Origin: Lishizhenia tianjinensis | GTDB lineage: Bacteria > Bacteroidota > Bacteroidia > Flavobacteriales_D > Crocinitomicaceae | Assembly (NCBI RefSeq): GCF_900116425.1 | Contig: NZ_FPAS01000005.1 | Span: 62,001-126,000 of the forward strand | Direction: 5' to 3' | Length of the DNA: 64,000 nucleotides | Shown: positions 1-64,000 of the stretch, piece after piece | Numbering within the stretch: position 1 is the first letter of the stretch | Layout: every line of letters starts with the position of its first letter | Position numbers and translations under genes: made by a program | The notes under the pieces: generated by a model | Databases searched by the model: none | Seen by the model: only the letters and a program-made list of their open reading frames with translations | Told to the model about the DNA's origin: nothing

Positions 1-808
1 AACCGTCAAAACTATGTGCGCTTGGGCCAACCCCTAAATATTTTTCCCCTTTCCAATAATTACTATTGTGTACAGCATATTTTTCTTCCCGTGCAAAATT
101 TGATATTTCGTATTGCTCGTAGCCCTTAGCTTGTAAATAAGCAACTAAGAAATCGAATTGCTCACTTTGTGCTTCATTATTTGCCGGTACAATTTTACCT
201 TGCTCTACAGCTTTGTGCAAAGCGGTATTTTCTTCCACGGTTAAACAATAGGCTGAAAGGTGAGCCGGTGAAAAGTGAAGTACTTGATCCAAATTGTTTT
301 TAAAATCCTCTAGGGTAAAATTGGGTAGTCCGTAAATTACATCTATACTAAGCTCAAAACCATAGTTTGCAGCTAAGCGAAGTGCAGATTTTGCCTCTTC
401 TACCGTGTGGGCTCTGTTCATCCAGTCCAAATCTTGCTTTCTAAATGATTGAACACCTATACTCAAACGGTTCACGCCCGCTTTTTTCCAGTCTTCTAAC
501 CTTTCTGCGTTGATGTCATCCGGATTAGCCTCCAAGGTGATTTCACTCTTTGGATTTACCTTAAAATTGGACAGTATGCTGTCAACCAACTGTCTAATTT
601 CCTCTGCATTCAATACACTCGGCGTACCCCCTCCGAAATATATACTGAAAATTTCCTCTGCTTTTAGATATGACTTTCTGACTTCAATTTCTTTACATAT
701 AGCCTTTACCATACGCGTTCTATACTTTTCAAAACTTGTTGAAAAATGAAAATCGCAATAAGAACACGCTTGCTTACAAAAGGGAATATGTATGTATATA
801 CCGGCCAT
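1..808 (-). CDS. hemW: HemW-like radical SAM protein, 3' end cut by window
   Basis: Translating the minus strand from the ATG at 808 gives a protein starting MAGIYIHIPFCKQACSYCDF. The CxxxCxxC motif binds the radical-SAM 4Fe-4S cluster, and it is followed by the SAM-binding FGGGTPS and by GVQSF and YGLP motifs. This matches the HemW family (formerly called oxygen-independent coproporphyrinogen III oxidase-like), a heme chaperone. About 269 residues are visible and the C-terminal part lies beyond base 1. True HemN has a longer N-terminus with CxxxCxxCxC; starting directly at IYIHIPFC points to HemW. It is divergent from porZ with about 200 bases between the starts. Confidence 0.93.
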   Translation of the reverse strand, partial: MAGIYIHIPFCKQACSYCDFHFSTSFEKYRTRMVKAICKEIEVRKSYLKAEEIFSIYFGGGTPSVLNAEEIRQLVDSILSNFKVNPKSEITLEANPDDINAERLEDWKKAGVNRLSIGVQSFRKQDLDWMNRAHTVEEAKSALRLAANYGFELSIDVIYGLPNFTLEDFKNNLDQVLHFSPAHLSAYCLTVEENTALHKAVEQGKIVPANNEAQSEQFDFLVAYLQAKGYEQYEISNFAREEKYAVHNSNYWKGEKYLGVGPSAHSFDG

Positions 809-1007
809 ACTGCGAAGGTAGAATTTAGTAATGAAATATCTCTCAACTCCTTACAATACTTCATTTTTAAGCCTCACTTTTACCGATTATTAACGTGAAG
901 CGGCTACTTTCGTAGTATTCGCGAGGAAGATTTTTCGTTAACGTCGAGATTTCAAATATTTTTACCATCCTCACGTTTGAGTAATACATTTATACAAAAC
1001 CGACTGA

Positions 1008-3317
1008 ATGAAAAAGTTAATTGCATTAGTTTCTCTTTTTAGTATCACTTTAACCTCCGCTCAAATTGGAATGGGGGAATGGCGTTTGCACATACCATCT
1101 AATAATGCCGTAGCGATAGCTGGAGATAAGCAAAATGTACACGTGATGTATGATAATGCGCTTTTAAGCTACGACGTAAATGCCAATGAAGTAACCCGAA
1201 GAGATAAGATAGATTACCTTTCTGAAATTGAACTAAGTACAATAGGTTTTGATACGGAAAGTCAGCAACTTTTCATCGGTTATGAAACAGGTAATATAGA
1301 TGTTCTTAAAGGAGAAAGAACCACCAACTTACCCTATATTCTGAATGCAAATATTACCGGAGATAAATCTATTTATTCCATAGAAGCCCACGAGAACATT
1401 GTTTATTTGGCAACAGGTTTTGGTATAGTTTTGATTAACCCAAGCAACTTGGAAGTTATAGATACCTACTACCCCAGTTCAGGAAACCAAGCCATTGTAG
1501 ATATAGATTTTCATCATGATTCCATTTTTGCTCTTACATCCGATAAACTCTACAGAGGTGCATTGAATAACAACTTTTTAGCAGATCCTTCTCAATGGGT
1601 TGTAGACCAGAGGTTGGCCGACTACAGTGCGGAAGGGGCTTATACGCACATTACCACTTTTATAGATGAGCAATACGTAATTTATCGCCATGAAAACTAT
1701 GAAGAAGACACTATTTTTCAGCTTTCTACAGGTGATGTATTCTTAGACCAAAGAGAAATAAATCAAATTTCTATCACAGACAACCGCATGGCTGTTTGTA
1801 TGGAAGGAGGAACGGTTATTTACGATGAAACACTCAATATACTCGACAATATTTATCAATACGTTAACCAGGTTTACCCCTCTTCTCGCGGTGCCATGTT
1901 TATCAACAATCAATTTTACATTGCCGATAACAATTCAGGATTTGTGCGTGCCAGCAATGCTTTCTACAGTGAGATTCTTGGTTTTGACGGTCCGTATAAC
2001 AAACTAGCAGTAGCCTTAGATTGGGGCGATGGTAAACTCGCTGTAGCAGGAGGTCAACTCGATGGGAAAAACCCCGCATTTAGACGCCACGGTGCCTATA
2101 CCTTCGAAGAGGAACAGTGGATAAATTTCAACCCAGGTAACCAAGCTTTGATGGATGCTTCGGGTTATTGGGACATCATTTCTGTTGCCGTTGATCCTTA
2201 CAATTCGGATCGTGTTGCGTTTGGAACTTACTCTCAATTGCCCTTGTTATTAACCGAAGACGGAGTAAACATTACCGATACCTTTACTCCCTCCAACAGT
2301 TACCTCGAGTTTTCTTCTCTAGGAAACGGATGGAGTTATGTTTCGGATATGGCTTTTGACAACGATGGCGTATTATGGGTGTTAAACAGTTTAAGCGCAA
2401 AACCTTTGAAGGCCTATACACCGGATGGACAATGGTATGAATTTCAATTGCCTTCTTCGGTTAGCAACAAATACACGGGAGATTTGGTTATAGACTACAA
2501 CGGTGTAAAATGGTTCTCGGTAACAGGAACAGGAGTTGTTGCCTTTGATGAAGGAAAAGATTTAGAAGATCCATCTGATGACGAGTACAAAATACTTGGA
2601 ACAAGTGAAAACAATGGAGATTTAAATTCGGATCAAATATCTGCCATGGTGGTTGATTTTGATAATGAGCTTTGGGTAGGTTCTCCCAATGGATTGCGCA
2701 TTTTATATGCTACATCTGGTGTTTTTGATGCAGATCCAGGAGATTACAATTTTCAGAATTTGGTGAAACAATTCGAGGAAAATGCAGAAGAAATTTTAAA
2801 AAATGTATACATCACAGATATAGCGGTAGATGGTGCAAATCGTAAATGGATAGGGACTGAAAACTCGGGAGTATTCTTGTTTTCTGAAAACGGTTTAGAA
2901 GTTATTCGAGAATTTAATACAGCAAACAGTCCTTTAGTTTCTGACGCCATTTTAGACATTACCATAGATCAGAACACGGGAGAGGTGTTTATTGCTACCG
3001 ATAATGGGTTAGTTTCTTATAGAAGCGATGCCACATTTGGAGATAGTGAATATGAGAATGTAGTCGTTTTTCCAAATCCTGTGCGACCAGAATATGAAGG
3101 CATGATTACCATACAAGGGATAGCCTTTAACTCGGAAGTGAGAATTACTGATGTTGCAGGTAACTTGGTTTACTCTACGAGCAGTAATGGTGGTACGGCA
3201 ACCTGGAATGGAAAAACCATGGAAGGCCAGCGCGCTGCAACAGGCGTTTACCTCATCTGGACAACTCCGAAGGAAGGAAAAGGAAGAAAAGTGGGCAAGG
3301 TGGTTTTCATCAATTAG
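1008..3317 (+). CDS. porZ: PorZ-like T9SS beta-propeller protein
   Basis: This 769-residue protein has a signal peptide (residues 1-18, ending TSA-Q). Two long stretches of repeated propeller blades follow, with two-component-regulator-propeller-like motifs such as DNDGVLWVLNS, YNGVKWFSV, DNELWVGSPNGL and NRKWIGTENSGV. A C-terminal beta-sandwich domain (about 685-769) begins VFPNPV and ends GKVVFIN, resembling a T9SS sorting domain. Length and architecture match PorZ of Porphyromonas gingivalis, a surface T9SS component that works with the sortase PorU and binds A-LPS. The stop codon is one base before the recO start, so the two are probably cotranscribed. Function is inferred from the family. 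Confidence 0.85.
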   Translation: MKKLIALVSLFSITLTSAQIGMGEWRLHIPSNNAVAIAGDKQNVHVMYDNALLSYDVNANEVTRRDKIDYLSEIELSTIGFDTESQQLFIGYETGNIDVLKGERTTNLPYILNANITGDKSIYSIEAHENIVYLATGFGIVLINPSNLEVIDTYYPSSGNQAIVDIDFHHDSIFALTSDKLYRGALNNNFLADPSQWVVDQRLADYSAEGAYTHITTFIDEQYVIYRHENYEEDTIFQLSTGDVFLDQREINQISITDNRMAVCMEGGTVIYDETLNILDNIYQYVNQVYPSSRGAMFINNQFYIADNNSGFVRASNAFYSEILGFDGPYNKLAVALDWGDGKLAVAGGQLDGKNPAFRRHGAYTFEEEQWINFNPGNQALMDASGYWDIISVAVDPYNSDRVAFGTYSQLPLLLTEDGVNITDTFTPSNSYLEFSSLGNGWSYVSDMAFDNDGVLWVLNSLSAKPLKAYTPDGQWYEFQLPSSVSNKYTGDLVIDYNGVKWFSVTGTGVVAFDEGKDLEDPSDDEYKILGTSENNGDLNSDQISAMVVDFDNELWVGSPNGLRILYATSGVFDADPGDYNFQNLVKQFEENAEEILKNVYITDIAVDGANRKWIGTENSGVFLFSENGLEVIREFNTANSPLVSDAILDITIDQNTGEVFIATDNGLVSYRSDATFGDSEYENVVVFPNPVRPEYEGMITIQGIAFNSEVRITDVAGNLVYSTSSNGGTATWNGKTMEGQRAATGVYLIWTTPKEGKGRKVGKVVFIN

Positions 3318-3318
3318 T

Positions 3319-4029
3319 ATGAAGAAAAATTTAACGGGAATACTTCTCAAAAAAACAGATTACTCCGAAACGAGTTTGATTTTAAAATTCTTTACCCTTG
3401 AGGAAGGCATACAGGATTTTATTTTCCAAGGTGCAAAGAAAAAAAATGCCAACATACTCTTTCCCTTAAGCATTAGTGAAATTACCTGCTACAAAAGAAA
3501 TGACAGTAGTTTGGGGAAAATTTCGGCCATACAAGCTGAGTACAATTTTCAGGACTTATGCATGCATCCTGTGAAATCTAGTCTGCTATTTTTCATGGCG
3601 GAAGTGGCTACAAAAAGTATCATTCAGGAAGTAAAAGACCCTAGCTTTTTCCATTTTATAAAAGATGAAATGTTGTGGTTAAACACCAGCGATGAATACA
3701 CCAATTACCCTTTGTATTTTTTACTAGAGTTCTCTAAACTTCTTGGTTTTTACCCAGAAAGCGAACATGAGCAAGCAGCTTATTTCGATGTGGAGGAAGG
3801 GAAGATTTGTACTTTTAAACCTCAAGGTCATAAATACATCTATGATGAAAGTATTGCTTACTTAAATGCAATGCTACGCCAAAAAGAAAAAATCAACCAA
3901 CTTGCTTTGGAGATACCCAAGCGCGAAAGAAAACAACTCTTACAACACCTAATTAGCTATTTCAGCTATCATTTAGACAACTTTAATCAATTAAAGACCA
4001 TAAAGGTGATAGAGGCTGTTTTAAGCTAA
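3319..4029 (+). CDS. recO: DNA repair protein RecO
   Basis: The 236-residue product starts MKKNLTGILLKKTDYSETS, the typical RecO N-terminal OB fold. RecO works with RecR to load RecA on SSB-coated gaps in RecF-pathway repair. The ATG at 3319 was chosen because it restores the family N-terminus and sits one base after the porZ stop; the same frame is open upstream from 3151, but that part overlaps porZ. The C-terminal half is helical. The zinc-binding cysteines of some RecO proteins are not obvious here, as is usual in Bacteroidota. Confidence 0.9.
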   Translation: MKKNLTGILLKKTDYSETSLILKFFTLEEGIQDFIFQGAKKKNANILFPLSISEITCYKRNDSSLGKISAIQAEYNFQDLCMHPVKSSLLFFMAEVATKSIIQEVKDPSFFHFIKDEMLWLNTSDEYTNYPLYFLLEFSKLLGFYPESEHEQAAYFDVEEGKICTFKPQGHKYIYDESIAYLNAMLRQKEKINQLALEIPKRERKQLLQHLISYFSYHLDNFNQLKTIKVIEAVLS

Positions 4030-4213
4030 AATCAAGCTTTATTTCCTGTTAGGAACAGTACGGAAAACCCGGAAAGACAAAATATATTGAACACAGGCGT
4101 TTAAGGGCGACTTTAGAAGCCCGTGAAAGGCCTTGTGTGAAAAGATTTTGGATAGAGGATTTGGAGGGAAGGCCCGCCCCCCAAGAATCTTGGGGGGAAA
4201 CAGCCAAATTTAA
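4030..4213. other. Intergenic GC-rich element with perfect hairpin
   Basis: This 184-base gap between the convergent recO and the T9SS protein is richer in G and C than its surroundings and holds no ORF. It includes paired-looking segments GGGC/GCCC (about 4107-4127) and GGCC/GGCCC (about 4128-4175). It ends with a perfect 9-bp stem and 3-base loop (CCCCCCAAG at 4177-4185, CTTGGGGGG at 4189-4197). The final stem may terminate transcription from either side. The upstream part resembles a structured RNA or repeated intergenic element of flavobacteria, but I cannot assign it to a family. Confidence 0.45.
4177..4197. terminator. 9-bp G/C hairpin between convergent genes
   Basis: CCCCCCAAG-AAT-CTTGGGGGG forms a perfect 9-bp stem with a 3-base loop, placed 17 bases beyond the stop of the minus-strand T9SS gene and 148 bases beyond the recO stop. 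There is no long T tract on either side (AAA follows on the plus strand), so intrinsic termination is plausible but not certain. Confidence 0.45.
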
Positions 4214-7033
4214 TTATCTCAACAGGTTAATATGTCCTGTAATTACGTAGTTTTTATCTTCTTCGTCTTCTATAGAATACATGATCTTGTAGACATAAGT
4301 ACCTGATTTCATAGGTTGACCTAAAGAATTAGCTCCATCCCAAGTGGCATTCATATCTTTCGAATTATACAACAAGTTCCCCCATCTATCAAAAATCCAC
4401 ATTTCAAAATCTTCTATATAATCTCCGCGAACGATGAGGGTATTGTTGAACTCATTTCCATCTGGTGTGAAGGTATTTGGGACATAAATAGCGGGGTAAC
4501 ATTCTGTAGAGAAAGTAACGACCATTGCGTCTTCATAGGTACATCCGAACTCATCTGTTACGACCACGCTGTAGGTTCCCTGATAGGTAGAAGTAATGGT
4601 TTGACTTGTTGAACCATTGGACCATTGGTAACTTGTAAATACAGAATCTGTGGTGATGTTAATAGGATCTTGCGGACAAATTACTGTATCTGGACCCACA
4701 CTTACCGTTCTGGCTGGATATACCTCCACAAAGATACTGTCGTAATTTACACATCCTTCAGCATCCGTACCTGTTAGGTGGTACATCATAGAAACCTGAG
4801 GAACAAAAGATTGGTTATCAGTAACCCCCATGTCCCAATTATAAATGGTTGCACCCGCTCCAAACAGGGTAACAGGATCTCCTTCACAAACGGCATCGTC
4901 TGTAGTGTTGGCTACCACGTTGGGCAGATTATTTACTGTAATTTCTATGCTTGCTGTATCTATACATCCAAATTGATTGACACCTAAAACGTGGTAAAGC
5001 GTTGTAACTTGAGGAGTATCGTAGGTATTGTCTATCACATTGTTATCCCAGAAATAATCCACAGCACCAGAACCAAAAAGCAAAGTGCTATCTCCTAAAC
5101 AAAGTACTGTTTCTGAAGCGTTAGCAGCAACGATAGGATTTGGATTAACCACTACCGTAACATTGGAAGTATCTAAACAACCGTTTTGATCTTCTCCGAT
5201 TACAGTATAAGTATTTGTAGCTGTTGGGTAAAGTTCTGCACCATCAATCACACCATTATCCCAGGTATAAATAGTTGCACCAACACCCGAAAGTATGGTA
5301 GTATCTCCTTCACACAATACAGAATCTGAAGCTGTAGCTTGCACGATAGGACGTTGATTTACAACTATGGTTGTATTCGTTGTTTGTCCGGGTGCTGCAC
5401 AACATTTTAAAATGTTTACATAACCAATAGGCTCGTAGGTTGTTGTTACAACAGGGTAAACTTCAAACACATCTCCATCTACTGCACCTTGAATAAGTGT
5501 AGTATCCGTTCCGTGGGTGTATTCAAAATCTACTGGACTCGTTGTACCTGTAATGGTGATGGTAAATGTAACGGTATCTCCTTCACAAATTGTGTTTACA
5601 TCTGGTGTTAACACCACCTCTGGTTCGTTGTATCCTAAAGTTAGGTAGCGCGTTGAGTTGTTGGGAACAACCGCATCAGTTATACCGGCAATAGTGAAGT
5701 ATCCATTAGCATAAGAAAAAGATAAACCACTTTGACCATCTTGGAAAACAGTAGCATTTGAAAAATCACCATCTGTATCTACCAACAATCTTAATTTCGT
5801 CATGTCAATAGCACTCATATCGTAACAAGAGTCCATTTTTACATCCCAATTAAAAGCTTGGGCAAAGTTTGTTTTCGTGACTTTAAACTCATTTTCAAAA
5901 CGAGCACCTATTCCAGCTGGAGCTTCTAACGTTGAAGCTGGACTCGCACAGTAACTTCCGTTATTTTGTCCCATAGTTACATGCGACAAGTTTACTGCGA
6001 AAGCACCACCATTGGCTGCATTTGTAGCTGCGAGGTTATCTAAATAAATCCTATAACTATCATCAAAAGCGTGCGATTGCTTTTGCTCCAAAGCTTCATC
6101 ATCATCTCTAGAAATACCAATAACATCGTTGTGATAAGTTGGATTATCACTCGCATCCCAGATTATCGTTCCATCTGTGGCAATATAATCTCCTTGAGCT
6201 CCACCTCCTGTATTTAAAAGTGTTACACCATATTTAATAGCAAGGTAGGTGTGTACTTTATTCATTTCTAACAAGGTAAGATCCCTGTCAAAAAAGATTA
6301 CTTCGTGTAAGAAACCGTTCAACCCCGAATTGGTTGTATACGCTCCACCTCCATTTGGTCTTACTCCGAAATATAAACCTACAGCACCCCCAGATTGCGA
6401 GGCTACTCCACCTGTATATTCTAATGAACTTTGGTAGGCATCCATAGAAGTTGTTGTAGATCTATTTCCTTTGTAAGAAATAACTTCAGGTTCAAAATCT
6501 TCGGCCCAATCTCTACATGCGTTGGTAGAAAGACCTAAGTTAAATCCGATAGCTAATCGCCCAGTATTGTTTAAGTTTCTCAACTGTATACCCGTAGAAC
6601 CTTGATTGTACAATACCATGTGATCGTTCTGCGTTGCAACGGGTGTGTATTGCGCGGAAAAGAAACTCCCCTCATCTCCAGCACTTGCATTCGCTAACAA
6701 ATTCAGCGTAGAAGAAGTGTTTTCTAAAGCCTGCATAGTTGCTGCAGTAAAATTCGCTGGGTTTGTAAAATGAAGGGTCATGTTATAGTTTGAAACATTT
6801 CCTGCCGGCGTATTTGTAGCTTGAGGATAAGGCGCTTGTGCCTCGTTTAGTGTTACTTGTGTTGCCCCTGTAGGAAAAGTTGTTGACCAACTTGTTACAT
6901 CCCCTGTAGCTAAAGCATCTGGTTTAAACCATGCTGTTAAGTTCGCAGTACCTACATTTCCTGGTGTAGGCGTTTGTGCTTGTGTTAACGTTGCACAACC
7001 TAATAAGATTAAAAAGAGACTCTTTTTTATCAT
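4214..7033 (-). CDS. T9SS type B sorted surface protein, LamG-like and PKD/Ig-like repeats
   Basis: The 939-residue protein has a signal peptide (1-19, ending TQAQ). An N-terminal lectin-like (LamG-type) region covers about 30-270. Next comes the IGISRDDDEALEQKQS module often seen in surface proteins of this phylum (about 300-470). An Ig-like domain follows, then about four tandem repeats of roughly 80 residues sharing a CxGDxxxLxGxGA..YxWD pattern (about 555-870). A type B T9SS sorting/gliding-associated C-terminal domain ends the protein (VPNTFTPDGNEFNN...IFDRWGNLLY...GHINLLR). It should be exported by T9SS and displayed or released at the surface. The ligand is unknown. A TAACTTTG promoter element lies at 7054-7061. 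Confidence 0.85.
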   Translation of the reverse strand: MIKKSLFLILLGCATLTQAQTPTPGNVGTANLTAWFKPDALATGDVTSWSTTFPTGATQVTLNEAQAPYPQATNTPAGNVSNYNMTLHFTNPANFTAATMQALENTSSTLNLLANASAGDEGSFFSAQYTPVATQNDHMVLYNQGSTGIQLRNLNNTGRLAIGFNLGLSTNACRDWAEDFEPEVISYKGNRSTTTSMDAYQSSLEYTGGVASQSGGAVGLYFGVRPNGGGAYTTNSGLNGFLHEVIFFDRDLTLLEMNKVHTYLAIKYGVTLLNTGGGAQGDYIATDGTIIWDASDNPTYHNDVIGISRDDDEALEQKQSHAFDDSYRIYLDNLAATNAANGGAFAVNLSHVTMGQNNGSYCASPASTLEAPAGIGARFENEFKVTKTNFAQAFNWDVKMDSCYDMSAIDMTKLRLLVDTDGDFSNATVFQDGQSGLSFSYANGYFTIAGITDAVVPNNSTRYLTLGYNEPEVVLTPDVNTICEGDTVTFTITITGTTSPVDFEYTHGTDTTLIQGAVDGDVFEVYPVVTTTYEPIGYVNILKCCAAPGQTTNTTIVVNQRPIVQATASDSVLCEGDTTILSGVGATIYTWDNGVIDGAELYPTATNTYTVIGEDQNGCLDTSNVTVVVNPNPIVAANASETVLCLGDSTLLFGSGAVDYFWDNNVIDNTYDTPQVTTLYHVLGVNQFGCIDTASIEITVNNLPNVVANTTDDAVCEGDPVTLFGAGATIYNWDMGVTDNQSFVPQVSMMYHLTGTDAEGCVNYDSIFVEVYPARTVSVGPDTVICPQDPINITTDSVFTSYQWSNGSTSQTITSTYQGTYSVVVTDEFGCTYEDAMVVTFSTECYPAIYVPNTFTPDGNEFNNTLIVRGDYIEDFEMWIFDRWGNLLYNSKDMNATWDGANSLGQPMKSGTYVYKIMYSIEDEEDKNYVITGHINLLR

Positions 7034-7053
7034 GGTTAAATTTTATAGTTCTC

Positions 7054-7061
7054 CAAAGTTA
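7054..7061 (-). promoter_or_regulatory. -7 promoter element TAACTTTG
   Basis: On the minus strand TAACTTTG matches the Bacteroidota -7 consensus TAnnTTTG, 20 bases upstream of the start codon of the T9SS type B protein. I did not find a convincing TTG -33 element at the expected distance. Confidence 0.5.
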
Positions 7062-7125
7062 TTAAAATCATTAGTGGTTTCTCACATTTCTTATTAAACG
7101 ATGGGTTTAACTTTTTATCTATAAG

Positions 7126-7479
7126 CTAAACGGTATGAAATGCATCTTCTATATGTTCTATTTTCTTTACTTTACTGTTTAGAACGATAGAGATTACATC
7201 TAAACGCGCCTCCGTTTCTATGTTGTTTTCCACCAAATAATTGTGGGCTACTTTAATAATTTGTTTCTGTTTTTTGCGTGTTACTGCCTGATACGGCTCT
7301 CCAATATTATTGTTATTTCTTGTTTTAACCTCAACGAAAACGATATGATTTTGGTCGGAAACAATGATATCTACTTCATTTCTACCGTATCTATAATTTC
7401 TATCTACTATCGTGTAGCCTTTATCTAGCAAGTATTGCACTGCCAGATTTTCTCCTAATTTACCCAAAATTTGATTCAT
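7126..7479 (-). CDS. YraN/UPF0102 family endonuclease-like protein
   Basis: The 117-residue product starts MNQILGKLGENLAVQYLLDKG and contains the YraN signature: GxxGE near the N-terminus, then RNYRYGRNEVDIIVSD and IVFVEVKTR. The E-D-(E)VK arrangement is that of restriction-endonuclease-like PD-(D/E)XK folds. Function in the cell is not settled for the family. The ATG at 7479 matches the family length; the upstream in-frame start at 7530 would add 17 unrelated residues. It is divergent from the exonuclease gene that begins at 7585. Confidence 0.85.
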   Translation of the reverse strand: MNQILGKLGENLAVQYLLDKGYTIVDRNYRYGRNEVDIIVSDQNHIVFVEVKTRNNNNIGEPYQAVTRKKQKQIIKVAHNYLVENNIETEARLDVISIVLNSKVKKIEHIEDAFHTV

Positions 7480-7584
7480 GCTAAGAAAGGTTGATTGTTT
7501 ACCATAAGTTACCCCTTTATTTTGAATCAAAAAAAGATAATTTCGCTTGAATTATTTTTTTTACCTTTCAATAAAAAGTTCATT

Positions 7585-8349
7585 ATGCTCAACAAAGTCA
7601 ACGTAGAGAAAATTCTCTTCCTCGATATAGAAACCGTACCACAAACTTACAGTTATGAAGATTTAGATGAAGATAGTGCCTATCACTTCGGAAATAAAAC
7701 CAAATTCTTTTGGCAGAACAAAACCAAATTAATGGAAGTCAATGGTGAAGAGGTAGAGGTTGAAATGTCACCCGAAGATGTATACGATAGGGCTGGCATC
7801 TACGCCGAATTTGGTAAGGTTGTTTGCATCTCTTGTGGTTTTGTAAAGAACACCGCTACGGGTAAACAAATTCGCATGAAGTCCTTCGACCATGAAGACG
7901 AAGAAACCTTACTGCGTCAATTCTCTGATATGCTCATGGAACATTTTAGTTCTCCCTACCATTTACTTTGCGGACATAATGCCAAAGAATTCGATTTCCC
8001 CTTCATTGCTCGACGCATGTTGATTTTGGGTATTCCATTACCAGCTCCCCTTGATATTGCAGGTAAAAAACCTTGGGAGGTGAATCATTTAGACACCATG
8101 GAATTATGGAAATTTGGTGATTATAAACACTATACAACACTGGCCTTACTCTGTCATATTTTCGGAATTCCCACTCCAAAAGATGATATCAGCGGTGCGG
8201 ATGTGGCTCGTGTTTTTTACGAGGAAGGAGATATTGCAAGAATAAGTCGTTACTGCGAAAAAGATGTAGTAGCTTTGATTCAATTATTCTTAAAAATGAA
8301 AGGTGATGCATTGGTGGAAGAAGGCGATATACATTTTAGTCGTAAGTAA
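7585..8349 (+). CDS. Predicted 3'-5' exonuclease, PolB-type DEDD fold
   Basis: This 254-residue protein carries the DEDDy exonuclease residues: ILFLDIETVP (D and E), HNAKEFDFPFI (D) and YCEKDVVALIQ (Y...D). This is the family described as a 3'-5' exonuclease related to the PolB exonuclease domain (PF10108-like). It probably trims DNA or RNA 3' ends in repair. The frame is open from 7495, but MLNKVNVEKILFLDIE at 7585 gives the normal length. The last 47 bases overlap the start of the lipoprotein gene in another frame. Confidence 0.85.
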   Translation: MLNKVNVEKILFLDIETVPQTYSYEDLDEDSAYHFGNKTKFFWQNKTKLMEVNGEEVEVEMSPEDVYDRAGIYAEFGKVVCISCGFVKNTATGKQIRMKSFDHEDEETLLRQFSDMLMEHFSSPYHLLCGHNAKEFDFPFIARRMLILGIPLPAPLDIAGKKPWEVNHLDTMELWKFGDYKHYTTLALLCHIFGIPTPKDDISGADVARVFYEEGDIARISRYCEKDVVALIQLFLKMKGDALVEEGDIHFSRK

Positions 8350-8710
8350 TTTAGTGTGGAGTTGTAGCTCTCATGAGCAAGAAGAAAAAGCTTTGGAAAA
8401 GAAGCTGTCCTTTTTAGATTATTTAGCACAAGCAGATTATACAGCTTTGGAAACATCTTACCAAGCATTGGAATTGGATACAAATTTTGTAAAGAATTAC
8501 CCGGCTGTGAAACGATTAAAAGAAAGGCAGTTCTTCTTTCCCAAACAAAACTGGAAAAATGATCTCTACCTTTCTTTGACTAAAAATCACGCCGTAAGAG
8601 ATAGTTCATCCTTCCATTTTACGGGCTACAACACCCAAAAGAAGGGTACTGTGCATTTGTATACTTATCCACCCGACACCAATATTTGTGTTTTAGAAAT
8701 TCATGAATAG
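8303..8710 (+). CDS. Small predicted lipoprotein, unknown function
   Basis: The 135-residue product has positively charged residues, a hydrophobic stretch and a lipobox-like site (AIYILVVSNLVWSC) near residues 8-21, so it is probably a lipoprotein anchored through Cys21. The remainder is charged and helical at first (KALEKKLSFLDYLAQAD), then short beta-like segments; I recognise no family. It starts inside the exonuclease gene (47-base overlap) and its end overlaps the LD-carboxypeptidase start by 8 bases, so the three genes are translationally packed and probably one operon. A role near the cell wall is only suggested by the downstream gene. Confidence 0.75.
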   Translation: MMHWWKKAIYILVVSNLVWSCSSHEQEEKALEKKLSFLDYLAQADYTALETSYQALELDTNFVKNYPAVKRLKERQFFFPKQNWKNDLYLSLTKNHAVRDSSSFHFTGYNTQKKGTVHLYTYPPDTNICVLEIHE

Positions 8711-9704
8711 AAAACGATTTATAACGAACAGTATTTTGGGTTTGGGTGCGCTCGGCCTTACTTCTGCTGTTCGCGTTAAATCAGAAGTTATTTCAGCAGA
8801 ACCATTAACTCCTCCAGCTTTAAAGAAAGGAGATACCATCGCAATTTTTGCTCCCGCTGGTGCTGTCTTTTCTCCCCAGCACATAGAGAAGTTAAAATTG
8901 GTATTACAACATCAAGGCTACCGGGTAAAGTTAGCCCCTAATTTATTGCAGAAAGTCGGTTATTTGGCAGGTTCAGATCAAGAAAGAATAGACACTTTTC
9001 ATGCACTCATTGCGGATAAAACAATCAAAGCTTTAATTGCTGTTAGAGGTGGCTGGGGATGCGCACGCATGATCCCGAAAATTGATCTTGGGTTAATCAA
9101 GCAGCATCCTAAGGTTATCATGGGTTATTCAGATTTAACCAGCCTTCTCAACTATATCACACAACAAACCGGAATCATCACCTATCATGGTCCTATGGCC
9201 TACTCCACGTGGAACGATTTTACACGAAAAGAATTTGCAGCAGCTTTGGTTAACCCTTCTTCACAACGTGTAAATTATCTCAGGGATAATGAAAGATACA
9301 GCAACCAAAAAGGTAAAGCTCAAGGTGTTCTCATGGGTGGAAATTTGAGCGTACTTGCAAGTATGTTGGGTACCTTTTATCAACCCAACTTTACAAACAA
9401 AATTCTCTTTTTAGAGGAAACCAACGAAGAACCTTATATCATAGATAGGTTACTTACGCAGCTCAGAGATGCTCATGTTTTTAAAGATATTTCGGGACTT
9501 ATTTTGGGTAAATTCAACAATTGTGTGGCTGAGTTCCCTGAAGAATCTCTTCCACTCACAGAAGTTTTTGATTATCATTTCCAAGATTTGGACATCCCTG
9601 TGTTTGGTTTTGCTAATTTTGGCCACGTTAAGGATAAATACATTTTAGACATAGGCAGAAATACTGAAATAAATACTGAAAATTTCAGTTTTAGCTTTCT
9701 GTAA
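8703..9704 (+). CDS. LD-carboxypeptidase, peptidase family S66
   Basis: The 333-residue protein resembles LdcA, which removes the terminal D-Ala from murein tetrapeptides during wall recycling. It has the S66 core IAVRGGWGCARMIPKID, the nucleophile in GYSD (Ser143), a Glu in LFLEETNEEP (about Glu238) and a His in FGHVKDKYILD (His308), in the family order. The N-terminus MNRKRFITNSILGLGALGL looks like an export signal with an RK pair that is only weakly Tat-like, so the enzyme may act in the periplasm; classical E. coli LdcA is cytoplasmic. Its start overlaps the upstream lipoprotein gene by 8 bases. Confidence 0.9.
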   Translation: MNRKRFITNSILGLGALGLTSAVRVKSEVISAEPLTPPALKKGDTIAIFAPAGAVFSPQHIEKLKLVLQHQGYRVKLAPNLLQKVGYLAGSDQERIDTFHALIADKTIKALIAVRGGWGCARMIPKIDLGLIKQHPKVIMGYSDLTSLLNYITQQTGIITYHGPMAYSTWNDFTRKEFAAALVNPSSQRVNYLRDNERYSNQKGKAQGVLMGGNLSVLASMLGTFYQPNFTNKILFLEETNEEPYIIDRLLTQLRDAHVFKDISGLILGKFNNCVAEFPEESLPLTEVFDYHFQDLDIPVFGFANFGHVKDKYILDIGRNTEINTENFSFSFL

Positions 9705-9736
9705 TATGCGTTTAAAGTTGTTAAAGTTAGCCCCTC

Positions 9737-10861
9737 GTGAAGAAAAAAAAGGCAATCGTTTCTGTTACCAATGATTTGTATACGGATCAACGCGTACATA
9801 AAGTCGCAACATTTTTACATGAAAATGGATACGATGTAACACTAGTTGGTCGTTTACTCCCTACTTCTAAGGCTCTTGATCGTGCCTATAAAACGCATAG
9901 AATGAAACTTTCATTTCACAAAGGAGCACTGTTCTATGCCAATTACAATTTGCGCCTCTTTTTCTACTTGTTGTTTCATAAGGCAGACGTCTTACTTAGC
10001 AATGATTTGGATACGCTATTGGCAAATTTTATGGCCAAACAATTCAAAAGGAAGTGTGAATTAGTCTATGATAGTCATGAATATTATACAGAAGTACCTG
10101 AATTAGTTGCACGACCAAAAATAAAGGCCGTATGGGAAGCTATAGAGGGTTTTATCTTTCCTAAACTCAACAAAATATATACAGTTAATCAATCCATTGC
10201 TGATAAATACAGTAAGAAGTACAACAAAGACTTGCACATTATAAGAAATATCTCTCCGCTTTGGAAGCCTAAAAACATTTTAAGCAAGGAAGAATTAGGA
10301 ATAGATGTTTCTAAAAAAATGATCATACTTCAGGGTGCGGGTATTAACATAGACAGAGGTGCTGAAGAGGCAGTAATGGCCATGAAGTACATAGAAAACA
10401 CTGTGCTCTATTTTGTTGGAAGTGGTGATATCATAGAAGATTTAAAAGACCTCGTTCAAAAAGAAAATTTAGAGGATAAAGTCGTGTTTAAAGGGAGAAG
10501 ACCTTATGATGAAATGATGAATTTCACCTACCATGCAGATCTCGGATTAACCCTTGATAAAGACACCAACCTCAACTATAAATTCTCTCTGCCGAACAAG
10601 GTTTTCGATTATATACATACCACTACGCCAATATTGGCTAGTAATGTAATAGAAGTTACAACGATCGTAAAAAATTACGAAGTTGGTGATGTTATAGACA
10701 ACCACCAACCTGAGCATATTGCTGAAAAGATCAAGTCTATCTTGGAAAACTCAGAAAAACATGCTGTCCTGTGCGAAAACTGTCGTAAAACAGCTCAAGT
10801 TTTAAACTGGGAAAGTGAATCTCAAAAATTGAAAGAAATCTATACACTACATGAAGCCTAA
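9737..10861 (+). CDS. Glycosyltransferase, GT-B fold (family 4-like)
   Basis: This 374-residue protein starts at a GTG. It has a two-domain GT-B layout: N-terminal acceptor half (VTNDLYTDQRVHKVATFL, VYDSHEYYTEVPEL) and C-terminal nucleotide-sugar half (ILQGAGINIDRGAEEAV, YFVGSGD, VVFKGRRPYDEM, LPNKVFDYIHTTTPIL). The glutamate of the usual EX7E motif is not clear. It probably builds a cell-surface polysaccharide or glycolipid; donor and acceptor are unknown. It overlaps the next glycosyltransferase gene by 11 bases, so both act in the same pathway or are cotranslated. Confidence 0.82.
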   Translation: MKKKKAIVSVTNDLYTDQRVHKVATFLHENGYDVTLVGRLLPTSKALDRAYKTHRMKLSFHKGALFYANYNLRLFFYLLFHKADVLLSNDLDTLLANFMAKQFKRKCELVYDSHEYYTEVPELVARPKIKAVWEAIEGFIFPKLNKIYTVNQSIADKYSKKYNKDLHIIRNISPLWKPKNILSKEELGIDVSKKMIILQGAGINIDRGAEEAVMAMKYIENTVLYFVGSGDIIEDLKDLVQKENLEDKVVFKGRRPYDEMMNFTYHADLGLTLDKDTNLNYKFSLPNKVFDYIHTTTPILASNVIEVTTIVKNYEVGDVIDNHQPEHIAEKIKSILENSEKHAVLCENCRKTAQVLNWESESQKLKEIYTLHEA

Positions 10862-11984
10862 AATTCATATTGTCTCTTTCGATGTTCCCTACCCTGCCGA
10901 TTACGGTGGTGTAATTGATGTGTATTACAGGTGCAAGGCATTGACAGATTTCGGTTATGAAGTCGTTTTACATTGCTTTGATTACGGAAGAGGAAGACCT
11001 AAGGAATTACTCGAAGTTGTAAGTGAAGTTCATTATTACAAACGCAAGTCAACTATACTTTCCTTATTTTCTAGACAACCTATGATAGTGTTTTCGCGCA
11101 AGAATAAGGACCTACTCAATAACTTAAAAAAAGATGATGCTCCCGTAATTTTTGAAGGTCAGCATTGTACCGCTTTCATAGATCATCCCGATTTAAAATC
11201 GCGTATTAAATTTATACGTTGTCACAATGTAGAAAGTGATTACTATCACCAACTCGCGGAAGTAGAAAACTCACTTTTTAAAAAAATATTCTTTCAAATT
11301 GAGGCAAGAAAATTAGGTCGACAGGAGGAGTTATTCCATTTTGCAGATGGACTATTTAGTGTTTCAGAAAAAGATCAAAAATACTTCGTAAACAAATACG
11401 GCAATAGTGAATTTTTAGCCGTTGCCAACCCTCTAAGTAGCGGAAAATACATTCCTCAGAAAAAGAAATATATACTGATGCATGGCAATTTATCTGTAAT
11501 GGAAAATGAGCATGCAGTAAGATGGGTGCTGGAACATGTAATACACTTGGTGGATCATAAATTAATTGTGGCTGGTAAGAATCCAAACGATGAATTTTTA
11601 CTCCTCCTTAAAAACCATCCACAAGTGGAAGTACATATTTCACCGAGCAATGAAATCCTCACCCAATTAATAGCCGAAGCACAGGTTAATTTGTTAATTA
11701 CCTTTCAGGCTACGGGTATTAAACACAAATTAATCAATGCCTTGAGTAACGGGGGACATATCATTGCCAATACCCCCATGTTGGAGGGAACAAAAATGGA
11801 TGAGTTTTGTTCTATAGCCAATACACCAGAAGAAATAAAAACTCAAATAGAAACATGCTTTTCCAAAGCCATTGATCTAGAAAGTATAGAAGAGCGTAGG
11901 TCTTATTTATCGGCACATTACGGACTCATGGCCCATGCCCAACAAATAAACGAGGCTATCGCTAAGAAAAAGAAAAGGGATTAG
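10851..11984 (+). CDS. Glycosyltransferase-like protein, GT-B fold
   Basis: The 377-residue protein begins MKPKIHIVSFDVPYPADYGG, a typical opening of bacterial GT-B transferases in sugar-polymer loci. The N-terminal half has IRCHNVESDYYHQLA, the C-terminal half YILMHGNLSVMENEHAVRWVL, HKLIVAGKNP and ATGIKHKLINALSNGGHIIANTPMLEG, which is the donor-binding region. It ends with a lysine-rich tail (AIAKKKKRD). It overlaps the upstream transferase by 11 bases. Sugar specificity cannot be read from the sequence. Confidence 0.78.
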   Translation: MKPKIHIVSFDVPYPADYGGVIDVYYRCKALTDFGYEVVLHCFDYGRGRPKELLEVVSEVHYYKRKSTILSLFSRQPMIVFSRKNKDLLNNLKKDDAPVIFEGQHCTAFIDHPDLKSRIKFIRCHNVESDYYHQLAEVENSLFKKIFFQIEARKLGRQEELFHFADGLFSVSEKDQKYFVNKYGNSEFLAVANPLSSGKYIPQKKKYILMHGNLSVMENEHAVRWVLEHVIHLVDHKLIVAGKNPNDEFLLLLKNHPQVEVHISPSNEILTQLIAEAQVNLLITFQATGIKHKLINALSNGGHIIANTPMLEGTKMDEFCSIANTPEEIKTQIETCFSKAIDLESIEERRSYLSAHYGLMAHAQQINEAIAKKKKRD

Positions 11985-11998
11985 AAAAAATATCCCTT
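11975..11998 (+). terminator. Weak hairpin at the glycosyltransferase stop codon
   Basis: AAGGGAT (11975-11981) pairs with ATCCCTT (11992-11998) across a loop that contains the TAG stop. It lacks a T tract, so it may be an attenuator or no signal at all. Confidence 0.25.
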
Positions 11999-12041
11999 AT
12001 AAAACAAGATATTTGTAGCACACAAGAGATAAAAATTAAAC

Positions 12042-13952
12042 ATGAAATATTGTAATTCACTCACAAAACGTACACGCTTTAAAACCAGAGAAGTTAAGAT
12101 AGGTAACTTGACTTTAGGAGGAGGTGCTCCTATCAGGATTCAAAGTATGACCACTGCAGACACCATGGACACGAAAGGTTCTGTTGAAGAATCTATACGC
12201 ATGATAGATGCAGGATGTGAATTAGTGAGACTTACCGCCCCTTCCAAAAAAGAAGCTGAAAACTTAGGCGTTATCAAGGCAGAATTACTTGCAAAAGGCT
12301 ATGATACCCCCTTGGTTGCCGACATTCATTTTACACCTAATGCTGCAGAAATTGCGGCAACAAAAATTGAAAAAGTTAGGGTGAATCCAGGGAATTATGC
12401 CGACAAGAAGAAGTTTGAAGAAATAGAATACAACGACGAAAGCTATCAAGCTGAATTAGAACGTATAGAAAAGAAGTTTACACCGCTCGTACTCTTGTGT
12501 AAGAAGGAAGGTACAGCTATGCGTATAGGTACTAATCACGGTTCTTTATCGGATAGAATTTTGAGTCGCTATGGAGATACTCCTGAAGGAATGGTGGAAT
12601 CAGCGATGGAATTCCTAAGAATTTGTAGAAAGCATGATTTTCATGAAATCGTAATTTCTATGAAAGCCAGCAATACTTTGGTTATGGTTCAAGCCTACCG
12701 TATGTTGGTTGCTGTTATGATGGAAGAAGGTATGAATTATCCTTTGCATTTAGGAGTTACAGAGGCTGGTGACGGTGAAGACGGAAGAATTAAAAGCGCC
12801 GTAGGAATTGGAGCACTTTTAGCCGACGGATTGGGAGATACGATTCGTGTTAGTTTAACAGAAGCGCCCGAATATGAAATACCGGTTGCACAAAAACTCG
12901 TAAACATTTACGAAGAAGAAAATAATGTGGACATCTCTGCAATAGATTCCTTAAAATATGATCCTTTTCACTACACAAGAAGAGATAGTATAGAACTTCA
13001 CAACATTGGACATAAACATGTACCCGTTGTTATTGGAGATTTACATACTACAGAAAATATTAAACCTTCTCACCTCTTTGGATTTGGTCATAACTACGCA
13101 GTAGAACTAGACAAATGGAACCAAAAAGATTTGGCTGCCGACTACATCTATGTAGGACAACAACAGGTAGATTTTGAAACACCTGGTTATTTAGGAATCA
13201 TCTGTGATTTAGATAATTACACAAAAAATTACGCTAACAAAGATCATTTCTTTCCTTTACACACCTCACCTGAAACGCTTTCCCAAACAAATGCAAAAAT
13301 CAACTTTTTAAAGATAAACGTAAATCAATATGACTTTAAACTAATTGATTTACCAAAGAACACCGTACTCATTGCTGAAACAGAAGGAAGCTTTACCCAG
13401 TCTTTTAGAAAATTCTTCAATACGCTGGTTATAGAAAATATTGAAACTCCAGTAATATTGAATTTAAAGCTAAATACAAGCGATTTAGAGCACTATCAAC
13501 TAGAAAGTGGAGCAATGGCAGGTTCTGTGCTAATTGACGGCTTTGGTGATGGTTTATTTATCCAAAATGAACAACACCTACCCCATTTAGCCACTACAAG
13601 TACTGCTTTTGGTATACTTCAAGCTACACGTACACGTATTTCTCGAACAGAGTACATTTCTTGTCCTTCTTGTGGTAGAACACTTTTCGATTTACAAGAA
13701 ACTACTGCTAAGATTAGAAAAAGCACGTCTCATTTGAAAGGTGTTAAAATCGGTATTATGGGTTGTATCGTAAACGGTCCTGGAGAAATGGCCGATGCGG
13801 ATTATGGTTATGTGGGAACGGGACCAGGAAAAATTAATCTTTACAAAGAGAAAGAAGTGATCAAAAGAAATGTTCCGGAAGAAGAGGCGGTAGATGCTTT
13901 GATAGATCTCATTAAGAGCTATGGTGACTGGAATGAAGTTTCTTCACAATAA
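12042..13952 (+). CDS. ispG: 4-hydroxy-3-methylbut-2-enyl diphosphate synthase (IspG/GcpE)
   Basis: IspG converts methylerythritol cyclodiphosphate to HMBPP in the MEP isoprenoid pathway using a 4Fe-4S cluster. The N-terminal TIM barrel is clear (IRIQSMTTADTMDT, VRLTAPSKKEA, PLVADIHFTP, VRVNPGN, MRIGTNHGSLSDRIL). The C-terminal cluster domain has SCPSCGRT and MGCIVNGPGE, giving ligands Cys541, Cys544, Cys575 and Glu582. At 636 residues it is the long form with a central insert (about 330-520) known in Bacteroidota and plants, not the roughly 370-residue E. coli form. A promoter probably lies in the 57 bases upstream. Confidence 0.96.
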   Translation: MKYCNSLTKRTRFKTREVKIGNLTLGGGAPIRIQSMTTADTMDTKGSVEESIRMIDAGCELVRLTAPSKKEAENLGVIKAELLAKGYDTPLVADIHFTPNAAEIAATKIEKVRVNPGNYADKKKFEEIEYNDESYQAELERIEKKFTPLVLLCKKEGTAMRIGTNHGSLSDRILSRYGDTPEGMVESAMEFLRICRKHDFHEIVISMKASNTLVMVQAYRMLVAVMMEEGMNYPLHLGVTEAGDGEDGRIKSAVGIGALLADGLGDTIRVSLTEAPEYEIPVAQKLVNIYEEENNVDISAIDSLKYDPFHYTRRDSIELHNIGHKHVPVVIGDLHTTENIKPSHLFGFGHNYAVELDKWNQKDLAADYIYVGQQQVDFETPGYLGIICDLDNYTKNYANKDHFFPLHTSPETLSQTNAKINFLKINVNQYDFKLIDLPKNTVLIAETEGSFTQSFRKFFNTLVIENIETPVILNLKLNTSDLEHYQLESGAMAGSVLIDGFGDGLFIQNEQHLPHLATTSTAFGILQATRTRISRTEYISCPSCGRTLFDLQETTAKIRKSTSHLKGVKIGIMGCIVNGPGEMADADYGYVGTGPGKINLYKEKEVIKRNVPEEEAVDALIDLIKSYGDWNEVSSQ

Positions 13953-14052
13953 GTTGATAATTTCACAAAACCTTCTCAAAATCACCTAAAATTCGCTTCG
14001 GAATACTCCACGAACACAACTCTCCTAAGGTGTTTCCCTTACAGACACAAAA

Positions 14053-14073
14053 AAAGGCCCTAAATGGGCCTTT
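14053..14073. terminator. Bidirectional terminator after ispG
   Basis: AAAGGCCC-TAAAT-GGGCCTTT forms an 8-bp stem. An A run on the left and T/A-rich bases on the right suit termination of both the plus-strand ispG and the minus-strand methyltransferase gene. Confidence 0.85.
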
Positions 14074-14097
14074 ATACGTTAAAATAGCTTCTATTTC

Positions 14098-14985
14098 CTA
14101 GTCATCATGTCGTAAAACATACACTTGACTACTAAATCCACCTTTTTTCGATCTCAAATTAGAAAGCAAACCGATAATGGCCGCTTTTATAATATTTCCT
14201 CCTTTATACTTTTCAGAAAGCATGGATACATAAAATGAATCAAACTTCATTGGTAACACCTTACACAATTTGATATCATTTAAACAAAACAATTTATCAA
14301 TGTCCTTCTTCTTAAAATGGTACAAGTGACGTGGAACATCATAAGCTGCCCAATACTCTTTGTAATATTCAGCATCATAACTCGCCATATTCGGTACCGC
14401 TACAAAAAGCACTCCCCCTGGTTTTAAAATACGTTTGATTTCTTGAATATCTTTTTGAAGATCGTAAACATGTTCTAAAACATGCCACATAGTAATTACG
14501 TCAGCACTATTATCCTCTAACTTGTATAAATCCGTTTGGGGATGCAACTCTATACCATGCTCTCGCTTACAAAAGGCTCTTGCATCAGCATCAGGTTCTA
14601 TACCAGTAACCGTGTAACCACTGTTTTCAGCAACCTTTAAAAAGTGTCCAGTTCCAGCACCAATATCCAACAAATGTTTTCCATCGGTTTCACTTGCCAA
14701 CCAACGCAATTTTTGACGAAGCGTTTTCACTCTTACCTTGTTGTAAAGAAAATTAACGATTCCTTTATTCGAACTTGAGTGAGATATATACTCTTCAGAC
14801 TTATAGTAAGGACCTATATTTTCCTTGCTCGGTATGGGATTGGTAAAATGAAATTTACAATCATCACATTCTACTATCACAAAGTCTTCCTTTGTAATCA
14901 TGTGATCTTTCACATCCATAAAATGGGTAAATTCAGTTTTACCACATACCGGACATTCTTCTCTATGCATCAAATCTTGTTTCAC
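14098..14985 (-). CDS. SAM-dependent methyltransferase with N-terminal zinc-ribbon-like motif
   Basis: The 295-residue protein starts with two CxxC pairs (ECPVCGKTEF and VECDDCKFHF), probably a zinc ribbon. A class I methyltransferase fold follows: motif I LLDIGAGTGHFL, acidic GIEPDADA, motif IV-like VITMWHVLEHVYD and ILKPGGVLFVAVPN. The family often acts on sugars or surface lipids; the substrate is unknown. The listed start is GTG at 14985, inside a parS palindrome; an ATG at 14970 is an equal alternative and loses only five residues. It is the last gene of the minus-strand operon, 7 bases after mnmG. Confidence 0.82.
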   Translation of the reverse strand: MKQDLMHREECPVCGKTEFTHFMDVKDHMITKEDFVIVECDDCKFHFTNPIPSKENIGPYYKSEEYISHSSSNKGIVNFLYNKVRVKTLRQKLRWLASETDGKHLLDIGAGTGHFLKVAENSGYTVTGIEPDADARAFCKREHGIELHPQTDLYKLEDNSADVITMWHVLEHVYDLQKDIQEIKRILKPGGVLFVAVPNMASYDAEYYKEYWAAYDVPRHLYHFKKKDIDKLFCLNDIKLCKVLPMKFDSFYVSMLSEKYKGGNIIKAAIIGLLSNLRSKKGGFSSQVYVLRHDD

Positions 14986-14993
14986 GTGAAACT
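14978..14993. promoter_or_regulatory. parS-like site 1 (15/16)
   Basis: TGTTTCACGTGAAACT matches the conserved bacterial parS centromere palindrome TGTTTCACGTGAAACA at 15 of 16 positions. ParB/Spo0J binds this sequence to load onto DNA for chromosome segregation. It lies on the mnmG stop codon and the GTG start of the methyltransferase gene. Confidence 0.85.
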
Positions 14994-16866
14994 ATCTTCC
15001 TAAATAAATTAACAAAACGGAAATATCACTTGGTGATACACCGCTTATCCTACTGGCTTGTCCAATAGTTGAAGGCCTAATATCGTTTAATTTTTCGACT
15101 GCTTCTGAACTTAAAGATCCCATTTTTGAAAAATCAACATCATCCGGAATTTTCACACTATCCAAACGACCCAATTTCTTAACAGTATCCTCTTCTCGTT
15201 GGATGTAACCTTCGTATTTCATTTGAATTTCCGTTTGCTCTAAAATATCCTCATGAACATCCAACAATACATCCACTGCTTCTTTCAAATCTGTATTCAC
15301 ATCTATCAATTCAGACAACTTCAATTGTGGTCGAGCAACTAAAGAATCAATCTTTACTTGTTGTTTTAAGATGCTACTCCCTTTCTCCTCCAATAAAGGA
15401 TTAATTTCCTCAGGTGTAACACTTGTCTTATTCAACAACGCTTTCAATTTCGCTGTACCTGAATTTTTCTCATTAACTCTTTTTAAAGCCTCATCAGACG
15501 CCAAACCTATGGCATGACCTAAAGGCGTTAAACGAATATCTGCATTATCTTGACGCAACAAGATTCTATATTCAGCACGAGAAGTAAACATACGGTACGG
15601 CTCCTTCGTTCCTTTCGTAATCAAATCATCTATCAAAACTCCGATGTAAGCATCCGATCTACTCAGTATAAAATCACCCTTACCTAAGGCATGATTCGCT
15701 GCATTAATACCTGCCATTAAACCTTGACAAGCTGCTTCTTCATAACCTGTAGTACCATTAATTTGTCCCGCAAAGAATAAACCTTCAACCAACTTAGTTT
15801 CCAAGGTATGTTTCAATTGTGTCGGTGGAAAGTAATCGTACTCTATTGCATAACCGGGTCTAAACATTTTCACATTTTCGAAACCAGGAATAGTTGTCAT
15901 AGCTTGATACTGCACTTCCTCTGGTAAAGACGTACTAAAACCATTTACATAGATTTCAACGGTATTCCATCCCTCTGGCTCCACAAAGATTTGATGTCTA
16001 TCACGTTCTGCAAAACGATTAATCTTATCCTCTATTGAAGGACAATATCTTGGTCCCGAACTTTTGATTGCACCATTAAACATGGGTGAACGATCAAAAC
16101 CAGAACGTAACAATTCGTGAGTATCTGGATTCGTATAAGTAATATGACAAGGACGTTGGGTTAACAAAGCCTTGCTTTTTGGATCGAAACTAAACTTACC
16201 TTGTATATCATCACCCGGTTGAACTTCCATTTTAGAATAATCTAAAGAACGACCGTCTACTCGCGGCGGTGTTCCCGTTTTCATTCGACCTGCTTCAAAA
16301 CCTAAATCAATCAAACATTCTGTCATACCCGTAGCAGCTCGTTCACCTGCACGACCACCACCAAATTGTTTTTCACCCAGGTGAATCAATCCATTTAAAA
16401 AAGTACCATTCGTCAAAACAACTTTCTTGGCTTTAATCTCCACACCAATACTCGTTCTAACTCCCGTTACTTTTCCATTCTTAACCACTAATTCCGTGGC
16501 CATATCTTGCCAAAAATCCACATTCGGATTTCTTTCCAACAACAAACGCCACTCTTCAGCAAAACGCATTCTATCATTTTGCGTTCTTGGAGACCACATA
16601 GCAGGACCTTTCGAACGATTCAACATACGGAACTGTATAGCACTAGCATCAGAAACCAATCCTGAACCTCCCCCTAAAGCGTCAATCTCTCTCACAATTT
16701 GCCCTTTTGCAACTCCACCCATAGCAGGGTTACAACTCATTTGAGCAATTGTATTCATATTCATCGTAATCAAAAGCACACTCGCACCGATTTTTCCGGC
16801 GGCATTCGCCGCCTCACAACCTGCGTGACCTGCACCCACTACTACAACATCGTATTCTTTTATCAT
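14992..16866 (-). CDS. mnmG: tRNA uridine-5-carboxymethylaminomethyl modification enzyme MnmG (GidA)
   Basis: MnmG with MnmE modifies the wobble uridine (U34) of certain tRNAs using FAD. The product, about 624 residues from the ATG at 16866, has the FAD dinucleotide-binding motif VVVGAGHAGCEAANAAG, the signatures QMSCNPAMGGVAKGQ and GRAGERAATGMTECL, GLFFAGQINGTTGYEEAA and the helical C-terminal MnmE-binding domain. An in-frame start at 16902 would add 12 residues encoded by a parS site, so 16866 is preferred. It lies downstream of ybeY with 20 bases between. Confidence 0.96.
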   Translation of the reverse strand: MIKEYDVVVVGAGHAGCEAANAAGKIGASVLLITMNMNTIAQMSCNPAMGGVAKGQIVREIDALGGGSGLVSDASAIQFRMLNRSKGPAMWSPRTQNDRMRFAEEWRLLLERNPNVDFWQDMATELVVKNGKVTGVRTSIGVEIKAKKVVLTNGTFLNGLIHLGEKQFGGGRAGERAATGMTECLIDLGFEAGRMKTGTPPRVDGRSLDYSKMEVQPGDDIQGKFSFDPKSKALLTQRPCHITYTNPDTHELLRSGFDRSPMFNGAIKSSGPRYCPSIEDKINRFAERDRHQIFVEPEGWNTVEIYVNGFSTSLPEEVQYQAMTTIPGFENVKMFRPGYAIEYDYFPPTQLKHTLETKLVEGLFFAGQINGTTGYEEAACQGLMAGINAANHALGKGDFILSRSDAYIGVLIDDLITKGTKEPYRMFTSRAEYRILLRQDNADIRLTPLGHAIGLASDEALKRVNEKNSGTAKLKALLNKTSVTPEEINPLLEEKGSSILKQQVKIDSLVARPQLKLSELIDVNTDLKEAVDVLLDVHEDILEQTEIQMKYEGYIQREEDTVKKLGRLDSVKIPDDVDFSKMGSLSSEAVEKLNDIRPSTIGQASRISGVSPSDISVLLIYLGR

Positions 16867-16872
16867 AACAAA

Positions 16873-16888
16873 TGTTTCACGTGAAACT
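16873..16888. promoter_or_regulatory. parS-like site 2 (15/16)
   Basis: TGTTTCACGTGAAACT is identical to site 1. It sits in the 20-base gap between the ybeY stop (its TAG overlaps the site) and the mnmG start. Confidence 0.85.
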
Positions 16889-17300
16889 ATTTCAGCATAC
16901 AAAGGTACACATCTTCTTTTTCACGCATAAGCTTTTCTTCACTCTCTGACTTGTCACCATAACCACATAAATGCAAAACACCATGCACAACCACTCTGTG
17001 TAACTCTGTTTCACGTGAAACATTTTGTACAACAGCATTGTCCTGCACCCTATCCCAACTGATAAATAAGTCACCAGTTATTTTGTCATCTTCACAGTAA
17101 TCAAAGGTGATTATGTCTGTATAATAATCATGATTCAAGAACTCGACATTCTTTTCTAACAACCACTCATCACTACCAAAAACAAGGTTTACTTCATCAA
17201 GTTGTTTACCTTCTGCTTGACATACTTTCGTAAGCCATGAAACAAAAAATTCCGAATCTAAATTCGGAATCTCTACATCTTCAAAAAATATATTAATCAT
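16887..17300 (-). CDS. ybeY: Endoribonuclease YbeY (16S rRNA maturation)
   Basis: The 137-residue protein has the YbeY order: VNLVFGSDEWLLEKNVEFLNHDYYTDIITFDY, then GDLFISWDRV, then the metal site HRVVVHGVLHLCGYGDKSESEE. The family motif HGxLHLxGYDH keeps its first two histidines, but the third position is not histidine (GYGDK). In Bacteroidota a KDK-type variant is common, so this may be lineage-normal. YbeY acts in 16S rRNA 3' end maturation and ribosome quality control. It lies 1 base after the ATPase gene and contains a perfect parS palindrome in its coding sequence. Confidence 0.93.
   Translation of the reverse strand: MINIFFEDVEIPNLDSEFFVSWLTKVCQAEGKQLDEVNLVFGSDEWLLEKNVEFLNHDYYTDIITFDYCEDDKITGDLFISWDRVQDNAVVQNVSRETELHRVVVHGVLHLCGYGDKSESEEKLMREKEDVYLCMLK
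17007..17022. promoter_or_regulatory. parS site 3 (perfect 16/16)
   Basis: TGTTTCACGTGAAACA is a perfect 16-bp palindrome equal to the parS consensus. It lies inside ybeY, where the minus strand encodes VSRET. Confidence 0.92.
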
Positions 17301-17301
17301 C

Positions 17302-17715
17302 TTAAAGCTTAAAACTTAAGGTAACTAAGGCACCATTTTCTTCAAAAGCCACATCATCTGCCAAGCTCTTCATTAAAAACACGCCACGACCATTTTCTTT
17401 CTCTAGATTCTCTGGAGCAGTTGGATCAGGTAAATTATTATAATCAAAACCAGCTCCAGCATCCTTAATTGACAGTTTAATAAACTCGTCCTCATTAAAG
17501 GCTTTCACCTTTACTTTTAACGATGCATCACCACCATTACCATGTTGTACTGCATTATTAAAAGCCTCCGTCACAGCAATCAAAACATTACCATAACTTT
17601 CATCACGCACATCCATTTCAAGACATACTTCATCTACAAAAGCTTCTACTCTTGTTAAATTATCTATCGTTGAATCAACCTCAATTGATTTTACAAATTC
17701 TCTTACGTCCGCCAT
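17302..17715 (-). CDS. Anti-sigma-factor-like ATP-binding protein (RsbW/SpoIIAB type)
   Basis: The 137-residue protein is a stand-alone GHKL ATPase domain: N box VTEAFNNAVQHGN, G1 box IKDAGAGFD and G2-like ENGRGVFLMKSLAD. These match serine-kinase anti-sigma factors of the RsbW/SpoIIAB group. In Bacteroidota this gene regularly lies between a DUF4175 gene and ybeY; no cognate anti-anti-sigma gene is visible nearby, so its target is unknown. The start touches the DUF4175 stop (one-base overlap at 17715) and the stop is 1 base from the ybeY start. Confidence 0.88.
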   Translation of the reverse strand: MADVREFVKSIEVDSTIDNLTRVEAFVDEVCLEMDVRDESYGNVLIAVTEAFNNAVQHGNGGDASLKVKVKAFNEDEFIKLSIKDAGAGFDYNNLPDPTAPENLEKENGRGVFLMKSLADDVAFEENGALVTLSFKL

Positions 17716-20700
17716 TAATTAACTCTATTAAAGTATTCACTCGCTCTGTCTTTGTAATACCTCTCTAAGGTGGGATTTAAAGACCTTAATAGCTCAAGTT
17801 GTTTTTCTTTCAACTTCTTATACTCTAAAAAATCAATAGGGTTACCTTTTTCTTCATTTTTTCCTTCTTCACTTTCACGTTGCTCATCAAAGCCTCTTTC
17901 TTTCAGTGCTTTCTCGCTTTCCAACATACGTGTTAAAATCTCTTGTTGACGATTAATTAACTCCTGATTCCATTGTTTATTAATCAATTCTTCTTGCTGT
18001 TTTTCGAGCTCTTCCAACAAAGGGTTTAACACATCACCTTCCCTTTTCCCACCTTTATTCAATTCGTTCTTCATTTCTTCTAAACGACGTCTAATCTCAC
18101 TTTGCTGCGCTGCCATTTGTGCAGCTTGTTGAGCTCCCATAGGTATAGGATTTGAACCTTTTTGGTTACCTGGTTTATTCCCTCCTGGAGACATCCCTTT
18201 TTTCATACTCTCTAGTTGCTTCTTCAGCATCTCCTTCATCCCTTCCATTGATTGATTTCCAGAGCTACCCTTTCCTTTACCTCCTGGGTTATTACAAGAA
18301 CCACTACCCCCATCTTGTCCTTGCATTTCTTCTTGCATCTGGGATAAACTTTCATCAAACAACAAGGCCAAGTTATTAAAACTGGTCATCACATACTGTT
18401 GCTTAACCACCAAAGAGCTCACCTTTCTTTCATCAATATCTTCCAGCAATGCTGAATAATTTCTATCAATAGACCTTAACTCTTGATCAATAAACTTTGC
18501 GATTTTCGGATTACGCATAGCCAAGGCCTCTAAACTATCCTTTAAAGGAACTGCATCATCCATTATTTTACGTTGCTCTCTTCCCACATTTATATACTCG
18601 GGATCTGAACTATCCATAGCCCCAAACTTCTCCATGTTTGCTTCCTGACTTACACTCAAATCAACCAATGATTCTAAACACGCCCTTAAGAACTCATAAT
18701 CCTCTTGATTCTGTTCTTGTTGACTTTGCATTTGCATACCATTAATTTTTGCCGCCATCTCCTTCATGTCGTCCGCCGCTTTCTTCTGGTTTTGTTTCGC
18801 TTTTTCCTTTTTATTCTTTGATAAACTCTCTTCAGACTCCGAAAAAGTTTCTTTCACATCCTCTTTTTCCTCCTTAAGATCTTCCATATCTAAAGGACGT
18901 TTCAACTCTTCATTCTCCTTCAACGTCTCCTCATAATCCTTCATAAGCTCATCGAAACTTTCTTCCAAGGCTTTTTGTTCCTTCAATTTCTCATCTACAG
19001 CTTTGTTAGACTCCGACAGCTCCTCCATTTCATCAGCCAACTCCTTCAAAGCTTCTTCAATATCATTCAGTTTCTCATTCACCTGTAATTGTTTCAGTTG
19101 TTCCAAAGCCCTATCTAACTCTTTGTTCAACTCCTCAGCACTTTTCTCTACCTCTTCACTTAACTCCTTTTGTCCGTTATCCTTTTGCTGTTCCAAAAGC
19201 TTCTCCAATTCCTCTAATAAATCTTTCAATTCATCATCCATCAACTCTTCTAACAACTCATTTAACAACTCCTGTTTTTCCAATAATTCAAGTTCTTCTT
19301 CAGAGAATTTATCCTTCTTTTCCCAAGAATCTTCCAAGTCCTTTTTAATATCTTCTAAAAGCTTTTCTAAACTCTGTTGTTGTTTTTGTACTTCTTCTAA
19401 ACGCTGTTTCTTATTCCAATCACTCGCCTTGTTGTTGAGTAAATTCTTTTTCAAATCCTTCACGCTTTTCTGAAAATCCTCTGCCTTCTTCATCGCCTCT
19501 TCCATACTTGAATTAGCTTTTTGCAAATCCTCTTGTCTTTCTTTCTTTAATTCCTCTTTAGAAGGAATCGCTAAGGTATATACCGTACTTTTGGTCTTCT
19601 TTGAGCCATTCACCTTGTCATTATCCAACACTTCGAAATAATAGCTCACTCTATCTTCTGGTTTCAAATTCAAACGCGAAAAATCAAAAGACATATCAAT
19701 AATACCTTCCGTTGAACCTATGCCTGGCAGTCGTGTTCGCTCAACCTTCTTTTCTCCATTTTTACTTTCAATAACATAAACGAAGGCAACTTCCAAAATT
19801 CCTATATCATCCTTTGCACTTCCATCAAAATCTATCTTATTCACATTGGTACTATCCACAATTCTCTGTAAAGCCAGGGTTGGATAAGCATCCTTAATCA
19901 CTTCTATATTGTAGGTTAATGATTCTTTATTACCCAATTCGTTACTCTCCAAAACGAAACTTAGCTTTTCGTCTTTCTTCACGGTTAAAGAAAAATTGAC
20001 TCCCTTTTCATTAAAGGACGTCACACTATCCCCCACCTCTATTTTTAAACTAGCTGCATTTTTTGACAACAAATCATAACGAATCACGGTACCTTCAGGA
20101 ACTAAAAGATCTGCAACATTTTCTACCACTTCATTTTTCATTCCCAGATAGCTTGGGTACACTAATTCTGCATTGAACTTTACAAATCCAGCCTTGCCCA
20201 CTACATCAACCTGATAAGCTTCGCTTTCAAAACCATTGGCTGAAAAATAAAAGGACAGATCTTGCGTAATTTTTGGAAAACTATATGAACGCTTATCCTT
20301 TGTTGACTGTTCCATTAAAAACACGCCTTGATCCGAATGGATAAATACTTTGTCTGGTAAGGCTTCATTTTTCTTTGCTTTCAAACGAAGGTTTAACATC
20401 AAGGCTTCCCCTTCTTCAACTTTCAAATTTTCATTCTCCAAAACAAAATCAAAAGGAGCAGGAATAGCATAGTGCGTATTGTAATTGATTAACCTTTCTG
20501 TTCCTTCTTTATAAAAGGAAGGAGCAAAAACTGCCAACGCCAATACAACTAAGAAAACTGGAACTACATATTTTAAATACTTTTTGTTTTCAGAAATATC
20601 TATGGCCGATGAAAAAGGAACGGCACTTAACTGATTGGATTTTTGCTCAACGCTTGCCAACAACAAATCGTAATGCTTTTGTTCCCTTGAAGCAGCTTCC

Positions 20701-21041
20701 AACTGCAGGGTATTCAACAAAGCATCCTTCACATTGGGAAAGAAATCACCAATAATAACGGAAGCTTGATCTCGAGAAATTCTTTTCCCGAAAGAAAATA
20801 GCTTCAACAATGGAATTAAGAAATAATAAACGAAGAGATATAAGATGATGCCCAAAGCACCAAAAAACAAAACTGCACGCACCGAAGAATTAAACCTTCC
20901 GAAGTATTCCAAAAGATTCACAACTAGAAAAGACAACAAAGCAAAACCAGAAAAAAGAATAACACCTTTCACCAATTGGTTCTTGTAATACTTTCTAATA
21001 AACGCATCAATTTGCTCTATTAAACGATCAAACGCTCCCAT
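17715..21041 (-). CDS. DUF4175-family large membrane coiled-coil protein
   Basis: This 1108-residue protein has hydrophobic segments near residues 25-45, 57-80 and 150-170, a beta-rich region (about 190-500), then a very long charged coiled coil (about 500-760) rich in E, K and L. A Gly/Ser/Met/Gln-rich linker follows (about 900-985), with another helical part and the end EYFNRVN. This arrangement fits the DUF4175 proteins of Bacteroidota, whose role is unknown. The bulk probably lies in the periplasm. It heads the operon with the ATPase, ybeY, mnmG and methyltransferase genes, which may link envelope state to the signalling ATPase; that link is inference. Confidence 0.82.
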   Translation of the reverse strand: MGAFDRLIEQIDAFIRKYYKNQLVKGVILFSGFALLSFLVVNLLEYFGRFNSSVRAVLFFGALGIILYLFVYYFLIPLLKLFSFGKRISRDQASVIIGDFFPNVKDALLNTLQLEAASREQKHYDLLLASVEQKSNQLSAVPFSSAIDISENKKYLKYVVPVFLVVLALAVFAPSFYKEGTERLINYNTHYAIPAPFDFVLENENLKVEEGEALMLNLRLKAKKNEALPDKVFIHSDQGVFLMEQSTKDKRSYSFPKITQDLSFYFSANGFESEAYQVDVVGKAGFVKFNAELVYPSYLGMKNEVVENVADLLVPEGTVIRYDLLSKNAASLKIEVGDSVTSFNEKGVNFSLTVKKDEKLSFVLESNELGNKESLTYNIEVIKDAYPTLALQRIVDSTNVNKIDFDGSAKDDIGILEVAFVYVIESKNGEKKVERTRLPGIGSTEGIIDMSFDFSRLNLKPEDRVSYYFEVLDNDKVNGSKKTKSTVYTLAIPSKEELKKERQEDLQKANSSMEEAMKKAEDFQKSVKDLKKNLLNNKASDWNKKQRLEEVQKQQQSLEKLLEDIKKDLEDSWEKKDKFSEEELELLEKQELLNELLEELMDDELKDLLEELEKLLEQQKDNGQKELSEEVEKSAEELNKELDRALEQLKQLQVNEKLNDIEEALKELADEMEELSESNKAVDEKLKEQKALEESFDELMKDYEETLKENEELKRPLDMEDLKEEKEDVKETFSESEESLSKNKKEKAKQNQKKAADDMKEMAAKINGMQMQSQQEQNQEDYEFLRACLESLVDLSVSQEANMEKFGAMDSSDPEYINVGREQRKIMDDAVPLKDSLEALAMRNPKIAKFIDQELRSIDRNYSALLEDIDERKVSSLVVKQQYVMTSFNNLALLFDESLSQMQEEMQGQDGGSGSCNNPGGKGKGSSGNQSMEGMKEMLKKQLESMKKGMSPGGNKPGNQKGSNPIPMGAQQAAQMAAQQSEIRRRLEEMKNELNKGGKREGDVLNPLLEELEKQQEELINKQWNQELINRQQEILTRMLESEKALKERGFDEQRESEEGKNEEKGNPIDFLEYKKLKEKQLELLRSLNPTLERYYKDRASEYFNRVN

Positions 21042-21145
21042 ATATTCCCTTCAATTTAGCTTAACTTACTAAGTTATATTATCTAACGTATAAAATTGTA
21101 ACAAGAATGTCTTCCTTATACAATTTAACAGTTCAGCTAATCCAT

Positions 21146-21153
21146 TATCTTTG
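21146..21153 (+). promoter_or_regulatory. -7 promoter element of gltX
   Basis: TATCTTTG matches TAnnTTTG and lies 16 bases before the gltX ATG, which implies a very short leader or an almost leaderless mRNA. Confidence 0.6.
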
Positions 21154-21169
21154 CACAAAATTTTAGAAA

Positions 21170-22699
21170 ATGTCTGATAAAGCTGTACGCGTAAGATTTG
21201 CCCCTTCTCCAACAGGACCCTTACACATGGGTGGGGTAAGAACTGCATTATACAATTACTTATTTGCGAAGAAAAACAATGGTACTTTCATCCTGCGTTT
21301 AGAAGATACGGATCAAACTCGTTTTGTTCCTGGTGCTTTTGAATACATCATGGATGCATTAGCTTGGTGTGGAATTTCTCCAGACGAAGGTCCAGGTGTT
21401 GGTGGTGAGTACGGTCCTTACATTCAATCTGAACGTAAAGCCATGTACCTACCTTACGCAGAACAATTGGTTGCAGAAGGTAAAGCCTACTACGCTTTTG
21501 ATACAGCTGAGAGCTTGACAGAAATGCGTGAGCGTGCTAAAACTATGAAAATGCCGAACTGGCAATACAATGCCGTTACGCGTAATTCTATGCAAAACTC
21601 TTTAACACTTCCAGCAGACGAAGTAGAAAAAAGAATAGCAAATGGTGATGCTTATGTGATCCGTTTTAAAATGCCGCGTAATGTAGATGTTCGTTTCGAA
21701 GATATCGTTCGTGGATGGGTGGTTGTAAATACAAATAACTTAGATGATAAAGTTTTGTTTAAGTCAGACGGTATGCCAACTTACCACTTAGCGAACATAG
21801 TGGATGACCACACCATGAAAATCTCTCACGTAATCCGTGGTGAAGAATGGTTGCCATCTGCTCCCCTACACGTTTTGTTGTACGAAGCTTTTGGATGGGA
21901 TGCACCACAATTTGCTCACTTACCTTTATTGTTAAGACCAGACGGAAACGGTAAACTATCTAAGCGTGATGGTGATCGTTTAGGTTTCCCAGTTTTCCCA
22001 ACGAACTGGACAACAGCAGAAGGAGAATTATTCTCAGGATACAGAGAGCAAGGTTATTTACCACAAGCTTTCATTAACATGTTAGCTTTCTTAGGATGGA
22101 ACCCAGGAACACCACAAGAATTATTCTCTTTAGAAGAATTGGTACAAGCCTTCACTTTAGAAAGAGTGGGTAAAGCCGGTGCTAAATTCGACGCGGATAA
22201 AACTAAGTGGTACCAACAACAATATTTAAGAGCTGCAGACAAAACAGTTTTAGCGAAAGAATTACAAACTCTTCTAGACACACAATACGAACTTTCTTTC
22301 TTAGAAGAAATCGTAGAGATGATGAAAGAACGTGCTACTTTCTTAAAAGATATGTTAGTTGAAGGAGATTACTTCTTTGCTGCTCCAACTTCTTACGACG
22401 ATAAAACAGTACGTAAAAAATGGAAAGACAACACTACTCCATTGATGGAAGAGTGGTTAGAAAGACTTTCTAGCTTAGAGGATTTCAGTGCAGAAAATAT
22501 AGAAGTTGCTTTCAAAGCTTTCTTAGAAGAAAAAGAATTAGGAATTGGTGCTGTACTTCCAAACTTCCGTTTGTTGTTGACAGGAAAAGGAATGGGACCA
22601 AGCATGTTCTCTATCGCTAACTTGTTAGGTAAAGAAGAATGTGTAGCGCGCATGGAAGTAGGTATTAAAGCAATTACAGCTATCAAAGCTGAAGCATAA
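21170..22699 (+). CDS. gltX: Glutamyl-tRNA synthetase
   Basis: The 509-residue class I synthetase charges tRNA-Glu. It shows the HIGH-type motif in FAPSPTGPLHMGGVRTALYN, the conserved RLEDTDQTR, LPSAPLHVLLYEA and the KMSKS-type motif KLSKRDGDR. The C-terminal helical anticodon domain is complete. Whether it is strictly Glu-specific cannot be read from sequence alone. Codon use is strongly biased (AT-ending, few rare codons), as for highly expressed genes, similar to gcvP. folB follows after 3 bases. Confidence 0.97.
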   Translation: MSDKAVRVRFAPSPTGPLHMGGVRTALYNYLFAKKNNGTFILRLEDTDQTRFVPGAFEYIMDALAWCGISPDEGPGVGGEYGPYIQSERKAMYLPYAEQLVAEGKAYYAFDTAESLTEMRERAKTMKMPNWQYNAVTRNSMQNSLTLPADEVEKRIANGDAYVIRFKMPRNVDVRFEDIVRGWVVVNTNNLDDKVLFKSDGMPTYHLANIVDDHTMKISHVIRGEEWLPSAPLHVLLYEAFGWDAPQFAHLPLLLRPDGNGKLSKRDGDRLGFPVFPTNWTTAEGELFSGYREQGYLPQAFINMLAFLGWNPGTPQELFSLEELVQAFTLERVGKAGAKFDADKTKWYQQQYLRAADKTVLAKELQTLLDTQYELSFLEEIVEMMKERATFLKDMLVEGDYFFAAPTSYDDKTVRKKWKDNTTPLMEEWLERLSSLEDFSAENIEVAFKAFLEEKELGIGAVLPNFRLLLTGKGMGPSMFSIANLLGKEECVARMEVGIKAITAIKAEA

Positions 22700-22702
22700 A
22701 CC

Positions 22703-23101
22703 ATGAAACATACCATAGAAGTAAACGGAATTAAGTTGTATGCCTTTCACGGTTGTTTAACCGAAGAAGGTAAAGTAGGCGGACATTACATCGTTGATGT
22801 TTCTGTAACCACAGACTTTTCTGATGCTGCCAAAGAAGACGATTTAAGCAAGACGGTTGATTACGTTCAAATCAATAAAATTGTAAAATCTGAAATGGGT
22901 ATACGTTCTAAATTAATAGAACAAGTAGGTCAGCGAATCGTGGATAAAATGAAAAGCGAGATCAAAGGTTTACATTCTTTAAAAGTGAAAATCACAAAGT
23001 TAACGCCTCCTATTAACGGAGATGTGAACAATGTGGCCATCATCATAGAGGAAGATGTTTACCAACAAAACCCTATTGGAGGTTATCGAAAAGACAACTA
23101 G
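22703..23101 (+). CDS. folB: Dihydroneopterin aldolase (FolB)
   Basis: The 132-residue protein matches FolB, which cleaves dihydroneopterin to 6-hydroxymethyl-dihydropterin in folate synthesis. Family motifs are LYAFHGCLTEEGKVGGHYIVDV (here with Cys where Val or Ala is common), the YxxI segment VDYVQINKIV, LIEQVGQRIVDKM and the KITKLTPPINGDVNNVAIII stretch with the catalytic lysine region. It starts 3 bases after gltX and is probably cotranscribed. Confidence 0.93.
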   Translation: MKHTIEVNGIKLYAFHGCLTEEGKVGGHYIVDVSVTTDFSDAAKEDDLSKTVDYVQINKIVKSEMGIRSKLIEQVGQRIVDKMKSEIKGLHSLKVKITKLTPPINGDVNNVAIIIEEDVYQQNPIGGYRKDN

Positions 23102-23121
23102 TTCAATAAAAAATTAAATAA

Positions 23122-23155
23122 TTGGGCGACAACTAAAGAAATTTTATTATTTTTG
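23122..23155 (+). promoter_or_regulatory. Promoter of tRNA-Cys, overlapped by a palindrome
   Basis: TTG (23122-23124) and TATTTTTG (23148-23155) are separated by 23 bases, as in the Bacteroidota TTG/TAnnTTTG promoter. GGGCGACAA (23124-23132) and TTGTCGCCC (23153-23161) form a perfect 9-bp inverted repeat over the same bases, which could be an operator or a folB 3' hairpin. Confidence 0.6.
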
Positions 23156-23167
23156 TCGCCCGATAAT

Positions 23168-23238
23168 GGTCCTGTGGCCGAGTGGCTAGGCAGAGGTCTG
23201 CAAAACCTTGTACGGCGGTTCGAATCCGTTCGGGACCT
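23168..23238 (+). tRNA. tRNA-Cys (GCA)
   Basis: A 71-base cloverleaf: acceptor GGTCCTG pairs with CGGGACC (one G-U), D arm GCC/GGC, anticodon arm GAGGT-CTGCAAA-ACCTT with anticodon GCA, and a T arm around TTCGAAT with G-U pairs in its stem. The discriminator base is U as expected for tRNA-Cys. The full CCA end is not encoded. Confidence 0.96.
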
Positions 23239-23243
23239 CATTT

Positions 23244-23279
23244 AAAACGCTTGATTCTTATAGAGTTAAGCGTTTTTTT
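23244..23279 (+). terminator. Terminator after tRNA-Cys
   Basis: AAAACGCTT (23244-23252) pairs with AAGCGTTTT (23268-23276), followed by more T. It sits 6 bases after the tRNA. Confidence 0.85.
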
Positions 23280-23481
23280 ATGCTCCTAACTTTTCTGCAA
23301 ATCCCCTACGTAAACTTCGGGGTCGGGTCAACACTATAAGTTTTATCATCTCCCCTTATTTTTGCAATACCGTAGAACAAGTTTCTTTGGTCACTTTTTC
23401 TACGGCACAAAAAAACGGCTCACTTCAAAAAGCTAACCGTTCATGCCCCTATTTGGTCATTTAAAATTCAAGGTTCAAAAT
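23280..23481. other. Intergenic stretch with promoter-like box and inverted repeat
   Basis: No ORF is visible. TATTTTTG at 23357-23364 matches the -7 element. Just after it, CCGTAGAA (23370-23377) and TTCTACGG (23398-23405) form a perfect 8-bp inverted repeat with a 20-base loop. AACGG (23414-23418) and CCGTT (23437-23441) flank another hairpin that with its minus-strand T run could end the CotH gene. A short plus-strand RNA starting near 23371 is possible. Confidence 0.35.
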
Positions 23482-25833
23482 TCAAAATATAGAATCCTTC
23501 TCCATTCTTAATTTACGTCTGCGTTTTCTTCTTACCAAAATAAATATTAAAGTACCCAAGGCAACAGTACTACTTATCGCGTAAAAAAAAAGTTGACGGT
23601 AAAATTCCTTTTGTCTTTCCTCTGCTTCGTAAAACAATTGCGCTTTACTTTTAGCACCAGGATTAGGTGTTTCTAACAGGTATCCTTTCTCCTCTTCCTT
23701 CTTGTAAGTAAAACGGGCCAAAACCAAATTACTTGTATCGTTCTCAGCAATACCTATCTTCTTTAAAGAAATGGAGACTATTCTATTTGTATCAGCATCA
23801 TAGAGACGTATTTTATCACTTTCCGCTTTAAAACCAAAGCCTATATCACCTACAATATAATTCGCATCAGGATAGCGCTTTAAATAAGCCTTTTTGTTCT
23901 GAACCAAAACAACAAATCCATGAGGTTCTAAGCGTGTTCCCTGTGGAACCACAAAGTGATGTTTATCCTCTTCATCTTTTACTATCCAGCCCGAGATATC
24001 TATCAAGGTGTCTTTTAAGTTGTAGATTTCAATAAAATCTTCGCTGTCATCATCCTTCGCTTGTGCTGCATTAATTTCAGAAACTACTACAAATTTCCTC
24101 CAATCCGACTTCGGTCTTTTCTCGAAGATGGGTTCAAAAACAGTATTTTCGTTTACATCCACATATAAAACTGGAGACACTTCACTCCTACCCTTCCATC
24201 CTTTAAATACATAATCAAAACGAGGTGTAGCAACTACCTTTAATTTAATACCTGGAAAATATTGACCGCTATAATTTTGTTTCAATTCTAAGGTGTTAAA
24301 ATCAACCTTTCCCGCTTTCTTATCTACAACAACTTTCACATTAACAGGTGCCGCTAATTCAAACCTTTCCTGTATAAATTGATACAAATAACGCGGACGT
24401 TGTTCTGCAAAATCCTTGATGTACTGCCAACTTCTATCGTAACGTGAACGGTAAATTCCCCATCGTTTTAAATGCGCATCAATTTCATTTTGTTGTTCTG
24501 TCTTTAGCTTATCCGCCAAGGTCATAGCACGTGTAGAGTCAAAGGTTGTATTCAACAAATCACAAAACTGGTTGATATACAGCATCTTTAAAGAATCATG
24601 CTCTAAAATTTTACGAATAATTAGAGTCGACCATGACGGATTTGGCCACTGCTCATTGCTATAGGTTGTAAAATCTTCAACGGTATTGTTTCTCACCTCA
24701 TGAGCACCTGTTGTATTCAACCCCAAATCCAAATCAAAGAAAATCCATTTCCACTTTGTTTCTGGCGAAGTCGATTTATAATAACGTATGTTTCCACCCG
24801 CATCTCCATTCGCTGTGTACGTTTCCAGTATGTTATAGAGTATATAATTGTCTATATCTATTTCCGCACTCACAAATGCCAAAGCTTCAGGATCTGTTAA
24901 ACTGTTGTTTTGAATAAATTTTAAGGTATTTCTATAATCGTAAGGAGAACCATGTTGTCTTTCATACACATGACGCATAATAATCACAGAATCCTTATCA
25001 TAACCATAATGCGCCTTTAAGTAATGCTCATTGATTTTTTCTCGAATGTTATACAAGCCCCAATACCTGCCATTAATATATACCGCACAAGGTCTATACT
25101 CCTGATAATCTATCCCTGTTTCTTTTACCAATTGAGTTGCGAAAACATCTCTAGCATGTGCGGCTAACATATCTCCTCCCCCATTTCTTAGCACAAAGTT
25201 TTTATACTTGTTTATCTCTAATTGCGGAAAAATTGGATATTCAAATTTCTTTTGTCCGTACTTCGAGCGGGCATAAATGGCTAAAGATTTTTGAGGCATA
25301 GATTTACTATAACCACCAAAGATTTTCACCCCTGCCCTCTGGTTAAAACCTATAACTCCATTGGTATCAAAAAACTCTATGTTGATTTCTCTCTCCCAAT
25401 CCTTCCAAAAATTGGCTCCCATATAAGGATCTATAGTATCTGCACAACATCCTTTTTCAAATATCCCTATGGCAGAATCAAAGAAATTAGCAGGGTTAGA
25501 AACGATAGAAATAATAGGTAGATCGTGCTTAAAATCCGTTATGTAAGAAAGTACAGTATCCTTCCTTTTTCCTGTAACATCATAAAGGGCGATCGAAAAA
25601 CAAGTATTTCCAACTATACTTTCTGTAGAATTTAAACGCTGACTATAACTAGAAGGACGTGTTCCATCTGTTGTAAAATAAGCCTTACTACCTTCGGGAA
25701 TAACAAAACTAACTTTGTTTAAGTCGGGATAATTACCCGGTTTTGGACGTGCTTCAAACTCTATTTGACCAAAACTCAGAAAAGACAATACCATGCCTAA
25801 TCCTACACTTATCTTTTTAGTTAATGCTTTCAT
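23482..25833 (-). CDS. CotH-like kinase protein with lamin-tail domain and C-terminal membrane anchor
   Basis: The 783-residue protein has a signal peptide (1-22, ending SFG). A chitobiase-like beta domain (KAYFTTDGTRPS) is followed by a CotH module (about 105-480) with GGYSKSMPQKSLAIYAR, NFVLRNGGGDM and WKWIFFDLDLGLNTTG, where the last carries the acidic metal-binding residues of CotH kinases. An Ig/bacterial-repeat-like part comes next (about 500-560), then a lamin-tail domain (about 580-700; FVVVSEINAAQAKDDDSEDFIEIYN). One transmembrane helix lies near 750-770, followed by a basic tail (RRKRRRKLR). No T9SS sorting domain is seen. Targets are unknown. Confidence 0.82.
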   Translation of the reverse strand: MKALTKKISVGLGMVLSFLSFGQIEFEARPKPGNYPDLNKVSFVIPEGSKAYFTTDGTRPSSYSQRLNSTESIVGNTCFSIALYDVTGKRKDTVLSYITDFKHDLPIISIVSNPANFFDSAIGIFEKGCCADTIDPYMGANFWKDWEREINIEFFDTNGVIGFNQRAGVKIFGGYSKSMPQKSLAIYARSKYGQKKFEYPIFPQLEINKYKNFVLRNGGGDMLAAHARDVFATQLVKETGIDYQEYRPCAVYINGRYWGLYNIREKINEHYLKAHYGYDKDSVIIMRHVYERQHGSPYDYRNTLKFIQNNSLTDPEALAFVSAEIDIDNYILYNILETYTANGDAGGNIRYYKSTSPETKWKWIFFDLDLGLNTTGAHEVRNNTVEDFTTYSNEQWPNPSWSTLIIRKILEHDSLKMLYINQFCDLLNTTFDSTRAMTLADKLKTEQQNEIDAHLKRWGIYRSRYDRSWQYIKDFAEQRPRYLYQFIQERFELAAPVNVKVVVDKKAGKVDFNTLELKQNYSGQYFPGIKLKVVATPRFDYVFKGWKGRSEVSPVLYVDVNENTVFEPIFEKRPKSDWRKFVVVSEINAAQAKDDDSEDFIEIYNLKDTLIDISGWIVKDEEDKHHFVVPQGTRLEPHGFVVLVQNKKAYLKRYPDANYIVGDIGFGFKAESDKIRLYDADTNRIVSISLKKIGIAENDTSNLVLARFTYKKEEEKGYLLETPNPGAKSKAQLFYEAEERQKEFYRQLFFYAISSTVALGTLIFILVRRKRRRKLRMEKDSIF

Positions 25834-25872
25834 TCTGAATCAAAAATAAGTTGAAATAGAGCGCAAATAAAA

Positions 25873-25914
25873 AACGGTTAACAAAAGAATTAACACTTTT
25901 ATTAACCGTTATAC
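25873..25914 (-). terminator. Terminator of the anti-sigma-like gene
   Basis: AACGGTTAA (25873-25881) and TTAACCGTT (25902-25910) form a 9-bp stem, with an inner AAAAG/CTTTT pairing. On the minus strand it is followed by TTTTTTATTT. It lies 26 bases after the stop of the minus-strand gene. Confidence 0.8.
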
Positions 25915-25935
25915 ATTTCAGGGTTTAACTTTTCC

Positions 25936-27021
25936 TTACCTAAAAATCGTAATTGTTCCGTGGTGATTCAATGGATAACCATTCATATCTTCTGCAATGA
26001 TGATGATGTAATAAGTTCCTTCTGGCACTACATTTCCATCTCTACCTAAACCATTCCAAATAAAGTTTATATCATCTGTTTCGTAAACCACTTGTTGTTG
26101 TTGATCAACTATCCTAATGTTTGCTCTTTTAATTCCTTCCGCTTCGATGAAATACGTATCATTACTTCCATCATTTGTAGGTGTAAACGTATTCGGAATT
26201 CGCGTGAATTTCCCAGCTACTTCTACTTTAATTTTCACTTCTTTTTCCACTATATCATCACCAGAAACTATACGCGCAATCACTGTTTTCTGACCAGGAG
26301 TTTCAAAGAAATATTCCGCTTTTCTATTTGTACTGTAGGTATTATTTCCAAAATCCCACTCTATGGCGTCAAATTCATCACCCTCTATCGTAAAGGTGTA
26401 TACATTCTTCTCCACTTCGTACTTTATCTCGAAACTAGCCTCCATTATACTTGGTTGCTCTTCTTTACTTATCGTTTCTTCTTTAGAAGTTTCTAGGACC
26501 TTTACACTTGAAGTATTTTTCTCTTCTGAAACTAATGATTTCTGTTGCTCTTCGCTTGCTGTAATTCCAGTACCTTGTGGTTCTATACCAGCAGGTTCAT
26601 TTACCTTTTGCTCCCTTTCTTCCCCACTTTTTACATCAGCAGCATGTACAGCATTCGTCTCTTCTTCTAACGTTTCTTCTACAGTCTTCGCTTCTTCTAT
26701 TTCCTCTTTAACAGAAATACTAACTTCTTGGTTTTCTAGCTTTTCATTTTCTTGAATAAGCTGCGTGTTTGGTACAACTGTAGCTACCTTTTCCTCTCCT
26801 CTATCCGCGATAAAGTAAGTAGCTGTTCCCAATGCTGCAAGGGTTGCAACACCAAGAATAATTTTCCCACCTAAACCTAAAGACGTTCCACTAGCTGCAG
26901 CACCAGATGCACCTGCACCTACCTGACTCGCAATGGAAGACCACAATTGCGGATTAACATCCACACTATGGTCTTTAAGTTTATCGGAAAATACTTCCTT
27001 AAATAAATCTTTATCTTTCAA
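25936..27021 (-). CDS. Membrane anti-sigma-like protein with PKD-like and T9SS type B C-terminal domains
   Basis: The 361-residue protein has a short cytoplasmic start (MKDKDLFKEVFSDKLKDHSV...NPQLWSSI), one transmembrane helix (about 50-70, GGKIILGVATLAALGTATYF) and an acidic, low-complexity Glu/Lys-rich stretch (about 80-200). A PKD-like fold follows (FEIKYEVEKNVYTFTIEGDEFDAIEWDFG, about 200-265), then a gliding-associated/T9SS type B domain (IPNTFTPTNDGSNDTYF...GTITIFR). Its start overlaps the upstream ECF sigma gene by 11 bases, so it is probably the cognate anti-sigma factor. The N-terminus does not show a classic ZAS motif. A T9SS-type domain on an inner-membrane protein is unusual for cargo and may be a sensor. 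Confidence 0.78.
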   Translation of the reverse strand: MKDKDLFKEVFSDKLKDHSVDVNPQLWSSIASQVGAGASGAAASGTSLGLGGKIILGVATLAALGTATYFIADRGEEKVATVVPNTQLIQENEKLENQEVSISVKEEIEEAKTVEETLEEETNAVHAADVKSGEEREQKVNEPAGIEPQGTGITASEEQQKSLVSEEKNTSSVKVLETSKEETISKEEQPSIMEASFEIKYEVEKNVYTFTIEGDEFDAIEWDFGNNTYSTNRKAEYFFETPGQKTVIARIVSGDDIVEKEVKIKVEVAGKFTRIPNTFTPTNDGSNDTYFIEAEGIKRANIRIVDQQQQVVYETDDINFIWNGLGRDGNVVPEGTYYIIIIAEDMNGYPLNHHGTITIFR

Positions 27022-27547
27022 TGCCGTTTTCTTCTAATAATTTTCTAATAAACCCCTTCGCTCTAGAATATTGGGATTTTGATGTGTTCTCAGATACACC
27101 TAATTGATCTGCAATTTCTTTGTGACTATAGCCTTCTATCGCAAATAAGTTGAACACTGTTCTGTATCCTTCCGGTAAGGTTTGAATAAGTTTCATCAAA
27201 TCCTCAGCCATTAAGTTTTCAAGAATGAAATCGTTTTGCGGACTCAAATATTCACTCTCGGTGATATCTATATCATTTTGTCTCTTTTTATTCTTTCTAA
27301 TTTCATCCAAAGCAGTATTCACCACTATTCGTCTTATCCAGCCTTCCAAAGAGCCACGGTTATCAAAATTATAGAGGTTGTTAAATACCTTTATAAAACC
27401 GTTTTGCAAAACATCTTCAGCACTTGCAACATCTTTCATATACCTTAAGCTAACTCCCATCATCTTAGGAGCATAGGTATCAAATAACATCTTTTGTGCC
27501 TTGGCATTACCTGAAACACATTTTTTTACGAGTGTTTCTTCATCCAT
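27011..27547 (-). CDS. ECF sigma factor (sigma-70 family)
   Basis: The 178-residue protein has sigma region 2 (AKAQKMLFDTYAPKMMGVSLRYMKD, VLQNGFIKVFNNLYNFDNRGSLEGWIRRIV) and region 4 (LIQTLPEGYRTVFNLFAIEGYSHKEIADQLG) with a helix-turn-helix. This is the standard ECF layout. It overlaps the anti-sigma-like gene by 11 bases. The regulon is unknown; a plausible link is the cell envelope or T9SS, as for SigP in P. gingivalis, but that is inference. Confidence 0.92.
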   Translation of the reverse strand: MDEETLVKKCVSGNAKAQKMLFDTYAPKMMGVSLRYMKDVASAEDVLQNGFIKVFNNLYNFDNRGSLEGWIRRIVVNTALDEIRKNKKRQNDIDITESEYLSPQNDFILENLMAEDLMKLIQTLPEGYRTVFNLFAIEGYSHKEIADQLGVSENTSKSQYSRAKGFIRKLLEENGIER

Positions 27548-27650
27548 TCTTTCTGTTCATTTGTAAAGACAATAATAGTAGGAAAAAGGTTGCACTAGGT
27601 TTATGCGTACTACAATATTTAACATACTTTTATCGCAGATTGCTAAAAAG

Positions 27651-28877
27651 ATGAGAAAAATATTTACTGGATTACTACTAACTATCGCCACTTTAAATTA
27701 TTCCTCAGCCAATACACCACCCGCTTTAGGTTATTGGCATAGTGAATTAAGTATCAACGATAGTACTTCCATTCCATTTACATTAATCACTGAAAAAAAG
27801 CCCAACAATGAGCTTTGTATTAAAGTAAAAAATGCCTCTGAAATTATATGTCTTAAAGCCTTAGAACCGAAAAATGATACCTTAGTTTATGCTTTTCAAG
27901 ACTTTAACAGTAAGCTTTACATCACCAAAGATGGAAAAGACGCTTTGAAAGGATACTGGCAAAATTTACAGCGTTCTGAAGACTACATCCTCCCTTTTAA
28001 TGCTTCATATATAGGTAAAACATTAGAAAGTTCTGATGCTTCAATTACCTCCATAGAAGGGAAATGGAAAACTGTTTTTAACTACACTTCTACTACACCT
28101 TACCCTGCTTTGGGTGTTTTTAATCATATGGCAGGATCTGCAAATGTTGCAGGAACTTTCTTAACTGAAACGGGTGATTATAGATTTTTAGATGGTGTAT
28201 CTACTGAAGGAAAAGTGCAACTTTCTTGTTTTGATGGAACCCATGCCTTTCTTTTTGAAGCCGATTTAGTGGCGGATACTTTATGGGGAACTTTCTATTC
28301 TGGTAACCACTGGAAAACAAAATGGTACGCAGTAAAAGACAACTCTTTCCAATTGGCTGATCCTGATTCTTTAACCTATGTAAGAAAATCTTTAGACACC
28401 TTTGACTTCACATTTAAAGATTTGGAAGGAAATGATTTTACTTATTCACAATCCAATTTAGAAGGTAAGGTTGTATTGATACAAATCATGGGAACATGGT
28501 GTCCGAACTGTTTAGACGAAACAAAATATTACAAGGAATTACAAGAAAAGTATAAAGATCAAGGCTTGGAAATCATTGCGGTATGTTATGAAGCTAGCAA
28601 AAGTTTTGAAGCTCAAACCAAAAGTGTTCAACGCTTAATTAACAACTATGAGCTAGATTATACCTTTTTAATTGGAGGTAATGCTTCCAAAACTTTGGCT
28701 TCTGAACAATTCTACTTTTTAAATGAAATTATCTCCTTTCCTACTTCTATTTACATCAATAAGAAAGGAGAAATTGTGAAAGTTCATACAGGGTTTAATG
28801 GTCCTGGAACCGGACAAGTTTACCTTGATTACAAGAAAGAAACAGAGGCATTAATCGAACAATTATTGGCTGATTAA
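27651..28877 (+). CDS. TlpA/ResA-like thioredoxin-fold protein
   Basis: From the ATG at 27651 the product is 408 residues with a signal peptide (MRKIFTGLLLTIATLNYSSANT). A beta-rich region of about 240 residues precedes a thioredoxin domain: VVLIQIMGTWCPNCLDETKYY with redox Cys284 and Cys287, and the cis-Pro loop in SFPTSIYINKKG. It is predicted to be a periplasmic disulfide reductase. The frame is open from 27603, but a TACTTTTA promoter-like box lies at about 27625, so the later start is better. It ends convergently inside the M28 peptidase gene (15-base overlap). Confidence 0.85.
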   Translation: MRKIFTGLLLTIATLNYSSANTPPALGYWHSELSINDSTSIPFTLITEKKPNNELCIKVKNASEIICLKALEPKNDTLVYAFQDFNSKLYITKDGKDALKGYWQNLQRSEDYILPFNASYIGKTLESSDASITSIEGKWKTVFNYTSTTPYPALGVFNHMAGSANVAGTFLTETGDYRFLDGVSTEGKVQLSCFDGTHAFLFEADLVADTLWGTFYSGNHWKTKWYAVKDNSFQLADPDSLTYVRKSLDTFDFTFKDLEGNDFTYSQSNLEGKVVLIQIMGTWCPNCLDETKYYKELQEKYKDQGLEIIAVCYEASKSFEAQTKSVQRLINNYELDYTFLIGGNASKTLASEQFYFLNEIISFPTSIYINKKGEIVKVHTGFNGPGTGQVYLDYKKETEALIEQLLAD

Positions 28878-30278
28878 TTCCGGTCTATTTTCTGCATTCA
28901 ATAAGATCCAAGCCGTGTGGTAAACCAGACGGCTTACTTTTTCCACCTTATCAAAATCAATTTTATCTACCGTATCTGTAGCTTGGTGATAATCCTCATG
29001 TACCCCACTGAAATAAAAGATGCTTGGCACATCATGCTTTGCAAAATTATAATGATCTGATCTGTAATAAAACCTATTCGGATCTTCTAAACTATTGTAG
29101 GTATAGTCTAATTCTAGATTTACAAATTCAGTATTTGCCCTTTCGTTGGCATCGTGTAAATCATTGCTCAACATATTACTTCCTATGATATAGACGTAAT
29201 CAGCTTTCCCTTGATGTACTTCATCTACCCTACCTATCATGTCTATATTTAGATTGGTAATGGTATTTTCCATGGCAAAAATTGGATGATCAGAATAGTA
29301 AGAGGAACCTAAAAGTCCTTTTTCTTCTCCGGCAACGGGCATAATCAACAAACTTCTTTTTGGTCCATTCCCTTCATCCTTCGCACGTTGAAAAGCCTCA
29401 GCTATTTCTAACAAAGCAACAGTTCCTGTTCCATCGTCATCTGCTCCGTTAAAAATTTTTCCATCGTGGGCACCTATATGATCATAGTGGGCGGTTAGCA
29501 CCAAGACTTCATTTTTTAAGATAGAATCAGTTCCTTCTATAAAAGCCAATACATTTTCTGTATCTAACACTTTTGATGCGGTGCTAACGGCAAAAGAAAA
29601 GTCTAATTTTTTCAAGCTCTTTCCTACTTTATTAACATCCACAAAAAGTAAAGGAACTTGCTCCTTTTTATCGTCATCGATTAAGGTCATTTTAGAACTC
29701 GTAACGTGATGTTCCAAAATTTCAAAGTGCTTTTCGTAGTTATCAACAATACACGTAACACTGGCTGCACCGAACTTTTTTAAAGCTCTATATTCTGCAA
29801 TGATTTGAAAACTTGTAAGTGTATCGTTGGCATAAAAAACAACATCATTCCCCTTGATACTACTTTCTGAAGTTGCTTTAAGGTCTACAATCAGTTTATA
29901 ACTTCCTTCTCTCTGACTTTGTTCATTGGCAAACAAGTAGAAAAAGTCTTCTTGAAGTTGAAGCTTCTTCTTGTGCAAAGTGAGAGATCCTGAAAAAACG
30001 GTCTCTAATACTTGAAAGGGAAACCTGTAATCGGGATGGGATGGTGGAGCTTGGAGTCCGTCTTCTTTAAAAGAAGCTATTAAATAGTCCGCCGCTAATT
30101 TCTGACCTTCATACCCTGTTTCTCTTCCCGCAAAAGAATCCGAGGCTATTACATGAAGGTGTTTAGATAATTCTTCCTTATTAATATAGTGGGCATAATC
30201 TTCGGCTTTACCTTGAGATAAAACCGAAGCGCTCAAAAAAAATATAGGTAGATAGATTAGAGATTTTAACATGCACAA
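28863..30278 (-). CDS. Peptidase family M28 (zinc aminopeptidase)
   Basis: The 471-residue protein starts with a signal peptide (MLKSLIYLPIFFLSASVLSQ) and is predicted to be exported. Metal and catalytic residues of M28 are in order: LTAHYDHIG (His), NGADDDGTGTVALLE (bridging Asp), GEEKGLLGS (Glu pair), LNIDMIGR (Asp) and RSDHYNFAKHDVPSIFYFSG (His). A protease-associated-like insertion (about 120-240) lies before the core. The family releases N-terminal residues from peptides. Start at 30278 or 30272; both overlap the rpiB end, so the two genes are coupled. Confidence 0.9.
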   Translation of the reverse strand: MCMLKSLIYLPIFFLSASVLSQGKAEDYAHYINKEELSKHLHVIASDSFAGRETGYEGQKLAADYLIASFKEDGLQAPPSHPDYRFPFQVLETVFSGSLTLHKKKLQLQEDFFYLFANEQSQREGSYKLIVDLKATSESSIKGNDVVFYANDTLTSFQIIAEYRALKKFGAASVTCIVDNYEKHFEILEHHVTSSKMTLIDDDKKEQVPLLFVDVNKVGKSLKKLDFSFAVSTASKVLDTENVLAFIEGTDSILKNEVLVLTAHYDHIGAHDGKIFNGADDDGTGTVALLEIAEAFQRAKDEGNGPKRSLLIMPVAGEEKGLLGSSYYSDHPIFAMENTITNLNIDMIGRVDEVHQGKADYVYIIGSNMLSNDLHDANERANTEFVNLELDYTYNSLEDPNRFYYRSDHYNFAKHDVPSIFYFSGVHEDYHQATDTVDKIDFDKVEKVSRLVYHTAWILLNAENRPELISQ

Positions 30279-30709
30279 GCAATTTTATCTACTCTTCTTT
30301 GGTGACGTCCACCTTCGAATTCAGTTGTTAAAAAAGTCTCTACCATTTCTAAAGCTGCCTCTTCAGTAACAAAACGAGCTGGTAATGAGATGATGTTTGC
30401 ATTGTTGTGTTCTCTAGCTAACTGAGCAATTTCATTTTGCCAACACAAGGCACATCTAATTTCTTGGTGCTTATTTGCTGTCATGCTTATTCCATTTCCA
30501 GAACCACAGATCAAAATTCCTAAAGTTCCTTCATTTGCAGCTACTTTATCTGCTACTGGGTGAGCATAATCAGGGTAATCAATGCTATCTTCAGAATGAC
30601 ATCCGAAGTCTTCAAACTCGTATCCTTTTGCACTAAATACTTCTTTGATTTTCTCTTTTAAAGCGTAACCTGCATGATCACAACCAATTGGAATAACTCT
30701 TTTACTCAT
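30266..30709 (-). CDS. rpiB: Ribose-5-phosphate isomerase B
   Basis: The 147-residue RpiB interconverts ribose 5-phosphate and ribulose 5-phosphate in the pentose phosphate pathway. Motifs are IPIGCDHAGYALKE, DFGCHSEDSIDYPDYAHPVA and the catalytic-cysteine loop GILICGSGNGISMTANK, with INxxR-like phosphate contacts and the HQRRVDKI tail. Length is typical. It is first in a two-gene operon with the M28 peptidase and reads away from the large non-coding region. Confidence 0.95.
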   Translation of the reverse strand: MSKRVIPIGCDHAGYALKEKIKEVFSAKGYEFEDFGCHSEDSIDYPDYAHPVADKVAANEGTLGILICGSGNGISMTANKHQEIRCALCWQNEIAQLAREHNNANIISLPARFVTEEAALEMVETFLTTEFEGGRHQRRVDKIACAC

Positions 30710-30729
30710 TTTACCGTTTTTTATTTCTA

Positions 30730-30761
30730 CAAAAATAAGGCTTAATAGGTGTAATTAACAA
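30730..30761 (-). promoter_or_regulatory. rpiB promoter
   Basis: On the minus strand TTG (30759-30761) and TATTTTTG (30730-30737) are 21 bases apart, a full match to the Bacteroidota TTG/TAnnTTTG promoter. The -7 box lies 20 bases from the rpiB start. Confidence 0.7.
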
Positions 30762-30769
30762 TTTTCAAG

Positions 30770-31725
30770 CTTTCATTCTATGTTTTATACCCTTATTAAC
30801 ATTCATCTGTAGTTATTAACAATTGCCCAAAATTGCCTTTTGTAATCGCCTTGTTTTAAAGGAGTTTAAGAAATTGACTTTTGCACAAGAATTGTGACTA
30901 AATTGTTAATACTTGTCAAGTAAAAATGAAAAGAAAGACTTGGAATATTCAATTTAAATTCCAAACCAGAATAGAATTGAAAAAAGCAATAGTAAGTTAT
31001 TATTTTTTCCGCTTTGTTATTCACATAGTTTTGGAGGGTTAAAAACCACTTTTAACTAAAAAAGTTTTTCATAGTCATTGATTTCTTCAAATTGTTAATA
31101 ACCTATCTAATCCTTTTAAAATCAACTTGCAGAAAACTATCGATTTCGTTAATAACCCTAAGCTTAAATGTGAATTACGATAAAAACAACTGAATATTAA
31201 GATTCTTTTACACAGTATTAACACCTTAATAAGTAATAGTAAAACCTTTTTAAAAAATTCTCTTTTCTTTTTTTCTTATTCTTTAGGGTAAATAGATGAA
31301 ACTTGGATTATTGAAAAAAAATGGCTATCTCTAATTTCATCCACCTTGAAATCTACCTAAACACCTATAAACAAAGGGCTTTACAAATCAATAAGAATTT
31401 AGTTTAACGAATTTATTCGCACTCAAAAGTAGCTTGCACGAAGAAGGTTTTCGATTTTAAGTTTTTACAGTTATTCACAAACAAAAATCACTACCTATAT
31501 ATAGATGGAAAAAGCATGTTAAAAATGAGTTGGAGTGGCTAGCGTTTTTGTGAAATAAATCTGATAGCGTGAAAAGCTATGAAGAGCGTATAGATTTAAG
31601 AGAATTTTTAGAGCTTTTAACAGGTTTGAATTGTTTATGTTAATAACCCCGTAAGTCCTTTGAAATACGTTACTTATATTCTAATTCCATAAAGTACTTT
31701 GAATTGTTTTTTCATCTGAAAAGGT
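30770..31725. other. Candidate replication origin (oriC): non-coding AT-rich region with DnaA-box-like repeats
   Basis: The gap between divergent rpiB and gcvP is about 1 kb and has no credible ORF, in a window where gaps rarely exceed 250 bases. It holds TTATTAACA at 30793-30801 and 30813-30821 and its complement at 31093-31101 and 31638-31646. TTATTCACA occurs at 31017-31025 and 31471-31479, and TTTTACACA at 31206-31214. Near matches lie at 31147-31155 and 31215-31223. TTATTCACA and TTTTACACA fit the DnaA-box consensus TTWTNCACA, and TTATTAACA differs by one base. Very AT-rich tracts (for example 31240-31285) could be an unwinding element. dnaA is not adjacent, as in many Bacteroidota. Confidence 0.55.
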
Positions 31726-31730
31726 TAATG

Positions 31731-31738
31731 TATATTTG
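31731..31738 (+). promoter_or_regulatory. -7 promoter element of gcvP
   Basis: TATATTTG matches TAnnTTTG, 20 bases before the gcvP ATG. No clear TTG at the optimal distance was found. Confidence 0.55.
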
Positions 31739-31758
31739 CAGCCTCAAAATATATGTAA

Positions 31759-33228
31759 ATGAGCGCTTTTTCTAATAGACACATAGGTCCAAATGCTGCA
31801 GAGAAAACTGCCATGTTGGAGAAAATAGGTGTTAAATCTGTTGAAGAGTTGGTAGACAAGACGATACCAGCTCATATCCGTTTGAAGGGAGAATTAAATA
31901 TAGACGCTGCTTTAACTGAGGAAGAGTATTTGGCTCATGCTCAAGAATTGGCTGCGAAAAACCAAGTATTTAAGTCTTTCATAGGTTTAGGATACAACGA
32001 AACAATTATTCCTCCAGTAATTCAACGTAACGTTCTAGAGAATCCAGGATGGTATACGGCATACACGCCTTACCAAGCTGAAATTTCTCAAGGTAGATTA
32101 GAAGCTTTGTTGAATTTCCAAACCATGGTAATGGAACTTACAGGAATGGAGTTGGCAAATGCTTCATTGTTGGATGAGTCTACTGCTGTTGCGGAAGCTA
32201 TGATTATGTTCTTTAACGCAAGAAAAAGAGCTGATGTAAAAGCAGGAAGAAATAAGTGTTTCGTTTCTGAGTTCTCTTTTCCACAAACTATAGACGTAGT
32301 AAAAGGAAGAGCTGAAAACTTAGGAATTGAATTAGTAATAGGTAACCCAGAAACTTTCGAAGGAGATGCTACTTTCTTCGGAGCTTTGGTACAATACCCA
32401 GATGCTTTAGGTAGAGTAAAGAAAAACTTGGAAGGATTTATTTCAAGAATGCACGCAAAAGACATTAAAGTTTCTGTAGCGGCTGATTTACTTTCTTTAG
32501 TATTGTTGAAATCTCCAGGTTCTATGGGAGCTGATGTTGTTTGTGGATCTACACAACGTTTCGGTGTTCCTATGGGGTATGGTGGACCTCACGCAGCTTA
32601 CTTTGCAACAAAGGAAGATTACAAGAGACACGTACCAGGTAGAATTATTGGAGTTTCTAAAGATGTGGATGACAATGTAGCATTGCGTATGGCTTTGCAA
32701 ACACGTGAGCAACACATTAAAAGAGATAAAGCAACTTCTAACATCTGTACAGCACAAGCTTTATTAGCTGTTATGGCAAGTATGTACGCAGTTTACCACG
32801 GACCACAAGGTATGCGTGAGATTGCAACATCTGTTCACAACAAAGCGAAAAAAGTTGCTGAAGGTGCAGTTGCCTTAGGATACGAATTAGGATATGATCA
32901 ATACTTCGATACAATTTGGTTGAAAACACCAGTTGGAGTAATGACGCACGATATCAAAAAAATAGCAGAAGCTAACAAATTCAATTTCCGTTACATCAGC
33001 GGTTCTGAAATGACTTTAAGTTTTGGAGAGCGTGTAACAGAAACAGATATTAACGGAGTTTTAGCTGTATTAGCAGCAGCTGTTAAGAAAAATGCTACAG
33101 CTACTACTTTAGATACAACTATCGCTTTAGAGGATGAGTTCATGAGAACTGATGCTGTGTTTACACACGAGGTTTTCAACAAATACCACTCGGAGTCTAA
33201 AATGATGCGTTACTTGAAGCGTTTATAG
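31759..33228 (+). CDS. gcvP: Glycine decarboxylase P protein, N-terminal half (gene interrupted by TAG)
   Basis: This 489-residue ORF is the N-terminal half of a single-chain GcvP: FSNRHIGPNAAEKTAML, SFIGLGYNETIIPPVI, NPGWYTAYTPYQAEISQGRLEAL (here part of the conserved block) and GVPMGYGGPHAAYFA. It stops at TAG (33226-33228) where relatives continue [20 protein letters not shown]. The same frame resumes at once and runs to 34629. GAG to TAG is one base change. The full enzyme (about 950 residues, PLP-dependent) decarboxylates glycine in the glycine cleavage system. Most likely a nonsense mutation or a sequence error; a natural GcvPA/GcvPB split normally falls some tens of residues earlier. 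Confidence 0.9.
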   Translation: MSAFSNRHIGPNAAEKTAMLEKIGVKSVEELVDKTIPAHIRLKGELNIDAALTEEEYLAHAQELAAKNQVFKSFIGLGYNETIIPPVIQRNVLENPGWYTAYTPYQAEISQGRLEALLNFQTMVMELTGMELANASLLDESTAVAEAMIMFFNARKRADVKAGRNKCFVSEFSFPQTIDVVKGRAENLGIELVIGNPETFEGDATFFGALVQYPDALGRVKKNLEGFISRMHAKDIKVSVAADLLSLVLLKSPGSMGADVVCGSTQRFGVPMGYGGPHAAYFATKEDYKRHVPGRIIGVSKDVDDNVALRMALQTREQHIKRDKATSNICTAQALLAVMASMYAVYHGPQGMREIATSVHNKAKKVAEGAVALGYELGYDQYFDTIWLKTPVGVMTHDIKKIAEANKFNFRYISGSEMTLSFGERVTETDINGVLAVLAAAVKKNATATTLDTTIALEDEFMRTDAVFTHEVFNKYHSESKMMRYLKRL

Positions 33229-33243
33229 AACAAGGATTTATCA

Positions 33244-34629
33244 TTGGTACACTCTATGATTCCATTAGGATCATGTACGATGAAATTGAACGCTGCATCT
33301 GAATTAATGCCGATTACTTTCCCAGGATTTGCACACATGCACCCTTTTGCACCATTGGAGCAAGCACAAGGGTACCATGAAATGTTTGCGCAGTTAGAGA
33401 AAGATTTATGTGAAGCTACAGGTTTTGCTGCTATGTCTTTACAACCTAACTCTGGAGCACAAGGTGAATACGCTGGATTGATGGTAATTAAAGCTTACCA
33501 CGAAGCTAACGGAGATGCAGACCGTAAGGTTTGTTTAATTCCTTCTTCTGCACACGGTACTAACCCTGCATCTGCAGTAATGGCTGGTTTCGAAATCGTT
33601 GTTACGAAGTGTGATGAAATGGGGAACATCGACGTGGAAGATTTGAAAGCGAAAGCTGAAGAACACAAAGATAGATTAGGTGCCTTAATGGTTACTTACC
33701 CATCAACGCACGGTGTATACGAAGAAGCAATTCAAGAAATTACTTCTATTATTCACGCACATGGTGGACAAGTTTACATGGATGGTGCAAATATGAACGC
33801 TCAGGTTGGTTTAACTAACCCAGGTAACATTGGAGCAGACGTTTGTCACTTAAACTTACACAAAACATTTGCTATCCCTCACGGTGGTGGTGGACCAGGA
33901 ATGGGACCTATCGGAGTAGCGGCTCACTTAGCAGACTTCTTACCAGGATCTGTTATGTTAGAAAAAGCTGGAGGTTCTAAAGCAATTAATGCAGTTTCTG
34001 CAGCACCTTACGGATCGGCGTTAATCTTAATGATTTCTTACGCTTACATCAAAATGTTAGGAGCTGAAGGATTGAGACATTCTACAGAAATGGCAATTGT
34101 AAATGCAAACTACATCAAAGCAAGATTGAGCGAGCACTACGGTATTCTTTACACAGGTAAAAACAATACGGTAGCACACGAAATGATCTTGGATTGTAGA
34201 GACTTTAAACGTGATGCAGGAGTAGAAGTTGCTGACATCGCTAAGCGTTTGATCGATTACGGATTCCACTCTCCAACTGTATCTTTCCCAGTAGCTGAAA
34301 CATTAATGATAGAGCCTACTGAATCTGAAGATAAAGAAGAGTTAGACAGATTTTGTGATGCTATGATTAGCATTAGAAAAGAAATCAAAGAAATCGAAAA
34401 TGGTCATGCAGATAGAGAAAACAACTTGTTGAAAAATGCACCGCACACTGCAGATTGTATTATCAATAAAGATTGGAACTATCCTTACTCTCCACAAGAA
34501 GCTGCTTACCCAATTGAGTACTTAAAAGATTACAAATACTGGGTTCCTGTAAGAAGAGTTGACAACGCATTTGGTGATAGAAACTTAATTTGTTCTTGTC
34601 CAAGTATTGAAAGCTACGAAATGGCTTAA
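33244..34629 (+). CDS. gcvP: Glycine decarboxylase P protein, C-terminal half (same frame after TAG)
   Basis: This 461-residue segment is the C-terminal half of GcvP in the same frame as the upstream part, with only the TAG between. It contains [32 protein letters not shown] and the PLP-lysine motif [25 protein letters not shown], and ends in the usual C-terminal region. The nominal start (TTG at 33244) has no obvious translation signal, so unless there is readthrough or reinitiation this half is not made. All key residues are intact, which argues for a very recent lesion or a sequencing error. Confidence 0.88.
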
Positions 34630-34651
34630 TGTATTTGAAACGATAGATTTT

Positions 34652-34685
34652 AAAGCTCTTCCTTGTTTAAGGAAGAGCTTTTTTT
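34652..34685 (+). terminator. Strong terminator after gcvP
   Basis: AAAGCTCTTCCTT (34652-34664), loop GTTT, AAGGAAGAGCTTT (34669-34681) and a T tract form a 13-bp stem, 23 bases after the gcvP stop. Confidence 0.92.
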
Positions 34686-34702
34686 ATATTGGCCCATAGC
34701 TT

Positions 34703-35074
34703 ATGCAAAGAACAAAACACATTTGGAACAAATTCATTTTCCCTTTTGTACTCTTGGGATATTATTTCTATTTCTTTTACCTGCTGTACAGTTTAATAAG
34801 TAGCGAAGAATTCAATTTTACGCCCGTATTTGGGCTTTTACTCTTCCTAAGTATACTCTATGTGTTTAGCATGAGATACGTGGAGAAAAACAGCCTTTAT
34901 ATTAGCCGTAAACAAAAATCGCGCTTAAACTACTCTGTACTCTTTCTTCCGCTCTTGGTATTGTATGTATACCACAGTATAGATCCACTGGCGTTACACA
35001 CCTGGTATATCTTGATTATTCCGGTAGTAGTCGATTTGATTATAAATCAAATTAAGCACAACAATAAGGCATAA
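34703..35074 (+). CDS. Small polytopic membrane protein, unknown function
   Basis: The 123-residue product has four hydrophobic segments (about 12-32, 40-56, 75-92 and 99-115) and a basic loop (RKQKSRLNY). It resembles no family I know. The codon use fits its neighbours and a terminator follows directly (35078), so it is probably a real gene. Confidence 0.65.
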   Translation: MQRTKHIWNKFIFPFVLLGYYFYFFYLLYSLISSEEFNFTPVFGLLLFLSILYVFSMRYVEKNSLYISRKQKSRLNYSVLFLPLLVLYVYHSIDPLALHTWYILIIPVVVDLIINQIKHNNKA

Positions 35075-35077
35075 AAA

Positions 35078-35101
35078 AACCGCTACTTTTCAGCAGCGGT
35101 T
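35078..35101. terminator. Bidirectional terminator between convergent genes
   Basis: AACCGCT (35078-35084) pairs with AGCGGTT (35095-35101). An A run on the left provides the T tract for the minus-strand usp gene. Confidence 0.8.
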
Positions 35102-35121
35102 CTTCTTAACTTTATTTTCTT

Positions 35122-35946
35122 TTAGGTAAATAATACACTACCTCCGTATTGAGAAGAATCTACAGGATTCACTACTAATACGGGTATTTGTGCATCATTG
35201 GTAATCATGTACTGTTCGTAGTTGTTACTGAAAGCTCCGAAAATACTGTTTTTGTGTATGTTCATAATTGCAATTAAATCAGCGTCAACGTGAATGGCGT
35301 GTTTTACAATTTCCTTATCAAATCCTGAAGAAGGAGCCAATGTAGCCGTAATTTCTATATCTCTTTCACTAAAGAATTTCTTAGCGAATTGGATGTTTGC
35401 CTGAACTTTGTGTTTCAAGAATTCATCAGTTTCATCTGGAGTAATAACGTGTACTCTAGATTTGAAGTAACGCGCCATAGAAGCAACGATAGCTAATTTT
35501 TGCTTGGTCTCTTTATGTAAATCTAAAGGAACTACGATATCATCGTAACCCGAATCTTTTACTGGCTTTAATTGAGTAACCACGAAAGGTACTGAAGAGT
35601 AAGAAACTACTTTTAAGGCATGAGATCCTGTAATTTTTTGTACTCCTGAAGCGCCGTGCGTTCCCATAAAAATTAATTCAGCATCGTGTTCTGCTGCAAA
35701 TTCACCTATGTCATCAAAAATATTACCCACACGTACCGAAGGAATAATTTCAACATCTTCTGCTGCGAATTTTTCCAATTGTTTAGCCAATTCTTTACGC
35801 GCATCTTCTAAATGCTTTTCTTTTGCTACAACGTGTAATGCATATATTTTTGCTTTTACAAATTTGGCAGTAACAATAGCATTTCTCATGGCATTATCTG
35901 CTAATTCTGTAAAATCGTGGGGAACAATAAATGTTTTATCAGACAT
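35122..35946 (-). CDS. Universal stress protein, two tandem UspA domains
   Basis: The 274-residue protein has a first Usp domain (about 1-140) starting FIVPHDFTELADNAMRNA and containing IFMGTHGASGVQKITGSHALKV, close to the ATP-binding G2xG9xG(S/T) signature. A second, more divergent domain (about 145-270) has DIVVPLDLHKETKQKLA and ends IPVLVVNPV. The second domain lacks the glycine signature. Tandem Usp proteins of this size are common in Bacteroidota and respond to stress or starvation. A TAAATTTG promoter box lies at 35976-35983 on the minus strand, 30 bases from the start. Confidence 0.88.
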   Translation of the reverse strand: MSDKTFIVPHDFTELADNAMRNAIVTAKFVKAKIYALHVVAKEKHLEDARKELAKQLEKFAAEDVEIIPSVRVGNIFDDIGEFAAEHDAELIFMGTHGASGVQKITGSHALKVVSYSSVPFVVTQLKPVKDSGYDDIVVPLDLHKETKQKLAIVASMARYFKSRVHVITPDETDEFLKHKVQANIQFAKKFFSERDIEITATLAPSSGFDKEIVKHAIHVDADLIAIMNIHKNSIFGAFSNNYEQYMITNDAQIPVLVVNPVDSSQYGGSVLFT

Positions 35947-35975
35947 ATTCTAGTTTTTGGTTTTATAGCCTATTA

Positions 35976-35983
35976 CAAATTTA
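35976..35983 (-). promoter_or_regulatory. -7 promoter element of usp gene
   Basis: TAAATTTG on the minus strand matches TAnnTTTG at a suitable distance from the start codon at 35946. No clear -33 TTG was seen. Confidence 0.5.
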
Positions 35984-36132
35984 CGTAATCTTTCATTAAG
36001 ACAGGCTCCTATTTACATACTTTAATATTAGTAATAATCTGTTAATATTTCAATCTAATTCATAAATAAAGCTTAATATTTAGAATACTTTTTCTTTCCC
36101 GTTGTGCTTTAAAATTGTAGCAAATATATGCT

Positions 36133-37653
36133 ATGTCTATAACCGGTAATTTGTTAAAAGAAACTGCGCGACTCAGTTACGAATTTTTACCTCGCACGGT
36201 AAGGAATCAAGCTCAGGATTTTACATTAGAAAAGCTCCTACAAAAAGCAAAGAAAACAGAGCTAGGAATGCACTTCGATTTTGAAGGAATTCTGAATCAT
36301 ACAGACACTACAGCCGAATTCATGCGAAAATTACCGCTCTATACTTATGCGGATTTTCACAAAGAATGGTTGTATAAATCACTCCAAGGAGAAAAGAATG
36401 TGATTTGGCCAGGGAAAATAAATTATTTCGCTTTGTCGTCAGGAACTACGGTAGATGCCAGTAAAAAAATACCTGTTTCGGATAAGATGATACGTCAATT
36501 TCAACGTACCAGTTTTCAACAATTGGCAGAGCTTTATGAATTTGACCTTCACCCTAAATTTTATAATTCTTCTGTACTTACCGTTGGTGGATCTACCAAA
36601 TTAGAGCGTACAAAAGATTATCTACAAGGCGACCTTTCTGGTATACTACAAAAAAATAAAAGTTTCGTTTTCAAGCCCTTTACAAAACCCAATAGCAGTA
36701 TAGCCAAGCTATCGGATTGGAATGAAAAAATGGAGCAAATTATAGCTAAGGCACCGTCGTGGGACATAGGAGTTATTGCGGGTGTTCCAACTTGGGTATT
36801 GATGCTGATTAACGGAATAGTAAAAACACATAAATTAAAGAGTATACATGACATTTGGCCTAATTTTTCACTGTACCTGCACGGTGGCGTTTTTCTTGAT
36901 GGTTATCGCGAGAAAATTGAAGCACTCTGCAGCAAAGAAGTCTTCTTCCAAAACACATTGTTAGCATCTGAAGGTTATTTTGCTTATCAGAAAAATGTTT
37001 ATCAGAAAGGTTTGAATTTACTTTTAAACCATGGAGTGTTTTACGAATTTCTAGAGGAAAAGTACTTTTCTTTGGTCAATGAAGAACACAATATTAAAGA
37101 CCTACCAACCTTAAGTTTGAGTCAAATAGAAGTAGGTAAAAACTATGGATTAATCATCTCTACTTGTTCTGGATTATGGCGTTATTTAATAGGAGATGTT
37201 GTGCGTTTTCAAGACTTAAAAGATTTTAGATTTGATTTGGTAGGAAGAGTTTCTCAAACTTTGAATAGTGTTGGAGAACATTTGTCCATAGAAAATTTAA
37301 ATGATGCTGTAAATAGAACAGCCGCAACCTTTGGCCTAAACGTACAGGAGTTTTGTGTATATCCGTCTAAAAGTGGAAACCGACATAACTGGTATATAGG
37401 TGTAAATGCAAAGGTTGATACACGTCGTTTTGAAGTAGAACTCAACAGTAATCTTTGCGCGTTGAATGACGACTACAAAACATTGCGTAAATACATGTTG
37501 AAAAGTCCGAAAGTAATCGCCTTACCCGTTGAGAAATTCTATGACTTTTTAGAAAGTAGAAATAAATTGGGCGGACAACATAAGTTTGCCCGCGTCATGA
37601 ATAAAAATCAAGCCTTGGCTTGGGAAGCTTTTTTAACACGTCTGGATTTGTAA
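36133..37653 (+). CDS. GH3 family acyl-adenylating enzyme
   Basis: The 506-residue protein matches the bacterial branch of the GH3 family (plant auxin-responsive amido synthetases). Seen motifs are the ATP-binding loop YFALSSGTTVDASKKIPVS, YLHGGVFLDGYREKIE, NTLLASEGYFAYQ, YGLIISTCSGLWRYLIGDVVRF and FDLVGRVSQTLNSVGEHLS. These belong to the ANL-like adenylate fold. The bacterial substrate is not established. The 3' end overlaps the convergent EamA gene by 46 bases. Confidence 0.9.
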   Translation: MSITGNLLKETARLSYEFLPRTVRNQAQDFTLEKLLQKAKKTELGMHFDFEGILNHTDTTAEFMRKLPLYTYADFHKEWLYKSLQGEKNVIWPGKINYFALSSGTTVDASKKIPVSDKMIRQFQRTSFQQLAELYEFDLHPKFYNSSVLTVGGSTKLERTKDYLQGDLSGILQKNKSFVFKPFTKPNSSIAKLSDWNEKMEQIIAKAPSWDIGVIAGVPTWVLMLINGIVKTHKLKSIHDIWPNFSLYLHGGVFLDGYREKIEALCSKEVFFQNTLLASEGYFAYQKNVYQKGLNLLLNHGVFYEFLEEKYFSLVNEEHNIKDLPTLSLSQIEVGKNYGLIISTCSGLWRYLIGDVVRFQDLKDFRFDLVGRVSQTLNSVGEHLSIENLNDAVNRTAATFGLNVQEFCVYPSKSGNRHNWYIGVNAKVDTRRFEVELNSNLCALNDDYKTLRKYMLKSPKVIALPVEKFYDFLESRNKLGGQHKFARVMNKNQALAWEAFLTRLDL

Positions 37654-38537
37654 TACTTCACCATACCATTGAAAAATACGGCGAATACAATAAGGAAAGC
37701 TCCGAGGTAGAAGTATTCGCCCACTTTTTCATTTTCGTTTAAAAAGAGAGCGGCAATAATCATGGTATAAATAGGCTCCATGTTTATACTCAAGGAAACT
37801 GTAAAAGCACCTAAAAGTTTGGTGGTTTCTACCGATGCTAAAAAGGCCACAGAAGTACAAATTATCCCTAAGAATAATAACCAAGCCACATCCTCACCAT
37901 TGATTTTTGTTAAGTTGGCCTGAAGTTCATTGAACCCGAAAGTTGGTGCCAATAACAAACAAACAGATAAGAGTATAAAACCACTAAACATTTCGTAAAG
38001 TGTGATGGTAGCGGCAGATGTTTTATTTACTAAGTATCCATTGAAAGTTGCAAAAAGTGCCGCAAATAAACCAGCCATGAGTCCGAAAACGATGCCCAAA
38101 ACATTGGTTTCTACTGTAGAATCAAAGGTAATAATGAGTATACCTGCAACAACCAAAAGACTTAAAACAAATTCAGAAGCCAAAAATTTTCGTTTCATTA
38201 CTATGGGCTCTAACCAAGAAACGTGCATGGTTGCAGTTGCCGCACAAACTATGGCTAAAGATGCTGTGGATACCTGAACACTCAAAAAGAAAAATAACCA
38301 GTGTAAGGCTACTAAAAATCCAACGCCCACTGTTTTTAAGGCAGTAGCTTTGTGTTGAATGATGATTTTCTTTTTCAGGATGAGCATGAACGCAAGCAAG
38401 GAAAGAAAGGCAATTCCCATTCTATACCATACAATTCCAAGGGCATCTAGATTTATCCATTTACCAAGAATAGCCGTGTAACCCCAAAGGAAAATAACGA
38501 TGTGAAGTAGGATCTGATATTTAAAAACTTTGCTCAT
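37608..38537 (-). CDS. EamA/DMT family transporter
   Basis: The 309-residue protein shows ten hydrophobic segments in two EamA repeats (starting about residues 8 and 150), with GYTAILGKWINLDALGIVWYRMGIAFL and a conserved glutamate-containing segment near SINMEPIYTMIIAALFLNE. It is a predicted inner-membrane metabolite exporter (drug/metabolite transporter superfamily); the substrate is unknown. The last 46 bases overlap the end of the GH3-family gene on the other strand. Confidence 0.88.
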   Translation of the reverse strand: MSKVFKYQILLHIVIFLWGYTAILGKWINLDALGIVWYRMGIAFLSLLAFMLILKKKIIIQHKATALKTVGVGFLVALHWLFFFLSVQVSTASLAIVCAATATMHVSWLEPIVMKRKFLASEFVLSLLVVAGILIITFDSTVETNVLGIVFGLMAGLFAALFATFNGYLVNKTSAATITLYEMFSGFILLSVCLLLAPTFGFNELQANLTKINGEDVAWLLFLGIICTSVAFLASVETTKLLGAFTVSLSINMEPIYTMIIAALFLNENEKVGEYFYLGAFLIVFAVFFNGMVKYYKSRRVKKASQAKA

Positions 38538-38668
38538 TGTAACTAAAAATGTGGCGCAAATTTCGGTAGAATGATTGATTTCTAATGCAATTTGAAAAAA
38601 TAATAATGTCCATACATGTCTTTTTGAGCTATTCTTCCGTTCTTCGTTGAAACTTAATTTTACCTAAA

Positions 38669-39922
38669 ATGTCAAAAACCTTAAAAAACTACCTCCTCTT
38701 TTGTTTATTGCTTCTTAGTTTTTTCTGGGTTATTATGCCTACTTCCGGACATGGATATGATACGTATTGTTGGCGTATCTGGACAGAACACGTTTTCCAC
38801 GTGGGCTTACCAAATATCTATTATGGAAGTACAGATTACTTGCCTTTGTATCACTACATTTTAATGCTTTATGGTGAAGCTCAGGGTAGTGTAGAGGCCA
38901 TAGGTCGCAACCTACATTATCTAAAATTAGTTACCCTTTGCTTTCAATTTGTAAGTGGTTATTTTCTTATAAAATTGCTTTGGACCAGTAAAATGACTTG
39001 GGAAAGAGCCTTGTTATTTGCAGCTGCTTTTTTGCTGAATATAGCCGTAATGTATAACACTTTAATTTGGGGACAAGTAGATGGTATCCTTACCTGTTTT
39101 GTATTCATTGCTATCTATTATGCCTACAAGAAAAGGGTCGTATTATCACTTATTTTTACCATACTGGCTTTGAATTTTAAACTCCAAGGCATCATCTTCT
39201 TACCCTTGATAGTTTTGTTATTACTTCCCGTTATCAAGGAAAATATTACTTGGAAAAAAGTAAGTATTTGGGTATTGGTTCCACTCAATATACAGTTATT
39301 AATATTATTACCTTTCATTTATTCAAATACCTTAGGGAATGTATGGAATGTTGTTAGCGGTTCTTTTGGTAAATATCCTTCCGTTTCAATGAATGCGTAT
39401 AACTTTTGGTTTTTACTCTTTGATGGTGATTTGATGAAAATTGAAGACAGTACTCTTTACCTGGGATTGAGTTATAAACAATGGGGATTACTCTTATTTT
39501 TTGCTTTTAGCTTTCTAACCTTATGGCCCTTGTTACTTCAAGTTTGGAGGGCAGTTTTTAACCAAATAAGCTTTAATTTTCCTATGGATAAAATGTTGCT
39601 AATAGCCGCCTTAATTCCTTTGTTGTTCTTTTTCTTCAACACGCAAATGCACGAGCGTTACAGTCACCCGGCTTTAATTTTCTTAATAGCTTATGGTTTA
39701 TTAAGTAAGAGGTTTTTAATCCCTGTACTCGGATGCATGGCATACTTTTTAAATATGGAAGATGTCTTTAGGTTTCTGGCCTTAAAGAAGTATGGAATAT
39801 TATTTTTTGATACAGATTTTATCGCTGCACTTTACCTGTTGTGCATTCTTTTGTTATTGAAAGATTTGTATGGAATCAGGTTTTTTAAGAGGGAAAGAAA
39901 ACTCTTTTTCTTCGGAAGATAA
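38669..39922 (+). CDS. Polytopic membrane glycosyltransferase-like protein (GT-C type)
   Basis: The 417-residue protein has about ten or eleven hydrophobic segments. The first loop has HGYDTYCWRIWTEHVFHVGLPNIYYGSTDYLPLYHY, with acidic and aromatic residues as in GT-C transferases, and NTLIWGQVDGILTCFVFIAI resembles the WGQ.D motif of Gpi18-like/bacterial mannosyltransferase relatives. It probably transfers a sugar from a polyprenyl-phosphate donor on the periplasmic face. The acceptor is unknown. It precedes holB by 38 bases. Confidence 0.7.
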   Translation: MSKTLKNYLLFCLLLLSFFWVIMPTSGHGYDTYCWRIWTEHVFHVGLPNIYYGSTDYLPLYHYILMLYGEAQGSVEAIGRNLHYLKLVTLCFQFVSGYFLIKLLWTSKMTWERALLFAAAFLLNIAVMYNTLIWGQVDGILTCFVFIAIYYAYKKRVVLSLIFTILALNFKLQGIIFLPLIVLLLLPVIKENITWKKVSIWVLVPLNIQLLILLPFIYSNTLGNVWNVVSGSFGKYPSVSMNAYNFWFLLFDGDLMKIEDSTLYLGLSYKQWGLLLFFAFSFLTLWPLLLQVWRAVFNQISFNFPMDKMLLIAALIPLLFFFFNTQMHERYSHPALIFLIAYGLLSKRFLIPVLGCMAYFLNMEDVFRFLALKKYGILFFDTDFIAALYLLCILLLLKDLYGIRFFKRERKLFFFGR

Positions 39923-39960
39923 AATTCAAAAATTCCCATGTTTTTGGCTATTTTAGCCCC

Positions 39961-41079
39961 ATGCAATTTAAGGATGTTGTAGGACACAAAGCATTAAAAG
40001 ATCACATCATTAATGAGGTGAAAGAAGACAGGGTGAGTCATGCTCAACTCTTCTTTGGTAAAGCAGGTTACGGACCATTACCTTTGGTTTTGGCTTTTGT
40101 GCAATATATGTTTTGTCAAAACCCTACAGCAGAAGATAGTTGCGGTACGTGTCCTTCATGTAGAAAAGTAAGCAAGTTAGAACATCCTGATTTACATTTT
40201 TCTTTTCCTACCATACAGACCCTTTCCAAAACTTCGGATGGAATGATCAAGGAGTGGAGGGAGCAAGTTATTACTCAGCCTTATTTCAATTTGTACAATT
40301 GGATAGAGCGCATAGATGAAAAGAAACGTAAACCCATTATTGGGGTAGCAGAGAGCGCAGAGATTTTACGCAAGCTAACCTTAAAATCTTTTGAAGGCGG
40401 TAAAAAGGTTATGGTAATTTGGATGGCCGATGAAATGCACGTTTCCTGTTCGAATAAATTGTTGAAAATCATAGAAGAACCGCCCAAGGATACAGTTTTC
40501 TTTTTGATCAGTGAAAGTGTAGAGAACATTTTGCCGACCATTAATTCGCGTACACAAAACGTACATGTTCCGCGTATAGACGAGGATGATTTGATGCGTT
40601 ATTTGCTCCAGAAGAAGTTTACAACAGAAGCCTCTGTGAGCAGTATAGGTTTGCGTGCCGAAGGAAACTTGATAGAAGCGGTAGATCTTTCTGGTGCCCA
40701 CGAACAAAAAGATGTAAACAGAGAATATTTTGTTTCCTTGATGCGTGTGTGCTACAAGAAAGATGTAAAAAGTATGTTGGGCTGGGCAGATGAATTGGCA
40801 CAGTTGGGTAGAGAAAGACAAAAGAACTTCTTGAAGTACGGACTCTACATGATACGCCAAAGTATGATGAAGAATTATACCGACGATTTACTCATGCGTT
40901 GTTCCGACGAGGAAGCCGATTTCTTGGCCAAATTTGCCCGTTTTATTACCGGTAACAATGTTATGGACTTCTGCGAACTCTTCAACGATGCCCACTACAA
41001 CGTAGAGCGTAACGCCAACCCTAAAATTTTGTTTACCAACATTACTTTTGAAATCATGCGCTATATACATAGGGCATAA
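39961..41079 (+). CDS. holB: DNA polymerase III delta' subunit (HolB)
   Basis: The 372-residue AAA+ protein starts MQFKDVVGHKALKDHIINEV, typical for clamp-loader subunits. The P-loop position reads FFGKAGYGPLP without the GKT lysine/threonine, as expected for the non-hydrolysing delta' subunit. A zinc site is formed by Cys52, Cys61, Cys64 and Cys67. Sensor 1 (IWMADEMHVSCSNKLLKIIEEPP) and the SRT motif replace the usual SRC. It loads the beta clamp in the replisome. The C-terminal collar region is complete. Confidence 0.9.
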   Translation: MQFKDVVGHKALKDHIINEVKEDRVSHAQLFFGKAGYGPLPLVLAFVQYMFCQNPTAEDSCGTCPSCRKVSKLEHPDLHFSFPTIQTLSKTSDGMIKEWREQVITQPYFNLYNWIERIDEKKRKPIIGVAESAEILRKLTLKSFEGGKKVMVIWMADEMHVSCSNKLLKIIEEPPKDTVFFLISESVENILPTINSRTQNVHVPRIDEDDLMRYLLQKKFTTEASVSSIGLRAEGNLIEAVDLSGAHEQKDVNREYFVSLMRVCYKKDVKSMLGWADELAQLGRERQKNFLKYGLYMIRQSMMKNYTDDLLMRCSDEEADFLAKFARFITGNNVMDFCELFNDAHYNVERNANPKILFTNITFEIMRYIHRA

Positions 41080-41082
41080 AAA

Positions 41083-41106
41083 AACGGAAGCCTTTCGACT
41101 CCCGTT
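41083..41106. terminator. Bidirectional terminator after holB
   Basis: AACGG (41083-41087) with AG (41089-41090) pairs with CT (41099-41100) and CCGTT (41102-41106), with one mismatch. A-rich bases on the left give a T tract for the minus strand. Confidence 0.65.
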
Positions 41107-41127
41107 CTTCTATTTCACAGCTATCGT

Positions 41128-41838
41128 TTAATAATAGAGTTTTAAGGTATCTATACCATTTTCACCAGTAAGTCTAAGGGTGTCTTCAATGATATAAGTA
41201 CTGTCATTTTTGGTAACCTCCAACTGAGAAAGAAAGATGCGTTGGTTATCAACTCGCGTGGCCGTTAAATGATCTGTACAACCCTCGAAGTAACCAGATG
41301 GAGAAAATGAATTTGAACCACTATGTGGAAACCAATATGACCACGTATTATCACTACCTAATGTCAAATCTTTGAACCTCCATCTTACTTTATCATTTGC
41401 GTCAAAACAGTTGATATTTTTAAAATGATGTATCCACTGTATTTTTTGTACAACACAGTAATTAAGTATGTTTTCTAGGTCCTTAGATATGGCGTAGTAA
41501 GGAGAAGGTTCAAAAATCAACTCTTTTCCTTCTGTAAAGCTTAAATCAACCTCAGGTATGTATTCATATTTAGCTTTATCGGCAGCATTGAAAACATAAG
41601 AAGCTCTACCACTTGCGTCAGTGTATCCCTCCCATACTAGTTCCATTTTTGATTCTTTGGGAAGTATATAGCTTTTCATTCTATAAATTTTTACCTGAAC
41701 CCCCTCAAATTCCTCGAGGGTTACTGGGTTAAACAAATGGAAATGAACTCGTGTTTCTTTGTTAGATTTTTTAATGCATCCAGTCGTTAAAATTAAAAGA
41801 CTAGAGTACAATAATACGTTGTGTACTAAATTTTTCAT
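41128..41838 (-). CDS. Predicted lipoprotein, unknown function
   Basis: From the ATG at 41838 the product is 236 residues with a lipoprotein signal (MKNLVHNVLLYSSLLILTTGC; lipobox LTTGC). The mature part begins with VHFHLFNPVTLEEFEGVQVKIYR and GYTDASGRASYVFNA, which looks like a carboxypeptidase-regulatory/Ig-like beta domain. The C-terminal half has four cysteines in a beta-rich region. It overlaps the end of the upstream hydrolase-like gene by 38 bases, so the two are translationally coupled. I recognise no family. Confidence 0.75.
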   Translation of the reverse strand: MKNLVHNVLLYSSLLILTTGCIKKSNKETRVHFHLFNPVTLEEFEGVQVKIYRMKSYILPKESKMELVWEGYTDASGRASYVFNAADKAKYEYIPEVDLSFTEGKELIFEPSPYYAISKDLENILNYCVVQKIQWIHHFKNINCFDANDKVRWRFKDLTLGSDNTWSYWFPHSGSNSFSPSGYFEGCTDHLTATRVDNQRIFLSQLEVTKNDSTYIIEDTLRLTGENGIDTLKLYY

Positions 41839-44653
41839 GGTTATTAATTTTAATAATATAAACACCCTTCGTAAGCTGTAATTCTTGTTTGTTTTCTAGT
41901 ATATTTCCTTGGGTGATAAGTTGACCACTAAGAGAATATACTGCGTAGGAATAACCTATATTGAACTCTTCTAAAAAGTTTAAAAAGACGGTACCATTCG
42001 ACGGGTTAGGGTATATATTTACCCATTTATCTTCCTTAGAATCAAATGTATTTCTTTGAGAGCTATTTTCGCTATTGGGATTTTGAGTGTTAGTTGAATA
42101 CGAACTCTTTGAGCGTATACATTCAACATTTTCAATTTTGAAATGAGAATTCGTACCTGCGAGAATATCTGTACCGACTTTAATAATTATTTCTTCTCCA
42201 GCCTTAACATTTATTCTTGAATTGGCTTGAAAAAAAGCTTTTTTAAAGTCGGTTCTATCCGTTACTTTCTCACCTATATAAACCTTTTTAGGTGCATGAA
42301 TAGTTGCCTGATAAGTGTAATTATTTCTACAAAAGCCACCATAATTTTCATTTTGTATGTAGGCATTTTCATGATCAACTTCATAAAGACAGAAATCTAA
42401 AAGTGGATGGATGAATGAATTGCCAGCACGTACAAAAGGCTCGTCATAATTTAAGTAGTCGTATCTTTCAACTTTGTTACACAGAATATGTTCTTCATTA
42501 ATATTAGAGGAAAAAACAGCATCAAAGGGTGTTACTTGGTTATAGTGATTGTTTGGATAAGGTAAATGGGGATATCCATAAAATTCATTTGAATTTCCCG
42601 AATTATAATCTTGTAAAGATTTAAACATAAGTTTATTATCAGCCATGCTATAATCCATCCTATGATTTGAAGAATTAGGATCAAAATTTTGAATATCATG
42701 GCAGAAAATTGTCGGGGTAAAACAAAATTGAGTGTATTTCTTTTTTTCATCTGGAGTACCAAGTGGAAAAGATAATGTCATTAACATAACAATGGCATCT
42801 AGAGGATTGTCATTAACAGTTACGGTTCCACCTGGAGCATTATCGAGGACTAAACATTCTGAATTGGTAACAAATTGATTGAGAGCAAGCCAATTACCTT
42901 TACTAATTTTTTCCTTCCAAGCAAATACTTCATTTCCACCTTGTAAATTAAATTGACTACTTGTTTTATTGTCCATATATGTTTTTTGGAACGGTATTAA
43001 TCCTTCAATATGAGGGTAGGGATACTGTTGATTTGTATTATTATAATTTCCTTTATTTGCTCCTTGGGCAATAGAAATATTTCTCGTGAAAGAAGGATAT
43101 CCAGGTATATGGGTGTTTTTAATATGATTGTAGGTATTAAAAGTATTCATCAATTGATTTCTAAATGTACTTGGTCCTTGATTAGGAGTTTCGTTAAAAG
43201 CTACATCTCCAGTTTCTTTATAATAATAGTGTAATAACTCTTGAGTTAGAGGAGCCTCTAGAATTTGATTTAGACCATCTAAATACAATCCTAAATTGGG
43301 CCAATCAGAATTATTATACATATGTTTAACCATGTGTTGAGCAGCCAGTGGGATATTAGCACCTTGATGTTCTCCGTCGAAGGAAATAAATAATTTAGTT
43401 TGATGATGGATGTTGTTTTCATGTAGGTGACTATATTCCATTTTGAGTAACGCTAGTCGAGTAGCAATTGCTCCGGCACTGTAGGATAGGATTACATTTT
43501 CTTCATATGATCCATTAGAGTTTTTGAGGTAGTTTATATACTCTATTAAATTTATTAGGACATTAGCATTTCTTTCAGCGTGTTCATTAGGTGGAAAAAA
43601 CTTACAAATCACAATATCATAACCATTGTTTCTCATAGTTTCAATCAAACCAAAATTGTTAAAATCTGTATATAAATCATCGAAATTCGCTGGCCATTTT
43701 GCTTTAAATATGTTAAGGTTATTAAAGTGTTGATTATCAGTGTATGGTCCCCATCCGGCAACAACTATAAATGGTTTTACTAATTTATTTCTACCACATG
43801 CATATTTAATTCTGTACTGTAATTCTGGGTCGTACTTAAGGCCGTCAATAGTTCCACTTATATCGAATTCAAATTTTTCTGCTTTTCCTTCTAAAGGGTT
43901 TGTCTTAAGAATGTTTAAATGAAAAGTATTTGAGAAAGTAGTGGCATCATCATAAATAATTTTGATTTTTAATTCTCTTAATTCTTGGTCTATGTGGTCG
44001 AATAAACGAAAGGTTTCATTTTCGAATAAGGAGTATGTTCTTCCATTGATCGTTAACTCTACTCGTTTTATTCCTTTTTCTGTGTTGGTTAGGAAGTAGT
44101 CGTTGTTCCAGTAAAATCTCACATTTGGATTGATGAGGTTGGTTATAAAAGGTCCGGCCATTTGAACGTTGACCATATAAGCGTCATTCTCCGTGAACAT
44201 GGGGTAGGGTTTATCACTGCTCCAGTCTTTGACAATTCGTTCCTTGTCTAATTTCAAACGTTCAAAATCCATATCAAAAATTAAAAGAGGTATGTCCATG
44301 TTTGCGTTTGGTGTTACACGGTAGAAATCAGCGTAGATAGGAGAAGTAATATCTGTTTTTTTAAAGGTTTGATCTACGTCAGATTTCTCCATGATGTGCA
44401 ACATTTGTATCAATTTGTCTCCATTGGCTTTATCCGGATTTCGCAACTCAGATAAGTAGGAGTTGAAGTTAAACTCTTCATCCATCCATTGATAATCTAA
44501 GTTTAAAAGGTAGCCTGAGCTGAATGTTGTAAGGTTAGTATTTGAGTAGGCGTATTCAACATACTCTTGTTTTGAACTAAAGGTTCTTTCTTCTGTTTGT
44601 GCCGCTAGCATTCCGCTAGCGCACACAATTAATATGTAGATTAGGTTTTTCAT
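41801..44653 (-). CDS. T9SS type A sorted protein with alpha/beta-hydrolase-like core
   Basis: The 950-residue protein has a signal peptide (1-18, ending LAAQ). A central region (about 285-500) looks like an alpha/beta hydrolase: KPFIVVAGWGPYTDN (oxyanion strand), GYDIVICKFFPPNEHAERNANVLINLIEYIN and the nucleophile elbow VILSYSAGAIATRLAL (SxSxG instead of GxSxG), then LFISFDGEHQGANIPLA. It ends with a T9SS type A sorting domain (INIYPNPSNG-like WVNIYPNPSNGTVFLNF ... GVYIIKINN). A lipase or esterase displayed at the surface is likely but the substrate is unknown. It is the second gene of a three-gene minus-strand operon (7-base gap from the first). Confidence 0.75.
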   Translation of the reverse strand: MKNLIYILIVCASGMLAAQTEERTFSSKQEYVEYAYSNTNLTTFSSGYLLNLDYQWMDEEFNFNSYLSELRNPDKANGDKLIQMLHIMEKSDVDQTFKKTDITSPIYADFYRVTPNANMDIPLLIFDMDFERLKLDKERIVKDWSSDKPYPMFTENDAYMVNVQMAGPFITNLINPNVRFYWNNDYFLTNTEKGIKRVELTINGRTYSLFENETFRLFDHIDQELRELKIKIIYDDATTFSNTFHLNILKTNPLEGKAEKFEFDISGTIDGLKYDPELQYRIKYACGRNKLVKPFIVVAGWGPYTDNQHFNNLNIFKAKWPANFDDLYTDFNNFGLIETMRNNGYDIVICKFFPPNEHAERNANVLINLIEYINYLKNSNGSYEENVILSYSAGAIATRLALLKMEYSHLHENNIHHQTKLFISFDGEHQGANIPLAAQHMVKHMYNNSDWPNLGLYLDGLNQILEAPLTQELLHYYYKETGDVAFNETPNQGPSTFRNQLMNTFNTYNHIKNTHIPGYPSFTRNISIAQGANKGNYNNTNQQYPYPHIEGLIPFQKTYMDNKTSSQFNLQGGNEVFAWKEKISKGNWLALNQFVTNSECLVLDNAPGGTVTVNDNPLDAIVMLMTLSFPLGTPDEKKKYTQFCFTPTIFCHDIQNFDPNSSNHRMDYSMADNKLMFKSLQDYNSGNSNEFYGYPHLPYPNNHYNQVTPFDAVFSSNINEEHILCNKVERYDYLNYDEPFVRAGNSFIHPLLDFCLYEVDHENAYIQNENYGGFCRNNYTYQATIHAPKKVYIGEKVTDRTDFKKAFFQANSRINVKAGEEIIIKVGTDILAGTNSHFKIENVECIRSKSSYSTNTQNPNSENSSQRNTFDSKEDKWVNIYPNPSNGTVFLNFLEEFNIGYSYAVYSLSGQLITQGNILENKQELQLTKGVYIIKINNHEKFSTQRIIVL

Positions 44654-44660
44654 GACTCAA

Positions 44661-45368
44661 CTATTTAAGGTTAGCACTAATTTGTTGAATAATTAAGGTT
44701 TGTTGTACCAACAACTCTTGCTGCGCTTTCAATACTTTTTGCTGTTCTTCCAAGGTAGCTTTGAGTTGAGCTTGTTCTTTGTTTTGAGCAATTAAGTACA
44801 AGGTTAATTCTTCTACTTTCTCCATGAGTAATTTGTTGCTTGCTCCTAGGTCTAAACCTCCAGAAATTATAGAGTCTGCAGCGGGAACATTAGGTAGATG
44901 ACCTTCTTGTGCTATATAGTTTTCTAGGCTATCTAAACTAATGAGGTCATATTTGTCTTCAAAAACGTAATCTGGCCAAGCATCTAAGTTTACTCTAATT
45001 TCTCGAGCATATAAAACACCTGCATTTGTAAGTTTGAGTACTTTTTGGTGGTTGTTTTCAACCAACATAATGTTAGCGTCAGCGGTTTTGGATAATCCAG
45101 AACTAATGTGGAGATTAGCTTCGGGGTTCATGACTTGAATTCCGACTTTTGCATTGGTAGGACATGCTGAAATGGTTACAATTTTTCCGGGATAACTGGC
45201 CCAAGAAGGCGTTCCGTTAATCATGTTTCCATACTTGTCTTGACAATTAATTTGATAATCTCCATTTTGTAAATCGTCGTTAGAGACAGCTTGTGCAATA
45301 CTGTAAGAACATGTTAATGTTAGACTTGCGATTGCAATGATTCGAGTAGTTAATTTTAAAGTTTTCAT
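44661..45368 (-). CDS. Exported protein with tail-fibre-like C-terminal segment and coiled coil
   Basis: The 235-residue protein has a signal peptide (1-26, ending IAQA). The middle has VGIQVMNPEANLHISS, a pattern of Bacteroidota exported repeat/tail-fibre-like proteins. It continues with WPDYVFEDKYDLISLDSLENYI, GHLPNVP and GLDLGASNKLLMEKVEELTLYLI. The last 50 residues form a Gln-rich coiled coil, probably for trimerisation. This C-terminal module is widespread in the phylum but has no clear function. It is the first gene of the operon with the hydrolase-like protein and lipoprotein. Confidence 0.78.
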   Translation of the reverse strand: MKTLKLTTRIIAIASLTLTCSYSIAQAVSNDDLQNGDYQINCQDKYGNMINGTPSWASYPGKIVTISACPTNAKVGIQVMNPEANLHISSGLSKTADANIMLVENNHQKVLKLTNAGVLYAREIRVNLDAWPDYVFEDKYDLISLDSLENYIAQEGHLPNVPAADSIISGGLDLGASNKLLMEKVEELTLYLIAQNKEQAQLKATLEEQQKVLKAQQELLVQQTLIIQQISANLK

Positions 45369-45392
45369 CTTGTTAGGTTTTTAGATTTGTTG

Positions 45393-45425
45393 TAAATGTA
45401 TCACCTTGTTCATATTCAATGCAAA
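45393..45425 (-). promoter_or_regulatory. Promoter of the 45.4-41.1 kb operon
   Basis: On the minus strand TTTG (45422-45425) and TACATTTA (45393-45400) are separated by 21 bases. This fits the Bacteroidota promoter with one change in the last base of the -7 element. It lies 25 bases from the start at 45368. Confidence 0.65.
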
Positions 45426-45442
45426 TGAAAACCAGTGATTTA

Positions 45443-45469
45443 CGAGAATCCACAGGGTAAGGATTCTCG
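45443..45469. repeat. Perfect 9-bp inverted repeat in divergent intergenic region
   Basis: CGAGAATCC (45443-45451) and GGATTCTCG (45461-45469) are perfect complements with a 9-base spacer. It lies just upstream of the minus-strand promoter, and no T tract follows, so an operator is at least as likely as a terminator. Confidence 0.55.
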
Positions 45470-45657
45470 CAAGTAGAGTATATATTTTAAGTTTAAGTTA
45501 TTGGTTTACAGTGTTTTGATGTTTGTTTTTTTTGTTTTTCCTTGTAAATTAACTTTTTGAAGGAAAGTATTGCAGGTGAAAAAATTAATACATAAAGTAA
45601 GGTGAAACCGTAAGTCGATTTCTAATCTGAAATATTTCCTACTTTTAAATCAAAAAA

Positions 45658-47217
45658 TTGTTCACGACCTATTTTTCTGGAACGCAGCTGGTGCTTTTAG
45701 GCATGGCTTTTCTTTTCTTTTTGGTGAGTTTATATGCTTTTCAGAAAGGAAGAAAATCTTGGTCCATTTTCTTTTTATTTGTAGCAGGCTTGAGCGTGTA
45801 CAGCTTTGCTGCCTTGCTCGATCCTTTCCTTAACATGTGGGATGAACGCTTCCATGCCTTGGTAGCCAAAAACCTCATGGAAAACCCTCTAAAACCTGTG
45901 CTTTACCGAAGTTTACCCATAAGTGCGGATTATTCGGGGTGGGACAAAGCCCACATTTGGCTGCACAAACAACCCTTGTTTTTATGGCAAATGGCCTTGA
46001 GTATGAGATGCTTTGGGGTGCATGAATTTGCCCTGCGTTTACCCAGTGTACTCATGAGTGCTTTGTTAATTCCCATGGTGTATAGAATGGGGAAAATCTT
46101 GGTAAACGATAGTGTAGGTTACCTAACAGCCTTGCTCTTTTTCTCTTCGTTTTATTTGATAGAATTGGTTGCAGGAAGAGGAATGTTAGAACACAACGAT
46201 ATTTCTTTTCTGTTTTATGTAAGCGCTAGTTTTTGGATGTGGATAGAGTTTGTAAGCTCTAAAAACAGATATTGGATACTCGGAATAGGTCTTTCTGTTG
46301 GCGCAGCTATTTTATGCAAATGGTTGGTGGGTTTAACGGTTTTCATGGGGTGGGGAATGTATATACTCCTCAAGCAAAGGAAAGAGATAAGCGCTTATTT
46401 AGAAATGCTTGGCGCACTGGCTATCGCTTTATTGGTAGCACTGCCGTGGCAATTTTACACCTTTGCCCACTACCCAGAACAAGCTGCATATGAAATGGCC
46501 TACAACGGCAAACACTTTTTTGAGGTGATAGAAGGACATAGCGGTGAGTTTTTATACCACATCTACAGAAAGAAGGAGATGTTTATAGATTATGCACTCT
46601 ATTTATTATTACCAGGTTTGTATTTCTTGTACAGAAGAATGGAAGAAAAAGCAGTGTTTTTTGCCTTGTTAACCATTTTAATAGGCGTGGAGTTGTTCTT
46701 TGCTTTGGCACAAACAAAAATGCCTTCTTTTACCCTTATTTTGGCTTTTCCTATCTACTTAGCGATAGCCACTTTACTCCATGTACTTCTTGAATTTTTG
46801 CGCAGTAAAATAAATTCTAAAATGGTTACGGTGAGTTTGTTTTCTGTAGGTATAAGCGCTTTGGTGTTTTTTAGGTTAGATGTAGATCAATTACAAGCAC
46901 AACATACCTTGTGGAAGTCGGAAAATGTATACACCAAAAATTTGATAGAAAACAAAGCCATCTACAAGAAAATCAATGAAGAGCTGGATGAACAAACCGT
47001 TATCTTTAATGTGGGAGGGAGACATTATGTAGAGTGCATGTTTTACACGCCCAACATTGCCTATCGTTTTGTGCCTACAGAGGTGCAATACAAAGAGTTA
47101 AAAGCGAAGGGTTTAAAAGTGGCACTGTTGCTTACTCCTGAGTTGGAAATACCGAGCTACTTGCAAGAAGATGAAACAGTAGTGTATATAGAAGAGCGCT
47201 TACAAGGACTTTATTAA
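45658..47217 (+). CDS. Polytopic glycosyltransferase, GT39/ArnT-like
   Basis: The 519-residue protein has about eleven hydrophobic segments. After the first lies DPFLNMWDERFHALVAKNL, where the WDE motif carries the catalytic Asp of GT39/ArnT-type transferases, then HKQPLFLWQMALSMRCFGVHEFALRLPSV. These enzymes move a sugar from a polyprenyl-phosphate donor to lipid A or protein on the periplasmic side. The TTG start at 45658 keeps the whole first helix, but an ATG at 45703 is possible; a TACTTTTA box at 45640-45647 lies very close to the TTG. Confidence 0.8.
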   Translation: MFTTYFSGTQLVLLGMAFLFFLVSLYAFQKGRKSWSIFFLFVAGLSVYSFAALLDPFLNMWDERFHALVAKNLMENPLKPVLYRSLPISADYSGWDKAHIWLHKQPLFLWQMALSMRCFGVHEFALRLPSVLMSALLIPMVYRMGKILVNDSVGYLTALLFFSSFYLIELVAGRGMLEHNDISFLFYVSASFWMWIEFVSSKNRYWILGIGLSVGAAILCKWLVGLTVFMGWGMYILLKQRKEISAYLEMLGALAIALLVALPWQFYTFAHYPEQAAYEMAYNGKHFFEVIEGHSGEFLYHIYRKKEMFIDYALYLLLPGLYFLYRRMEEKAVFFALLTILIGVELFFALAQTKMPSFTLILAFPIYLAIATLLHVLLEFLRSKINSKMVTVSLFSVGISALVFFRLDVDQLQAQHTLWKSENVYTKNLIENKAIYKKINEELDEQTVIFNVGGRHYVECMFYTPNIAYRFVPTEVQYKELKAKGLKVALLLTPELEIPSYLQEDETVVYIEERLQGLY

Positions 47218-47220
47218 AAA

Positions 47221-47928
47221 CTAAAGAATTCCGTCCAACACTTGTTGAACCTTCTTAAAATCAGTCAAAGTCATCATGTGTGAACCTTTGGCTATAGTAT
47301 AATCTACGCGTTTGAGTTTGCGGTGGGGAAGGGTGTGATCTTTTGTGCCGTGTATGTGTATAATGTCTGGATTGTGCTCCGTTTTTTCCCAATTGATAAT
47401 CATGGCCACCGTACGTTTGATGTAAAGGGCATTTTTAGCACTCAGCATGGATTTAAAAGTGGCTTTATTGGCTTTTCGGTCGGGCTCTACAAGAGGTTGT
47501 AAAAACTTGGCGCCGGCGAACATAAGTGATTTCGGGATGATTTTATAAAGCGGAAGTTTAGACTGAAATTGATAGCGAAAGGGAAGGTCTTCTCTACAAT
47601 TGGCACTAGAAATCAATATCACTTTTTGAGGATTTAGAAATTCTGCCATTTCTGCACACAACATACCGCCCATAGAAACACCCAGTAAACTAAAGTTTTG
47701 TGTAGTGTCTATTTGCTGACTCAAAACTCGGGCAAAATCGTGCATGTTCCAGTCTTTTTCTGGCATACCGTAATTGATAAAGTGTACCTTATAGTTACTA
47801 GGAAAAACTAAAGAATCAAAGAGGCGATGATCAGAACCTTGGCCGTGTAAAACGTAGAGATGCGTGGTGTCTTGAGCCTTGACATTCAGCAGAAATAAGA
47901 GGAAAATGATACTGGTTATGAATCGCAT
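47221..47928 (-). CDS. Exported alpha/beta hydrolase
   Basis: The 235-residue protein has a signal peptide (1-18, ending VKA). The fold is clear: LYVLHGQGSDHRLFDSLV (oxyanion region), FSLLGVSMGGMLCAEMAE (nucleophile Ser in GxSxG), DIIHIHGTKDHTLPH (Asp) and IAKGSHMMTL (His). It is probably a periplasmic esterase; substrate unknown. It ends 3 bases from the convergent GT39-like gene, leaving almost no room for a terminator. Confidence 0.85.
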   Translation of the reverse strand: MRFITSIIFLLFLLNVKAQDTTHLYVLHGQGSDHRLFDSLVFPSNYKVHFINYGMPEKDWNMHDFARVLSQQIDTTQNFSLLGVSMGGMLCAEMAEFLNPQKVILISSANCREDLPFRYQFQSKLPLYKIIPKSLMFAGAKFLQPLVEPDRKANKATFKSMLSAKNALYIKRTVAMIINWEKTEHNPDIIHIHGTKDHTLPHRKLKRVDYTIAKGSHMMTLTDFKKVQQVLDGIL

Positions 47929-48150
47929 GTTTAAAAATAGAAAGAGCTATTTAAAAGGGAACTTTGCTGTAGTATTTTTAATATTAATTAACGTGAAGAT
48001 TAGAAATCAAATAGGGACAGCAACGACAGCGCCGCAACCTAAAAATTTAAGTGCACTTGGTGAAAAAATACGACCATCGGAAGTGCTTTTGAACCTTAGC
48101 GCAGTTTAATGTTTAGGGTGGGGACTACAGTGTATGGACCGACCCCAAAT
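47929..48150. other. Intergenic stretch, nothing recognised
   Basis: About 220 bases between two minus-strand genes. An ORF-like stretch on the plus strand has no family features. GCACTT (48048 region) and AAGTGC (about 48081) could pair. The right end carries a weak hairpin at the next gene's stop. Confidence 0.3.
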
Positions 48151-48162
48151 TTAACTTGGGGT
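48142..48162 (-). terminator. Hairpin over the GT2 stop codon
   Basis: ACCCCAA (48142-48148) pairs with TTGGGGT (48156-48162); the loop contains the stop codon of the GT2 gene. There is no T tract. Confidence 0.35.
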
Positions 48163-49128
48163 ATTTGCCAATTCCTTATACTCTTGAGGAAGTTTACTTT
48201 TTTCTACGATATAAAGCGGTCTGTTTTGTACGTTTTTATTAATTCTACTGATGTAAGCACCGATAATACCTATGGAAATTAGCTGCACCCCTCCGATAAA
48301 CATGGAACTAATAATTAGGGATGTCCACCCCGTAATAGTTTCGTGAAGAATAAAATGAGCGTAGCATGCGTACAAAATAATAAGGAAGGAAACGAAGGAA
48401 ATAAAAAGTCCCAATTTTGTTACAAACTGTAAGGGTTTGTCTGAAAAACTCGTAATTCCATCCATGGCAAACTGCATCATTTTACTGAAGGTATACCCTG
48501 TTTTACCGTGTTTTCTTTCGTCTCTATCAAATAGCACATGAGTAGATGAAAACCCGAGCCACGCAATTTGTCCGCGCAAAAATTTATTTTGCTCAGGCAT
48601 GAGTTTTAGCGCCTCCACTACCTTTTTATCGATGAGTCTAAAATCTCCTACATCAAGCGGTATGTTGATGTTCGTGATTTTTTGAAGTATGCGGTAGAAC
48701 ATTTTGGCCGTTACTTTTTTAAACATACTCTCGCCCTTGCGCTGCTTCCTTTTGGCATACACTACATCATAGCCCTCTTTATACTTTTGGTACATTTCGG
48801 GTATCAATTCTGGCGGATCTTGGAGGTCTCCATCTATAATAACAACAGCCTCTCCGCGGGCAACATCTAAACCTGCTGTAACGGCGAGTTGGTGACCAAA
48901 ATTTCTACTAAAATTGATGTAGAAAAAATGTTCATCCACTTCACTTAAACGGTGAATGGATAACAAAGAATTGTCTTTACTTCCATCATTAATGAATATA
49001 ATTTCATAGTTAGGCGTGATGGATTGAGCCACTGCTGTGAGGCGTTGGTGTAACTCTTCAATAATAGGTTCTTCATTGTAGATAGGAACCACAATAGAGA
49101 GTTGTGTAAGCGGTTTACTTTCGGTCAT
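48151..49128 (-). CDS. Family 2 glycosyltransferase (polyprenyl-phosphate sugar synthase, GtrB/ArnC-like)
   Basis: The 325-residue protein has a GT-A domain: LSIVVPIYNEEPIIEEL, YEIIFINDGSKDNSL, AVTAGLDVARGEAVVIIDGDLQDPPELI (the DxD-like DGDLQDP) and DVGDFRLIDKKVV. Two C-terminal transmembrane helices follow (about 235-255 and 270-292). This is the usual architecture of enzymes that charge undecaprenyl phosphate with a sugar for periplasmic transfer. The gene overlaps the upstream GT39-like gene by 14 bases, so that transferase probably uses the product as donor. Confidence 0.9.
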   Translation of the reverse strand: MTESKPLTQLSIVVPIYNEEPIIEELHQRLTAVAQSITPNYEIIFINDGSKDNSLLSIHRLSEVDEHFFYINFSRNFGHQLAVTAGLDVARGEAVVIIDGDLQDPPELIPEMYQKYKEGYDVVYAKRKQRKGESMFKKVTAKMFYRILQKITNINIPLDVGDFRLIDKKVVEALKLMPEQNKFLRGQIAWLGFSSTHVLFDRDERKHGKTGYTFSKMMQFAMDGITSFSDKPLQFVTKLGLFISFVSFLIILYACYAHFILHETITGWTSLIISSMFIGGVQLISIGIIGAYISRINKNVQNRPLYIVEKSKLPQEYKELANTPS

Positions 49129-50581
49129 GTATGATGTAAGTTTTAACGTAATCTTTATCGTTTAGGAGTTGATAATTGTATAATTTGGGTAGCATGGTGT
49201 CTACCTCTTCTTGTGTGAGTATAACGGTGTCACCGGGTGATAAATTATCCAAACTTTTAAAATTTACCGCTATGTCCTTATCGCGTAAAAGGTTAACGTA
49301 GTAAATAAGTTGTGTGTTGTATCCTTTGTAAACGATAGAGGTATTGTCTATAGTTTCTGGGTGTTTGAGTCCGTTTTGTAAACGAAAACTTAAGGCGTGG
49401 TATTGGAAATTATATTCCTCTAATTCGGGTTTGTAGGTAAAGGCTATTATGCTCCTATAAGGTGTTATGAAGATGAAAAATAAAAAGATGTAGGGTAGAA
49501 TGTTGTAGCGTAAATGGTTGTCCGTGAGTTTCGATGATTTCAGAAATTGAAAAGCCAGGAATAAAGGATAACTTGCCAAAATAGCCAAAAGTGGATACAA
49601 GGGTAAATCGTACCACATAAGTTTGGTGTTGGAATTGGAGATAACACCAAAAAACACCAAAACGCTTAGGGTTAAGAAAAGGGTTAGGGCTACTATTTTT
49701 TTGTCTTTATTGATAAAACCTGTTATACATCCTATAGGAATAAGCAGGTACCATGCTTTGAAACGTCCGCGGATGAGGTTTTCATAATAGAACCAAAAAC
49801 CTTTTTTATGTTCTTCAATAACCGCCAAATATCTACCTCCCAATTCATTTTCAAAAACGGCATTTATATATCCTGGGTTATACAGTTCTCTTAATCCATA
49901 ATAACCTAAAACAAGGGTTAAAAAGCCCAATATTCCGAAATAAAGATGCTTGTTTTTAAGGAGCTCAAGCAGTTGTTTTTGAAGCAATAAAAAGAGAATA
50001 ATAGCTGGGGTAAAAATAAGAATGACGACACTTTTGGTTAATACACCGAGTGTTAGGGCCAGAAAAAACAGGTATAGATCTTTGTTTTGTTTCTCCTGGG
50101 TGTATTTGAAAATTGAAATGAGGGCAAGGGTTGAAAAGAGGGTAAGTAAGGCGTCGTAATCTAAAGTTCGGGTTCCGTGTAAACTTACATAGCCCGCAGA
50201 GGTTACCAATACCAAGGCCGTAATAAAGCCCATCCAGAAGTTATCAAAGAATTTACGGGTAAATTGGAAAAGAAGCACACAAGTAAAAAGGGCGGCAAGG
50301 GCAGAGGGGAGTCGCAATGAAAACTCACTAATACCAAAGATACTTGCACTAAGAACATGTAGCCAAATTAACAGAGGAGGCTTGGTGTTCCACATGTCTG
50401 GTTCTCCTTCATGATAGGTCACAATAAAATCATGGTTGTGGAGCATTTCATAGGCATTCACCGCGAGTCTGGCTTCATCCCATGTTTGAATAGGAAGGGA
50501 TCCCAGGTGTTGAAAAAGAGGGATAAAAAGCAAAAGGAGTAATACAACAAATAAAGTGCGTTGGGTGATGTTAGTTCTCAT
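49115..50581 (-). CDS. Polytopic glycosyltransferase, GT39/ArnT-like
   Basis: The 488-residue protein has about eleven hydrophobic segments. The first loop has LPIQTWDEARLAVNAYEML (WDE catalytic Asp) and NTKPPLLIWLHVLSASIFGISEFSLRLPSAL, both GT39 hallmarks. It is coupled to the GT2 gene (14-base overlap), so together they likely add a sugar to lipid A or another surface acceptor. Sugar and acceptor are unknown. Confidence 0.85.
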   Translation of the reverse strand: MRTNITQRTLFVVLLLLLFIPLFQHLGSLPIQTWDEARLAVNAYEMLHNHDFIVTYHEGEPDMWNTKPPLLIWLHVLSASIFGISEFSLRLPSALAALFTCVLLFQFTRKFFDNFWMGFITALVLVTSAGYVSLHGTRTLDYDALLTLFSTLALISIFKYTQEKQNKDLYLFFLALTLGVLTKSVVILIFTPAIILFLLLQKQLLELLKNKHLYFGILGFLTLVLGYYGLRELYNPGYINAVFENELGGRYLAVIEEHKKGFWFYYENLIRGRFKAWYLLIPIGCITGFINKDKKIVALTLFLTLSVLVFFGVISNSNTKLMWYDLPLYPLLAILASYPLFLAFQFLKSSKLTDNHLRYNILPYIFLFFIFITPYRSIIAFTYKPELEEYNFQYHALSFRLQNGLKHPETIDNTSIVYKGYNTQLIYYVNLLRDKDIAVNFKSLDNLSPGDTVILTQEEVDTMLPKLYNYQLLNDKDYVKTYIIHDRK

Positions 50582-50637
50582 GTATAGTGTGCAGTTGTCA
50601 ATAACTGGGTAAATGTATAAATATTTTCAAGGATGTA

Positions 50638-51096
50638 CTAAACCGGTAATGCCGTGGCATTCTTAACTTCTCCTATGGTGAAGATGCTGTGGGTACTGCC
50701 TATGTGCTTTAATGCGGTGAGTTTGGATATCATAAATTCTCTGTAGGATTCCATGTCTTTTACGTAGATTTTAAGGATGTAATCATAGTCCCCAGAAACA
50801 TGAAAACACTCTACAACTTCTTCGAGTTTCAAAACTTCTTTTTCGAAGTAAGTGACGTATTCTTTGGAGTGTTGGGAGAGTCTTACGTGACATATTACCA
50901 AGAAAGATTTGTCGACCTTATTTTTATCTACCAAGGCCACATATTGTTTAATGGTCCCATCTTTCTCTAGTTTCTTAATGCGTTCGTATACGGCAGTTAC
51001 CGATAAGTTTAAAAGCGAAGCAAGTTGTTTGTTGGTGCGTTTACTATCGCTTTGTAATAAGTTGAGTAGTTTTTTATCTGTGGCGTCTAATTTCAT
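50638..51096 (-). CDS. Lrp/AsnC family transcriptional regulator
   Basis: The 152-residue protein has an N-terminal winged helix (LDATDKKLLNLLQSDSKRTNKQLASLLNLSVTAVYERIKKLEKDGTIKQY) and a RAM ligand-binding domain (FHVSGDYDYILKIYVKDMESYREF). Such proteins sense amino acids. It is divergent from a methionine gamma-lyase-like gene with 151 AT-rich bases between, so it probably controls that gene and itself; the effector may be methionine or another amino acid (inference). Confidence 0.93.
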   Translation of the reverse strand: MKLDATDKKLLNLLQSDSKRTNKQLASLLNLSVTAVYERIKKLEKDGTIKQYVALVDKNKVDKSFLVICHVRLSQHSKEYVTYFEKEVLKLEEVVECFHVSGDYDYILKIYVKDMESYREFMISKLTALKHIGSTHSIFTIGEVKNATALPV

Positions 51097-51247
51097 GCTG
51101 AAAAATTTTCTATTTCCGTATCTATTAAATGGAGAGTTGTAGTATAAAAAACTAAATATATGTTATTCCATAGTTTTATTAACTGTATTTATTGTTAAGT
51201 ATTGATTTTATATCTATTAGGTCTTTACTTTATATAAAAAAGAAATC

Positions 51248-52447
51248 ATGAAATTTAATCCGGCTAATAACATACAAGACTTACAATATTTTGGAGAATT
51301 TGGAGGGGTGAACCCTTCTATTTCCGATTCAACCACCTATACATTTTTATCGGCAAAATCTATGTTCGATACTTTTGAAGGGAATACAGAAGGATGTTAT
51401 TTATACTCCAGACATACATCGCCAAGTAATTTGTATTTATCCGAAGCTTTGGCGCAGATGGAGGGTACAGAAACGGCCAATGTTGCTTCAACCGGAATGG
51501 GAGCTATAACACCTGTAATTTTACAATTGTGTGGAGCAGGAGATCACATTGTTTCAAGTAGAACCATATACGGTGGAACCTATGCGTTTATGAAGAATTT
51601 CACGCCCCGCATGGGCATAGAAACTTCTTTTGTGGATATTACAAAATTGGATGTCGTAGAAGCAGCGATTACCCCAAAAACGAAGATTTTATACTGTGAA
51701 ACGGTATCTAACCCTTTGTTAGAAGTGGCGGATGTACCTGCACTTTCTAAGTTGGCCAAAAAGCACGGGTTGACTTTAATAGTAGACAATACTTTTTCAC
51801 CCTTGTGCATTTCTCCAGCGCAATTAGGAGCGGATATCGTAGTACACAGTTTGACCAAGTTTATCAATGGTGCTTCCGATACAATGGGAGGTGTAATTTG
51901 TGCCAGTAGAGAGTTTATTGATGCAACAAAGAGTGTAAATGACGGTGCGAGTATGTTATTGGGAGCAGCGATGGATAGTCAGCAATCTTCTTCTATCCTT
52001 AAGAATTTAAGAACTCTACACATACGTATGAAACAGCACAGTAAAAACGCAGCATATTTGGCAGAACGTTTTGAAAAGGATGGGCTGAAAACAGTATACC
52101 CGGGTTTAAAATCGCATCCTTCACACGAAGTTTTTAAAGCCATGATGAATGAAGAGTATGGTTATGGAGGTATGTTAACCATAGATGCTGGTTCTTTGGA
52201 AAAAGCCAACACTTTGATGGAGTTGATGCAAGAAAGAAATTTAGGGTACTTGGCTGTAAGTTTAGGCTTTTATAAAACCTTGTTCTCTGCACCAGGTACT
52301 TCTACCTCATCAGAAATTCCAGAAGAAGAGCAAAAAGAAATGGGCTTGTCGGATGGTATCATACGTTTTTCTATAGGTTTGGATAATGATATAGAAAGAA
52401 CCTATGCAATGATGAAGGCGTGTATGGTAGAGGTTGGCGTGCTTTAA
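51248..52447 (+). CDS. PLP-dependent Cys/Met metabolism enzyme, methionine gamma-lyase-like
   Basis: The 399-residue protein belongs to the Cys/Met metabolism PLP family: YSRHTSPSNLYLSEALAQMEGTE, STGMGAITPVILQLCGAGDHIVSS, YCETVSNPLLEVADVPALSKLAKKHGL, LIVDNTFSPLCISPAQLGADIVVHSLTKFINGASDTMGG (PLP lysine in HSLTKF) and IIRFSIGLDNDIERT. These match lyases that split methionine or cystathionine. The exact substrate is uncertain. It is divergent from the Lrp regulator and followed by a strong terminator. Confidence 0.85.
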   Translation: MKFNPANNIQDLQYFGEFGGVNPSISDSTTYTFLSAKSMFDTFEGNTEGCYLYSRHTSPSNLYLSEALAQMEGTETANVASTGMGAITPVILQLCGAGDHIVSSRTIYGGTYAFMKNFTPRMGIETSFVDITKLDVVEAAITPKTKILYCETVSNPLLEVADVPALSKLAKKHGLTLIVDNTFSPLCISPAQLGADIVVHSLTKFINGASDTMGGVICASREFIDATKSVNDGASMLLGAAMDSQQSSSILKNLRTLHIRMKQHSKNAAYLAERFEKDGLKTVYPGLKSHPSHEVFKAMMNEEYGYGGMLTIDAGSLEKANTLMELMQERNLGYLAVSLGFYKTLFSAPGTSTSSEIPEEEQKEMGLSDGIIRFSIGLDNDIERTYAMMKACMVEVGVL

Positions 52448-52469
52448 ATTCAAAAATCAAAATAATACG

Positions 52470-52499
52470 AAGGTCTTGCAGTGCTGCTGGGCCTTTTTT
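52470..52499 (+). terminator. Terminator after the lyase gene
   Basis: AAGGTC and GGCCTT flank an inner GCAG/CTGC hairpin (52470-52495), followed by a T tract to 52499. Confidence 0.85.
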
Positions 52500-52545
52500 A
52501 TTGATATGGATTTGAAAAGGAGTTGGCATTAACTATATTCGGACC

Positions 52546-52716
52546 ATGAAAATTTTAAAACACCTAATTAGCCCACTTTTCTTCGCTTTATTATTGGCAT
52601 TAGCATGGATGAACAAATCAGAAAGTGTAGACGTATTTCTATGGATTTCAACTTTAGTTTTAACGGCTTTGATAGGATTCAAGCTGTATCAGCTAAAGGC
52701 TGTTTTTAAAGGATAA
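52546..52716 (+). CDS. 56-aa membrane protein, unknown function
   Basis: The ATG at 52546 opens a 56-residue frame that starts MKILKHLISPLFFALLLALAW and has two hydrophobic helices (about 7-22 and 30-47), joined by NKSESVD and ending in a basic tail (KLYQLKAVFKG). It is flanked by a terminator upstream (52499) and one downstream (52740), so it sits in its own transcription unit. Related small two-helix proteins occur in Bacteroidota but I do not know the function. Confidence 0.6.
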   Translation: MKILKHLISPLFFALLLALAWMNKSESVDVFLWISTLVLTALIGFKLYQLKAVFKG

Positions 52717-52739
52717 TTAGTTTTGACAAATGGAATATT

Positions 52740-52767
52740 GCCTAGCTGAAAATAGCTGGGCTTTTTT
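52740..52767 (+). terminator. Terminator after the small membrane protein
   Basis: GCCTAGCT (52740-52747) pairs with AGCTGGGC (52754-52761), with one G-U pair, followed by six T. Confidence 0.88.
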
Positions 52768-52840
52768 AATACATAAAGTAAAGCATCTCTACGGTTCGTG
52801 TATTTTTATTAATTTGGTTTGAGTCATACATCAAACCACC

Positions 52841-53764
52841 ATGTGTAAATTAATTTCCCTTCTTTTATTTAGTATCCTTGCCGCTCCTTTGATTTCTAAC
52901 GCACAAGAATTTAATGGGATAACATATAAGCAGTCGTGCGAATTCGCATATGATGCAGCATTTAGAAATGAAGATTTTAAGAGTGCCCTTGAAATATTAG
53001 ATACTCTAGCACAAAACACATCATTGAAAGGGGAAGAGTTTGTTTTAAAGGCATATTGTTATAAAGCAGTAGGTGATACAAACAGCGCGGCCAATATGCT
53101 TAGTAAAGCCTGGAGCACTCCTTTTTTCGATTTCAATATCATTTTTGAGGCAGGAATTCAGGAACTTTCTCTGGCGAATATTACAACTGGGTTTTCAGTT
53201 GAGCAAATGAAAAGGGTTAAAGAGGGTTTTGTTTTATATGAAAAAAGAAAAACAAAAATCGGAGATTCGTTAACTGAGGTTCTTGTTACAATGGTAAAAG
53301 AAGATCAACAAACGAGAAGAATTAGGAAGTATAATGAATCGTATTATGGGAGTGATCACGATTCTACCAAAGCTGCCGAAGAAAGGGTGTTTTATATTGA
53401 CAGTCTTAATCAATCCAAATTAAAAGATATAATAAAAGAGTATGGTTTTCCAGGGGATTGGCTGTGTCCTGGTCAGTCTTATTTGATAGGAACTCTTTTA
53501 ATGCATGCTACTCGCAAAGAGTTCTACCTTGAAATGAAGGAAATCTTGATTGATGAGGTAAGGAAAGGACATTTAGCACCCAGTAATTTTGCATATTGGG
53601 AAGACCGATACTACATAGATGTTTTGAATAAAATGAAATATGGCGTTTATCCTCTTCCTACTAATTTTAGTGGTGTAAGATTGAGCAAAAAGGATATTAT
53701 TGATAACAGAATGGAAATAGGACTATCAAAATACTTTGGAAATTTTAATTCAGAATATCAATAG
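52841..53764 (+). CDS. Exported DUF6624-like protein
   Basis: The 307-residue protein has a signal peptide (1-22, ending SNAQ). The first part (about 30-105) looks like TPR-type helices (FRNEDFKSALEILDTLAQ, VLKAYCYKAVGDTNSAANML). The C-terminal half has RVFYIDSLNQSKLKDIIKEYGFPG, TLLMHATRKEFYLEMKEILIDEV and NFAYWEDRYYIDVLNKMKYG, a pattern of the DUF6624 family, whose function is unknown. It lies 65 bases before the erythromycin-esterase-like gene on the same strand. Confidence 0.7.
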   Translation: MCKLISLLLFSILAAPLISNAQEFNGITYKQSCEFAYDAAFRNEDFKSALEILDTLAQNTSLKGEEFVLKAYCYKAVGDTNSAANMLSKAWSTPFFDFNIIFEAGIQELSLANITTGFSVEQMKRVKEGFVLYEKRKTKIGDSLTEVLVTMVKEDQQTRRIRKYNESYYGSDHDSTKAAEERVFYIDSLNQSKLKDIIKEYGFPGDWLCPGQSYLIGTLLMHATRKEFYLEMKEILIDEVRKGHLAPSNFAYWEDRYYIDVLNKMKYGVYPLPTNFSGVRLSKKDIIDNRMEIGLSKYFGNFNSEYQ

Positions 53765-53829
53765 TATGAAATCCAAAATGTAGTTTTCTTGCCTGTGTGC
53801 TTCTAGTCCACCATCTTAAAATCAAATCA

Positions 53830-54942
53830 ATGAAATTTTTGATAATACCCATTATTCTTCTATTCGTAACCTTTATCTCCTTTACGCAAAATGGAATACT
53901 AAACCTAGGGGAGAAATTAGACGCAAATGAAATACTTACTCATGTTGCATTTAAGGAAGCTCAAGTCATTGTCTTGGGAGAAGATCAGCATTTTGGTAGT
54001 GTAGAGAATAAACTAAATGCGGATTTAATTGAGGTTTTAGTTAAAGACCATGGTTTTACAGATTTGATCATAGAATCTGATTTTTTTGCTTTACATCAAA
54101 TATCTCAAGGAGAAGAAGGTGTTGTAAAAGAGAACATTTTCCCAGCCTGGAGTGAGGTTAAAGAATTTGAGAAAATCTTTGATTTGGTGAAGGATACTTC
54201 TTTAAATATTTATGGATTTGATTCGAACCACCATGGTATTTATTCAAAAAAGAATGGAGTTGAATTCATTGTTAATCAGATAATTCAACTTAACGCGGCA
54301 GATTCTATTTTCTTTATTGAAAAGGCGGAAAGTTTGCTTAATTTATGGATAGACGATACCATTTGCGCGTTTAATAAACAACGCTTTTGTTCTTTGTTAG
54401 ATACGTGGTCTCGACAGTTTAATAAAGCAAGTTTTATTCACCAAGAATTGATGAATTTTAAGGGATATGCGCAACAAACATGGGCAGATAAAACAGGTGG
54501 TTGGCGTGAGTTAGTTCGTTTACGAGATGAGAATATGGTGAAGAATGTGGAGTATTTGCTTGATTATCCTTTAAAGGAAAGAAAAGTCATAGTTTTAGGT
54601 GCCAAACTGCATGTGGAGCCAGGTATTACTGCATACTCAAAACATGTGGATAAGAGTATAGGAGATCTTCTCTCAGAAAAGTATAAGGTAGTTACACTTT
54701 TACCTTATGTTTATGAAGGGAGTAGAGGCTCAAAGGATTACACGATCACTCGAAAAGTATCGAAAAAAAGAAGATACACCTTAGCCCATCAATTAGCCCA
54801 TCAAAAAGTTGAATTTGCACTAATAGATGTGCACGTATTAACTGATAAACAAATCGTGTATGTAAAGAAGGAAAACACTAGTAAGTATGGAAATTATTTA
54901 ATTTTCATAAGGGAAACCCAACCCGCAGAACGAAGTAAATAA
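53830..54942 (+). CDS. Exported erythromycin-esterase/EreA-like protein
   Basis: From the ATG at 53830 the product is 370 residues with a signal peptide (MKFLIIPIILLFVTFISFTQ). It matches the erythromycin esterase family: VIVLGEDQHFGSVENKLNADLIEVLVKDHGF (GE...H site), LIIESDFFAL, LNIYGFDSNHHGIY and RDENMVKNVEYLLDYP. The conserved later AHNxH-type motif reads GAKLHV, losing the first His. Macrolide hydrolysis is therefore doubtful, and most family members in Bacteroidota have no known substrate. The open frame begins at 53797, but the later ATG gives a clean signal peptide. Confidence 0.75.
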   Translation: MKFLIIPIILLFVTFISFTQNGILNLGEKLDANEILTHVAFKEAQVIVLGEDQHFGSVENKLNADLIEVLVKDHGFTDLIIESDFFALHQISQGEEGVVKENIFPAWSEVKEFEKIFDLVKDTSLNIYGFDSNHHGIYSKKNGVEFIVNQIIQLNAADSIFFIEKAESLLNLWIDDTICAFNKQRFCSLLDTWSRQFNKASFIHQELMNFKGYAQQTWADKTGGWRELVRLRDENMVKNVEYLLDYPLKERKVIVLGAKLHVEPGITAYSKHVDKSIGDLLSEKYKVVTLLPYVYEGSRGSKDYTITRKVSKKRRYTLAHQLAHQKVEFALIDVHVLTDKQIVYVKKENTSKYGNYLIFIRETQPAERSK

Positions 54943-54945
54943 AAA

Positions 54946-54971
54946 AAGGAAACCACACCTGTAGTTTCCTT
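54946..54971. terminator. Bidirectional terminator between esterase-like gene and rnr
   Basis: AAGGAAAC (54946-54953) pairs with GTTTCCTT (54964-54971); an A run lies on the left side. Confidence 0.8.
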
Positions 54972-54983
54972 CTCAATATTTTT

Positions 54984-55019
54984 CTAGGTATCTAGCTGTC
55001 TAGAACTCTAGATATCTAT
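54984..55019. repeat. CTAG repeated with 8-base period
   Basis: CTAG occurs at 54984, 54992, 55000 and 55008, exactly 8 bases apart, with CTAT at 55016. The other four bases of each unit vary. It lies between the rnr stop and its terminator. Confidence 0.6.
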
Positions 55020-55020
55020 T

Positions 55021-57171
55021 TTAAAATCCTTGATAGATCTCTAAATCAATTTGTCTTTTCTTAGGATTAACACCGGTAATTTGAACTTTTACCTTATCTC
55101 CAAAGTTGTATTCTTTGGTAGAATTTCTTCCCACTATACTAAATACTTCTTGATCAAAATAGAAGTTGTCGTCGGGTAAACTTTGTAAACTTACCATACC
55201 CTCACATTGGTTTTCGTCCATTTTCACAAACATTCCAAAGTCAGATAAACCGGACACCGTTCCTTCAAAAACTTCACCTACCTTGTCTCTCACAAATTTC
55301 ACTTGGAAGTATTTGTTCGAGTCTCTTTCCGCCTCTGTGGCTTTTTTCTCTTGATTCGAAATGTGTTTACAAATTCCGTCCAATTCGCCACTGTAAGGAT
55401 GTGTTTTTCCATTCAACTCATCAAAGAGTATTCTATGTACCATTAAATCGGCATAACGACGTATGGGCGAGGTAAAATGGGTGTAGTGTTCAAAGGCTAA
55501 ACCGTAGTGACCAATGTTTTTGGTTTCGTAGGTAGCTTTAGACATAGAGCGTATGGCCATCAATTGAATCAGGCCGTATTCATTCTTCAATTTGATATCA
55601 CTCAAAAGTCGGTTAATAGCAGTTGAAATTTCATCCTCATTAGAAAAGTGGATTTCATACCCAAATTTGTCGATAAAGGTTTTGAAGGTTTCAATTTTAC
55701 CGATATCTGGCTTGTCGTGTACCCTGTAAACAAAAGGAACATTACCCGCTTTGTCTTTCTTCTTTCCTACATATTCTGCTACCTTCTTGTTGGCCAAAAG
55801 CATGAATTCTTCAATCAGTTTATTGGCATCTTTCGATACTTTATAAACGACTTCTATAGGTTCACCATTTTCATCGAGTTTGAATTTAACTTCTTCCGAT
55901 TCTATGTTTAGAGCTCCGTTTTTCAAACGCTTTTTACGGTAGATTTTTGCAATTTTATCGAGGGCAAGAATTTCTTCTTTCATGTCCCCATCGGCCCCTT
56001 CAATAATTTCTTGGGCTTCCTCGTAGGTAAAACGTCTATCACTGTGAATAACCGTTTTACCAAACCATTGATGATATAATTTTCCTTCTTCATCCATTTC
56101 AAAAATGGCAGAGAAGGTGTATTTATCTTCGTTAGGACGTAAAGAACACGCCAAGTTAGAAAGCTGTTCGGGTAGCATAGGAATTACTCTATCTACCAAG
56201 TAAACAGAATTACCGCGCTTTAGAGCTTCGGCGTCCATGGCACTGTTTGGCGTAACGTAATGACTCACATCTGCAATGTGAACACCTACTTCTATATTTC
56301 CGTTTTCCAGAACTCGGTAAGAAAGCGCATCATCAAAATCTTTTGCGTCAAATGGATCTATGGTGAAGGTAGTAACCCCACGCATATCTCTACGCTTTTT
56401 AATTTCTTCAGGATCCAGCTCCATACTTACTTTCTCGGCTTGAGCAACAACAGCATTCGGGAAGCTTGTTTCAAAATCATTGCTGATAAGTATAGCTTTC
56501 ATTTCAGTGTCATTGTCGCCCGGTTTCCCTAAAACTTCAATAATTTCACCGAAAGGATTTTGCATGGCTTTGGGCCAAGAAACCAATTTACACACTACTT
56601 TATCACCATCCTTCGCTCCGTTGAGTCGCTCTGGTGTAACATAAAGGTCCATGTTCAAACGTTGGTTGTCTGTAGAAACAAAAGCATATTTTGGGTGCAT
56701 TTCAACCGTACCCACAAATTGGGTTGATTTACGTTCGGTAACCTCTATTACTTTTCCTTCAATACGGCGTTTACCGTGTTTTATGACCATTACCTTCACT
56801 TTGTCACCGTGCAAGGCTTGGTTGGTATTTTCTGGTTGTATGAATATATCTTTCTCGAGTCCTTCGATAATAACGAAACCGGCACCTCTTTGGGTAATTT
56901 CTATTACTCCATCGTAGTATTCTGTTTTAGATTCATTGATGCAGAAGTTTCCGCGCGAGTATTCATTGAGAACTTCATCATCTTTGAGTTCGTACATGGC
57001 TGTTAATACCAACTTTCTTGTGGCACCATCTTTTACTCCGAGTGAAGCACTAACTTGTTTATAGTTGAGTTGGGCGTCTGGGTTTTGTTCAAATACCTTA
57101 CGAATATTTGATTTTAATCTTTGTTTGAGTTTGTTCGATTTTTTTCCGCCTTTTTTCTTTTTTCTTGACAT
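55021..57171 (-). CDS. rnr: Ribonuclease R
   Basis: The 716-residue protein is a 3'-5' exoribonuclease of the RNase II/R family. It has a basic N-terminus (RKKKKGGKKSNKLKQRLK), a winged-helix region, two cold-shock domains (about 80-215), the RNB catalytic domain (about 260-590; TIDPFDAKDFDDALSYR with the catalytic aspartates, and HFTSPIRRYADLMVHRIL) and a C-terminal S1 domain (about 635-715). RNase R degrades structured RNA and helps ribosome quality control. A TACCTTTG promoter box lies at 57220-57227 on the minus strand. Confidence 0.96.
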   Translation of the reverse strand: MSRKKKKGGKKSNKLKQRLKSNIRKVFEQNPDAQLNYKQVSASLGVKDGATRKLVLTAMYELKDDEVLNEYSRGNFCINESKTEYYDGVIEITQRGAGFVIIEGLEKDIFIQPENTNQALHGDKVKVMVIKHGKRRIEGKVIEVTERKSTQFVGTVEMHPKYAFVSTDNQRLNMDLYVTPERLNGAKDGDKVVCKLVSWPKAMQNPFGEIIEVLGKPGDNDTEMKAILISNDFETSFPNAVVAQAEKVSMELDPEEIKKRRDMRGVTTFTIDPFDAKDFDDALSYRVLENGNIEVGVHIADVSHYVTPNSAMDAEALKRGNSVYLVDRVIPMLPEQLSNLACSLRPNEDKYTFSAIFEMDEEGKLYHQWFGKTVIHSDRRFTYEEAQEIIEGADGDMKEEILALDKIAKIYRKKRLKNGALNIESEEVKFKLDENGEPIEVVYKVSKDANKLIEEFMLLANKKVAEYVGKKKDKAGNVPFVYRVHDKPDIGKIETFKTFIDKFGYEIHFSNEDEISTAINRLLSDIKLKNEYGLIQLMAIRSMSKATYETKNIGHYGLAFEHYTHFTSPIRRYADLMVHRILFDELNGKTHPYSGELDGICKHISNQEKKATEAERDSNKYFQVKFVRDKVGEVFEGTVSGLSDFGMFVKMDENQCEGMVSLQSLPDDNFYFDQEVFSIVGRNSTKEYNFGDKVKVQITGVNPKKRQIDLEIYQGF

Positions 57172-57219
57172 AAATTGTTTTGTAAGGTTCGCGAATATTT
57201 ATGCTAAACCTAATCGGTA

Positions 57220-57227
57220 CAAAGGTA
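57220..57227 (-). promoter_or_regulatory. -7 promoter element of rnr
   Basis: TACCTTTG on the minus strand matches TAnnTTTG, about 49 bases from the start of rnr. No clear -33 TTG was seen. Confidence 0.55.
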
Positions 57228-57337
57228 AGTAAATTCGCGATGTAGCTCAGCACTATAATTTTAAGAAAAGGTTACTTAAGGTCCAAATTAAAAGCTACGT
57301 AATTATTTTGTGATTGATCCTCTACAAAACACAAAAA

Positions 57338-57361
57338 AACCGCTCTTAATCAAGAGCGGTT
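57338..57361 (-). terminator. Terminator of the Ig-repeat gene
   Basis: AACCGCTCTT (57338-57347) and AAGAGCGGTT (57352-57361) form a perfect 10-bp stem with a 4-base loop, followed on the minus strand by a T tract, 8 bases after the stop. Confidence 0.92.
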
Positions 57362-57369
57362 GTAATCTA

Positions 57370-60300
57370 TTATCTTCTTCTTTGAATCGGTGTGGGTTGT
57401 GTTGTACCCCCTTCATTTTTTATATCCAAGACTTTGCTTTGTTGCAAGCTTACCACTTGTGTGGCAGAGCTGCTTCCTCCAGAATTGGTTGCAATAATCT
57501 GAAGGTTAACATTGGCATTGCTCGCTGTAATTGATAAGGTAGTGTTGAGCGTAAGCACTCCGTTGTTCAATTCTGCTTGGTAATTGGTGTAAAGTTTACC
57601 ATTCATATACACTTTAACCTGAGAAGCTGTAGTGATATTGGTCACATTTGCTTGAAACAACACCCTACCTTCTTTGGTTAATATGCTCGGCGAAGCATCT
57701 GGGTTTGTGATGGTAATAACCGGTTTTGCTTCTTGTTTTTTCTCTTTGTAATCGATTTCAAAATTTAAACTAGCACTTCCACTTGCATTAACTGCGGTAA
57801 CAGCGAAGTTGTTTACACCTGTTTTTAAGGTTGTATTGAAGGTAATCATTTGAGATGCTGCTTGGAATTTGAACTTCGTGTTTACACCATTAATTTTAAC
57901 CTGTATATCTGTAGCAGAGGCAACGTCAGAAGCTTTGATTTTTACCGTATGATTGGCTTGTTCTGTGGCAAATTTTTGCGTTTGAGGGTAAACCAATCTC
58001 AAAGTTGGTTTTGCTACCACAGGCTTCGGCATGTAGTTAAAGCTAAAGGTTTGTTTGCTTTCACCACATTCATTTTTCGCCTTTACAACAATTAGGTTTT
58101 TCCCGATGTTTAAGTTTTGTCTCAAAGAGAAAGCACCATTGTTTGGAGAATAATTAAAGGCTATAGCACGACCATTAAACAATACCTCAACATCTGCTCT
58201 ATTGTTTACATTGCTGATACTCCCTGATATCATTACTAATTCCTCTACGATTGTTTTTTGAGTAACCGTCTGAGATTCTTTTAAATTCATTACTGGTTTC
58301 TCACAAGCTTCTCTGAAAATCACATAGTTTGCATCTGTTCCTCCACAAGCGTTGTTGGCCATTATTTTAAGGGTATTATTCCCCATTTGTAAAGGATTGA
58401 TAGCAACACGGAGTTGTTTACTTGCTGGGTCATAAGTGAAAGGATGTGTTTTACCATTCACCATAACTTTGATCATGTTAGCACCTGTAACGCCATTGAC
58501 TTGAGCTAAGAAAGAAGTAGCACTGTTTTTCGTGTTTATTTTACTTGCTTGTCTGCTCGTTATACTTGGTTTATCACATGGTTTTTCTGGAGCCTTGTAA
58601 TTTACAGTGATGTTTTCTTTGCTTTGTCCACATTCATTGGCAGCAATAATTTCTATACTGTTACTACCTTCAGTCAAGTAAATTTTAGCTTTTAATAAAC
58701 CGTTTAAGTAGCTAAAGTTCTTCGTATTTCCATTCACTTTTAATTGAACTTGGTTAGCGATAGCTACATTTTTGATGTTCAATTCTAAGTTTAAACTGTT
58801 TCTATCTGTAGAAAGACTCGTTGTTGAAGGAATAGATAAGCGAATCACTGGTGCATCACATTTTACTACAACCGTTCTGTAAACAACAGAGATACTTTCT
58901 TCTGTGCTTCCCGCTGCATTTGTTGCTATGATTTTGTAGATGTTGTTTCCAGCAACCAAATTGTGGTTAAAGCTTAATTCTTTGCTCGCCGTATTAAAGT
59001 TGTAGAGGTTACCGTTTACGGTTTGACCGTTGTGCTGTAAAGTAATTTGTGCTTTTGTATCAACGTGTAAAACCTTCGCTTTTAAGTTGTAGTTAGGAGT
59101 ATTTACCGTGATATTACTACTTGGTTGTAAGTAATATACTTCTGGTAATTTTTGCGCTTCTTGTGGCTTGTAGTTAATGTTTACATTGTCGCTTGCAGAA
59201 CCCGCAGCATTGCTCGCTACAATTTGAACCGTGTATATCCCTGCATTGTTAAAGTTGAGGGTATAGCTCAATTCTAAAGTATTCGGATTGTAGGTGAAAT
59301 TGTTAATTCCACTTCCGTTAATTACCAAGTCTATATCGTTTGCACTGTTTATGTTCTGAACAAGCGCTGTTATTTGGTAGCTGTTAGTTCCTACCGTAAC
59401 ATTGGTAGCCGGTTGCGTAATGTGCACAACAGGTGGCGTTGCTACTTGCTGTCGTTTGTAAATGATGGTAGTGCTCTCGCTGTCTTGCCCTGCATTGTTG
59501 CTCGCAATAATTTGTACGGTGTTCGCTCCTTCATTCAACCCTACATTTACGCTTACCTGATTGTTAGAAGCTACGTAGTTGAAATTCTGAGTGGCAATAC
59601 CGTTAATTTTTACAGAGATGTCTTGACTTCCATTTACATGTTGTACTTGCGCTTGTACCAAGTAACTGTTGTTGTATACAGTAAGCGGACTTTGAACTGG
59701 GTCAACTATAATAATGATGGGCGGATTTTGTGTTACGGGTTTTCTGTAGATAATCGTTTGCGTATCATTATCAGATCCTGCAGAATTTGTAGCACTAATT
59801 GTAATGATGTTAGCCCCTTCAATTAAGTTCACTGTAAAGCTTACTTGGTGTGCGTTCGCATTGTAAGAGAAGTTATTGAAATTGCTTCCGTTTACACTGA
59901 TGTTAATTTCATTGGCATTGTTCACATTATACACCGCTGCAGTTATATATTGTTGCGGTGTGTTTGTAGTGAAAGGAGTGTAATTAGGCTGTGTGAATTC
60001 AACACTTGGCGCTTGAACCGTAACCGGTTTTCTATAAACAATCGTACATTGCTTGCTATCCGTTCCATCTCCATTTGTGGCAGTAATAGATATGATGTTG
60101 TTTCCTTGCACCAAGTTTACATTGGCCGTAAGTGTATTGTTACTGTTGTTGTAGCTAAAGTTTTGTGTGGCATTACCATTTACTGTCATTGTAATTTGAC
60201 TCGCAGAACTAATATTCAAGATGTTGGCAACTACCGTATGGTTGTTATTGTTGGTAACATAGGTTGGGTTTTGAGGATTTGTAATAGCTACAACCGGAGG

Positions 60301-62025
60301 AGTAGGTGCAGGTTCTCTATAATTAATGAAAACGATATCTTGATCTGTTCCTGCGCTGTTACTTCCTATGATTTCAAAGACGTTTTGTCCACCCATTAAG
60401 ATTACATTGGCTGTAAAAACACCTGTATTGGCGTTGAAATTAAAGTTCTGGTTCTGCGTTCCATTTACTTTAAAAATGATGTTGTTGATGTCCGTTACAT
60501 TCAACACATTCGCCATTAAGTTAAAAGTGTTGGTATTGTGGGTATATGGACTTATAGAAGGATTAGTAAACTGAACATCGGGTTGTTTTACGGTTACCTC
60601 TCTTTTGTAGATCAATAAAGTTTCATCACTGGCGCTTCCATCCGTATTTGTAGCAGAAATATGAACGGTATTCGTTCCTGGAATTAAAATCAGATTAGCA
60701 CTTAAAACACCGTTTTGCGTATTGAAATCAAAGTTGTTTAATACTTGATTGTTTAAGGTAAACGTTATGTTTTGCTTACTAGCAACATTTAATACATTCG
60801 CTGTTAAGCTGTACACACTTTTGTAAAGGGTGTGCGGAGAATTGTTAGGGCGTGTAATTTCAACTACTGGTGGAGTTTTTACTTCTCTTTTATAATTGAT
60901 AATTATCGTTTCCTGATCTGCTCCTTCTTCATTAGTTCCCTGTAAAGTAAAGGTATTTTGTCCTGGAATCAGCGTAACATTCGCTGTAAATACATCCGTG
61001 CTAGCATTGTAAGTAAAGCTTCGTGTACTTTGCCCGTTCTGACTAAATTGTACATTGTCTTTACCCGCTACATATTGCACCTTAGCTTTTAGCGTATAAC
61101 TTGGATTGGCAACTGTAGTTGGAGTAGAAGATGGTAAGGTGAAATCAACGATGGGTAAGTAAACTTTGTTTACATCTTCAACGATATTATTCTCTTCGGG
61201 TTGAGGTTCTTCAACGTGCTCAACTTCATCTCTGTGTCTGTCTTTGATATACCACTTCAAGTATAAATTGGTATAGTGGTACAAGTCATTATAGTTATCT
61301 GCGAAACCGCTCTCGTCTACCACCGTTCCATCGTAGTAATCGGTTAAAGTGAAAGTAGTTCTGTGTTCAAATCCTACAGAAACACGAGGGGCAAAATAAT
61401 ACCCTAAACCAAAACCTAAACCTGGAGTAGTTCTCCAAACAAAATCATTGTAGGTAAGTGTTCCATCATTTGCTTCCAAAGGTGTTCTGTATACACCACT
61501 TAATTGTTGACCGGCTTCAAAATCATAAGGAACTTGATTAAAATCAGCGTCGTAAGTAAAGATGTCACCATAACTTTGGTGAGCTGTAAATCCTATCGCT
61601 CCAAAAAGGTAAGGATCCCAACCTGTTCTTTCTCTTAATCGGTTAAAGTGAAGGGCAAGTTCTAGATCACCGGCGTGTTGTTCGCTTAAGAAGTTTTGTT
61701 GGAAAGAACCTAAATTACTGTAGTAGTTGTAAACAGGTGTGTTGGCAGAGATGTTTGTGGTTCTAAAATCGTCCACACCTTCCCAATATCCGTAGAGATA
61801 TCGTACACCTAGGTCGAAAGAAAGTAGTCTTCCCCTGTCCATGTTGAATGACTTCCCAAAAACGAAGCCTGAACCCAATCTAACTTTGGTGTTAACATCG
61901 GTGGTTTGCCAAGTGGCTCCAGCGTTTAAACCGAAATACCATCTACTGTTATAGTCGTAATCTACCTTCTGGGCAGTAGTTGTAAAGAGGGTTAAAATTG
62001 CGAGTAGTGTAAAAATTCTTTTCAT
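57370..62025 (-). CDS. Giant outer-membrane beta-barrel protein with 13 tandem Ig-like repeats
   Basis: From the ATG at 62025 the product is 1551 residues with a signal peptide (MKRIFTLLAILTLFTTTAQ). An N-terminal domain (about 20-275) resembles an eight-stranded outer-membrane barrel (WYFGLNAGATWQ, GFGLGYYFAPRVSVGFEHRT, YHYTNLYLKWYI). An acidic linker (EVEHVEEPQPEENN) leads to 13 repeats of about 95 residues. Each has P.V.I..P at the start, LxANVLNV..., VNG...FNYN..., L.xGxNxxxIxATNxxGxD and a closing YKR-type strand. Repeats 9-11 carry extra cysteines. It ends with a basic tail (TQPTPIQRRR) and has no T9SS sorting domain. A surface adhesin or structural role is likely; the repeats may lie in the periplasm or outside. 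Confidence 0.75.
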   Translation of the reverse strand: MKRIFTLLAILTLFTTTAQKVDYDYNSRWYFGLNAGATWQTTDVNTKVRLGSGFVFGKSFNMDRGRLLSFDLGVRYLYGYWEGVDDFRTTNISANTPVYNYYSNLGSFQQNFLSEQHAGDLELALHFNRLRERTGWDPYLFGAIGFTAHQSYGDIFTYDADFNQVPYDFEAGQQLSGVYRTPLEANDGTLTYNDFVWRTTPGLGFGLGYYFAPRVSVGFEHRTTFTLTDYYDGTVVDESGFADNYNDLYHYTNLYLKWYIKDRHRDEVEHVEEPQPEENNIVEDVNKVYLPIVDFTLPSSTPTTVANPSYTLKAKVQYVAGKDNVQFSQNGQSTRSFTYNASTDVFTANVTLIPGQNTFTLQGTNEEGADQETIIINYKREVKTPPVVEITRPNNSPHTLYKSVYSLTANVLNVASKQNITFTLNNQVLNNFDFNTQNGVLSANLILIPGTNTVHISATNTDGSASDETLLIYKREVTVKQPDVQFTNPSISPYTHNTNTFNLMANVLNVTDINNIIFKVNGTQNQNFNFNANTGVFTANVILMGGQNVFEIIGSNSAGTDQDIVFINYREPAPTPPVVAITNPQNPTYVTNNNNHTVVANILNISSASQITMTVNGNATQNFSYNNSNNTLTANVNLVQGNNIISITATNGDGTDSKQCTIVYRKPVTVQAPSVEFTQPNYTPFTTNTPQQYITAAVYNVNNANEINISVNGSNFNNFSYNANAHQVSFTVNLIEGANIITISATNSAGSDNDTQTIIYRKPVTQNPPIIIIVDPVQSPLTVYNNSYLVQAQVQHVNGSQDISVKINGIATQNFNYVASNNQVSVNVGLNEGANTVQIIASNNAGQDSESTTIIYKRQQVATPPVVHITQPATNVTVGTNSYQITALVQNINSANDIDLVINGSGINNFTYNPNTLELSYTLNFNNAGIYTVQIVASNAAGSASDNVNINYKPQEAQKLPEVYYLQPSSNITVNTPNYNLKAKVLHVDTKAQITLQHNGQTVNGNLYNFNTASKELSFNHNLVAGNNIYKIIATNAAGSTEESISVVYRTVVVKCDAPVIRLSIPSTTSLSTDRNSLNLELNIKNVAIANQVQLKVNGNTKNFSYLNGLLKAKIYLTEGSNSIEIIAANECGQSKENITVNYKAPEKPCDKPSITSRQASKINTKNSATSFLAQVNGVTGANMIKVMVNGKTHPFTYDPASKQLRVAINPLQMGNNTLKIMANNACGGTDANYVIFREACEKPVMNLKESQTVTQKTIVEELVMISGSISNVNNRADVEVLFNGRAIAFNYSPNNGAFSLRQNLNIGKNLIVVKAKNECGESKQTFSFNYMPKPVVAKPTLRLVYPQTQKFATEQANHTVKIKASDVASATDIQVKINGVNTKFKFQAASQMITFNTTLKTGVNNFAVTAVNASGSASLNFEIDYKEKKQEAKPVITITNPDASPSILTKEGRVLFQANVTNITTASQVKVYMNGKLYTNYQAELNNGVLTLNTTLSITASNANVNLQIIATNSGGSSSATQVVSLQQSKVLDIKNEGGTTQPTPIQRRR

Positions 62026-62163
62026 ATCCCTAGTGTTATTTGACAAGGTAAAATCAGTTACTATGCCACGAAATGTTAAAGATGTTAATTTTCACAAAAC
62101 TAGGGAATGGAGGTTAGAAAATGTTATCGCTATAGGCTTGTGTATAAAATGAAAGGAAGTCCT

Positions 62164-62197
62164 TTGTAATCCTTGCAATGAGGCCCTTTATTTTTCG
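62164..62197 (+). promoter_or_regulatory. Promoter of the type B protein/PorP operon
   Basis: TTTG (62164-62167) and TATTTTTC (62190-62197) are 22 bases apart, one mismatch from the Bacteroidota consensus, and 25 bases before the ATG at 62222. Confidence 0.45.
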
Positions 62198-62221
62198 TTT
62201 ATAAAATGTAACTTAGTCGAA

Positions 62222-63466
62222 ATGAAAAGAATTAGTAGCATATTATTTATCCTAGGCTGGATGGGGTTTGCACACGCACAGCCTACTTATGACCTTTGTA
62301 ATCAGGCACTGGAGATTTGTGCGAATACTCCCTTAACGGTAAATAATATTGGTGCTACGAGTTGTGCTTCTTGCGCCGATGACGCCCCTTCTTGTTTTAC
62401 AACCCAAAATTCTGTTTGGGTAAAATTTACGAGTGATAACAACGGTGGCGATGCGAGTATAAACTTTTCTAATTTTTCTTTTCAAACGGGTGCTGCATTT
62501 CAGGCTGTATTGTTCGAAGCAAGCAATGGATGCGATCCAAATGGACTGACAGAGGTAAGTACCTGCGAAGCCAATATCACTACTAATTTCACCTTAAATG
62601 CTTTTGCTTTAGCAGCGAATCAAGAATACTTTTTATTGATCAATGGCAATGCCGGGGCAGAAGGAAGTTTAGACCTATTATTATCAGGAACAGCCGTGCA
62701 ACCCGATCCAGTAGATTTACTTATTTCTTATGAAAATTCCATCATCTGTTTTGGCGAGGAGGTAAGTATAAATGCTTCCATTACAGGTTGCGATACGAGC
62801 GCTGTAAATTGGTATATCAACGGCAATTTTATAGAAACTAATACCCAAGGATTTTTTACCACTTCGGCACTTCAAGATGGTGATGTGGTAACAGCAGATA
62901 TAGTTTGTTTTGCTCCATGTAATCAAACGTTTACAAGCAATGCCCTTCCATTTACAGTGAATGGATTTAATGTTTATGCGGGTGTAGATAGAACCATAGA
63001 ATTAGGAGAGGATACACAGTTAAATGCTAGTACCAATGCTCCAACGTTTACGTGGTTTCCTACCATAGGAATGAAATATCCAGACTTAATTCAACCTTTT
63101 GTTTCTCCAAAACAAACCACAACTTATACGCTCACTGTTACAGATGGAAACTGCACGAGTAGTGATGAGGTTGTAGTAACCGTAGACTCTCCTTTGGACA
63201 TAAAAAACACCTTCACACCCAATGGCGACGGAAAAAATGATACTTGGGAGATCTTAGGGATAGAAAAATATGCTGATTGTAGGGTAGAGATTTTTAACCG
63301 TTGGGGACAGGTGGTTTTCAAAAAAACGGGATATAACAAGGAGGAAGAATGGAATGGTACGCACAATGGACAAAACTTGCCTGCAGGCGTGTATTATTAT
63401 GTGATATATTTGACACAAGATAAAGACGAAACCCCTTTGAAAGGTCACATCAACCTTATTAGATAA
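62222..63466 (+). CDS. T9SS type B sorted surface protein
   Basis: The 414-residue protein has a signal peptide (1-19, ending AHAQ). A cysteine-rich N-terminal domain (about 22-160) contains LCNQALEICANTPLTVNN and SCASCADDAPSCFTTQNSVWVKFTSD, a pre-peptidase-like beta module. An Ig-like part follows (SIICFGEEVSINASITGCDTS), then a PKD-like part and the type B sorting domain (NTFTPNGDGKNDTWEI...IFNRWGQVVF...GHINLIR). The stop overlaps the PorP/SprF start (TAATG), the usual pairing of a type B cargo with its own PorP/SprF. Confidence 0.85.
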   Translation: MKRISSILFILGWMGFAHAQPTYDLCNQALEICANTPLTVNNIGATSCASCADDAPSCFTTQNSVWVKFTSDNNGGDASINFSNFSFQTGAAFQAVLFEASNGCDPNGLTEVSTCEANITTNFTLNAFALAANQEYFLLINGNAGAEGSLDLLLSGTAVQPDPVDLLISYENSIICFGEEVSINASITGCDTSAVNWYINGNFIETNTQGFFTTSALQDGDVVTADIVCFAPCNQTFTSNALPFTVNGFNVYAGVDRTIELGEDTQLNASTNAPTFTWFPTIGMKYPDLIQPFVSPKQTTTYTLTVTDGNCTSSDEVVVTVDSPLDIKNTFTPNGDGKNDTWEILGIEKYADCRVEIFNRWGQVVFKKTGYNKEEEWNGTHNGQNLPAGVYYYVIYLTQDKDETPLKGHINLIR

Positions 63467-64000
63467 TGAGATACATCCTTTCTCTTTATATATGTATTTG
63501 TAGTTCGCTTTTGTTTGCACAACAATTGGGAAGATTCAGTATGTGGTCAGAAAATTCTTTTGCCTATAATCCCTCTTTTGCTGGAATCACCAAAAAGTTT
63601 GAATTCAAAACAGGTTACAAAGAACAATGGGCCGGTTTTGATGGAGCACCGAATATTGGGTTGTTAACCTTTAATGCTCCCATGGTGTTTAAACGAGGGA
63701 ATTATTTAAAACCTTATCATGGTGTTGGACTCAATGTACAACGCGACCAAGCCGGTGAATTCACCCACATGATGGTAGGATTCAACTACGCCTTTCATAT
63801 ACCATTAGATAGGGTACAAATGTTGAGTTTTGGAACCAGTGTAGGTATACAACAATTGGCTTTCGATCAAATAAATGCCACTACAGTGGATCCTGATATT
63901 ACAGTGGGAACTAACGTTTCTAACATCTACTTTCCGCGCGTTACATTAGGTGCACTCTACAACAACAGTGATTTTTATTTAGGCTTGAGCGGAGAAGAAA
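63466..64000 (+). CDS. PorP/SprF family T9SS membrane protein, 3' end cut by window
   Basis: The visible 178 residues start MRYILSLYICICSSLLFAQQ (signal peptide), then FSMWSENSFAYNPSFAGI, the N-terminal signature of PorP/SprF proteins, and YKEQWAGFDGAPNIGLLTFNAP. Several beta strands of the outer-membrane barrel follow. These proteins are needed for secretion or surface anchoring of a partner with a type B signal. The start overlaps the upstream gene's stop by one base, so it is probably the partner of that protein. The C-terminus is beyond base 64000. Confidence 0.9.
   Translation, partial: MRYILSLYICICSSLLFAQQLGRFSMWSENSFAYNPSFAGITKKFEFKTGYKEQWAGFDGAPNIGLLTFNAPMVFKRGNYLKPYHGVGLNVQRDQAGEFTHMMVGFNYAFHIPLDRVQMLSFGTSVGIQQLAFDQINATTVDPDITVGTNVSNIYFPRVTLGALYNNSDFYLGLSGEE

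Follow-up and report, generated by a model that had tools for sequence, protein, structure and literature searches.

The residues by which DnaA reads its boxes have been described for E. coli, where positions 399, 423, 432-435, 438 and 439 contact bases and a T435M protein is defective in box binding (PMC5043019, PMC5742627), and residues 435, 438 and 439, the first of which is Ala in the bacterium considered here, are proposed as candidates in the paper on the box of the Epsilonproteobacteria (PMC5043019). Among Bacteroidetes, oriC is described as commonly distant from dnaA (PMC4755523); Ori-Finder 2022, which defaults to TTATCCACA (PMC10225481), has been used to assign a flavobacterial strain an oriC at mnmG (PMC12843772), and Blattabacterium has been reported to be without DnaA boxes and dnaA (PMC2768785). 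The available portions of the two papers with Ori-Finder origins (PMC4755523, PMC12843772) do not describe the form of the box, and the main text of the survey of basal unwinding systems (BUS; PMC8287927) contains no words beginning with Bacteroid or Flavobacter. Literature searches, most subscription journals being outside their scope, found no description of a TTATTAACA-type box; papers matching the 9-mer strings were, among the matches listed, unrelated by title to replication origins, and by title none of the literature on rpiB and oriC concerned a Bacteroidetes origin.

The window, i.e. the whole 64-kb stretch of DNA that was analysed (G000:C7:62001-126000), is part of a 3.56-Mb genome in 13 contigs; judged by RpiB, genomes labelled Flavobacteriales and Fluviicola are among its closest named relatives. 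Its largest gene-free stretch is the 1,049-bp gap (30710-31758) between the divergent genes rpiB (ribose 5-phosphate isomerase B; 30266-30709, minus strand) and gcvP (31759-34629, plus strand), the maximum between open reading frames of at least 80 aa; bases 1-1007 of the window are likewise without a listed open reading frame and may belong to a gene truncated at the end of the window. The gap is AT-rich (73% A+T, 764 of 1,049 bp). An in-frame TAG at 33226-33228 divides gcvP into two open reading frames of 489 and 461 aa, which correspond to the N- and C-terminal portions of a single GcvP; a nonsense mutation, a misassembly or a split gene would explain this. A further gene of the window, at 12042-13952, encodes a GcpE (IspG) homologue of 636 aa in which the 343 positions of the GcpE profile are spread over residues 15-625, which suggests a large insert in this putative protein.

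A preliminary description of this DNA had proposed the rpiB-gcvP gap as a candidate chromosomal replication origin, and we now predict with high confidence that the entire gap is oriC, an interpretation supported by the skew minimum of the contig, nearby parS sites, a conserved unwinding-type element and the skew of two of three one-contig relatives. Four exact copies of TTATTAACA, two per strand (30793-30801 and 30813-30821, plus; 31093-31101 and 31638-31646, minus), two of TTATTCACA (31017-31025 and 31471-31479, both plus) and one TTTTACACA (31206-31214, plus) had been listed and were all recovered, the last two forms being C6 boxes of the TTWTNCACA type. To these can be added TTTTGCACA (30879-30887, plus) and a GTATTAACA (31215-31223, plus) which directly adjoins the box at 31206, as well as a predicted box TTTTTAACA (31517-31525, minus) and three weaker boxes, namely a second GTATTAACA (30904-30912, minus), TTATTAACG (31147-31155, minus) and CTATAAACA (31365-31373, plus). 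The commonest form in the gap is TTATTAACA, and position 6 is A in four of the six TTATNMACA boxes, in place of the canonical C6 of TTWTNCACA. As judged from the letters, many of the boxes would be one base away from the textbook DnaA site, in a form that appears common to related bacteria.

The density of these 9-mers distinguishes the gap from other intergenic DNA, the comparison by which the earlier proposal could have failed. Six TTATTMACA sites are present in its 1,049 bp and two in 28,602 bp of intergenic DNA drawn from 389.5 kb of this genome, such that 0.07 would be expected (Poisson P 2e-10), and the broader TT[AT]TNMACA yields 9 sites against 0.73 expected from the same intergenic DNA, the densest 1-kb cluster in the 389.5 kb; the reversed control ACAMNTATT is slightly high in the gap too (2 versus 0.15 expected). 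A genome-wide excess of TTATTMACA, suggested as a check at the outset, did not emerge, with 113 sites against 128 of the reversed control, so that this 9-mer is clustered at the gap and not enriched overall; among the 100 of these 113 places that were listed, two is the most that any further 1-kb stretch contains. In the window, TTWTNCACA taken by itself is not overrepresented, with 11 sites against 11.67 expected.

Within the gap, the segment 31206-31264 resembles the published basal unwinding system, and a basal unwinding element is predicted at 31205-31264 on the plus strand. Its boxes, TTTTACACA at 31206-31214 and GTATTAACA at 31215-31223, stand head to tail with a 9-bp step, and are followed by a DnaA-trio-like array, TAATAA-G-TAATAGTAA (31227-31242, plus), which begins 12 nt downstream of the first box and 3 nt downstream of the second, and then by an AT tract. 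A BUS consists of one or two boxes with at least three trios on their 3' side within about 16 bp, and this arrangement is present, with TAATAA at 31227 and TAATAGTAA at 31234, the latter starting 10 nt past the second box; between trios two and three the array slips by one base. By nearest-neighbour energies, the 80 bp at 31194-31273, where melting would be expected, are the least stable of the gap and the third least stable distinct 80-bp stretch in the 64 kb. At least three trios lie 3' of a box in 12 of 27 relatives (shuffle mean 1.4, maximum 3) and on the 5' side in 5 of 27, a 5' count that leaves out one value of 21 as a slicing artefact; for 22 named loci picked by the author from 50, the corresponding figures are 6 and 2. 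A sequence-only model of the element, R1, was built from 10 relatives, with this genome excluded and the training elements picked by eye from 12 (L112 and L124 omitted). Its best match in the whole genome is 31205-31264 (28.1 bits, E 9.3e-6; next E 0.062), a hold-out that is not blind since the element of this genome had been seen before the training elements were chosen.

The unusual box is also found upstream of rpiB in relatives. By k-mer count, TATTAACA is present there in 24 of 27 relatives (3.6 expected) and TTATGAACA in 10 of 27 (0.23 expected). The most numerous TTATNNACA form is TTATNAACA, with 52 sites against 4.0 expected, followed by TTATNCACA (15 versus 1.0), TTATNGACA (8 versus 0.9) and TTATNTACA (2 versus 2.8), so that the share of A6 is 52 of 67 and C6 forms coexist with it; a second set of 36 named loci gave 50 A6 sites (6.2 expected) and 24 C6 sites (1.9 expected). 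These counts leave out L103 and L119, two of the 29 relatives, whose intergenic regions span 112 and 72 bp, as well as 14 of the 50 named loci, where that region is no longer than 150 bp. Relative to shuffles, which were first-order Markov samples, A6 and C6 are enriched 13- and 15-fold in the 27 relatives and 8- and 12-fold in the named loci. The altered main box form put forward in the preliminary description is therefore main by number, but by enrichment the two forms are alike, and the box of the clade is better written TTATN[A/C]ACA, with A more numerous and both similarly enriched. Together with A6, each of the four letters exceeds expectation at position 5, which is free just as in the known DnaA box; forms changed at position 4, 7 or 8 drop to about background, whereas positions 1, 2 (A) and 3 (G) are partly tolerant, as is position 9 (G), for which sites are few.

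An origin-independent test, the 300 nt upstream of dnaA, lends supportive but modest backing to this box form. Regions from the order of the window contain 16 TTWTNAACA in 12 of 30 (8.3 expected; 2 of 200 shuffles reach 16) and no TTWTNCACA (2.3 expected), and those of 27 other Bacteroidota contain 21 TTATCCACA in 14 regions (0.1 expected) and 9 TTATNAACA (0.8 expected), after one of 31 and two of 29 regions, respectively, had been dropped. Two genomes outside the clade served for comparison. In G087 (67% GC), 200 kb contain no more than two TTATNAACA and two TTATNCACA, all of them upstream of dnaA, and the skew minimum of these 200 kb is elsewhere; G065 has its minimum over 200 kb at 1345432, with no box cluster there. 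Both outcomes are uninformative on position 6 at Thr435 origins.

It could be argued that the gap is indeed oriC, with the TTATTAACA-type repeats bound by another protein, such as an auxiliary initiator or a nucleoid protein, and DnaA confined to TTWTNCACA. C6 boxes are available for this in the gap (two TTATTCACA, TTTTACACA and TTTTGCACA), and the 15 TTATNCACA of the 27 relatives exceed their shuffles by as large a factor as the A form does. We nevertheless consider it unlikely, because the A form has the canonical free fifth position and requires its letters at positions 4, 7 and 8, because it provides the second box of the pair before the trios in most of the ten training elements, and because both forms stand together upstream of dnaA in G087.

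The dnaA gene is located on another contig (C2:495685) than the predicted oriC. The recognition helix of its product reads GGKDHATV, and SLANIG is found where the best-matching solved DnaA (8btg), which we take to be that of B. subtilis, has SLPKIG; in 8btg the helix reads GGRDHTTV. E. coli residue numbers used here follow the papers cited above and the E. coli sequence, whose domain was also matched. GGKDHATV is found at each of 31 DnaA loci sampled from the order, this genome among them, and at 22 of 22 in a further sample, also including this genome. Of 30 named genomes searched, 28 gave a match, and 24 of these have DHATV with SLA, the four exceptions, with Terrimonas, Flavisolibacter, Roseivirga and Cytophagales labels, having SLK and DH[S/T]TV. 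Residue 435 is Ser or Thr in all 29 DnaA of other Bacteroidota, a set that is score-biased as its loci come from the 30 best-scoring of 41 genomes. Helix change and A6 box thus co-occur in the clade; a causal link is unproven, as A6 boxes occur with Ser435 too. As to DnaA genes elsewhere, one genome of the order (G100, 99% complete) has no match to the DnaA C-terminal domain, perhaps through an assembly gap, perhaps through loss, and second matches to this box-binding domain were found in some genomes (G037:C1:3653229; G043:C12:5380, L273; G123:C12:160315, L302), in short open frames of 129-173 aa.

A strict switch between C6 and A6 by residue 435 is weakened by several observations: Ser435 DnaA accompanies A6 in G087, where two A6 and two C6 boxes occur, and a Ser435-type DnaA accompanies three TTATNAACA upstream of dnaA in another genome (G060/L227); Nonlabens-type DnaA, with Ala435, goes with roughly equal numbers of A6 and C6; and in the regions upstream of rpiB the two forms exceed shuffles to a similar degree. 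It is tempting to speculate on a retuned initiator-origin code, in which Ala in DnaA at the base-contacting residue 435 and at the P423 position would go with a shift of boxes from TTATCCACA towards TTATNAACA, often with a C6 box retained as the first of the unwinding pair, as a switch of graded affinity. Its scope would be a large part of the Bacteroidia, comprising the order of the window, relatives in Flavobacterium and Nonlabens, and some MAGs labelled Bacteroidales. We put this forward tentatively and think it rather doubtful, the equal enrichment of A6 and C6 over shuffles having lowered its probability; if true, C6 boxes would anchor DnaA early and A6 boxes would fill when ATP-DnaA is high.

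The unwinding element is conserved beside rpiB. Among 120 genomes of the order, own included, R1 matches 89 at E<=1 and 28 (own included) at E<1e-3, the matches between 0.001 and 1 being mostly at chance level; 31 genomes are without a match at E<=1, and 16 of the 20 listed among these belong to one family (f9). At E<1e-3, rpiB is in the same locus (within 1.5 kb on either side) in 24 of the 27 other genomes, or 20 of 23 without four training genomes, and in all 24 genomes having rpiB in the locus the element is directed away from it. The three exceptions are G012, G032 and G152; in the first two, which represent one genus, rpiB is on another contig, and the origin neighbourhood is apparently rearranged. 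An open reading frame resembling a membrane protein, alike by eye in both, adjoins the element at these two loci (L321, G012:C29; L323, G032:C23). Nine of 19 further rpiB loci from the first relatives, none of them in training, match at E<0.02, and the five closest named relatives (L022-L026, one of them a Fluviicola sp. MAG) all have the element (E 1.5e-7 to 2.1e-6 in 733 kb), 438-449 nt from rpiB and with 66-76% ungapped identity to the nearest training row. No match better than E 0.014 was obtained at Flavobacterium and Nonlabens loci, which indicates that the element, in the form captured by R1, is a feature of the closer relatives of the window.

These data bear on whether the repeats could be transcription factor operators for rpiB or gcvP in a region that is no origin, as a gap between divergent genes with sites on both strands might suggest. 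We find this very improbable: among the element loci of 29 relatives, rpiB adjoins in 25 and gcvP in none, gcvP being found beside the element in this genome alone, and the position of the element away from rpiB, on another contig, in G012 and G032 argues that it is not merely a regulatory site of rpiB. Moreover, skew minimum and parS sites coincide with the region.

The cumulative GC skew of contig C7 has its minimum inside the gap, at position 31495 of the window, as would be anticipated from the origin first proposed; skew in this genome, whose 13 contigs are unordered, was covered for this contig and five stretches of another. Likewise, for two of the three relatives assembled as one contig, the 60-80 kb around rpiB have their minimum within about 1.5 kb of that gene. 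One of them (G004) has its minimum of 60 kb at 2741365, some 1.1 kb beyond the end of rpiB (2742435-2742866), with a weak element match at 2743317 (E 0.13) and parS-like sites 21-22 kb from rpiB; its dnaA is at the start of the record, 1.6 Mb from the skew switch if circular, and the sampled skew is positive on either side of dnaA, which indicates that the origin of G004 is not there. The other (G037) has minimum, element and rpiB at 315, 421-479 and from 886, respectively, the minimum preceding the start of rpiB by about 0.6 kb, and a parS at 17389, about 16 kb from rpiB. The third, a member of the order (G053), has its minimum of 60 kb 14 kb away from rpiB and gave no match to the element model. 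The parS sites noted earlier at a distance of 14-16 kb, measured to the box at 31206, were likewise confirmed: TGTTTCACGTGAAACA at 17007 and two copies of it with one mismatch each (14978 and 16873) lie around mnmG/gidA (14978-17022), and are all three such sites in the genome with at most one mismatch. No parS-like sites were found in G053, G060 and G090. That the true origin lies at dnaA, mnmG or elsewhere, the gap being a secondary datA-like titration cluster at a local change of skew, is hardly credible, for although dnaA is on another contig, the skew of this genome does not come from its surroundings and Ori-Finder chose mnmG in the flavobacterial strain, the mnmG/parS stretch (13952-17750, with mnmG about 14 kb from the gap) is without any TT[A/T]TNMACA, skew in G004 switches at rpiB and not at dnaA, and a distant dnaA is common in Bacteroidetes.

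With the gap taken as oriC, its location, box cluster, skew switch and conserved element in fixed orientation to rpiB, as computed, can be combined with published work on other bacteria into a scheme of initiation. The HTH domain of DnaA would bind the nine TT[A/T]TN[A/C]ACA and several weaker boxes over 0.9 kb, and a filament of ATP-DnaA would grow from the pair at 31206-31223 over the TA[A/G] trios of 31227-31242, melting the AT-rich DNA on their far side, in the direction away from rpiB. Helicases would be loaded at the melted tract, leading to bidirectional replication, and ParB bound to parS would segregate the origin region.

What is new in this locus would be the A6 box and a clade-specific unwinding element, in an origin otherwise probably of known type. 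Predictors defaulting to TTATCCACA may miss or misplace origins of this clade, and in draft genomes of the close relatives of the window the element model can serve as a practical marker of the origin. A box change across many genera, together with a change in the DnaA helix, constitutes a natural test of co-change between initiator and origin.

The closest parallel to the element is the B. subtilis BUS (PMC8287927): as far as described there, tandem boxes with the upstream one nearer the consensus, TA[A/G] trios on the 3' side and then an AT-rich tract are common to both, and the 12 nt from upstream box to first trio fall inside the 10-13 bp peak of that paper. Unlike in the BUS, the second box here is of A6 type, the slip means that the unbroken run of three trios starts 10 nt past the second box and 19 past the first, and the element is on another contig than dnaA. 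The box shares with E. coli TTWTNCACA (PMC5742627, PMC5043019) its nine letters, the free fifth position, the TTAT start and the ACA end, whereas in the clade position 6 is more often A than C and positions 1 to 3 are more tolerant. As in the Epsilonproteobacteria, with their TTCAC core, a box of the lineage's own is accompanied by an altered DnaA recognition helix, but there position 5 is described as fixed to T (PMC5043019) and here it is position 6 that varies. Like the Ori-Finder origin of Prevotella intermedia, predicted with E. coli boxes at one mismatch (PMC4755523), the present one has its DnaA boxes where the skew switches and is located away from dnaA, and it differs from the Ori-Finder origin of the flavobacterial strain (PMC12843772) in that the latter is named after mnmG, and not rpiB.
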